From the NCBI RefSeq assembly GCF_011390875.1, contig NZ_JAABRP010000038.1:1-32053 (forward strand): a DNA stretch of 32,053 nt. The letters run 5' to 3'. Made by a program: the position numbers and the translations under genes. The stretch comes from Thiocapsa sp. GTDB taxonomy: Bacteria > Pseudomonadota > Gammaproteobacteria > Chromatiales > Chromatiaceae. Positions within the stretch are counted from its first letter, which is position 1. Each line of letters begins with the position of its first letter. Below, piece by piece: positions 1-32,053 of the stretch. The notes under the pieces were generated by a model. The model saw only the letters and a list, made by a program, of their open reading frames with translations, was not told the DNA's origin and ran no database searches.

Positions 1-113
1 TGACGTCCGAGGAGGAGACGTTCGAGCTGCCGGATTGGGCCGGGGCAGAGGTGTCCGACGATCCGCGCTACTACAACTCGAACCTGGCGCGTCATCCGTT
101 TTGCCGTTGGTGA
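1..113 (+). CDS. CYTH-domain protein, C-terminal end (partial)
   Basis: Only the last 36 codons are in the window, read in the frame starting at base 3 and ending at TGA 111-113. The tail contains LPDWAGAEVSDDPRYYN followed by NLARHPFCRW. This pattern (P-x-W-x-G-x-EV-[ST]-x-D-x-x-Y-x-N-x-x-L-x-x-x-P) is the usual end of bacterial CYTH-domain proteins (triphosphate tunnel metalloenzyme superfamily, inorganic triphosphatase or CyaB-like). The metal- and phosphate-binding N-terminal EXEXK part lies outside the window, so activity cannot be judged. The stop overlaps a possible GTG start (110) of the next gene, which suggests co-transcription with the L,D-transpeptidase. Confidence 0.7.
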   Translation, partial: TSEEETFELPDWAGAEVSDDPRYYNSNLARHPFCRW

Positions 114-136
114 AGAGGGTGCAGCGTAACGACGAC

Positions 137-679
137 ATGTGGTGGCGTTTCAGACACATCCTGGTCGATATGGACCGCCAGAGTGTTGGTCTCTACGAGG
201 GTGCGCGGCGACTCGGCGAGTATCGGGTATCGACCGGGCTTAAGGGTGTGGGGGAGCAGCATGGCAGCGGATGCACGCCCCGCGGTTTGCACCGGGTGCG
301 GATCCGCATCGGCGAGGGATGCCCGATCGGGACGGTCTTCCGCGGGCGTCGACCGACCGGCGAGATTTACGACAGTGCGTTCGCCGCGGAGCATCCGGGG
401 CGCGATTGGATCCTGACCCGGATCCTTTGGTTGACCGGGTGCGAGTCGGGCCGCAACCGCGGCGGCTGCGTCGATACCCTGCGGCGGTTCATCTATATCC
501 ACGGTTGCCCCGAGACCGAGCCGATGGGCGTTGCGCGCTCTCATGGATGCATCCGCATGCGTGGTCCCGAGTTGATCGAGCTGTTCGATCGCACGCCTGT
601 CGGGACGCATGTCCTGTTGTTTGGGACGAGCGAGCCTCAACAAGACGCCTCGGAGCGCTTGGTAAGGGTTGCGTCGTAG
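137..679 (+). CDS. L,D-transpeptidase (YkuD-fold) family protein
   Basis: The family forms or modifies meso-DAP peptidoglycan cross-links, or attaches proteins to peptidoglycan, through a catalytic cysteine. The signature is clear: IHGCPE followed by MGVARSHGCIRMRG, with the catalytic Cys near residue 138 and its His partner just upstream. The domain occupies nearly the whole 180 residues. No signal peptide is visible, which is unusual for a periplasmic enzyme; some short members of this group also lack an obvious one. The start is uncertain. ATG 137 is used here. GTG 110 overlaps the upstream CYTH stop and is in frame, and the ORF-track start at 35 would lie inside the CYTH gene. The TAG stop is embedded in a degenerate copy of the dispersed palindrome (676-706). 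Family call is firm; substrate and start are not. Confidence 0.85.
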   Translation: MWWRFRHILVDMDRQSVGLYEGARRLGEYRVSTGLKGVGEQHGSGCTPRGLHRVRIRIGEGCPIGTVFRGRRPTGEIYDSAFAAEHPGRDWILTRILWLTGCESGRNRGGCVDTLRRFIYIHGCPETEPMGVARSHGCIRMRGPELIELFDRTPVGTHVLLFGTSEPQQDASERLVRVAS

Positions 680-706
680 GATGGGTAGAGCGCAGCGAAA
701 CCGACC
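676..706 (+). repeat. Degenerate copy of dispersed palindrome at a stop codon
   Basis: GTAGGATGGGTAGAGC followed by GCAGCGAAACC matches the left arm and centre of the dispersed palindrome seen at 887, 27063, 30206 and 30288, but the right arm is degraded (CGACC instead of CCATCC). The TAG stop of the L,D-transpeptidase lies inside it, so the repeat contributes the end of the gene. Confidence 0.7.
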
Positions 707-778
707 TGCGCCGACGCCCGAGCAATCGCCGACGGTTGGTTGTGCCTCGCACGGCTCGGTACAAACATGCCTGGGGTC

Positions 779-919
779 GGAGCGGGGAGGATGGGTTTCG
801 CTTCGCTCTACGGGCATTCTTGCCTGAGCGTCGGAGCGGGGAGGATGGGTTTCGCTTCGCTCTACGGGCATTCTTGCCTGAGCGTCGGAGCGGGGAGGAT
901 GGGTTTCGCTTCGCTCTAC
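779..919 (+). repeat. 54-bp tandem repeat, 2 full copies plus a 33-bp partial copy
   Basis: Unit 1 (779-832) and unit 2 (833-886) are identical by eye. A third copy (887-919) matches for 33 bp and then continues into the right arm CCATCCTAC of the dispersed palindrome. Each unit begins GGAGCGGGGAGGATGGG and contains the TTCGCTTCGCTCTAC centre. The intervening sequence is also identical, so this is a tandem duplication of a palindrome half-element plus flank and not a CRISPR array. The ORF-track entries over this region (repeated RAKRNPS or VERSETH peptides) are translations of the repeat. Confidence 0.9.
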
Positions 920-942
920 CCATCCTACGTTTCTGTTTTTTT
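896..942 (+). terminator. Palindrome hairpin followed by T-rich tract (candidate terminator)
   Basis: The last repeat copy is a complete palindrome: AGGATGGGT, a 13-nt centre, then ACCCATCCT (9-bp stem). It is followed by ACGTTTCTG and a run of seven T. On the plus strand this resembles an intrinsic terminator for the L,D-transpeptidase transcript. It also sits just past the stop of the convergent gene at 948. Confidence 0.55.
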
Positions 943-947
943 GGTTT

Positions 948-1415
948 TTATCGGGGGGTGTCGGATCCTCTGCGCCTTCGGCGCGCTCGGTAGGCTGCGA
1001 TCTGCTGCATGATCTGCGGAAAGGGCAGATGCTCGAGGGCGCCGAAACGGGCGATGGCGGCGAGGAGCAGGGCACGCACGTCAGCGATCTCGGCGGGGGC
1101 AGGGGCCTCGGGATCGAGTGCCACGGCGATCCCCCGCAGACCGCCGATCTGAAGCCTCATCGCCTTTGCGTGCGGCAAGGTGCGCTGTTGCTCGTTGGTC
1201 TTGAGCGCGAACCTGGCCTGTGACCGCAGGAGATCGAGCAGGGCGATGCAGGTCTCCTGTGCCTCGTCGGAGCCGCAATGCACGCCTTCGCGCTCGGCGA
1301 TACAGAACTTCTCGGCCTCCGAGCAGTTGCACTGATGGGTCAGGATGCCTTTTTCAAACACGCAATAGCGCTCGTTGATGGCGCGGTAGGTTCGACGAAA
1401 GGCATCGCTGTCCAC
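948..1415 (-). CDS. Cys-rich hypothetical protein in grxC-hslR operon
   Basis: I do not recognise a named family. The 155-residue product has six cysteines in its first 56 residues (about 18, 29, 31, 38, 47 and 56; core HQCNCSEAEKFC), then an acidic-to-basic helical region and a strongly basic end (ARRRRRG). No signal peptide or membrane segment is seen, so it is probably cytosolic. The cysteine cluster could bind a metal or Fe-S centre; that is inference only. The start is GTG 1415, 7 bp after the hslR stop, with AGGGAG upstream, so it is the last gene of a grxC-hslR operon. It ends with TAA next to the dispersed-repeat region. Confidence 0.75.
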   Translation of the reverse strand: MDSDAFRRTYRAINERYCVFEKGILTHQCNCSEAEKFCIAEREGVHCGSDEAQETCIALLDLLRSQARFALKTNEQQRTLPHAKAMRLQIGGLRGIAVALDPEAPAPAEIADVRALLLAAIARFGALEHLPFPQIMQQIAAYRARRRRRGSDTPR

Positions 1416-1422
1416 GTGGCTG

Positions 1423-1833
1423 TCAACTCCCTGAATCGTTAGGAATCTTGAAACGCTGAATCAGGCGGCGATCGCGCTTGGTGGGGCGACCGGAGTCACC
1501 CGCACCGACGCCGGTGTCGCGGCGCTCGCGCACGATCTCCTGGCGCTTGAGTAGACTCGCCTCGTCCTCGCTGTAGAGCAAGGCCGCTTCACTGGCCGAG
1601 CGACGTTGCTTGCTCAGGCCGAGAACCTCGATATCCCAGACGAGACCGCCTTTTTGGATCTCGATACGGTTTCCGATCGCGATCGGCCGCGCCGGCTTGG
1701 CGCGTAGAGCGTTGACCTTGATCTTGCCGCCGTTGATCGCCTCGACGGCGAGATGGCGGGTCTTGAAGAAGCGTGCCGCCCAAAGCCATTTGTCCAGACG
1801 AACGCTCTGCGGCGAGCCGGTGCCCTCACTCAT
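1423..1833 (-). CDS. hslR: S4-domain RNA-binding heat-shock protein Hsp15
   Basis: The 136-aa product matches Hsp15, which binds 50S subunits carrying a stalled nascent chain and helps recycle them. The N-terminal S4 domain is clear (VRLDKWLWAARFFKTR, then GGKIKVN). It is followed by the family's basic C-terminal region (RERRDTGVGAG, then GRPTKRDRR). The length equals the E. coli protein (about 133 aa). The ATG at 1833 was chosen because the domain begins a few residues later. The much longer 206-codon ORF reads back through grxC in another frame. The start overlaps the grxC stop by 8 bp (ATGAGTGA), which implies translational coupling. Confidence 0.92.
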   Translation of the reverse strand: MSEGTGSPQSVRLDKWLWAARFFKTRHLAVEAINGGKIKVNALRAKPARPIAIGNRIEIQKGGLVWDIEVLGLSKQRRSASEAALLYSEDEASLLKRQEIVRERRDTGVGAGDSGRPTKRDRRLIQRFKIPNDSGS

Positions 1834-2119
1834 CGGCGCCTCGCGCATCGACCCCTTGCGGATCAACAGGGGCAAGCAAGGGGTCGAGCTCGCCGCGTGC
1901 ATCGAGCATCGCAAGATCGTCGTATCCGCCGATATGGCGATCGTCGATGAAGATCTGAGGCACCGTGTGCCGGCGGCTGCGCCGGCGCATGATTGCCATC
2001 TGTTCGCGATCACGGTCGACCGAGATCTCCTCGAAGTCGACACCCTTGCGCTGGAGCAAGTGCCGGGCGCGGGAGCAGTAGGGGCAAATCATCGTGCTGT
2101 AGATGGTGATTTGAGGCAT
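1826..2119 (-). CDS. grxC: Glutaredoxin 3 (dithiol, CPYC)
   Basis: This small thiol-disulfide oxidoreductase reduces protein disulfides with glutathione. The product (97 aa) has the CPYC active site near residue 12, the cis-proline motif TVPQIFID and the GGYDDL glutathione-binding end, the full glutaredoxin layout. ATG 2119 is preferred over the in-frame GTG at 2131 because it gives the canonical MPQITIY start and has AAGGTG upstream. It is the first gene of a leftward operon with hslR and the Cys-rich gene, and is divergent from pepN. Promoters for both probably lie in 2120-2235; I could not assign convincing -35/-10 boxes there. Confidence 0.93.
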   Translation of the reverse strand: MPQITIYSTMICPYCSRARHLLQRKGVDFEEISVDRDREQMAIMRRRSRRHTVPQIFIDDRHIGGYDDLAMLDARGELDPLLAPVDPQGVDARGADE

Positions 2120-2235
2120 CGCGGTCTTCACCTTAAAGGCGGTGGACGTTCAACGACGGTTTGTAGATGATGGCGAAGCTTCGCCGTCCGGGGTACCGGC
2201 CGTCAACCCGACCTTGAACCTGGAGCAGGATCACC

Positions 2236-4905
2236 ATGTACCGCGACACGCCGCACCCGATCCATCGCAGAGACTATCGCCCGCCCGAGTTTCTGATCGA
2301 CCATGTCGATCTCAGATTCGAGCTGGATCCGGATCGCACCCGCGTCGAGGCCATTTTGCAGGTCCGCAGGAATCCGGCGGCAACCCGCGGCGACGGCTCG
2401 CTCAGGCTCGACGGCGAGCAACTGGACCTGGAGGAGGTTGCGATCGACGGGCACAGGCTCTCGCCCGCCGAGTACCGCGTGGATCCCGATTCGCTTACCC
2501 TGCACCGGGTGCCGGACCGTTTTCGGCTTGAGACGCGCGTTCGTATCCATCCGAACCTCAACACCGCCCTCGAGGGGCTTTACCAATCCGGCGACATGCT
2601 CTGCACGCAGTGCGAGGCTGAGGGCTTCCGGCGCATCACCTATTTTCTGGATCGCCCCGATGTGATGGCCCGCTATCGAACCACACTCGTCGCCGGTCGC
2701 GAGCGCTTCCCGGTGCTCCTGTCCAACGGCAATCGGGTCGAGGAGCGCCTGCTCGGCGACGGCCGACATCTGGTCTCCTGGGAGGACCCCTTCCCCAAGC
2801 CCAGTTACCTCTTCGCGCTGATCGCAGGCGATCTGAGTGCGATTGAAGATCGCTTCACGACTGCATCCGGCCGCGATGTGGCCCTGCAGATCTTCGTCGA
2901 GCCTCACAATCTGGACCGATGCGACCACGCGATGCGGTCGCTCAAAAAGGCGATGCGGTGGGACGAGGAGCGCTTCGGTCGGGAGTACGATCTCGACGTC
3001 TACATGATTGTGGCGGTGAGTCACTTCAACATGGGCGCCATGGAGAACAAAGGTCTCAACGTCTTCAACGACAAGTTCGTGCTGGCGCGCGCCGACACCG
3101 CCACGGACGACGATTTTCAGGGCATCGAGGGCGTCATCGCGCACGAGTATTTCCACAACTGGAGCGGCAATCGCATCACCTGCCGCGACTGGTTTCAGCT
3201 CAGTCTAAAGGAAGGCTTCACCGTCTATCGCGATCAGGAGTTTTCGGCCGATGTCGGTTCGCGCGGCGTGAAGCGCGTTGCCGACGTACGCCTGCTTCAA
3301 GCCCATCAGTTCCCCGAGGACAACGGCCCGATGGCGCATCCGGTGCGTCCCGACTCCTATGTCGAGATCAATAATTTCTACACCGCGACCGTCTACAATA
3401 AGGGCGCCGAGCTGGTGCGGATGCAGGCGTCATTGCTCGGCCCGGAGCTGTTCCGAAAGGCCACCGATCTGTATTTCACGCGTCATGACGGTCAGGCCGT
3501 CACGACTGATGATTTCGTCAGCTGCATGGAGGATGCGAGCGGGCGCGACCTCATGCAGTTTCGTCGCTGGTACTCACAAGCAGGGACCCCCTGTCTGCAC
3601 ATCGAGGCCACGTACGATGCTGAGCGTGGGACCTACAGCCTCCTGATTCGCCAAGAGATCGCACCGACACCGGGTGAGCCCGAGAAGGATCCGCTGCATC
3701 TGCCGCTGGCGATTGCACTGCTGGATCCGCACGGACAGGAGATGGCGCTGCGCCTCGAGGGCGAGCCGAACGCAGGGGATCCGGGGACGCGCATCCTGGA
3801 GCTGCGCAATTGGGAGACTCGTCTGTGCTTCGTGGATGTTCCCGTGCGGCCGGTGCCGTCTCTGCTGCGTGGATTCTCCGCTCCGGTGAAGCCGAGGTTC
3901 GACTACGACGACGAGGACCTGCTCCTTCTCCTGCGTCACGACAGCGATGGTTACTCCCGCTGGAATGCCGCGCGCACCCTGATGCAGCGTGTTTTGTCGA
4001 CCATGACGGCGGATCCTGCGGCCGGGGTTCCCGGGCGTTTCATCGAGGCTTTTCGCGGCGCGCTCTCGGATCCCGAGACCGACAAGGCATTGTTGGCCGA
4101 GGTGCTGACGCTGCCCTCCGAGTCGTTTCTCGGAGACCAGATGGAGACCGTCGATGTGGAGGGGATTCACCGGGCACGCACGGCGCTTGCCTGCATGCTC
4201 GGCGAGCGTCTCGCCGAAGAGTTATCAGTTGTCTATCGCGATAACGCCGATGCCGATCACTATGAACCGACACCCGATGCGATCGGCCGGCGTGCGCTCA
4301 AGAACCTCGCCCTGAGCTACCTCATGGCTGCAGGCAACACGCGGGGTCTTGCGCTCTGTCAAACACAGTTTGCCGATGCCGGAAACATGACGGACGCGAT
4401 CGCCGCGCTGCGTCTGCTCGTGGATCACGGCGGCGAGCAAGGCCCGCCCGCACTCGAGGCGTTTTACCGGCGCTGGTCCAGGGAGCCGCTGGTGATCGAT
4501 AAATGGTTCAGTGTCCAGGCGACCAGCAGCCGCGAGGGGACCCTGGGTGTCGTGGTCGACCTCCTTAAGCACCCGGACTTTTCGCTGCGCAACCCAAATC
4601 GGGTGCGCAGCCTCGTCGGTGCCTTTTGCACCGCCAACCCGGCCCGCTTCCATGCCCGCGACGGCGGCGGATATCGATTCCTCGCCGACCAGGTGCTGGC
4701 GCTGGATCCGCTCAATCCGCAGATCGCGGCACGGCTTCTCAAGGCGCTCATCCGTTGGCGCCGATACGACACGGGTCGCCAAGCGCTCATGCGCGCAGAG
4801 ATCGAGCGCATTCTCGCGGCCGAGGAGATCTCGAGCGACACCTTCGAGGTTGCCTCCAAAGCGTTGGAGGATGCCGATCATCCCCCACGTGCCGGCACGC
4901 CGTGA
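2236..4905 (+). CDS. pepN: Aminopeptidase N (M1 family)
   Basis: This cytosolic zinc metallopeptidase removes N-terminal residues from peptides. At 889 aa it is close to E. coli PepN (870 aa). The exopeptidase motif GAMEN is at about 267-271 and the zinc site HEYFHNW-x(n)-KEGFTVY follows, giving HEXXH at 303-307 with the third ligand Glu near 326. The Ig-like middle (about 440-540) and helical C-terminal domain are also present. ATG 2236 is preceded by GGAGCAGGA at good spacing. It is divergent from grxC and convergent with the DksA-like gene, whose stop is 18 bp beyond the pepN stop. No missing catalytic residue is seen. Confidence 0.97.
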   Translation: MYRDTPHPIHRRDYRPPEFLIDHVDLRFELDPDRTRVEAILQVRRNPAATRGDGSLRLDGEQLDLEEVAIDGHRLSPAEYRVDPDSLTLHRVPDRFRLETRVRIHPNLNTALEGLYQSGDMLCTQCEAEGFRRITYFLDRPDVMARYRTTLVAGRERFPVLLSNGNRVEERLLGDGRHLVSWEDPFPKPSYLFALIAGDLSAIEDRFTTASGRDVALQIFVEPHNLDRCDHAMRSLKKAMRWDEERFGREYDLDVYMIVAVSHFNMGAMENKGLNVFNDKFVLARADTATDDDFQGIEGVIAHEYFHNWSGNRITCRDWFQLSLKEGFTVYRDQEFSADVGSRGVKRVADVRLLQAHQFPEDNGPMAHPVRPDSYVEINNFYTATVYNKGAELVRMQASLLGPELFRKATDLYFTRHDGQAVTTDDFVSCMEDASGRDLMQFRRWYSQAGTPCLHIEATYDAERGTYSLLIRQEIAPTPGEPEKDPLHLPLAIALLDPHGQEMALRLEGEPNAGDPGTRILELRNWETRLCFVDVPVRPVPSLLRGFSAPVKPRFDYDDEDLLLLLRHDSDGYSRWNAARTLMQRVLSTMTADPAAGVPGRFIEAFRGALSDPETDKALLAEVLTLPSESFLGDQMETVDVEGIHRARTALACMLGERLAEELSVVYRDNADADHYEPTPDAIGRRALKNLALSYLMAAGNTRGLALCQTQFADAGNMTDAIAALRLLVDHGGEQGPPALEAFYRRWSREPLVIDKWFSVQATSSREGTLGVVVDLLKHPDFSLRNPNRVRSLVGAFCTANPARFHARDGGGYRFLADQVLALDPLNPQIAARLLKALIRWRRYDTGRQALMRAEIERILAAEEISSDTFEVASKALEDADHPPRAGTP

Positions 4906-4923
4906 AGGCGTTCGGGCGGCTGC

Positions 4924-5160
4924 TCAGGCGCCCCGCGGGATCGGTGCCCGCTTGGACTCTTCCGCGGCCTGGCATGAGGCGCAACGTCTCGCGTTCGGGA
5001 CATGTCGGCGGCGATTCGGCGGGATCCGATCGCCGCAATCGATACAAAGCTCGCGACCATGCCCCGTGTGCGAGTGCCTGCGGATCGCCGCAATTCGCAG
5101 CTCCGTTTCACGTTCCATGTGGGCCTGCGCGTGATCGAGCACATCTGCAAATTTTTCCAT
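4924..5160 (-). CDS. Small DksA/TraR-family C4 zinc-finger protein
   Basis: The 78-aa protein has an N-terminal helical segment (AHMERETELRIAAI) and the four-cysteine zinc finger CIDCGDRIPPNRR, then ARRCASCQ, typical of short TraR/YbiI-type relatives of DksA. TraR and DksA bind the RNA polymerase secondary channel. Short chromosomal members like this one are mostly uncharacterised, so a transcription role is only inferred. ATG 5160 has AGGCAGG just upstream. The overlapping 103-codon ORF in another frame lacks the finger. It is divergent from lptF across 93 bp and convergent with pepN. Confidence 0.85.
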   Translation of the reverse strand: MEKFADVLDHAQAHMERETELRIAAIRRHSHTGHGRELCIDCGDRIPPNRRRHVPNARRCASCQAAEESKRAPIPRGA

Positions 5161-5253
5161 CGGGACCTGCCTACCCTCGCCAGGAACAAAGTCCGAGTAT
5201 CGCCCTGCCCGATGACCCCCTAATGACCTCTGGATGACGCCTTAGAGAAGCTC

Positions 5254-6384
5254 ATGCTCGGTATCGTCGATCGCTATCTGCTCTTGGAAGCGGCCAAGGT
5301 CTTCTCTGCCATTGTGGCGATCTTGGTGCTGGTCGTCGCGAGCATGCTCTTTCTGCGCACGCTCGAGGAGGTCAACGTCGGGGCGCTGAGCGCGCACCTG
5401 GTGATCAAGTTTCTTGCTTTTCAGGTCGTGCGCGATATGCCGAACCTGCTGCCGCCCGCCTTTTTCCTGGCGCTGCTGGTGACCTTGAGCCGATTCTCCC
5501 GCGACAGCGAGCTGATCGCCATGAGTGCTTGCGGCATCGGTCCACGACGGGTGTTGGGTGCGTTGCTCCTTCTTGCCGTGACCGTCGCCATGGTGACTGC
5601 CTGGATCTCCTTGAGCCTGCAGCCCTGGGCGGCGACGGGGATCCATCAGATCCGGATGCAGCAAAAGGAGCAGGCCGCGCAGATCGCGGGGCTTCAACCC
5701 GGGCGGTTCTATCTCGAGGAACGCGGGGAGCTGGTGCTCTACATCGGCGACATCGACCGCCGGCAGTCGCTCGGCGATGTCTTTATCATCGACCGTCGCG
5801 ACGATGTCGCCCGGTTGGTGGTGAGTCAAGGCGGACAGCATCGGATCGAGGAGAACACGGGCGACCATATCGTCACCCTGTCGCGCGGTCACCGTTTCGA
5901 CGGCGATCCGGGCTCGGCCGCCTTCATGATCGGAGAGTTCGAGGAGTATCGGATCCGCATCCGCTCGTCAGGCCCCGCGCAGGGCGTGATTTCCAAGCGC
6001 TCCACCACACCGACGCGCGACCTCCTGGCATCACATGAGCTTGCCGACCGTGCCGAGCTCGAGCATAGGTTGGCAGCGCCTTTGGCGATCCTCGTGCTCA
6101 CCATCGTCGCAATTCCGCTGGTGGCGCTCTCTCCCCGGGAGCGCAGCTCGGGCCGGCTTTTCCTCGCTTTCCTGGCCTATTTCAGCTTCTTCAACCTGCA
6201 GCGACTGGCAGAGAATTGGCTCGCGACCGGCGTCACCCCGGTCTGGTTGACGAGCTTCTGGTACCAGGTCTTGATCCTCGGCGTCGTCTATCTGGTGCTG
6301 CTCCCCGAAAGCCTTTGGCTCAAGCGCATGATCGCACGCGTTTCCGGCGGACCGAACGGGCGGCTTGGCGAGCAGCCGGGTTAA
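5254..6384 (+). CDS. lptF: LPS export ABC transporter permease LptF
   Basis: The YjgP/YjgQ-family permease forms the inner-membrane LptB2FG complex that extracts lipopolysaccharide. The 376-aa product has the expected plan. There are two to three N-terminal membrane segments (VDRYLLLEAAKVFSAIVAIL, then the LLPPAFFLALLVTLSRFSRDSE region, which is highly typical). A periplasmic beta-jellyroll follows at about 125-260, then C-terminal membrane segments (about 275-365). The match is nearer LptF than LptG. lptG is not adjacent, which is unusual because the two are commonly side by side. The upstream AGAGAAG may serve as ribosome-binding site. It ends in the convergent junction with potI. Confidence 0.88.
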   Translation: MLGIVDRYLLLEAAKVFSAIVAILVLVVASMLFLRTLEEVNVGALSAHLVIKFLAFQVVRDMPNLLPPAFFLALLVTLSRFSRDSELIAMSACGIGPRRVLGALLLLAVTVAMVTAWISLSLQPWAATGIHQIRMQQKEQAAQIAGLQPGRFYLEERGELVLYIGDIDRRQSLGDVFIIDRRDDVARLVVSQGGQHRIEENTGDHIVTLSRGHRFDGDPGSAAFMIGEFEEYRIRIRSSGPAQGVISKRSTTPTRDLLASHELADRAELEHRLAAPLAILVLTIVAIPLVALSPRERSSGRLFLAFLAYFSFFNLQRLAENWLATGVTPVWLTSFWYQVLILGVVYLVLLPESLWLKRMIARVSGGPNGRLGEQPG

Positions 6385-6466
6385 GCCGCGTCCTCGCCAA
6401 GGGTTGTGGATGCACCAAACGTCGAGCTCACTCGAAAATGAGCATCTCGCTCTGGACGAGGCTTAA
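6381..6466. terminator. Long-range inverted repeat at convergent lptF/potI ends
   Basis: TTAAGCCGCGTCC (6381-6393, starting just before the lptF stop) is an inverted copy, with one mismatch, of GGACGAGGCTTAA (6454-6466). About 60 nt lie between the arms. The structure would act symmetrically at the end of both convergent transcripts. There is no T-run, so an intrinsic terminator is possible but unproven. Confidence 0.4.
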
Positions 6467-6474
6467 CAACCAAC

Positions 6475-7278
6475 CTACCGGGCCTCGCGGCCTCGGCGCA
6501 TCGAGATTCCCGCGATCACGACCGCCAGTGTGACGACCGCGACGATGATGGTCGCCAGGGCGTTGATCTGCGGGGAGACCCCCATTCGCACGCTCGAATA
6601 GATCACCATCGGCAGCGTCGTCGAGCCGGGACCGGCAACGAAGCTGGCGATGACTAGGTCGTCGAGCGAGAGCGTGAAGGCGAGCAACCAACCCGAGAGC
6701 AGGGCAGGCGCGATCAGCGGAAGCGTGATCGTGAGATAGACGCGAAGCGGGCGGGCGCCCAGATCCATGGCCGCCTCCTCGAGCGAGCGGTCCATCTGTG
6801 AGAGGCGCGCGCGCACCACTACGGCGACGTAGGCCATGCTGAAGGTGACGTGGGCGATGGTGATGGTCGTGAAGCCGCGACCGTCGGGCCAGCCGATCGT
6901 TTCCTGCATCGCGACGAAGAGCAGAAGCAGTGAAAGCCCGATGATCACATCCGGCATCACCAGCGGGGCGGTGAGAAGCAGCTCGAACCCGGTGCGTCCG
7001 CGAAAGTTACGATGGCGCACCAAGGCGTTGGCGGCCAGCGTCCCGAGCACGACCGCCAGGGTCGCGTTCACGGCGGCGATGCGCACGCTTAGCCACGCGG
7101 CATCCAGAAGTTGCTCGTTGCGAAAGAGCTCGACATACCACTTGGTCGAAAATCCAGTCCAAACGGTCACCAAGCGCGACTCGTTGAATGAATAGATGAT
7201 CAGCAGCAGGATCGGCACATACAAAAAGGCATAGCCGAAGGCGAGCACGGTCAGCAGGGGCCAGCGGCGACGTCTCAC
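6475..7278 (-). CDS. potI: Polyamine ABC transporter permease (PotI/PotC-like)
   Basis: This is the second inner-membrane permease of a putrescine/spermidine-type importer. The 267-aa product has about six membrane segments, starting with LLTVLAFGYAFLYVPILLLII, and the characteristic YSFNES stretch. The permease EAA loop reads EEAAMDLGARPLRVYLTITLP. The start is GTG 7278, which overlaps the potH stop as GTGA, giving a length close to PotC/PotI (264-281 aa). The longer ORF beginning at 7380 reads back through potH. It is last in the leftward potF-G-H-I operon. Substrate specificity (putrescine, spermidine or a related amine) cannot be read from the permease. Confidence 0.9.
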   Translation of the reverse strand: MRRRRWPLLTVLAFGYAFLYVPILLLIIYSFNESRLVTVWTGFSTKWYVELFRNEQLLDAAWLSVRIAAVNATLAVVLGTLAANALVRHRNFRGRTGFELLLTAPLVMPDVIIGLSLLLLFVAMQETIGWPDGRGFTTITIAHVTFSMAYVAVVVRARLSQMDRSLEEAAMDLGARPLRVYLTITLPLIAPALLSGWLLAFTLSLDDLVIASFVAGPGSTTLPMVIYSSVRMGVSPQINALATIIVAVVTLAVVIAGISMRRGREAR

Positions 7279-8195
7279 GGGCGGCTGCCCTCCATGCGCT
7301 GTTGCAGCCGCTGCATCATCACGAAAGGCACGACCAGCAGCGCAAGCAGCATGATCGCCAGCGCCGAGGCGAGCGGCCAATCCTTGTTGGAGAAGAATTC
7401 GGTCCAGAGCAGCTTGCCGACCATGAGGCTATCGGGTCCGCCGAGCAGATCCGGGATCACGAATTCGCCCACGACCGGGATGAACACCAACATGCTCCCG
7501 GCGACGATTCCGGCCATCGAGAGCGGCAGCGTGACCCGCAGAAAGGCCCGCATGGGTCGGCAGCCGAGATCCGCCGCGGCCTCGAGCAGGCTCAGGTCGA
7601 GCCGCGTGAGATTGGCGTAGAGCGGCAGGATCATGAAGGGTAGATAGGAGTAGACGACGCCGATATAGATGGCGGTCTGGGTGTGGAGGATCGCCAACGG
7701 CGTGTCGATCAGACCCGACCAGAGCAGAAGATCGTTGAGCAGGCCGTTGGACTTGAGGATTCCGATCCAGGCATAGACGCGGATCAGGAAGGATGTCCAG
7801 AATGGCAGGACGATCAGCATCAGCAGGATGATCCGCCAACGTTCGGGTGAAGTCGCGATGGCATAGGCCATCGGATAACCCAGCAGCAGGCAGAGCAGGG
7901 TGCAGATGAAGGCGACCTGAAGCGAATTGAGCAAGGCGCTCAGATAGAGGTCGTCCTGCGCAACCATCATGAAGTTGCGCAGATTGATCTCGATACGCAG
8001 CAGACCCTCGTCGACCCATTGCCAGAGTGCGGTGTAGGGCGGTTGCGCGAGCGCCGGTTCGGCCACGCTGATCTGCAGCACGATGACGAAAGGCAGCAGA
8101 AAGAAGAGCCCCAGCCAAAAATAGGGGATTCCGATGTTGACCAGTCGGCTCGTACGACGGTTCCGGACGGATATATTGGGAGGCGGTGCAGGCAT
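7275..8195 (-). CDS. potH: Polyamine ABC transporter permease (PotH/PotB-like)
   Basis: This is the first permease subunit of the same importer, 306 aa. The N-terminal membrane segment (IGIPYFWLGLFFLLPFVIVL) carries the P-x-[FYW]-x-W-L-x-[LF]-F-x-x-P motif common to PotH. The EAA loop is LEAAADLGCRPMRAFLRVTLP, and the C-terminal half includes GEFVIPDLLGG, a strongly conserved PotB/PotH stretch. ATG 8195 lies 39 bp after the potG stop with a weak GAGCTGA ribosome-binding site. The stop overlaps the potI start by 4 bp, so the two permeases are probably made in equal amounts. Confidence 0.93.
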   Translation of the reverse strand: MPAPPPNISVRNRRTSRLVNIGIPYFWLGLFFLLPFVIVLQISVAEPALAQPPYTALWQWVDEGLLRIEINLRNFMMVAQDDLYLSALLNSLQVAFICTLLCLLLGYPMAYAIATSPERWRIILLMLIVLPFWTSFLIRVYAWIGILKSNGLLNDLLLWSGLIDTPLAILHTQTAIYIGVVYSYLPFMILPLYANLTRLDLSLLEAAADLGCRPMRAFLRVTLPLSMAGIVAGSMLVFIPVVGEFVIPDLLGGPDSLMVGKLLWTEFFSNKDWPLASALAIMLLALLVVPFVMMQRLQQRMEGSRP

Positions 8196-8234
8196 TGTTC
8201 AGCTCGGTTACGGGCCAATCTCGGACCGGATCGC

Positions 8235-9371
8235 CTACTCGGTCAAGACCACGCCGCTGGTCGGCGACCACTCGATGGCGACTTCCTGCTCCCAGGTCAG
8301 CGCCTGCTCGGTGCGCGGTTGGACGTTGGTCAGCGTCATCTCGACCAAGGCCCCGTCGCCGACGCGAATGCGATAGATGGACACGTCTCCGAGATAGGCG
8401 ATGTCCTCGACGCGGCCCTTAAGCTGATTGACGCCGTCCTCTCGGAAGTCCGTACAGAGCCGCATCTTCTCCGGTCGGACCGCGACCGTCACCGGGGTGC
8501 CGAGCACCATCGGATGGAAGGCGCGCATCCGCATGGGTCGGCCGACGCGTGTCTCGACCAGCACCTCGTCGCCCTCGGTGGCGACCACCTTGCCGTCGAA
8601 CAGGTTGATCGAGCCGATGAACTCGGCCACCAAGCGACAGGTCGGGAACTCGTAGATTGCGGTCGGGGTGTCGACCTGCATGATCTGACCGGCATCCATG
8701 ACGGCGATGCGCGTGGACATGGTCATGGCCTCTTCCTGATCGTGCGTGACGGTCACGAAGGTGATGCCGAGACGCTCCTGCAGGTTCACCAGCTCGAACT
8801 GGGTGCTCTCGCGCAGGCGCTTGTCGAGTGCGCCGAGCGGCTCGTCGAGCAGCAGCAGCTTCGGGTGTTTGGCCAGACTGCGGGCAAGTGCGACGCGCTG
8901 GCGCTGTCCGCCCGAGAGCTGATCGGGCCGACGTTTACGCAGCTCGGTGATCTTCAGCAGCTCGAGCATCTCGCCGACACGCTCGCTGCGCTCGCGCTTA
9001 GACAGCCGATCCTGTTTGAGCCCGAACTCGACGTTCTGCTCCACGCTCATGTGCGGAAAGAGTGCGTAGGACTGGAACATCATATTGACCGGCCGCGAGT
9101 AGGCCGGCACATCCGTGACGTCCACGCCGTCGATAAAGATGCGTCCGCTGCTCGGATACTCGAGCCCGGCGAGCATGCGCAGCAGCGTGGACTTGCCGCA
9201 GCCGGAGCTGCCGAGCAGCGAGAAGAACTCGCCCTGAAAGATCTCGAGACTCACGTCATCGACGGCGTAGACGTCACCGAACTTCTTGGTGACACGGTCG
9301 ATGCGCAGGTAGGGTACTGCCTTGGGGTCCTGCCAAGGCTCGAGCGAACGGCGCTCGGCGAGCGTAGCCAT
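8235..9371 (-). CDS. potG: Polyamine ABC transporter ATP-binding protein (PotG/PotA-like)
   Basis: This is the cytosolic ATPase of the importer, 378 aa. Walker A is GSSGCGKST at 54-62, the Q-loop is in MMFQSYALFPHM, the ABC signature is LSGGQRQ and Walker B is LLLLDEPLGALD, with the H-loop in TVTHDQEEA. The C-terminal part (about 280-378) is a TOBE/MOP regulatory domain. The first 20 residues before the core extend beyond the minimal ABC domain, as in PotG/PotA. It starts 21 bp after the potF stop. The order potF-potG-potH-potI matches the E. coli putrescine operon. Confidence 0.94.
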   Translation of the reverse strand: MATLAERRSLEPWQDPKAVPYLRIDRVTKKFGDVYAVDDVSLEIFQGEFFSLLGSSGCGKSTLLRMLAGLEYPSSGRIFIDGVDVTDVPAYSRPVNMMFQSYALFPHMSVEQNVEFGLKQDRLSKRERSERVGEMLELLKITELRKRRPDQLSGGQRQRVALARSLAKHPKLLLLDEPLGALDKRLRESTQFELVNLQERLGITFVTVTHDQEEAMTMSTRIAVMDAGQIMQVDTPTAIYEFPTCRLVAEFIGSINLFDGKVVATEGDEVLVETRVGRPMRMRAFHPMVLGTPVTVAVRPEKMRLCTDFREDGVNQLKGRVEDIAYLGDVSIYRIRVGDGALVEMTLTNVQPRTEQALTWEQEVAIEWSPTSGVVLTE

Positions 9372-9392
9372 CGGCGAGGACTCCGATTCCGG

Positions 9393-10496
9393 TCAGCGAT
9401 TCGCCTTGAGGCGCGTCCAGAAACGGTTGAGATCGCGGATCTCTCGGTCGCTGCGCTCGGAGGGCACGAACAGACGCGCCTTGACCTCGGCCGGCGGATA
9501 GATCGCCGGATCCTCCCGCACCGACTCATCCAAGAGCGGCGTGGCGGCGAGGTTGGGATTGGCGTAATAGACCTCGTTGGAGACCGCGGCGATGGCGGCC
9601 GGCTGCAACATGTAGGCGATGAAGGCATGCGCGGCGGACGGGTTGGGCGCATCCTTCGGGATCGCCATCACGTCGGTCCAGACCGCCGCCCCTTCGCGCG
9701 GGATGACATAGTCGACGATCACGCCCTTGCCGGCCTCGTCGGCGCGCGACTGCGCTTGGAAGACGTCGCCGGAGTAGCCCATGGCGACGCAGAGATCGCC
9801 GTTGGCCAGATCGCTCATGTACTGCGAGGAGTGAAAATAGCGCACATGCGGGTAGATCGCCTTGATCAACGCCGAGGCGGCGTCGAGATCGGCCTTGTCG
9901 AGGCTGTTCGGATCCTTACCCAGGTAGGCGAGGGCGGCGGAGAAGACCTCGGTGGGGTCGTCCAACAGGCTGATCCCGCACCCGCCGAGCTTGGCTGCCG
10001 TCTCCGGATCGAAGATCAGCGCCCAGGTGTCGAGGTCGGCGGTCTCGCCCAAGGCGGCCTGGACCTTGTCGCGATTGATGCCCAAGCCGGAGGTTCCCCA
10101 CATGTAGGGCACCAGGTGCGCGTTGTCGGGATCGATGTTCGCCAGTTGACTCACGATCGTCGGATCGAGTCGGTCCAACCCCGGGAGCTTGGACTTGTCC
10201 AGCGGAAGATACAGGTCGGCCTTCACATGGCGCGCGGCAAAGGGTCGCGCGGTCGGAAAGACCAGATCGTACCCGCTGCGCCCGGCGAAGAGCTTCGCCT
10301 CGAGCACCTCGTTGGAATCGTAGACATCCAAGCGCGGTTTGATCCCGGTCTCGGACGCGAATCCGGAGAGCGTGTCCTCGGCGACGTAATCGCTCCAGTT
10401 GTAGAGATGCAGGGTCTCGTCTGCGCAGACGACAGGCGAGGCCATCGGCAAGGCGAGTGTCGCGGCAAGCATGAGGGCGGTAGAGGTCTGTTGCAT
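9393..10496 (-). CDS. potF: Periplasmic polyamine-binding protein (PotF-like)
   Basis: This is the solute-binding subunit that captures a polyamine and delivers it to PotHI. The 367-aa product is nearly the length of E. coli PotF (370 aa). It begins with a Sec signal peptide (about residues 1-25, ending near SPVVCA). The mature start ETLHLYNWSDY is diagnostic for the PotF/PotD family, and WGTSGLGINRDKV and VWTDVMAIPKDAPN also fit. ATG 10496 has GGGGA five bases upstream. It is first in its operon. The 217-bp gap upstream (10497-10713) carries no convincing promoter by eye apart from a small hairpin. The ligand is probably putrescine or spermidine, by family. Confidence 0.93.
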   Translation of the reverse strand: MQQTSTALMLAATLALPMASPVVCADETLHLYNWSDYVAEDTLSGFASETGIKPRLDVYDSNEVLEAKLFAGRSGYDLVFPTARPFAARHVKADLYLPLDKSKLPGLDRLDPTIVSQLANIDPDNAHLVPYMWGTSGLGINRDKVQAALGETADLDTWALIFDPETAAKLGGCGISLLDDPTEVFSAALAYLGKDPNSLDKADLDAASALIKAIYPHVRYFHSSQYMSDLANGDLCVAMGYSGDVFQAQSRADEAGKGVIVDYVIPREGAAVWTDVMAIPKDAPNPSAAHAFIAYMLQPAAIAAVSNEVYYANPNLAATPLLDESVREDPAIYPPAEVKARLFVPSERSDREIRDLNRFWTRLKANR

Positions 10497-10675
10497 GCAG
10501 TCCCCGGATTACGTGACGGAGGGTTTGGGCCGAGAGCCGGCGTCAATTGGGACGCAATGCTACTTCAGATCCAAGCACAGGTCTCGGTTTTCCGTTCGAC
10601 CGGACGGGTTTCGGCAGCAGCCGATTCCCGCCGAAGGTTCCACGGCGGCGCCACGAGACGGATCGGCCCGCGTTG

Positions 10676-10690
10676 TCCGAACGGTTCGGA
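10676..10690. terminator. Small hairpin downstream of the 96-aa gene
   Basis: TCCGAA-CGG-TTCGGA is a perfect 6-bp stem with a 3-nt loop, 24 bp past the stop of the leftward gene at 10714. It lies between that gene and potF. There is no T-tract, so it may be a weak terminator or have no function. Confidence 0.3.
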
Positions 10691-10713
10691 TGGACGGGGT
10701 CGATCGCCGCTGT

Positions 10714-11004
10714 TTAGCCGCGCGCCGAATTCCCCGCGACCGACAGATCTCGCAACGTGATCTGCATGCCGGATCCGTAACGTTCGGCGGCCTCGCCCTT
10801 GGCCATCTGCACCGCGGTCACGATCGACAGGGCTTGAAGCACGTCGCCTTGGGCTAAGCCTTGCGCGTCTCGACGGTATCGGTCGATGCTCCTCAAGAAC
10901 CCCTCAACCAGCGTCGCGACGTCCTCGCAGGAGTGGGTATCCGGATGCAGCGGGACGTCCACGTCAAAGGTGTCGCGGAGGGCTCGAGTCTGCTGAAGAG
11001 GCAT
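10714..11004 (-). CDS. Conserved-looking small hypothetical protein (96 aa)
   Basis: I recognise no family. ATG 11004 is preceded by GGAGAAAACGCC, a strong ribosome-binding site that decides the start. The ORF-track start at 11151 adds a Cys/Pro-rich stretch that looks non-coding. The protein appears soluble and mostly helical, with an acidic His-containing segment (HPDTHSCEDVATLVEGFL) and an Ala/Gly-rich end. No membrane segment or known motif is seen. It is divergent from the MerR-type regulator across 341 bp that contain inverted and direct repeats, so it could be a target of that regulator; this is context-based inference. Confidence 0.65.
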   Translation of the reverse strand: MPLQQTRALRDTFDVDVPLHPDTHSCEDVATLVEGFLRSIDRYRRDAQGLAQGDVLQALSIVTAVQMAKGEAAERYGSGMQITLRDLSVAGNSARG

Positions 11005-11234
11005 GGCGTTTTCTCCTGGCTGTCGACATGGAAGGGAAGGGATCGGATCGTTTGGTTTGCCGGGTTCGAGCGACCGATGTCGGGCGTCCGGCTTCGGCCG
11101 TGTTCGCCCCAAGCATGGACAAGACTTGGACGGCGGCACGCACACTCCCACTATGCCTTTAGGGACGGCGTGCCCCGAGTCAGACCCACCATCGCCGCCG
11201 AGATCTTTCTCGAGGCTTAAAATGAGAATGAACG

Positions 11235-11266
11235 GCTAATGACCAACTTTATAGCTCAACATTAGC
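11235..11266. promoter_or_regulatory. Inverted repeat GCTAATG-N18-CATTAGC
   Basis: A perfect 7-bp inverted repeat (11235-11241 and 11260-11266) with arm centres about 25 bp apart sits in the AT-rich half of the divergent intergenic region. MerR-family dimers bind inverted repeats, so it is a candidate autoregulatory operator. Binding is inferred from position only. Confidence 0.4.
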
Positions 11267-11293
11267 TACGACACTAGAGCTTGTCAAGGTCAA

Positions 11294-11313
11294 AACATAA
11301 ACAGAACATGAAC
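11294..11313. promoter_or_regulatory. Direct repeat AACATAAAC / AACATGAAC, 11-bp spacing
   Basis: Two 9-mers differing at one base lie one helical turn apart (11294-11302 and 11305-11313), just upstream of the MerR-type gene and overlapping its proposed -10 region. A related AACATTAGC occurs at 11258-11266. Helical phasing suggests protein binding; the binder is unknown. Confidence 0.35.
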
Positions 11314-11345
11314 GCTTGTTTCCCGCTCACCATGAGGAGATCGCA

Positions 11346-12335
11346 TTGACCGACCAGGATGCCGCCTTACCGGGTCACACCTATCGCATCGGCGCCGTAT
11401 CGCGGCTGACCGGGGTTCCCGCCGATACGCTGCGCGTCTGGGAGCGTCGCTACCGGGTCGTCGCGCCGCTTCGCTCGGAGTCGGGCACCCGTCTCTACGG
11501 GCCGGACGACGTGAGTCGTCTGACCCTCATCAAGCGCTTGGTCGATCGGGGCGATGCGATCAGCAGTGTCGCGAACCTGAGTCTCGATCAACTGCGCGAG
11601 CGAATCCGCGGAACAGACCTACCCGAACCGACAGGCGCGCCGGAACGCCCGTGCCGCGTCTTGGTGATCGGGTCGTCGCTCGCCGAGCGCTTCCGGCGCG
11701 AGGACCCGATCTCGGGGGATATTCAGATCGTGGGTCTCTACGATTCGCGCCGGGAATTTCTCGCGGCAGAGCCTGCGCCGACGACACCCGATATCGCGGT
11801 GATCGAGTACCCTACTATTCAAGGCGACCAAGTGCGCGAGATCGGCGAGCTGGTCGCAAACTGCGGCGCGGCCCGCGCGATCCTCGTCTACAGCTTTGCA
11901 ACTCGGTCCACGATCGAGCGCCTCGATGCCCGACGATTGATCCTCAAGCGCGCGCCGGTCGATCCGCAGGAGCTGCGTCATTGGTGCAAAGTCGAATTTG
12001 CAAGGGCGCCCGCGCAGACCCCCGAGGAGCCCGCCCTCGACCTGTCGCTGCCGATCCCGCAGCGGCGCTTCAGCGACGCGGATCTGCTTCGAATCGCCAC
12101 CGCCTCGCCGAGCGTGCGCTGCGAGTGCCCGCATCACCTGGTGGACTTGGTGCTCTCCCTGAACGCCTTCGAGTGCTACAGCGCCGAATGCGAAGATCGC
12201 AACGCGGAGGATGCGGCCCTGCATGCCTATCTGCACGCGGCGACGGCGCAGGCACGTGCCATGATGGAGGTCGCGCTGGCACGCGTGGTGGCGGCGGAGG
12301 GGATCGAGCTCCACACCCCGGACGGAGAAATCTGA
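11346..12335 (+). CDS. MerR-family regulator with C-terminal cobalamin-binding-like domain
   Basis: The N-terminus is a MerR-type winged helix: YRIGAVSRLTGVPADTLRVWERRY and the wing-like stretch SGTRLYGPDDVSRL, about residues 11-80. After a linker, RVLVIGSS starts an alpha/beta domain (about 105-215) laid out like the B12-binding-like domain of CarH/LitR-type regulators. I do not see the DxHxxG cobalamin-ligand motif, so it may bind something else or no ligand. The C-terminal 110 residues are helical and contain CECPHH and ECYSAECED. TTG 11346 is chosen because GAGGAG lies six to seven bases upstream; the ORF-track start (11316) has no such site. It is divergent from the 96-aa gene. Confidence 0.75.
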   Translation: MTDQDAALPGHTYRIGAVSRLTGVPADTLRVWERRYRVVAPLRSESGTRLYGPDDVSRLTLIKRLVDRGDAISSVANLSLDQLRERIRGTDLPEPTGAPERPCRVLVIGSSLAERFRREDPISGDIQIVGLYDSRREFLAAEPAPTTPDIAVIEYPTIQGDQVREIGELVANCGAARAILVYSFATRSTIERLDARRLILKRAPVDPQELRHWCKVEFARAPAQTPEEPALDLSLPIPQRRFSDADLLRIATASPSVRCECPHHLVDLVLSLNAFECYSAECEDRNAEDAALHAYLHAATAQARAMMEVALARVVAAEGIELHTPDGEI

Positions 12336-12430
12336 ATCCGAGCGCCCGATAGCGCTAAGATAGCTGTTTCGTCGGCGGGTCCAGCGACCTGCGTAGCCGA
12401 TATCAACACGACCGCCTCGGATTCAGACCC

Positions 12431-14020
12431 ATGATCTCCCTGCTCGACTACGGCGCCGGCAATGTGCGTAGCCTCCGCAATGCCATCCATTCCCTGGGCT
12501 TCTCTTTGACCGAGATCGAGCGCCCGGCGGATATCCTCAAGGCGGAGCGGCTCATCTTCCCCGGCGTCGGTTCCTTCGGGGCGGCGATGCAGCGATTGCA
12601 ATCGCTGGGCTACGTGGAGCCATTGCGTGAGTATCTCGCCGCGGGGCGACCTTATCTCGGGATCTGCATCGGCCTGCAAGCACTCTTCGAAGGCAGCGAC
12701 GAGTCCCCCGACGTGCCCGGAATCGGGATCATCCCGGGCCGCATACGTCGCTTCGATGCGGGCGCGCTCGCTGTACCGCACATGGGTTGGAACGACGTGC
12801 GCGTGGAGCGCGACTCCCCCCTGTTCGCCGACTATGCCGGGGAGAAGCTCTATTTCGTGCATTCCTACTATGCCGAACCCACCGCCGAGAATCGGGACTG
12901 GCAGCTCGCCACGACGGACTACGGTCGGTCGTTTCTGAGCGCCGTCGAGCGAGGACGGATCTCCGCGGTTCAGTTTCACCCCGAGAAGAGTGCAAACGCC
13001 GGTTTACGGCTGCTGCGACGCTTCCTTGCCGGCGACGATCGGCCGCTCCCAACGACGACTCCGTCGAGCGATCGCAGTCCGACGCATCTGGCCAAGCGCA
13101 TCATTGCCTGTCTGGATGTGCGCACCAACGACGCCGGCGATCTGGTCGTCACCAAGGGCGATCAGTACGACGTGCGCGAGGCCGGCGAGGTCCGCAATCT
13201 CGGCAAGCCGGTCGAGCTGGCGCAACGCTACTACGAGGAGGGCGCCGACGAGATCACCTTTCTCAACATCACCGCCTTCCGTGATTTCCCGCTCGCCGAC
13301 CAGCCGATGCTCGAGGTCCTCGAACGGACCTCGGAGCGTGTCTTCGTGCCGCTCACCATCGGCGGCGGCATCCGCGCCTTTCGCGATGCCCGCGGCAGGG
13401 ACTATTCGGCATTGGACGTCGCCGACGCCTATTTTCGCTCCGGAGCGGACAAGATCTCCATCGGCTCGGATGCGGTCGAGGCCGTCGAAGGCTATCTGCA
13501 ACGCGGAACCAAAGACGGCAGTACGGCCATCGAGCAGATCGCCCGGGTCTACGGCAACCAGGCGGTGGTGATCTCCATCGATCCGCGCCGCGTCTATGTC
13601 CGCTCGCCCGAGGAGACGCACCATCACACGGTCGAGACCGCGACACCCGGGCCCGATGGCGAGCGCTACTGTTGGTTTCAATGCACGGTCAAGGGCGGGC
13701 GGGAAGGACGCGACGTCGACGCCGTAGAGCTTGCGCGGGTCTGCGAGATCCTGGGGGCCGGCGAGATCCTGCTCAACTCGATCGACCGCGACGGTACCGG
13801 TGCCGGCTTTGATCTCGAGCTGATTCAGGCCGTAAGGTCGGCAGTCGGTATTCCGGTCATTGCCTCGAGCGGCGCAGGCTGTGTCGAGCACTTCGCGGAG
13901 GTATTCGCGGCGACGGATGTCGAGGCCGCGTTGGCCGCGGGGATCTTTCACCGGCGCGAGGTGCCGATTCAGGCCGTCAAATCGTATCTCCTCGCCCGGG
14001 GGATCGGGATCCGGGCCTGA
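12431..14020 (+). CDS. hisHF: Bifunctional imidazole glycerol phosphate synthase, fused HisH-HisF
   Basis: The fused enzyme takes ammonia from glutamine and makes imidazole glycerol phosphate plus AICAR in histidine synthesis. Residues 1-205 are the class I glutamine amidotransferase, with nucleophile Cys79 in GICIGLQ and the His/Glu pair in VQFHPEKS (His183, Glu185). Residues about 220-529 are the HisF barrel, with KRIIACLDV and VVISIDPRRVYV supplying the catalytic Asps and GGGIRAF and SGAG the phosphate sites. Most bacteria encode hisH and hisF separately. Here the linker is only about 15 residues, and the barrel carries the extended segments of plant/fungal enzymes (FLNITAFRDFP, YCWFQCTVKGGREGRD). 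The frame is continuous. No other his gene is adjacent. Confidence 0.95.
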   Translation: MISLLDYGAGNVRSLRNAIHSLGFSLTEIERPADILKAERLIFPGVGSFGAAMQRLQSLGYVEPLREYLAAGRPYLGICIGLQALFEGSDESPDVPGIGIIPGRIRRFDAGALAVPHMGWNDVRVERDSPLFADYAGEKLYFVHSYYAEPTAENRDWQLATTDYGRSFLSAVERGRISAVQFHPEKSANAGLRLLRRFLAGDDRPLPTTTPSSDRSPTHLAKRIIACLDVRTNDAGDLVVTKGDQYDVREAGEVRNLGKPVELAQRYYEEGADEITFLNITAFRDFPLADQPMLEVLERTSERVFVPLTIGGGIRAFRDARGRDYSALDVADAYFRSGADKISIGSDAVEAVEGYLQRGTKDGSTAIEQIARVYGNQAVVISIDPRRVYVRSPEETHHHTVETATPGPDGERYCWFQCTVKGGREGRDVDAVELARVCEILGAGEILLNSIDRDGTGAGFDLELIQAVRSAVGIPVIASSGAGCVEHFAEVFAATDVEAALAAGIFHRREVPIQAVKSYLLARGIGIRA

Positions 14021-14043
14021 TGGGAAGGGGGCAACACAGCCCG

Positions 14044-14949
14044 ATGGTCCGAACATTCACGCATCTCCTTTTCGGCGTTTCGATCGCCGCCCTCGTCGGC
14101 TGCGCCGTTCCCGACCCGATGACCGACCCGACCTCCGATGACAGCGACGGCGGGAGCGGAAGCCTCACCCACGGCGCGACCCGCCCCCCGCAAGGCATGA
14201 GCCGGGACGATTGGTTGAGCAGGGTCGCGTCCTGTCATCTCCTGCGTGTCGGACAGAATCTCGACGTTGCCGTGACCGATTCGGCGGTGATTGCCGCCGC
14301 CGACAAATACGGCCTGCGGGTCGATGCGATTATCGAACGATCCAATCAGCTGGTCGTCGAGTACGGCTCGCGCGGACCGGCACTGCTCGCCTTCGCAACC
14401 GAATCCTGTCGGCAAGTCTCCGACGCGACCGGAATGGCCTCGACCTTGGTTCGGTTCGAGCCGGACGGGACCTTGCGGATGCATTGGCTACGCCTCGACG
14501 GCGTCGAGATCACCGACGGATTCGCAGAGAAGACCATCGGCGAGCTGCGCCGGCGCAAGGTCGTCGGCCTGGTGATCAACAGCCCGGGGGGCTCGGTCTT
14601 CGAGGCGCGCAAGCTCGGACGCTACCTGCGCACCATGGGTCTGCGCACCGCGGTCGATCAGGTATGCACCTCGGCCTGCATCGATGTGCTTGCCGGAGGC
14701 GCCGAACGCTATGTCACGCCCGATGCGAAGCTCGGGATCCATCAGAGCAAGGTCCCGAGGCGGTTCAGCAGCCATGAGGGCGGACAGCGCTACGTCGCCG
14801 ACGCCTTCCTCTATTTGCGCGAGATGGGCATCGACCCGGATGTCGCCATCGCTGCCGCCTCCGTGCCCAACAACACGATTCTTCTGATCTCGTTGTCCGA
14901 TGCGCTGCAGACCGGCCTGGTCACCGACGTGATCGAGCGCGTGGAGTAG
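14044..14949 (+). CDS. Lipoprotein with ClpP-like fold (COG3904-type periplasmic protein)
   Basis: ATG 14044 gives a standard lipoprotein signal ending in the lipobox AALVGC. ATG 14020, which overlaps the hisHF stop, would add eight residues and is less likely. The C-terminal half (about 155-300) matches the ClpP/crotonase-like fold of predicted periplasmic proteins: VINSPGGSVFEARKLGRYL, then VCTSACIDVLAGGAERYV and AKLGIHQSK. By analogy with ClpP and SppA, the Ser in CTSAC and the His in GIHQ are candidate catalytic residues. The cysteines flanking that Ser are a feature of the group. The N-terminal 130 residues are unassigned. A protease role is inferred, not shown. The short gap to hisHF suggests co-transcription. 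Confidence 0.75.
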   Translation: MVRTFTHLLFGVSIAALVGCAVPDPMTDPTSDDSDGGSGSLTHGATRPPQGMSRDDWLSRVASCHLLRVGQNLDVAVTDSAVIAAADKYGLRVDAIIERSNQLVVEYGSRGPALLAFATESCRQVSDATGMASTLVRFEPDGTLRMHWLRLDGVEITDGFAEKTIGELRRRKVVGLVINSPGGSVFEARKLGRYLRTMGLRTAVDQVCTSACIDVLAGGAERYVTPDAKLGIHQSKVPRRFSSHEGGQRYVADAFLYLREMGIDPDVAIAAASVPNNTILLISLSDALQTGLVTDVIERVE

Positions 14950-15065
14950 CTGCGCCCGGTCGGCACTGTCGGGCCTTTCGCCTGGTCCGTGCCGAGGACC
15001 GATTCGTGCGGCGACCAACAAGGCCGCCGACGCGAGCACTCGGAAAAGTTCGAGACTTCCATGCG

Positions 15066-15093
15066 CTGGATCAAAAAAAACATCTGGATCAAA
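15066..15093 (+). repeat. Direct repeat CTGGATCAAA, 18-bp period
   Basis: CTGGATCAAA occurs at 15066-15075 and again at 15084-15093, separated by AAAAACAT. Two identical 10-mers in the AT-rich rnfB upstream region are a candidate activator or repressor site. Confidence 0.5.
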
Positions 15094-15098
15094 GCGTT

Positions 15099-15115
15099 CT
15101 ATTGATATCCAATAG
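15099..15115. promoter_or_regulatory. Palindrome CTATTG-ATATC-CAATAG
   Basis: A perfect 6-bp inverted repeat with a 5-bp centre. It contains TTGAT and has a loose resemblance to FNR/CRP-type dyads (TTGAT-N4-ATCAA), but the right half does not match. It is a candidate redox- or dimer-regulator site upstream of rnfB, with the binder unknown. Confidence 0.4.
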
Positions 15116-15127
15116 TAACGATTTACA

Positions 15128-15156
15128 GAATTATGAAAATTAATAGATCATAATTC
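15128..15156. promoter_or_regulatory. Inverted repeat GAATTATG-N13-CATAATTC
   Basis: A perfect 8-bp inverted repeat with a 13-bp spacer lies over the best -10 candidate upstream of rnfB. The flanks (AC-n and n-GT) extend the symmetry with one mismatch. The arrangement fits a repressor operator. Confidence 0.45.
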
Positions 15157-15211
15157 CGTAAAATTAGCAGAGTCTTTAGCGGAGCCAATCCATGCCCGCA
15201 ACCAAGCGTGA

Positions 15212-15242
15212 ATGGTTCTGAGGCCAGCGTCACGGGAACCAT
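15212..15242 (+). promoter_or_regulatory. Stem-loop ATGGTTC-N17-GAACCAT in the rnfB leader
   Basis: A perfect 7-bp inverted repeat in the likely transcribed leader, 72 bp before the rnfB start. It could be an RNA hairpin or another protein site. There is no T-tract. Confidence 0.35.
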
Positions 15243-15313
15243 GACCTCATTCGGTTCATGATGCGGTCCTCGTCCGACTCTTGCGTCCGACCTTTGCCTG
15301 ATTTGAGCTGTTT

Positions 15314-16180
15314 ATGGCATCTATCTTTACCGCTGTCGGTTTCATGGCCGCACTCGGGGTGCTGCTTGCCCTGATCCTGATCCTGGCGAATCGACGGTTG
15401 TACGTCTACGAAGACCCGCGCATCGATCAGGTCGAAGACCTGCTGCCGCGCGCGAACTGCGGTGCCTGCGGCACCGCGGGCTGTCGACCCTTCGCCGAGA
15501 TGTTGGTCAAGGGCGAGATCGCGCCCGGCCGGTGTACCGTCAACTCGGCCGCCATGAACAAGCTCATCGCCGATTTTCTGGGCGTTGACCTGGGCGCCGA
15601 CGAGAAGCGCGTGGCGCGGCTCGCGTGCGCCGGCGGGGCCCACGTCGCCTTCCTACGCGCCTCCTACGGCGGTCTCGAATCCTGCCGCGCGGCCGCCTTG
15701 GTCTCCGGCGGCGGCAAGGGTTGCGCCTGGGGCTGTCTGGGGATGGGCGATTGCGCCGAAGTCTGCGACTTCGATGCGATCCGACTCGACCGTCACGGCT
15801 TGCCGATCGTCGATGCCTCCAAATGCACCGCCTGCGGTGATTGTGTCACCGTCTGCCCGAAGGATCTCTTCAGCCTGCATGTGATCAGCCATCGTCTGTG
15901 GGTTGCCTGCAGGAACCTGGACCCGGGAGACGAGGGCGAGCATGAATGCGATGTTGTTTGCACCGCCTGCGGACGCTGTGAGCAAGATTCCCCCGAGGGT
16001 TTGATCGAAATTCGCGACAACCTGGCCGTCGTGGATTACACCAAGAACGCGCTCGCCTCGAAGGTCGCAATCGAGCGCTGTCCGACCGGCGCGATCGTTT
16101 GGCTCGAACCTGACGGTCGGATGCTCAAAGGAAAGGACGCCAAAAAGGTGGTCCGCAAAGAGGCATTGCCGGTGGCTTGA
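15314..16180 (+). CDS. rnfB: Rnf complex iron-sulfur subunit RnfB (long form)
   Basis: RnfB receives electrons from ferredoxin on the cytosolic face of the Rnf complex. The 288-aa product has an N-terminal membrane helix (FTAVGFMAALGVLLALILIL), a [4Fe-4S] domain beginning CGACGTAGC at residue 49, and a C-terminal multi-cluster ferredoxin region with CLGMGDCAEVC, CTACGDCVTVC (from 171) and CTACGRCEQD. Enteric RsxB is about 190 aa, so this is the longer type with extra clusters, more like those of anaerobes. It is first in the operon and separated from rnfC by the PFOR-like gene, an unusual position. The ribosome-binding site is weak (GAGCTG). Confidence 0.95.
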   Translation: MASIFTAVGFMAALGVLLALILILANRRLYVYEDPRIDQVEDLLPRANCGACGTAGCRPFAEMLVKGEIAPGRCTVNSAAMNKLIADFLGVDLGADEKRVARLACAGGAHVAFLRASYGGLESCRAAALVSGGGKGCAWGCLGMGDCAEVCDFDAIRLDRHGLPIVDASKCTACGDCVTVCPKDLFSLHVISHRLWVACRNLDPGDEGEHECDVVCTACGRCEQDSPEGLIEIRDNLAVVDYTKNALASKVAIERCPTGAIVWLEPDGRMLKGKDAKKVVRKEALPVA

Positions 16181-16283
16181 CGCCTCGGCCGGGATCGACA
16201 TCCGCCGGACTCGGCACGCCCGGCAAAGTCGTTCGAAGAATCGAAGCATCCACCCTGTCGCGCCCTCGAGCCCCGGTTTATCG

Positions 16284-16302
16284 CCGGCGGCCGGGCCGCC
16301 GG
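16284..16302 (+). promoter_or_regulatory. GC-rich hairpin between rnfB and the PFOR-like gene
   Basis: CCGGCGGC-CGG-GCCGCCGG forms a perfect 8-bp stem with a 3-nt loop, ending 20 bp before the start codon at 16323. There is no T-tract, so it is more likely an mRNA processing, stability or translation-control element than a terminator. Confidence 0.45.
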
Positions 16303-16322
16303 GTCAACCACAGAGAAGGCCC

Positions 16323-19300
16323 ATGTTCGGAAATAAGGACGAGAAGCAGGTCAAGTATCCCGGCACACGCATGGCGATGGACGGCAATACCGCCGTTATC
16401 ATGTGCGAGCGCGAAGCCTCGGACGCCGCCGGCGCCTACCCGATTACGCCGTCGACCCAGATGGGCGAGTATTGGTCCGAAGAGGTCGCCAAAGGCCACC
16501 TCAACGTGTCGGGAAACCCGCTGATCTTCGTCGAGCCCGAATCCGAGCATGCCGCGGCGGCCGTGACCGCCGGCATGTCCATGACCGGCTTGCGCGCGGT
16601 CAACTTCTCCTCCGCCCAGGGCGTGGCCTTTATGCACGAGTCGCTCTATGCGGCCGTCGGTAAGCGTCTGCCCTACGTGCTCAACATCGGCGCACGTGCC
16701 ATCACCAAGTCGAGCCTGAACGTTCACTGCGCACACGACGACTATCACTGCATCGACGACACCGGGTTTACCCAGGTCTACGGCAAGAGCGCCCAAGAGG
16801 CTGCCGACCTGAACCTGATCGCCCGCAAGATCGCCGAGTTGACCTTGACGCCCGCCGCGGTCGGTCAGGACGGCTTTCTGACCACCCATCTGATCGAGCC
16901 GTTGCTCGTTCCCGAGCGTGAGTTGATCGCCGAGTTCTGCGGTCGCCCGGACGACATCATCACCTGCCCGACCCCGGCCCAGAAGTTGGTCTACGGGCCG
17001 ACTCGCCGCCGCGTCCCCATGGTTTGGGACGTCGACAACCCGGTGTCATCCGGCTCGGTTCAGAACCAAGACGCCTACATGCAGGCCGTCGCCGCCCAGC
17101 GCCCGTATTTCTTCGATCACATCGAGCCGATTGCCGAGCAGGTGATGGACGAGTTCCATGCGCTGACCGGGCGACGCTATCAGCGCGTCGGCGGCTATCG
17201 GCTGGAGGATGCCGACTATCTCATCCTCGGCCAAGGCAGCATGCTTACCCAGGCCGAGGCAGTCGCGGACTATCTGCGCGAGACCCGTAAGCTCAAAGTC
17301 GGCGTCGTCAATCTCACCATGTATCGGCCTTTCCCGGGCGATCTCATCGGGCAGATCCTCAAGGGCAGAAAGGGCGTGGCGGTGCTCGAGCGCACCGACC
17401 AACCTCTGGCCGAAGATTTGCCGATCATGCGCGAAATCCGCGCATCCCTCACCAAGTGTCTGGAGAACGGCAGTGTGGAGAAGGGCGAGCGCCTGCCCTA
17501 TCCGGACTACGCCGTCTATCGTCAGGGCGATATGCCGCGACTCTATTCGGGTTGCTACGGGTTGGGCTCGCGCGATCTACAGCCCGAGGGCCTGATCGCC
17601 GCGATCGAGAACATGCTCCCCGGCGCCGCGCACCGGAAATTCTTCTATCTGTCGGTCGACTTCATCCGCAAACCCTTCGATCCGAAAGACGAGATCCGCA
17701 TCCAGGCCCTCAAGGACGCCTATCCGCACATCGGCGAGCTCGCACTGCGCGGCAGCGAAAACCCCAATCTCCTGCCCAAGGGCGCCATCACCGTGCGCAT
17801 GCACTCGGTCGGCGGCTGGGGCGCGGTCACCACAGGTAAGAACCTGGCGATGACCCTCTATGACTTGCTCGGTTTCGACATCCGCGCCAATCCCAAATAC
17901 GGCTCGGAGAAGAAGGGACAGCCGACCACCTATTTCCTCTCCGCCGCACCCGAGCCGATCCGGCTCAACTGCGAATACACCTATGTCGACGTGGTCCTGA
18001 GCCCGGACCCGAACGTCTTCACGCACTCCAATCCGCTCGCCGGGCTGGACCGGGGAGGGCGCTTCATCGTCCAAGCGAGCCTCGACAACCCCGAGCAGGT
18101 CTGGGCGAGTTTCCCGCCTGCCGCGCGCAAATACATCGTCGAGCACGAGATCCGCGTCTACTACATCGACGGCTTCAAGATTGCCCGCGAAGAGGCGTCC
18201 GATCCGGAGCTGCAGTTCCGCATGCAGGGCAACGCCTTCCAGGGCGCCTTCTTCGCCGCCTCGCCCCTGATGGAGCGGGCGGGTCTCGACGAGGCCGGAC
18301 TTTTCGCCGCCATGGAAGAGCAGATCCGCCAGAAGTTCGGGGCCAAGGGCGAGCGCGTCGTGCAGGACAACCTGCGCATCGTGCGCCGCGGCTTCGACGA
18401 AATCGTCGAGATCGTCGACAAACCCATGATCAGCGGTCAGCTCCTGCCCCGCAAGGAGGTCGGTCTCCCGGTTATGCTCAAGCAGCTTCCCGATGGCGAC
18501 GGCGGCATTACCGACGTACATCGCTTCTGGGAGCAGACCGGCGCCTTCTACGCGAGCGGTCGCGGCAGCGACAATCTAGCCGATCCGCACATGGCCCTGT
18601 CGCTGATGCCGGCCTCGAGCGGCGTCTATCGCGACATGACGCAGATCCGCTTCACCTACCCGAAGTACGTCCCCGAGAACTGCACCGCCTGCGGAAACTG
18701 CTTCTCGGTCTGTCCCGACAGCGCCATCCCGGGCCTAGTCAACAAGGTCTCCGACATCTTCGCCGCCGCCATCGCAAGGGTGGAGCGCGGCATGCCGACC
18801 CAGCATCTGCGCCGCGAGACCCGCAACGTCGAGAAACGTCTGCGCAAGCTCATCGATGCGGCCGGGGATGCCCCCGACATGCGCGAGCTAATGGACCGCG
18901 CGGTGCTCGAGACCCTGGCCGCCTATCAGGGCGAGCCCGAGCAGAAGGGCGTGATGGAGCATGAATTCGGCCTCATGATGCAGGCTCTCGGCGACTATCA
19001 ATTCGCCGTAACCAAGCCCTATTGGAGCAACCGCGAGAAGAAGCAGAAAGGCAGCGGCGGACTCTTCAGCATCACCGTCAACCCCTACACCTGCAAGGGC
19101 TGCAACGAGTGTATCGAGGTCTGCGACGACGGCGCCCTCGTCTCCGAGCCACAGACGACGCAGACGATCGAGGAGATGCGCGCCAAGTGGGACTTCTGGC
19201 TCGACCTGCCGACCACGGATCCGGACTTCATCCGCATCGATGATCTCGACGACAAGATCGGCGCGCTGGAGACCTTGCTGCTCGACAAGTCGAACTATGA

Positions 19301-21248
19301 GTCGATGGTCTCGGGCGACGGCTCCTGCATGGGCTGCGGCGAGAAGACGGTGATCCATCTGTTTACGGCGACTGTCTCGGCACTCATGCAGGGACGTGTG
19401 AAGCGTCATCTCGCCGAGCTCGACGACCTGATCAACCGGCTCGAGACCCATATCCGGTTGAAGCTTGCCGCCAAGATCGACCTGAGCAACACGGCAGCCA
19501 TCAGTAAGGCGGTCAACGCGCACAAGGACGTAGACCTGCGGCTGTCGGACCTCTCGGCCGAGCTGGATCAGGATCGCAGCGCCGAGCCGGTCGATCCCGA
19601 GTGGCTGACCTGGGCCACGGGTCTGCTGGGCAAGCTGCGTCATCTCAAGTCCCAATACACCGCCAGCCAGCCACGCTCGGCCATGGGCATCGTCAACGCC
19701 ACCGGCTGCTCGTCGGTCTGGGGCGCGACCTTCCCATTCAACCCCTATCCCTTCCCCTGGTCGAACCACCTCTTCCAGGACTCCCCCTCGATCGCGCTCG
19801 GTCTGTTCGAAGGCCACATGCGCAAGATGGGCGAGGGCTTCAAGGCGATCCGTATGGCGCGCCTCGAGCTCGAGCGCGGCTACAACCCGGCCGAGCACGG
19901 CGAGGCCCTGACCTACTTCGGCTGGAAGGATTTCTCCGACGAGGAATGGCTGCTCTGTCCGCCGGTCGTCGCGGTCGGCGGCGACGGGGCCATGTACGAC
20001 ATCGGCTTCCAGAACCTCTCGCGTGCGCTCATGTCCGGGCACCCCGTGAAGATCATGGTGCTCGACACCCAGGTCTACTCCAACACGGGGGGGCAGTCCT
20101 GTACCTCCGGCTTCATCGGACAGGTCGCCGACATGGCCCCTTACGGCAAGGTCGGCAAAGGCAAGACCGAGATCCGCAAAGAGATGGGGCTGATCGGCAT
20201 GGCCCATCGCACCAGCTTCGTGCTCAACGGTGCGGCCGCCAACCTGACGCACCTGCTCGAAGGCTTCATCGACGGACTCAATGCCCGGCACCCGGCGCTG
20301 TTCAACATCTACACCAGCTGCCAGCCCGAGCACGGCATCGGCGACGAGATGTCCACGCACCAAAGCCGTATGGCCATCGAGTCGCGCGCCTACCCGTTGT
20401 TCCGCTTCGACCCGGACGCCGGCACCAGCTTCGAAGAATGCTGCTCCATCGAGGGCAATCCGAACATCGACCAGGACTGGATCAACTGGACGCTGAAGTA
20501 CACCGACGAGAAGGGCGAGCCGGCCGAGATGACCGTCCCCTTCACCTTTGCGGACTTCGCGATGAGCGAAGGCCGGTTCCGTAAACACTTCCGCAAGGCC
20601 CCTCCCGAGACCTGGAACGACTCCATGATCCCAATGGCCGAGTTCCTGGACATGGACGAGGACGCGCGCATCGGACACTTCCCCTACGTCTGGGGCGTGG
20701 ACGCGAAGAATCGCTTGATGCGGGTGCTGGTCTCCCAAGAGCTGGTCGCGTCCTGCGAAGAGCGCCGTGCCTTCTGGACCCAGCTGCGCGGGATCTGCGG
20801 TTACCTCAACAAGGTCGACGTCGAGCAAGTGCGCAATCAGGCCAAGGCCGAGATGGCGCAGAAGCTGACCAGCAGCCTGCTTGCGATGGCCGGCGGTGAT
20901 GCGGGAGCGATCGCGTCCTTCGCTGGCGGCAACGGCCACGGCGGCAACGGTGCCGTGGCTGCCGGCAGCAACGGTGCGGGTAACGGCGCGGCGACCGACT
21001 GGGATGCGGTTTGGGTCGAGACCCCGGAATGCACGGCCTGCGACGAGTGCATCACCATCAATCCTAAGATCTTCAAGTACAACGCGGAGAAAAAGGTCGA
21101 GGTGATCGATCCCAAGGGCGGCTCCTACCAGGACATCGTCAAGGCCGCCGAGAAGTGCACCGCTGGCTGCATCCACCCCGGTACGCCGTGGAACCCGGCA
21201 GAGGCCGGCCTGGAGAAGCTGCTCAAGCGCGCTGCGAAGTACCAATAA
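16323..21248 (+). CDS. Giant PFOR-type 2-oxoacid:ferredoxin oxidoreductase with C-terminal ferredoxin domain
   Basis: PFOR enzymes interconvert a 2-oxoacid plus CoA with acyl-CoA, CO2 and reduced ferredoxin. The domain order is that of fused homodimeric PFOR: pyrimidine-binding domain I (GAYPITPST near 38-46), domain II, the gamma domain (VRMHSVGGWGAVTTGKNLA), two ferredoxin motifs (CTACGNCFSVCP at 787, CKGCNECIEVC at 924), then the TPP domain (CMGCG from 1002, NATGCSS at 1125, SNTGGQ at 1253, CQPEHGIG from 1333). Usual length is about 1170-1200 aa; this has 1641. Extra parts are about 80 residues between the ferredoxin motifs, about 98 helical residues between CMGCG and NATGCSS, and a Gly/Asn-rich linker (about 1536-1560) leading to a one-cluster ferredoxin-like domain (CTACDEC at 1570, Cys1612 and Cys1616). 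The frame is intact. Pyruvate is the likeliest substrate but is not proven. Confidence 0.9.
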   Translation: MFGNKDEKQVKYPGTRMAMDGNTAVIMCEREASDAAGAYPITPSTQMGEYWSEEVAKGHLNVSGNPLIFVEPESEHAAAAVTAGMSMTGLRAVNFSSAQGVAFMHESLYAAVGKRLPYVLNIGARAITKSSLNVHCAHDDYHCIDDTGFTQVYGKSAQEAADLNLIARKIAELTLTPAAVGQDGFLTTHLIEPLLVPERELIAEFCGRPDDIITCPTPAQKLVYGPTRRRVPMVWDVDNPVSSGSVQNQDAYMQAVAAQRPYFFDHIEPIAEQVMDEFHALTGRRYQRVGGYRLEDADYLILGQGSMLTQAEAVADYLRETRKLKVGVVNLTMYRPFPGDLIGQILKGRKGVAVLERTDQPLAEDLPIMREIRASLTKCLENGSVEKGERLPYPDYAVYRQGDMPRLYSGCYGLGSRDLQPEGLIAAIENMLPGAAHRKFFYLSVDFIRKPFDPKDEIRIQALKDAYPHIGELALRGSENPNLLPKGAITVRMHSVGGWGAVTTGKNLAMTLYDLLGFDIRANPKYGSEKKGQPTTYFLSAAPEPIRLNCEYTYVDVVLSPDPNVFTHSNPLAGLDRGGRFIVQASLDNPEQVWASFPPAARKYIVEHEIRVYYIDGFKIAREEASDPELQFRMQGNAFQGAFFAASPLMERAGLDEAGLFAAMEEQIRQKFGAKGERVVQDNLRIVRRGFDEIVEIVDKPMISGQLLPRKEVGLPVMLKQLPDGDGGITDVHRFWEQTGAFYASGRGSDNLADPHMALSLMPASSGVYRDMTQIRFTYPKYVPENCTACGNCFSVCPDSAIPGLVNKVSDIFAAAIARVERGMPTQHLRRETRNVEKRLRKLIDAAGDAPDMRELMDRAVLETLAAYQGEPEQKGVMEHEFGLMMQALGDYQFAVTKPYWSNREKKQKGSGGLFSITVNPYTCKGCNECIEVCDDGALVSEPQTTQTIEEMRAKWDFWLDLPTTDPDFIRIDDLDDKIGALETLLLDKSNYESMVSGDGSCMGCGEKTVIHLFTATVSALMQGRVKRHLAELDDLINRLETHIRLKLAAKIDLSNTAAISKAVNAHKDVDLRLSDLSAELDQDRSAEPVDPEWLTWATGLLGKLRHLKSQYTASQPRSAMGIVNATGCSSVWGATFPFNPYPFPWSNHLFQDSPSIALGLFEGHMRKMGEGFKAIRMARLELERGYNPAEHGEALTYFGWKDFSDEEWLLCPPVVAVGGDGAMYDIGFQNLSRALMSGHPVKIMVLDTQVYSNTGGQSCTSGFIGQVADMAPYGKVGKGKTEIRKEMGLIGMAHRTSFVLNGAAANLTHLLEGFIDGLNARHPALFNIYTSCQPEHGIGDEMSTHQSRMAIESRAYPLFRFDPDAGTSFEECCSIEGNPNIDQDWINWTLKYTDEKGEPAEMTVPFTFADFAMSEGRFRKHFRKAPPETWNDSMIPMAEFLDMDEDARIGHFPYVWGVDAKNRLMRVLVSQELVASCEERRAFWTQLRGICGYLNKVDVEQVRNQAKAEMAQKLTSSLLAMAGGDAGAIASFAGGNGHGGNGAVAAGSNGAGNGAATDWDAVWVETPECTACDECITINPKIFKYNAEKKVEVIDPKGGSYQDIVKAAEKCTAGCIHPGTPWNPAEAGLEKLLKRAAKYQ

Positions 21249-21310
21249 GCGCCCCGAGATGCGCCTCGACATGCGCGCCAAGTCGCGCAATTGAGTCGAG
21301 CGCGCCGCAT

Positions 21311-21347
21311 CGCCGCGCGCCGGGCCCTTCAGGTTCGGTGCGCGGCG
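21311..21347 (+). promoter_or_regulatory. Stable stem-loop between the PFOR-like gene and rnfC
   Basis: CGCCGCGCGCC, a 15-nt loop, then GGTGCGCGGCG gives an 11-bp stem including one G-T pair. It sits in the 133-bp gap before rnfC. With no T-tract it is a candidate processing or stability site that could set different levels of PFOR and Rnf mRNA. Confidence 0.45.
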
Positions 21348-21381
21348 CTATCCCGATCGCAATCCAACACAGCAGTCACGC

Positions 21382-22728
21382 ATGGGCCTTTTCAGTCTCT
21401 TCCAACGCCATCGCACCTTCGACCACGGCATCTACCCGGTCGAGCACAAGGAGTTGACGGCCGACAAGCCGATTCGCCGGCTTCCCTTCGCACCCGAGCT
21501 GGTCATCCCGCTCGCCCAGCATAAGGGCGCGCCGGCGGTCCCCTTGGTCAAGGTCGGCCAAGAGGTCGTACGCGGCGAGCCGATCGCGCGTGCCGAGGGA
21601 TTCGTGTCGGTACCGATGCATGCCCCCGCGACCGGGGTCATCCGGGCGATCGCGCTCGCGCCGAGCGCGGACGGACCCAAGACCCAGGCCATCTATCTCA
21701 AGGTCTACCACGCCGCGAGCCAAGAGGTGCTGTACGACCTGGATCGCGACCTCGACGCTATGACCCCTGCACAGATCGTTGCGGCCGTCCAGGACGCCGG
21801 GCTGGTCGGCCTCGGAGGCGGGGCCTTCCCGAGCCACGTGAAGATGCAGCCTCCCGCGGGCAAGGTCATCGAGACCGTCATCGTCAACGGATGTGAGTGC
21901 GAGCCTTATCTGACCTGTGACCATCGGATTATGCTCGAGCAGAGCGAGGCACTCATCCGCGGGATCAAGCTCGCGCTCAAGGCGACCGGCGCCAAACGCG
22001 CGATCATCGGTGTCGAGGACAACAAGCTCGATGCGGTCGCCCATCTACGAGCGGTCATCCCGAAGGATCTCCCCATCACCGCGGAGGCCGTGGAGACGAA
22101 GTATCCGCAAGGCGCGGAGAAGATGCTCATCAAGAGCCTTCTGCGCAAAGAGGTTCCGGTCGGCGGTCTGCCGGCGGACATCGGTGTCGCGGTCTACAAC
22201 GTCGGAACACTTGCCCAAATGGGCGATCTCTTGCCGCAGGGCAGGGGACTGATCGAGCGCGTCGTCACCGTGAGCGGTCCGGCGGTCTCCAATCCGGGCA
22301 ACTTTATGGTCCCGATCGGCACACCCTTGCGGTTCCTGCTCGGACAGGTCGGGCTCGCAGAGGATCGCGTCGGCGAGGTCATCCTCGGCGGACCCATGAT
22401 GGGTATGGCCGTCGCGTCGCTCGATGTGCCTGTGACCAAGGCCGTTTCGGGTGTCGTCGCATTGGAACGGGAAGACCCCGATCTGGACCGGCGCAAGGTC
22501 TACCCCTGCATCAAGTGCGCGGAATGTCTCAAGGCGTGTCCGGTCTCGCTCAATCCGTCGATGCTCGGCGAGCTCGCGCTGGCCCGCCAATACGATCGCA
22601 TGGCCGAGGAATTCAACCTGGATCAATGCTTCGAATGCGGCTGCTGCGCCTATGTGTGCCCATCCAACATCCCGCTGACGCAGTATTTCCGGATCGCCAA
22701 ATCGATCAATCGGGACCGGCATGCCTAA
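21382..22728 (+). CDS. rnfC: Rnf complex subunit RnfC
   Basis: RnfC is the peripheral subunit that exchanges electrons with NAD(H). The 448-aa product has the N-terminal barrel-like region (HGIYPVEHKELT), the Rossmann-like nucleotide/flavin site (GLVGLGGGAFPSHVK at about 140-155, VNGCECEPYLTCD) and two [4Fe-4S] motifs (CIKCAECLKACP at 376, CFECGCCAYVCP at 416). It lacks the long Ala/Lys-rich C-terminal tail of enteric RsxC and so is of the compact type. It overlaps rnfD by 8 bp. Confidence 0.96.
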   Translation: MGLFSLFQRHRTFDHGIYPVEHKELTADKPIRRLPFAPELVIPLAQHKGAPAVPLVKVGQEVVRGEPIARAEGFVSVPMHAPATGVIRAIALAPSADGPKTQAIYLKVYHAASQEVLYDLDRDLDAMTPAQIVAAVQDAGLVGLGGGAFPSHVKMQPPAGKVIETVIVNGCECEPYLTCDHRIMLEQSEALIRGIKLALKATGAKRAIIGVEDNKLDAVAHLRAVIPKDLPITAEAVETKYPQGAEKMLIKSLLRKEVPVGGLPADIGVAVYNVGTLAQMGDLLPQGRGLIERVVTVSGPAVSNPGNFMVPIGTPLRFLLGQVGLAEDRVGEVILGGPMMGMAVASLDVPVTKAVSGVVALEREDPDLDRRKVYPCIKCAECLKACPVSLNPSMLGELALARQYDRMAEEFNLDQCFECGCCAYVCPSNIPLTQYFRIAKSINRDRHA

Positions 22729-23770
22729 GCCCATCGAAATCAGAACCTCTCCGCATCTCAAGCGGGCGCTCAGCGTCGACCGCATCATGCGCAATGTGGT
22801 CTTTGCGCTGTTGCCGATCTGTGCCTTCGCGGTCTTTCAATTCGGCCTGAGCGCGCTGCTCTTGATCCTCACCACGACGGGTGCGGCGATCGCGACCGAG
22901 TGGTTTTTCGCCCGGGCCAGCGGGCGGGGCAACACCGTCTCGGACTGGTCCGTCGTCATCACCGGCATCCTGCTGGCGCTGACCTTGCCCCCGGGATTTC
23001 CGCTCTGGATGGCGGCGGTCGCGGCCTTCGTCGGCGTGGCCTTGGGCAAGGCGCTCTTCGGTGGGTTGGGCTACAACGTGATGAATCCGGCCCTGGTCGG
23101 ACGTGCCTTCGTGCAGGCGGCCTTCCCGGTCGCGATCACGACCTGGACACCCGCGTTCGCACCCGGCCGCTTCACCGAGGTTATCCCCTCGACCTTCACG
23201 CTGCCCTTCATGCAGCCGATCCCGGTCTCGGAGTGGGTCGCGGGTCTGCAGCTCGATGCCTGGACCGGTGCCACGCCGCTCGCAATGCAAAAGTTTCAGC
23301 AGATCGAGCCGTCAGTCACCGATGTCTTCACCGGGATGATCGCGGGCTCCGCCGGCGAGACCTCCGCACTCCTGATCCTCGTCTGCGGACTCTGGCTCGC
23401 CTTCAAGCGCATGCTGGACTGGCGCATCCCGGTTGCGGTCATGGCCGGTGCGGCACTCACCGCGCTGCCCTTTTGGCTGCTGGACAGCAGCCTCTATCCG
23501 AGCCCCTGGTTCGTGCTCTTCTCGGGCGGACTCATGCTCGGGGCCTGGTTCATGGCCAGCGACATGGTGGCCTCGCCGGTCACCACCAGCGGTGTGGTCA
23601 TCTACGGGCTCTTCATCGGCATCCTGACCGTCGTGATCCGGCTGTTCGGCGGTCTCGTGGAGGGCGTGATGTACGCGATCCTCCTCGCCAACGCGGCCGG
23701 GCCCTTGATCTCGAGCTGGACACAACCGCGGGTTTACGGCGCGGTCAAGAAGACGAGGGAGACGGAATAG
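22721..23770 (+). CDS. rnfD: Rnf complex membrane subunit RnfD
   Basis: This integral membrane flavoprotein (349 aa) is homologous to NqrB. The covalent FMN site is the Thr in TGATPLA (Thr185, close to Thr187 described for Vibrio RnfD). Other family marks are the ISPHLKR-like start (TSPHLKRALSVDRIMRNV), GYNVMNPALVGRAF and MASDMVASPVT. About nine to ten membrane segments are apparent. The start lies within the end of rnfC and the stop is 3 bp before rnfG, so translation is coupled. Confidence 0.96.
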   Translation: MPKPIEIRTSPHLKRALSVDRIMRNVVFALLPICAFAVFQFGLSALLLILTTTGAAIATEWFFARASGRGNTVSDWSVVITGILLALTLPPGFPLWMAAVAAFVGVALGKALFGGLGYNVMNPALVGRAFVQAAFPVAITTWTPAFAPGRFTEVIPSTFTLPFMQPIPVSEWVAGLQLDAWTGATPLAMQKFQQIEPSVTDVFTGMIAGSAGETSALLILVCGLWLAFKRMLDWRIPVAVMAGAALTALPFWLLDSSLYPSPWFVLFSGGLMLGAWFMASDMVASPVTTSGVVIYGLFIGILTVVIRLFGGLVEGVMYAILLANAAGPLISSWTQPRVYGAVKKTRETE

Positions 23771-23773
23771 GCC

Positions 23774-24478
23774 ATGAGCATCAAGGTCGAGCTTCAACCC
23801 CAATCTCAACCTGGCGCCGGCGCGCAGGTCGCACCGAGCTGGCCGATGCTGCGCACCCTGGCCGGCATCGCGATCCTCTCGGGCCTCTTGGTCGTCCTGG
23901 TCTATCAGGCCACCAAACCCATCATCGCCGAAAACGAGCGGATCCTGACCGAGCAGGCGGTCTTCGAGGTGCTGCCGGGCGCCGTCTCGAAGGTCGACTT
24001 CGTGCTGAGCGATCAAGGCTTGGTGCCGGCGGGCGAGGGCGCCGTCGGAATCTCGGTCTTCGCCGGATTCGCTGCCGACGGACAACTGCGCGGCGTCGCC
24101 TTCCCCGGCGCGGCGCGCGGCTATCAGGACGTGATCCAGTTCCTCTTCGGCTACGATCCCGCGTGCGAATGCATCATCGGCAGCAAGGTCTTGCGATCGA
24201 CCGAGACGCCCGGGCTGGGTGACAAGATCGACACGGATCCGGTCTTTCTCGAGAACTTCGTGGCGCTCGATGCCAGCCTGAATCCCGAAGGCACCGGCTT
24301 GGCCAATCCGATCGTCCTGGTCGCGCACGGCACCAAGGCCGCCCCCTGGCAGATCGACGGCATCTCGGGCGCGACCATCTCGGGAAAGGCGATGGCTCGC
24401 GCGGCCAACGATGCCGCGGAGCGCTTCGTGCCGAGCATTCGGCAAGAGCTGGCCAAGCTCGTCGAGGCAGCGCCGTGA
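23774..24478 (+). CDS. rnfG: Rnf complex subunit RnfG
   Basis: This membrane-anchored periplasmic flavoprotein (234 aa) is homologous to NqrC. A single N-terminal membrane segment (about 27-50: TLAGIAILSGLLVVLVY) is followed by the FMN-binding domain with STETPGLGDKI and the covalent FMN site SGATIS (Thr201). A CEC pair (YDPACECIIG) precedes the TETPGL motif and is not something I expect in the enteric protein. It lies between rnfD and rnfE with gaps of 3 and 33 bp. Confidence 0.95.
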   Translation: MSIKVELQPQSQPGAGAQVAPSWPMLRTLAGIAILSGLLVVLVYQATKPIIAENERILTEQAVFEVLPGAVSKVDFVLSDQGLVPAGEGAVGISVFAGFAADGQLRGVAFPGAARGYQDVIQFLFGYDPACECIIGSKVLRSTETPGLGDKIDTDPVFLENFVALDASLNPEGTGLANPIVLVAHGTKAAPWQIDGISGATISGKAMARAANDAAERFVPSIRQELAKLVEAAP

Positions 24479-24511
24479 TCAGCACCTTATTCGCGCAACG
24501 AGGCACGACCC

Positions 24512-25174
24512 ATGGCTGAATTGCCCAATCCGCAAGAAAACCTGAGCCTGGATACCTTCCTGAGGGGAATCTGGACAGAGAATCCGGTCTTCGCGATGCT
24601 GCTCGGCATGTGTCCGGTGCTGGCCGTCACCAACTCGACCATGAACGCCATCGCGATGGGGCTCGCTACGACCTTCGTGCTGGTGTGCTCGAGCCTGCTG
24701 ATCTCGCTGCTGCGCAATTGGATCCCCAAACAGGTCCGCATTGCCAGCTATATCATCATCATCGCGACGTTCGTCACCATCGTCGACTACGGGATTCAGG
24801 CGATCAGCCTGGAGCTCTATGCCGCACTCGGCGCCTTCATTCAGTTGATCGTGGTGAACTGCGTCATCCTCGGACGTGCCGAGGCCTATGCCTCGAAACA
24901 GCGCCTGCACACGACGCTCGTCAACAGTCTCGGGATGGGCGCGGGTTTCACCATCGCACTGCTCGCACTCGGAACCGTTCGGGAGATCCTCGGCAGCGGA
25001 AGCATTCTCGGCGTCGCGCTGTTCGGAGAAGGCTTCCAGCCCTGGGTGGTAATGATTCTTCCGCCGGGGGGCTTCTTCGTGCTCGGGGCTTGGCTGCTGC
25101 TCTTCAACTGGCTACGTCTGCGCAAGGAACGCAGGGTCATGGAACAATCCGGGGTCGCCGCCAATGCAGGATGA
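24512..25174 (+). CDS. rnfE: Rnf complex membrane subunit RnfE
   Basis: A hydrophobic subunit (220 aa) with about six membrane segments, homologous to NqrD and paired with RnfA. The conserved cysteines proposed to hold an intramembrane iron centre are present: GMCPVLAVTNS (Cys34) and VNCVILGRAEA (Cys117). The stop overlaps the rnfA start by 11 bp. The N-terminal NPQENLSLDTFLRGIWTENP is typical of RnfE. Confidence 0.96.
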   Translation: MAELPNPQENLSLDTFLRGIWTENPVFAMLLGMCPVLAVTNSTMNAIAMGLATTFVLVCSSLLISLLRNWIPKQVRIASYIIIIATFVTIVDYGIQAISLELYAALGAFIQLIVVNCVILGRAEAYASKQRLHTTLVNSLGMGAGFTIALLALGTVREILGSGSILGVALFGEGFQPWVVMILPPGGFFVLGAWLLLFNWLRLRKERRVMEQSGVAANAG

Positions 25175-25754
25175 ATCGCTCTATTTCATCTTTCTAAATG
25201 CCGCTGTCGTCAATAACTTCGTATTGGCGCTCTTTCTCGGCATTTGTCCCTTCCTCGGCGTCTCGGCGAAAAAAGACACCGCCTGGAACATGGGACTTGC
25301 GGTCATCTTCGTGATGCTGGTGAGCTCCATGAGCGCTTATGGCATCAATTGGCTCCTGACCGAGCTGGACCTGCTCTTCCTGCGGCTCATCTGCTATATC
25401 GCGGTGATCGCCTCGGCGGTGCAGTTGGTCGAAATGTTCGTCAAGCGCTACAGCCCGGCGCTCTTTCGCTCGCTCGGAATCTTTCTGCCCTTGATCACGA
25501 CCAACTGCGCCATTCTGGGTCTCGCGCTCTTTCAGACCGCGAAGGAGTACGACTTCGTGCAAAGCCTTGTCTATGCACTCGGGGCGGGCGGCGGCTTCAT
25601 GCTCGCCTTGATGTTGATGGCCGGCCTGCGCGAGAAGCTCGAGCTTGCTCGCGTGCCGAGCGTCAGCCAGGGCGCGGCCATGAGCCTTATGCTGGCGGGT
25701 CTTCTGTCGCTTGCCTTCATGGGCTTCGCGGGGCTCGGAGGATCACATGGTTAA
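25164..25754 (+). CDS. rnfA: Rnf complex membrane subunit RnfA
   Basis: A hydrophobic subunit (196 aa) homologous to NqrE and RsxA, with six membrane segments. Signature stretches are NNFVLALFLGICPFLGVS (Cys28) and TTNCAILGLALF (Cys115), which complement the RnfE cysteines around the proposed intramembrane iron centre. The C-terminus is standard (REKLELARVP, then LAFMGFAGL). It overlaps rnfE upstream and the 55-aa gene downstream by 8 bp. Confidence 0.96.
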   Translation: MQDESLYFIFLNAAVVNNFVLALFLGICPFLGVSAKKDTAWNMGLAVIFVMLVSSMSAYGINWLLTELDLLFLRLICYIAVIASAVQLVEMFVKRYSPALFRSLGIFLPLITTNCAILGLALFQTAKEYDFVQSLVYALGAGGGFMLALMLMAGLREKLELARVPSVSQGAAMSLMLAGLLSLAFMGFAGLGGSHG

Positions 25755-25914
25755 GGTGCTCTTGGCCTCGCTGATCATCTTTCTGGTGCTCGCGGCTTGG
25801 GTCGTGGTGGAGCGCATCTATGCCGCCTTCGCCGCCCGTCATCCGGAGCTCGGACCCTTCCGACGCAACGACGGCGGCTGTTCCTGCGGCAGCGGAAGCT
25901 GCGAGCGTCGCTGA
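25747..25914 (+). CDS. Small Cys-rich membrane protein in the rnf operon (55 aa)
   Basis: This protein is not one I can name. It starts at ATG 25747, overlapping the rnfA stop by 8 bp, so the longer 67-aa ORF-track start is unlikely. It has one N-terminal membrane helix (LLASLIIFLVLAAWVVV, about 5-21), a short basic/aromatic segment (ERIYAAFAARHPELG) and a Gly/Cys tail GGCSCGSGSCERR with C-x-C-x4-C. The design (one helix plus a cytosolic Cys cluster, encoded beside the NqrD/E-type subunits) recalls NqrM (DUF539), needed to mature the iron centre of Na+-NQR, and the FeoB-associated Cys-rich proteins. A maturation role in Rnf is inference. The gene itself is well supported by overlap and operon position. 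Confidence 0.75.
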   Translation: MVKVLLASLIIFLVLAAWVVVERIYAAFAARHPELGPFRRNDGGCSCGSGSCERR

Positions 25915-25946
25915 TCGGGCATCGCCTTGCCCATCTCGAAAAGGGC

Positions 25947-25967
25947 CTGAAATAGAACGTTTTTCAG
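25947..25967. promoter_or_regulatory. Inverted repeat CTGAAA-N9-TTTCAG upstream of the FNR gene
   Basis: A perfect 6-bp inverted repeat with a central AACGTT-containing loop lies 33 bp after the 55-aa gene. It may be an operator or a weak terminator between rnf and the reductase gene. Confidence 0.35.
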
Positions 25968-25973
25968 CTTCAT

Positions 25974-25989
25974 CGTCGCTCGCGCGACG
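25974..25989. promoter_or_regulatory. Hairpin CGTCGC-TCGC-GCGACG
   Basis: A perfect 6-bp stem with a 4-nt loop directly after the preceding inverted repeat. No T-tract follows. Together they suggest transcript control between the 55-aa gene and the reductase gene, which has its own AAGGAG site near 26040. Confidence 0.35.
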
Positions 25990-26056
25990 TCGAATCATCA
26001 CATCCATCTCGTCTCGGCCCCGATGGAGCCGACAAGATCAAAGGAGCATCTAAACC

Positions 26057-26917
26057 ATGAGTGAAGCCCCGGCCGATTTGGGTCCGACGACTCAGGCATT
26101 CATTAAGGATTCCAGGCGAATCACACCCGAGAAATCCGAGGAGGTCCGCCATATCACCCTCCAGGTGGTCGACCCGGCTTTTCAGTTCGTCGAAGGCCAA
26201 AGCATCGGCGTGGTCGTTCCCGGGCCGCATCCGTTCGGCAATCCCCACCATGTCCGGCGCTATTCGATTGCCAACGCACGCAGCATTCCGGTCGACACCG
26301 GGGTCGAGCTCGATCTTCTGGTGCGCCGCTGCTTCTATGTCGACGAGGTCAGCGGTGAACGCTATCCGGGTATCGCTTCGAACTATCTTTGCGATGGGAA
26401 GCCCGGTGCGTCGTTGACCATCAGCGGCCCCTACCTCAGTCCGTTCAAGATGCCGTTGGATAATCGCGCGAACCTGCTCATGATCGGGACCGGGACCGGC
26501 ATTGCCCCGTTCCGCGCCTTCTCACAGTTGATCTACGAGCGACGCGGCGATTGGAAGGGGCAGGTTCGGCTTTATTACGGCGGCCGCACGGGCCTGGATC
26601 TGATGTACACCAACGACGAGACTACGGATCTCGCCAACTACTACGACGAGAAGACCTTCAAGGCGTTCCGGGCACTCGGCACGCGTCCTTTGATGTCGTC
26701 CTCGCAGGCATTGGAGCGCGGTCTGAGCGACAATGCCGACGACGCATTGCATCTCATCAATGAGCCCAATACGCATGTTTTCCTATCCGGATTGGGCAAG
26801 ATTGCAGCGGTCTTCGATAAGGTGATGGCGGAGCGCGTAGGGTCATCGGAAGCCTGGTCGGCGATCAAGGAGAAGATGATCGACGAGGGACGTTGGTCCG
26901 AGCTGATTTATGATTGA
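26057..26917 (+). CDS. Plant-type ferredoxin-NADP(+) reductase family protein
   Basis: The 286-aa flavoprotein would move electrons between ferredoxin and NADP(H). It has the FAD motif RRYSIAN (67-73; consensus R-x-Y-S), the glycine-rich nucleotide motif GTGTGIAPFRAF (144-155), and HVFLSGLGKI with C-terminal SELIYD, whose terminal aromatic is typical of FNR. The presence of GRTGLDLMYTNDE suggests the plastid/BoxA-type group and not the E. coli Fpr group. AAGGAG lies 12-16 bp upstream of ATG 26057. It follows the rnf genes on the same strand after 142 bp, so it may be co-expressed or have its own promoter. No ferredoxin gene is in the window; the PFOR-fused domain or RnfB could be partners. 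Confidence 0.88.
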   Translation: MSEAPADLGPTTQAFIKDSRRITPEKSEEVRHITLQVVDPAFQFVEGQSIGVVVPGPHPFGNPHHVRRYSIANARSIPVDTGVELDLLVRRCFYVDEVSGERYPGIASNYLCDGKPGASLTISGPYLSPFKMPLDNRANLLMIGTGTGIAPFRAFSQLIYERRGDWKGQVRLYYGGRTGLDLMYTNDETTDLANYYDEKTFKAFRALGTRPLMSSSQALERGLSDNADDALHLINEPNTHVFLSGLGKIAAVFDKVMAERVGSSEAWSAIKEKMIDEGRWSELIYD

Positions 26918-26950
26918 TTGATGCGGGGGGGGTTGACGGACGGGTCCGTA

Positions 26951-27015
26951 GGGCAAGCACAGCGAAGTCCACCGGCGCCAGCGCCGGGCTTCGGTGGACT
27001 GCGCTGTGCTTGCCC
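26951..27015. repeat. Long imperfect hairpin, second palindrome family
   Basis: GGGCAAGCACAGCGAAGTCC plus ACCG pairs with an inverted copy at the right end over 24 bp with one mismatch. The loop itself contains a CGGCGC-CA-GCGCCG palindrome. It sits 33 bp past the FNR stop. It is unlike the GGATGGGT family and occurs once here. It may be a mobile palindrome and a transcript end for the Rnf-FNR operon. Confidence 0.75.
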
Positions 27016-27062
27016 TTGGGAGCTTGTCCGGCCTTTAGGCTCGCTTGGGCGTCCGCGTGGGG

Positions 27063-27095
27063 AGGATGGGTTTCGCTTCGCTCTACCCATCCTAC
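27063..27095. repeat. Dispersed palindrome, complete copy
   Basis: AGGATGGGTTTCGCTTCGCT followed by CTACCCATCCTAC is the same element as at 887-928. It lies between the convergent FNR and DUF454 genes, 3 bp from the DUF454 stop. The 9-bp arms could form a stem on either strand. Confidence 0.85.
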
Positions 27096-27098
27096 GGC

Positions 27099-27602
27099 TC
27101 AGGTCGGCGGATTCCGAGGAGATTTTGCGGGATTCGGCGCGCGCGAGAAGCTGTTGAGGTCCAAGCTGACCCGAACCTGCGTTTGCGGTTTGGGACCCTC
27201 GGGACGTGTTCCGAGCCAGAGTGCCACCAAGCCCAGAATGGCCGCGACCGTCAGTGCCAGTGCCGGCCCCGGGCTGGCGAGTCCGTACCAGACCGACCAA
27301 CTGATGGCCATGCTGCCGATGGCCGCGGTCTTGCCGGTCCGGCACATCTCGCCGCGCTCCAGAAAGCCGCGGATCGATGCGCCGAAGCGCGGGTGCTCGA
27401 CCAGAAAGCGCACCCGTTTGGGGGAGCTGCGCAGCCACAGCCAGGTCGCGCAGATCCAGAAGACCGTTGTCGGCATCAGCGGCAACACCATTCCCAGAAA
27501 GCCCAATCCGAAGCATAACCAGCCCAGCAGGTTGTAAACCCGTCGGCGGCTTTGGCTTACGCTTGCGACAAGAGGGTCTTGCTCGGGAATATTGCCGTGC
27601 AT
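27099..27602 (-). CDS. DUF454 (YbaN-like) inner-membrane protein
   Basis: The 167-aa product matches the YbaN/DUF454 family of unknown function. Its core is LLGWLCFGLGFLGMVLPLMPTT, followed by WICATWLWLRSSP, HPRFG and the IRGFLERG stretch. Two to three further membrane segments lie at about 90-135. ATG 27602 has GGAG at good spacing; the 211-codon ORF start is upstream of the family core. The C-terminal 30 residues (PNPAKSPRNPPT) are Pro/Asn-rich and run to the edge of the palindrome. It is leftward, convergent with FNR. Confidence 0.85.
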   Translation of the reverse strand: MHGNIPEQDPLVASVSQSRRRVYNLLGWLCFGLGFLGMVLPLMPTTVFWICATWLWLRSSPKRVRFLVEHPRFGASIRGFLERGEMCRTGKTAAIGSMAISWSVWYGLASPGPALALTVAAILGLVALWLGTRPEGPKPQTQVRVSLDLNSFSRAPNPAKSPRNPPT

Positions 27603-27736
27603 CGGGTGCTCCAGGCTGAGGGTCGACTTCCGAAGGGACACCGAGGTTCGACTGCCTGAATCCGGTAAAGATTCGCCTGCGGCTCCGCGCCAACCAGGAG
27701 GACCCCGCAACGGCCCAACTGACTGCGAGGTCAAGA

Positions 27737-27742
27737 GTATAG
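27737..27742 (-). promoter_or_regulatory. Candidate -10 element TATACT for the DUF454 gene
   Basis: On the minus strand, GCTATACTCTTGACC gives a perfect TATACT about 135 bp upstream of the DUF454 start. The -35 position is a poor match, so activator dependence or chance is possible. The rest of the 27603-27873 gap shows no gene. Confidence 0.35.
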
Positions 27743-27873
27743 CGGCTCCCGCCCGATACGCCCATCGGCCGGAGGAGGAAGCGACAATTGACCGACACCG
27801 GCGTGCTCACAATCCCGGGCGGTCGGGTGGAGCAGCGAGCACAACGACAGGGAGGGACTGTGGCGGAAATCGC

Positions 27874-28302
27874 CTAAGGCGTCGGCGAGACGGTGATTCC
27901 GCGCGCGGCGAGCCACTGAGTATCCAGCTCCCACTCAACGGATTCGACCTGCGGTTGCGCCAGAATCAGACCTTGAGCACGCTTCTGATGATCGATCAGC
28001 TCCTGCTGAGCGGCGATCACCTGAGGATCATTGTCTGCCTTGTTGGTCAGATTCGGGTGGATAATGGCGAGAAACCGGTACGCCGGGACGTCGAACGAGC
28101 GGGGTGTCGAAATCGTCGCGATCCCGTCGTCAAACGAGACTACCCGGAACCGATAGGGGTAGGACGAGACCAGCGGGTCGGCCTCCAACACCTGATCGAG
28201 CTCCCGAACCTGCGGCTTCCAGGCCGAGCTGATCCAAACGGCCAAAGCGCCGATGACGATGACGCCGATTGCGATACTGTAGATGCGGGTAAAACGATCC
28301 AT
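27874..28302 (-). CDS. Membrane-anchored hypothetical protein (142 aa)
   Basis: I do not recognise the family. The protein starts MDRFTRIYSIAIGVIVIGAL, a single membrane anchor, followed by a soluble, probably periplasmic domain. Conserved-looking stretches are VVSFDDGIATISTPRSFDVPAYRFL and ESVEWELDTQWLAARG. ATG 28302 was selected because AGGAGACAT precedes it; the 179-codon start adds sequence with no coding character. It is leftward, upstream of the DUF454 gene and divergent from the cyclase gene. Confidence 0.7.
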   Translation of the reverse strand: MDRFTRIYSIAIGVIVIGALAVWISSAWKPQVRELDQVLEADPLVSSYPYRFRVVSFDDGIATISTPRSFDVPAYRFLAIIHPNLTNKADNDPQVIAAQQELIDHQKRAQGLILAQPQVESVEWELDTQWLAARGITVSPTP

Positions 28303-28608
28303 CCGGGGATGTCTCCTGAGGTCGGTGCGTGGTATGAGACGGGGACGCTCCGAGACATCCCCGAAAAACCCAGCTTGCTCCGTTCGGAACAATACTCCCA
28401 TGAAAAACGTCAATCACTCCCGATGTGTCGCGGTGCCGTGCGAGATCAGTCGGCCGACGGGACCGCGCCGAACGTGTGCGGACAACAAAGATCCCGAGGC
28501 GAGGGCTCGCGCGCAACACACCGGATCCACAGCGGCCGACTTTTTTGTCCCACCTTTGTTCAACCTGTGCCATTCTTGGTGGTAGGGATCTAGAGGCAGT
28601 CTCGTCCA
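28303..28608. promoter_or_regulatory. 306-bp divergent gap, no gene seen
   Basis: This lies between the leftward 142-aa gene and the rightward cyclase gene. I see no coding signal, and no -35/-10 pair stands out. A CGACTTTTTTGTCC stretch is present at about 28538-28551, but nothing on the plus strand upstream needs terminating. It should contain both promoters. Confidence 0.3.
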
Positions 28609-29691
28609 ATGCAGCACAGAGACAGGCAGTCGTTGGTTGCGGGCATCTCCGGCTTGGCGCAACAGGTCTACGAAACCGAGGCACCGAACCGACAAGAAGA
28701 GGCGATGATCGAGCGGCTCAACCCGCTGCTCGATGCCTTTTTACTCGAATCTCAGCCGATCGAAGCGGTCGAGGCGACCATCCTGATCGCCGATATCCGC
28801 GGGTTCACCGCGCTGACCGAATCCCATCCGCCCCAAACCATTATTCGATTGCTCAATCGATACTTCGCGCGAATGGTGGAGCTGGTCCACCGTCACGGAG
28901 GCGTCGTCGACAAGTTCATGGGCGACGCAGTGATGGCGCTCTTCGGCGCGCCGGTCCGCCGCGACGATCACCTCAAGTGCGCGCTCTCCTGTGCAGTCGA
29001 GATGCAGCAGGCGATGCTCGAGCTCAACGGCGAAAGTCAACTGATCGGAGAGCCCAGCATCTATGCCGGCATCGCCGTGAACAGCGGCAGCGTTATGGCG
29101 GGCAGCTTCGGCTCACGGTTCTACAACGAGTACACCGTGATCGGCGACACCGTCAATCTGACCGCGCGGATGGAGGGCTACAGCTTGCGCGGGCAGGTGC
29201 TGCTCAGCGATGCCAGCTACGCGTCCGCGCGCGATTACATCGACATCGGCAGCGCCAACTCCCTTTTTGTGAAGGGCAAGGCGCGCGAGATCACGCTCTA
29301 CGAGCTGCTCGCCGTCAAAGGTCAGCGCCTACTGGTCGTACCGCAGGTCGAGATCCGCCGCTCGCCGCGGGTGCTGGTGGATTTTCCGATCGCCTTCCGT
29401 CGGGTCGAGTCCAAATGCATCCTGTCGCAACGCTTTATGGGCAAGGCCAACGATCTCAGCTATTACGGGATGAATGCGGATCTGCCCCTGATTCTGCCGC
29501 CCTATTCGGAGGTCATCCTGACCTTCGTACCCGAGTTCGGCGCCGATCCGGCGACCGAAGTCTATGCGCGGGTGCTGCGAACCCAGCCGAGCGATGGATT
29601 CCACCGCACCAATCTTGAGTTCACGACGATCGACACGCCCGGGCACAGACTCGTGAAGCGATACGTCGATCAGCTCCTTTGGCGGCGTTGA
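28609..29691 (+). CDS. Class III adenylate/guanylate cyclase fused to a PilZ domain
   Basis: The 360-aa cytosolic protein has a class III cyclase catalytic domain (about 55-230). Metal Asps are in IADIRGFT (Asp62) and KFMGDAVMALFG (Asp106). The base-recognising Lys102 and Thr176 (EYTVIGDTVNLTARME) fit the class IIIb variant with Thr in place of Asp, and transition-state residues Asn183 and Arg187 are present. This subclass is commonly ATP-specific and often bicarbonate-responsive. The C-terminus (about 245-355) is a PilZ domain with RRSPR (250-254) and NDLSYYGM (281-288), the two c-di-GMP-binding motifs. All key residues of both domains appear intact. A link between c-di-GMP binding and cAMP production is inferred. 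Confidence 0.9.
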   Translation: MQHRDRQSLVAGISGLAQQVYETEAPNRQEEAMIERLNPLLDAFLLESQPIEAVEATILIADIRGFTALTESHPPQTIIRLLNRYFARMVELVHRHGGVVDKFMGDAVMALFGAPVRRDDHLKCALSCAVEMQQAMLELNGESQLIGEPSIYAGIAVNSGSVMAGSFGSRFYNEYTVIGDTVNLTARMEGYSLRGQVLLSDASYASARDYIDIGSANSLFVKGKAREITLYELLAVKGQRLLVVPQVEIRRSPRVLVDFPIAFRRVESKCILSQRFMGKANDLSYYGMNADLPLILPPYSEVILTFVPEFGADPATEVYARVLRTQPSDGFHRTNLEFTTIDTPGHRLVKRYVDQLLWRR

Positions 29692-29776
29692 ACCTAAACC
29701 GCGCCCAGCGCGGTGTGCGATATTTTTGGATGGGATCGGGCGACTACCAATTGACCGGCAAGCGGGCAGCGCTCCC

Positions 29777-30157
29777 ATGAACCCGAGCCTCGTCGCCGAT
29801 GGCCTCGTCCTGCTGCACGCGCTCTTCATCGCCTTCGTCGCGCTCGGCGGGCTCCTGGCGTTGCGTTGGCCGGCCCTGGCCTACCTGCATCTGCCATGTC
29901 TGTTCTGGGGCATCGCCATCGAGCTCGGCGGCTTCGTCTGCCCGCTCACGCCGCTCGAGGTCCAATGGCGCCTTGCAGCAGGCGAGGGCGGTTACAGCGG
30001 CGGCTTCATCGACCATTACATCATGCCTCTGATCTACCCCCCCGGCCTGACCCGCGGGACCCAAATCCTGCTCGGATTCACCCTCTTGATCGGCAACGGT
30101 CTCCTCTACGGATACCTCTGGCACAAGCGCAGTCGCCGGAGCAGCCGACGCCCGTAG
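29777..30157 (+). CDS. DUF2784 family membrane protein
   Basis: The 126-aa product matches DUF2784: ADGLVLLHALFIAFVALGG, then LPCLFWGIAIELGGFVCPLTPLE and GGFIDHYIMPLIYP. There are four membrane segments with short loops and a basic C-terminus. The function of the family is unknown. ATG 29777 begins the conserved region; the ORF-track start 17 codons earlier is in the gap after the cyclase gene. No strong ribosome-binding site is seen. Confidence 0.87.
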   Translation: MNPSLVADGLVLLHALFIAFVALGGLLALRWPALAYLHLPCLFWGIAIELGGFVCPLTPLEVQWRLAAGEGGYSGGFIDHYIMPLIYPPGLTRGTQILLGFTLLIGNGLLYGYLWHKRSRRSSRRP

Positions 30158-30205
30158 GGAAGGTTGGTGACGATTCAGAAACAAGGTGAACGACTTGATG
30201 AGCCG

Positions 30206-30240
30206 GTAGGATGGGTAGAGCGAAGCGAAACCCATCCTCC
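30206..30240 (+). repeat. Dispersed palindrome, copy in reverse orientation
   Basis: GTAGGATGGGTAGAGCGAAG followed by CGAAACCCATCCTCC is the reverse complement of the element at 27063-27095, with one end base changed. It lies 48 bp past the DUF2784 stop and forms a facing pair with the next copy. Confidence 0.85.
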
Positions 30241-30287
30241 AAATCACCGGGTTGCCGGGTTTCGGTCCGATGCGCTCGGCGCGGGCC

Positions 30288-30319
30288 GGATGGGTTTCGC
30301 TTCGCTCTAACCATCCTAC
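30288..30319 (-). repeat. Dispersed palindrome, second of an inverted pair
   Basis: GGATGGGTTTCGCTTCGCTC followed by TAACCATCCTAC differs from the consensus by one base in the right arm. Together with the copy at 30206 it makes a composite inverted pair with about 47 bp between. A T-run follows, so it may end rightward transcription after the DUF2784 gene. Confidence 0.8.
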
Positions 30320-30528
30320 ATGTTTCGGTTGTTTTTTGAATCGTTTCTTCGGCGGTCGCGGCGAGCAGAGTTCCCGCTCACGACTCACTCATCCCCCTCG
30401 CCGCGATGCGACAAGACCTGTCGCGTCATGAGTGCACTCTAGGTCCATCGCGCACGCCTGCCGAGCGAAAACGTCTCGGATCTCGGCGGGCGCGACTTCC
30501 CAGAACAACGGACCGGAGTCTAAGGATC

Positions 30529-31206
30529 ATGACTACTCGCCAGCTATCCAACCCCACTTTCCCGCGTGCCATTGCCTTTCCGCGCCACTATCTGCGCATC
30601 GGCATCCTGGACACCCCGCCGACGATGTCGAGCGGCGTCCAGCCCTCGGAGCCAATGCCGTACCAATGGTCGTGCCACGTCGAAACCGAAAGCGGCCTGT
30701 TCGAGCAGTATGGATTCCTCGATACCCGAGGACTCGACCCGCGCCGCGAGCTGGTCGAAACGCTGCTCGCCGTCATCGCGCGCACCGGAGCGATCCTGGT
30801 GCCCTCCGCCCGCGAGACGGCGCTCCTGCATGGCTTGCAACACCGCCTTGCAGATTCGACAGGGACACTTGGCGCTGCCCTGAGCCGACTGGTGGAGGTC
30901 GATCGATTCGCCGATCAGCGAGAGAAACCCGCTGCACCTCGGTCCGTGTCGGCAGACCACCCGGCGGCGTCGGTCATCTGGCCGGAGGATGCCTTTGATC
31001 CCTCTCCCGATCTGCGCGACGATCGGGCGGCCCAGGCCGCCTACCGCGAGCTCATCGATGCCCGGACGCAGAACATCCGTCGGCGCCAGCTCACCCGTGC
31101 GCTGGTTCGTTACGGGGATCGTCAGCTCTCTGAGCTGGTACACGCCTTCGGCGAGCATACAGGTGGTCATCCGGCCTCGATCGCGCCGGGTCCGATGCCC
31201 AATTGA
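30529..31206 (+). CDS. DUF2779-like protein fragment (225 aa)
   Basis: The middle part resembles DUF2779 (a predicted RNase H-fold exonuclease region): GILDTPPTM, then EPMPYQWSCHVETESG, YGFLDTRGLDPRRELVETLL and AILVPSARETALL align in order with the family plan (DFET, RPYQ-IPFQ-S-H, F-DPR, E-LL, ILVYN-E). The usual DFET catalytic motif reads LDTPPT, so the acidic Glu is missing, and typical proteins are 450-500 aa or more. ATG 30529 has AAGGA upstream. It is therefore either a truncated, inactive remnant or a short derivative. The C-terminal 80 residues (RDDRAAQAAYRELID) are unassigned. The family call is tentative. Confidence 0.5.
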   Translation: MTTRQLSNPTFPRAIAFPRHYLRIGILDTPPTMSSGVQPSEPMPYQWSCHVETESGLFEQYGFLDTRGLDPRRELVETLLAVIARTGAILVPSARETALLHGLQHRLADSTGTLGAALSRLVEVDRFADQREKPAAPRSVSADHPAASVIWPEDAFDPSPDLRDDRAAQAAYRELIDARTQNIRRRQLTRALVRYGDRQLSELVHAFGEHTGGHPASIAPGPMPN

Positions 31207-31418
31207 TCCGACTCCAGCTCTATCGTGACGAAGGCGTCACTTGGTACGTTCTGGTCTATCCATCGGCAGCAAAGGCAAAGGTCTATCGACTGGTCGACGG
31301 CGAGTACCGCAAGGTCGGCGATTTCCACGACGAGCAACATGACTTCGCGCTGTCGCGATGCCGCATCGCGTTCGATTTCGCACGTCTGTGGCAGGATCGC
31401 AGGGCGTCGAGCTTCTGA
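31203..31418 (+). pseudogene. Uma2/DUF820-like C-terminal remnant
   Basis: The 71-codon ORF reads LYRDEGVTWYVLVYPSAAKA, then KVYRLVDGEYRKVGDF and a hydrophobic end. This resembles the C-terminal third of Uma2-family PD-(D/E)XK nuclease-like proteins (K-x-x-x-Y-x-x-x-GV-x-x-Y-W-x-V-D-P, then V-x-V-Y-R-L). The N-terminal two-thirds, with the catalytic Asp and Glu/Lys, are absent. Going upstream in frame meets a TGA at 31131-31133 with no family sequence before it. The TTG at 31203 overlaps the previous stop, but there is no clear ribosome-binding site. It is probably a decayed gene. Confidence 0.45.
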
Positions 31419-31522
31419 ACGACCGTTCGGGTCCGCCAGCCTGGTATGATTCGATCCGCCCCGAGCGCAAGCCTCGCCATTGCTGCCCCATCGTTGTCGA
31501 CAGGACACTCGACGCATCTGGA

Positions 31523-32053
31523 ATGAATACGCTCTGGAAGCAGATCACCCCCTCGGATTTCGCGTGGGAACGCGAGGCACTTGAGTTTCTAAAGGCTCGG
31601 TTGCCGGATCACGAGCCCTACCGGGCCTGGGCCAACTTCGAGTTCATCGCCCTGGACGGGTCCATCAACGAGGTCGACACACTCGTCCTCACCCCGAAAG
31701 GGCTCTTCCTCGTCGAGATCAAGTCCCATCCCGGCGAGATCGGCGGCGACGCCGGCGCCTGGATCTGGACCCATGAAGGGCGTCGCCGCGTCTTCGACAA
31801 CCCCCGTCTGCTCGCCGAGCGCAAGGCCAAGAAGCTCAAATCCCTGCTCGAGAGCCAGCGCTCGGCCCATGTCGGCGGCGGGCAGTCGAAAGAGCGCTTG
31901 CCCTTTATCGAGACGCTCGTCTTCCTCTCCGCGGAGAACGTCGTCAACAAGCTCCAGGGTCCGGCGCGTCTGCAGGTCTGCACGCGCAAGACCGTGATGG
32001 ACGCGCTGTGTCGCATCGACAGCACCCGGACACATCGCCGGCTCGATCGCCCC
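31523..32053 (+). CDS. NERD-domain protein, N-terminal part (partial)
   Basis: The frame is open from ATG 31523 to the window end (177 codons) and is not in the ORF track because it has no stop here. A nuclease-related NERD domain is clear: WANFEFIALDGSINEVDTL, then TPKGLFLVEIKSHPGEI with the E-V-D and E-I-K core residues, then NPRLLAERKAKKLKSLL. NERD domains lead several large proteins, including NERD-kinase (PglW-like) proteins of phage-defence loci and NERD-helicases. The C-terminal half is needed to decide. The upstream ribosome-binding site is weak. It follows two eroded genes, so this may be the edge of an accessory island. Confidence 0.85.
   Translation, partial: MNTLWKQITPSDFAWEREALEFLKARLPDHEPYRAWANFEFIALDGSINEVDTLVLTPKGLFLVEIKSHPGEIGGDAGAWIWTHEGRRRVFDNPRLLAERKAKKLKSLLESQRSAHVGGGQSKERLPFIETLVFLSAENVVNKLQGPARLQVCTRKTVMDALCRIDSTRTHRRLDRP

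Follow-up and report, generated by a model that had tools for sequence, protein, structure and literature searches.

The window, the whole 32,053-nucleotide stretch of Thiocapsa sp. DNA analysed here, contains a gene for a PFOR-like enzyme (PFORL) embedded in an rnf operon. rnfB lies upstream of it on the same strand, and rnfC-D-G-E-A followed by a gene for an FNR-like flavoprotein lie downstream (Table 1). The Rnf set rnfA, B, C, D, E and G is complete at this locus by NCBIfam matches, rnfG being below the cut-off of its own model but matched and in position. The same Thiocapsa genome also encodes a normal-size classical PFOR (C24) and a hetero-oligomeric (split) 2-oxoacid oxidoreductase (C212), and it carries three rnfC genes. 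Large antisense open reading frames, such as the one of 800 aa at 18888-21290 on the minus strand, were regarded as by-products of the high G+C content. A promoter and terminator scan gave signals at chance level and no more.

Other genes in the window have unusual features. The gene at 12431-14020 encodes a HisH-HisF fusion of 529 aa, in which the HisF part has about 55 additional residues, and it is conserved upstream of the same rnf locus in other Chromatiaceae. Adjoining it, a gene at 14020-14949 encodes a 309-aa protein with a weak Clp-protease/head-maturation-protease-like match, which is found upstream of rnfB in other Thiocapsa too. At 28609-29691, an adenylate/guanylate cyclase catalytic domain is fused to a C-terminal PilZ domain.

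Table 1. Genes and protein features of the PFORL-rnf locus; positions are those of the window, residues are those of PFORL.
Feature	Position	Strand	Basis or remark
rnfB, long type, 288 aa, 20 Cys	15314-16180	+	NCBIfam rnfB models
PFORL, PFOR-like enzyme embedded in rnf operon	16323-21248	+	open ORF, 1641 aa
Ferredoxin-domain cluster motif 1, C787-C797, CTACGNCFSVC	18681-18713	+	invariant in 101 relatives
Insert 2 between both ferredoxin motifs (residues 807-905), predicted as a bundle of helices	18741-19037	+	spacing; AF2
Ferredoxin-domain cluster motif 2, C924-C934, CKGCNECIEVC	19092-19124	+	invariant in relatives
Proximal-cluster CxxC, C1002 and C1005	19326-19337	+	invariant in relatives
Insert 1 from proximal CxxC to NATGC (residues 1013-1118), predicted as a long hairpin of helices	19359-19676	+	spacing; AF2
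NATGCSS, third proximal ligand C1129	19695-19715	+	
TPP-binding motif GGDGAMYDIG...YSNTGGQ, D1221 and N1254	19977-20096	+	motif, PF02775
C1333, fourth proximal-cluster ligand	20319-20321	+	invariant in relatives
Gly/Ala-rich flexible linker, residues 1518-1561	20874-21005	+	AF2 pLDDT 28-40 over 1524-1558; conservation 0.34
C-terminal [4Fe-4S] ferredoxin domain, residues 1562-1641, C1570, C1573, C1576, C1612	21006-21245	+	Pfam Fer4_13, E=1.6e-8
rnfC	21382-22728	+	TIGR01945, 495.8 bits
rnfD	22721-23770	+	TIGR01946 above cut-off
rnfG	23774-24478	+	TIGR01947 86.5 bits (cut-off 102); position and rnfG-family match
rnfE	24512-25174	+	TIGR01948 above cut-off
rnfA	25164-25754	+	TIGR01943 above cut-off
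FNR-like flavoprotein (ferredoxin-NADP reductase / BoxA-reductase-like), probable accessory	26057-26917	+	downstream in 25/51 loci

PFORL contains the POR_N, PFOR_II and POR (gamma) domains, Pfam-recognised ferredoxin motifs and the TPP-binding domain in the PFOR order, with PF01855, PF17147, PF01558 and PF02775 all above their gathering cut-offs. This domain order, together with the TPP motif and the proximal [4Fe-4S] ligands, places it in the OFOR superfamily. Its best PDB sequence and fold matches are classical homodimeric PFOR/NifJ enzymes (D. africanus 1B0P, M. thermoacetica 6CIN; TIGR02176), with which it shares the domain order, the TPP motif and three [4Fe-4S] clusters with the same ligands. 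Unlike the classical enzymes, to which its identity is about 28 %, PFORL carries inserts of +99 and +80 residues and a C-terminal ferredoxin, and its gene belongs to an rnf operon. It falls outside the NifJ equivalog TIGR02176 (396.2 bits, below the curated cut-off of 911.35). Classical NifJ has spacings of 25 and 47 residues without a C-terminal ferredoxin, whereas PFORL has 124 and 127, plus Fer4_13.

The preliminary description stated that all cluster and TPP motifs persist. They are present, and in the alignment 101 of 101 full-length relatives keep T42, R125, D1221 and N1254 together with four Cys of the proximal cluster and eight of the ferredoxin domain. The four C-terminal Cys are kept in 100 of the 101, and the single exception ends at a contig edge. 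Because the catalytic and cluster residues are intact in these relatives, we rejected the possibility that the inserts replace catalytic elements. By alignment, T42 and R125 correspond to the Thr and Arg that contact pyruvate in the classical enzyme, and these conserved residues suggest pyruvate as the most likely 2-oxoacid substrate. Another 2-oxoacid (2-oxoglutarate, a branched-chain or an aromatic one) would be in line with the gap between 396 bits and the NifJ equivalog cut-off of 911, and with the presence of another PFOR and a hetero-oligomeric 2-oxoacid oxidoreductase in the host. Against the invariance of T42, R125 and the Asn of YSNTGGQ, we regard a different substrate as quite unlikely.

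The two inserts were measured against seven NifJ-type PFORs, the Thiocapsa genome's own copy among them. Between C1005 and C1129 there are 124 residues in PFORL and 25 in all seven classical copies (+99), which bears out the gap of about 123 residues given earlier. Between C797 and C924 there are 127 residues against 47-48 (+80), in agreement with the earlier claim of a second insert of about 80 residues between the ferredoxin motifs. The inserts are absent from the seven measured NifJ enzymes and are not spanned by the PDB matches, so the idea that they are normal in characterised PFORs was rejected. We modelled residues 715-1641 of PFORL alone with AlphaFold2 (56-row alignment, mean pLDDT 78.7). 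Insert 2 was predicted as helices at 809-889 with pLDDT of about 90, and insert 1 as helices at 1005-1051 and 1092-1113; both lie outside the TPP core. Together with the invariant catalytic and cluster residues, this supports the earlier view of an enzyme that is likely active but structurally distinct. Insert lengths are near-constant among relatives and recur across several phyla, so the insert-bearing form is far from a chance event. The mean majority-residue frequency is 0.62 and 0.56 in the inserts, 0.77-0.80 in the core, 0.72 in the C-terminal ferredoxin and 0.34 in its linker, the lowest of all regions. By this measure the inserts evolve faster than the core, yet under constraint.

A third addition was overlooked in the preliminary description. 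PFORL ends in a single-cluster ferredoxin (the arm) on a Gly/Ala linker that is predicted to be disordered. Both the CxxCxxC...C pattern and the fold of a single-[4Fe-4S] ferredoxin of the Desulfovibrio africanus ferredoxin I (FdI) type are found in this C-terminus. FdI is its best PDB sequence match (E=1.2e-6), and Foldseek superposes the two with a TM of 0.85 and an rmsd of 0.9 over 58 columns. The AF2 model shows a confident ferredoxin domain after the disordered linker at 1524-1558. In the global fold comparison, the whole-chain TM of the half-protein is only 0.38, and for this reason the fold evidence rests on the PFOR E-values and the ferredoxin-domain match. Normally, low-potential ferredoxin is not bound to an enzyme, and 2-oxoacid chemistry is connected to Rnf by its diffusion. 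FdI is likewise a free protein in Desulfovibrio, whereas its counterpart in PFORL is fused via the flexible linker. In D. africanus, FdI binds PFOR only transiently and with low affinity (PMC10052474), which would give a tether a purpose. The arm is a better candidate than the inserts for electron hand-over to Rnf. By analogy only, the lipoyl domains of pyruvate dehydrogenase E2 are also carrier domains adjacent to a TPP enzyme, on flexible linkers of Gly/Ala or Ala/Pro and sometimes with three copies in tandem. Their fold is unrelated, and they carry acyl groups, whereas the PFORL arm would carry electrons on an Fe-S cluster.

In a genome scan, at least 562 pattern matches were confirmed as relatives, and orthologues were found at 50-97 % identity overall. 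The best 80 of these (61-97 % identity) come from Chromatiaceae, Sedimenticola, Thiodiazotropha, a Solemya symbiont, Ectothiorhodospira, Rhodocyclales, Gallionellales, Shewanella, Verrucomicrobia, Kiritimatiellae, Acidobacteria, Hydrogenedentota and Bacteroidetes. The closest named relatives among the matches listed are Thiocapsa roseopersicina and Thiocapsa sp. KS1, and copies on megaplasmid records occur in Persicobacter (58 %) and Gemmatirosa (50 %), two relatives from outside the phylum. As orthologues recur in many genomes, a window-specific oddity or assembly artefact was rejected.

Within the best 80 of the at least 562 relatives, rnfB lies directly upstream of PFORL in 72 of 73 testable loci, rnfC lies directly downstream in 67 of 67, and a complete rnf C-D-G-E-A series follows in 49 of 51. 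One Rnf-linked locus is without an adjacent rnfB (L105), and in another rnfB is displaced (L026). The converse also holds for the long-type RnfB (at least 285 bits). Among 229 sampled genomes of the class there are 18 such genes, and every one adjoins a PFORL gene, 12 an active form and 6 a pseudo-form. The next-best RnfB of the sample scores 168 bits, and its genome is without PFORL; in Rnf clusters without PFOR, RnfB has about 180-210 aa. The RnfC tree divides into three in the way the PFOR tree does, and the RnfC of PFOR-less Rnf forms a separate clade. The PFORL and RnfC distances correlate (0.88, p 0.0005), which reflects co-inheritance and not contact, as simple operon co-inheritance gives the same result. 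The PFORL family is therefore widespread, covers several phyla and is paired one-to-one with a distinct Rnf lineage that has the long RnfB. Genomic linkage and co-inheritance make PFORL a candidate physical subunit of this Rnf.

A second locus type in several gammaproteobacterial genomes has the order korA-korB-p840-rnfB-PFORL2-(sucC-sucD in some)-rnfC-D-G-E-A. KorAB probably acts on 2-oxoglutarate, because the succinyl-CoA ligase genes inside some of these loci fit a 2-oxoglutarate/succinyl-CoA reaction. These KorAB-Rnf loci (L113, L032, L029, L129, L130, L131, L132 and L135) carry two PFOR relatives without catalytic residues. In 8 of 8 cases PFORL2, a pseudo-PFOR, lacks T42, the TPP Asn and each of the four ligands of the proximal cluster, all lost from the PFOR pattern. 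All eight keep the eight ferredoxin Cys and both inserts (spacings of 125-128 and 119-124 residues), and PFORL2 has no ferredoxin arm of its own. p840, a half-PFOR, corresponds to the C-terminal half of PFORL; it has lost all core cluster ligands and has kept the linker and the arm. Its identity to the window PFORL is about 42-55 % in the arm and about 32 % in the dead TPP domain. In the AF2 model of p840, a disordered linker joins the arm to a folded body, and the PDB matches are to PFOR and FdI. Where KorAB has taken over catalysis, the pseudo-PFOR and the half-PFOR thus keep just those features that set PFORL apart, the inserts or the arm. The most likely task of these additions is therefore to deliver electrons in the setting of Rnf rather than to catalyse. 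This retention is the best evidence for such a role, and it lends the strongest support to a putative binding of the inserts to Rnf.

In the PFOR tree, built on 1073 insert-free columns, NifJ branches first, followed by the two-subunit PFOR-like enzymes and next by the L168 type, and the Rnf-embedded clade comes last. PFORL1 and PFORL2 group with support of 100/99, and the same group plus the L168 type with 99/98. The catalytically intact Gemmatirosa enzyme is basal or unresolved in this tree, so the pseudo-enzymes are most simply derived from active ancestors. The two-subunit enzymes (L165-L167, L170; about 680 and 560 aa) are the closest insert-free relatives and sister to the insert-bearing clade. 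They are about 43 % identical to PFORL over domains I-III, lack insert 1 (spacing 29), have a partial insert 2 (68-70), have no C-terminal ferredoxin and lie outside rnf.

The L168 type (L168:7559-12610, L169, L181, L028; genomes G265, G274, G372, G021) is a 1.7-kilo-residue PFOR with both inserts. Insert 2 is full and insert 1 is shortened (86-89); there is an additional insertion of about 75 residues after the POR_N region, and the C-terminal segment contains four Cys. This segment is weakly similar to the PFORL arm and gave no Fer4_13 match. No rnf gene lies within several kb of the loci in G265, G274, G372 and G021, and apart from G021 the genomes carry only the other Rnf lineage. The proposal that insert-bearing forms make one clade linked to rnf thus stood for the single clade; the rnf link holds for the Rnf-embedded lineage and fails for the L168 type. 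From the tree and the features of the L168-type and two-subunit enzymes, either the inserts would predate the Rnf association, having arisen together with the arm or earlier, or the L168 type has lost Rnf.

Because the L168-type enzymes bear both inserts without rnf nearby, the inserts are insufficient as evidence for Rnf binding, and these enzymes are what argues most strongly against it. The inserts may instead form a cradle for the enzyme's own ferredoxin arm; Rnf would then be recognised solely by the arm, or would not be recognised. PFORL and the L168 type both combine the inserts with a four-Cys C-terminus, and NifJ has neither, so the inserts track the arm better than rnf; insert 1 and the arm are also both missing from the two-subunit enzymes. 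PFORL2, however, has inserts without its own arm, though it might use that of the half-PFOR partner, and the weak similarity of the L168-type arm also argues against the pairing. We consider the cradle somewhat unlikely; it differs from the explanation preferred below solely in the role of the inserts and is otherwise compatible with it. Most likely, the two helical inserts provide a docking or scaffold surface that places the arm and the Rnf subunits, and binding of the inserts to RnfB or RnfC, as first suggested, is plausible.

We think it rather probable that PFORL is an active PFOR homologue which now serves a single Rnf lineage as its dedicated input/output module, by way of a swinging ferredoxin arm. 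This view builds on the anatomy and conservation of the protein, its operon linkage and co-inheritance with Rnf, and the inserts and arm that relatives without catalytic residues have kept. The enzyme would hold a TPP site, the three PFOR [4Fe-4S] clusters and a fourth cluster in the FdI-type domain. A 2-oxoacid, most likely pyruvate, would be cleaved, and its electrons would pass from TPP through the proximal cluster and the two ferredoxin-domain clusters to the tethered ferredoxin. The arm may then swing to RnfB, and so to RnfC and NAD+, contacting the Rnf subunits, so that the reaction would be linked to ion transport and no ferredoxin would have to diffuse. With equal likelihood, the arm may pass its electrons to a soluble partner or to the FNR-like flavoprotein encoded nearby. 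The chemistry is reversible. In the reverse mode, the ion gradient would drive NADH electrons through Rnf, and acetyl-CoA and CO2 would be joined to pyruvate. For autotrophs that oxidise sulfur or are phototrophic, such as Thiocapsa, we slightly favour this direction, oxidative use being nearly as likely.

An ordinary soluble PFOR may also share an rnf operon simply as both handle ferredoxin, with a free ferredoxin as carrier and the additions as structural decoration, for example for oxygen protection. Classical PFOR feeds Rnf via free ferredoxin in many anaerobes, and domain VII of D. africanus PFOR gives oxygen protection, which would be useful to the aerobes and microaerophiles among the hosts; the L168-type enzymes also bear the inserts outside rnf loci. 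However, Thiocapsa already has a classical PFOR elsewhere in its genome. Decoration would not be expected to show near-perfect linkage to one Rnf lineage across phyla, to be kept as inserts in dead paralogues within Rnf operons or to have its arm duplicated. We therefore judge the soluble enzyme unlikely. Extending the preferred reading, a dedicated PFOR module with a swinging arm, to the sister loci is more tentative. The whole Rnf branch may exchange electrons directly with 2-oxoacid oxidoreductases via tethered swinging ferredoxins, with an active PFOR docked in one sub-branch and, in the other, a dead PFOR and a dead half-PFOR serving as the wiring harness between KorAB and the pump.

If true, this would be a respiratory-type module that turns the chemistry of pyruvate, and in the sister probably of 2-oxoglutarate, directly into an ion gradient, or the reverse. 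Carboxylation or oxidation of both 2-oxoacids would then be ion-motive and ferredoxin-independent, which bears on how reductive carboxylations are powered in sulfur-oxidising autotrophs and in phototrophs, among them symbionts of bivalves and tubeworms. The pseudo-PFOR would be a clear candidate for a pseudo-enzyme retained for electron wiring.

A PFOR gene between rnfB2 and rnfC2 was noted in the Solemya velum symbiont, with pyruvate proposed as the electron donor of that Rnf (PMC4287430). This copy (L056) has the same locus type and 69 % identity to PFORL. In its passages on this gene, that paper does not describe the inserts, the tethered ferredoxin, the family distribution, the co-inheritance with Rnf or the pseudo-enzyme sisters. 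In Endoriftia, a 'PFOR-like' gene co-regulated with the dimeric OGOR korAB was treated as a possible PFOR isoform (PMC11636981). It may be PFORL2, a likeness drawn from name and co-response and not from sequence; in contrast to a PFOR isoform, the PFORL2 homologues examined here are without the TPP and proximal-cluster residues. The Allochromatium genome contains three rnf clusters whose role is unclear (PMC3368242). In the openly accessible literature, we found no account of the inserts, of a tethered ferredoxin, of the strict linkage to one Rnf lineage or of pseudo-PFOR adaptors; on a tethered-ferredoxin PFOR or a KorAB-pseudo-PFOR-Rnf system, it yielded only the Solemya sentence and the Endoriftia gene. 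A PFOR between rnfB and rnfC is thus already known from one sentence, while the inserts, the arm and the pseudo-enzyme sisters seem to be unreported in that literature.

A further variant of the arm was observed in a genome with no RnfC above the cut-off, at a locus with no rnf in the 20 kb covered, which counts against the preferred reading. There, a half-PFOR-like protein (L128:10136-13066; G234:C65), which adjoins korA (1138 aa frame) and korB, carries three tandem ferredoxin domains on Ala-Pro linkers.
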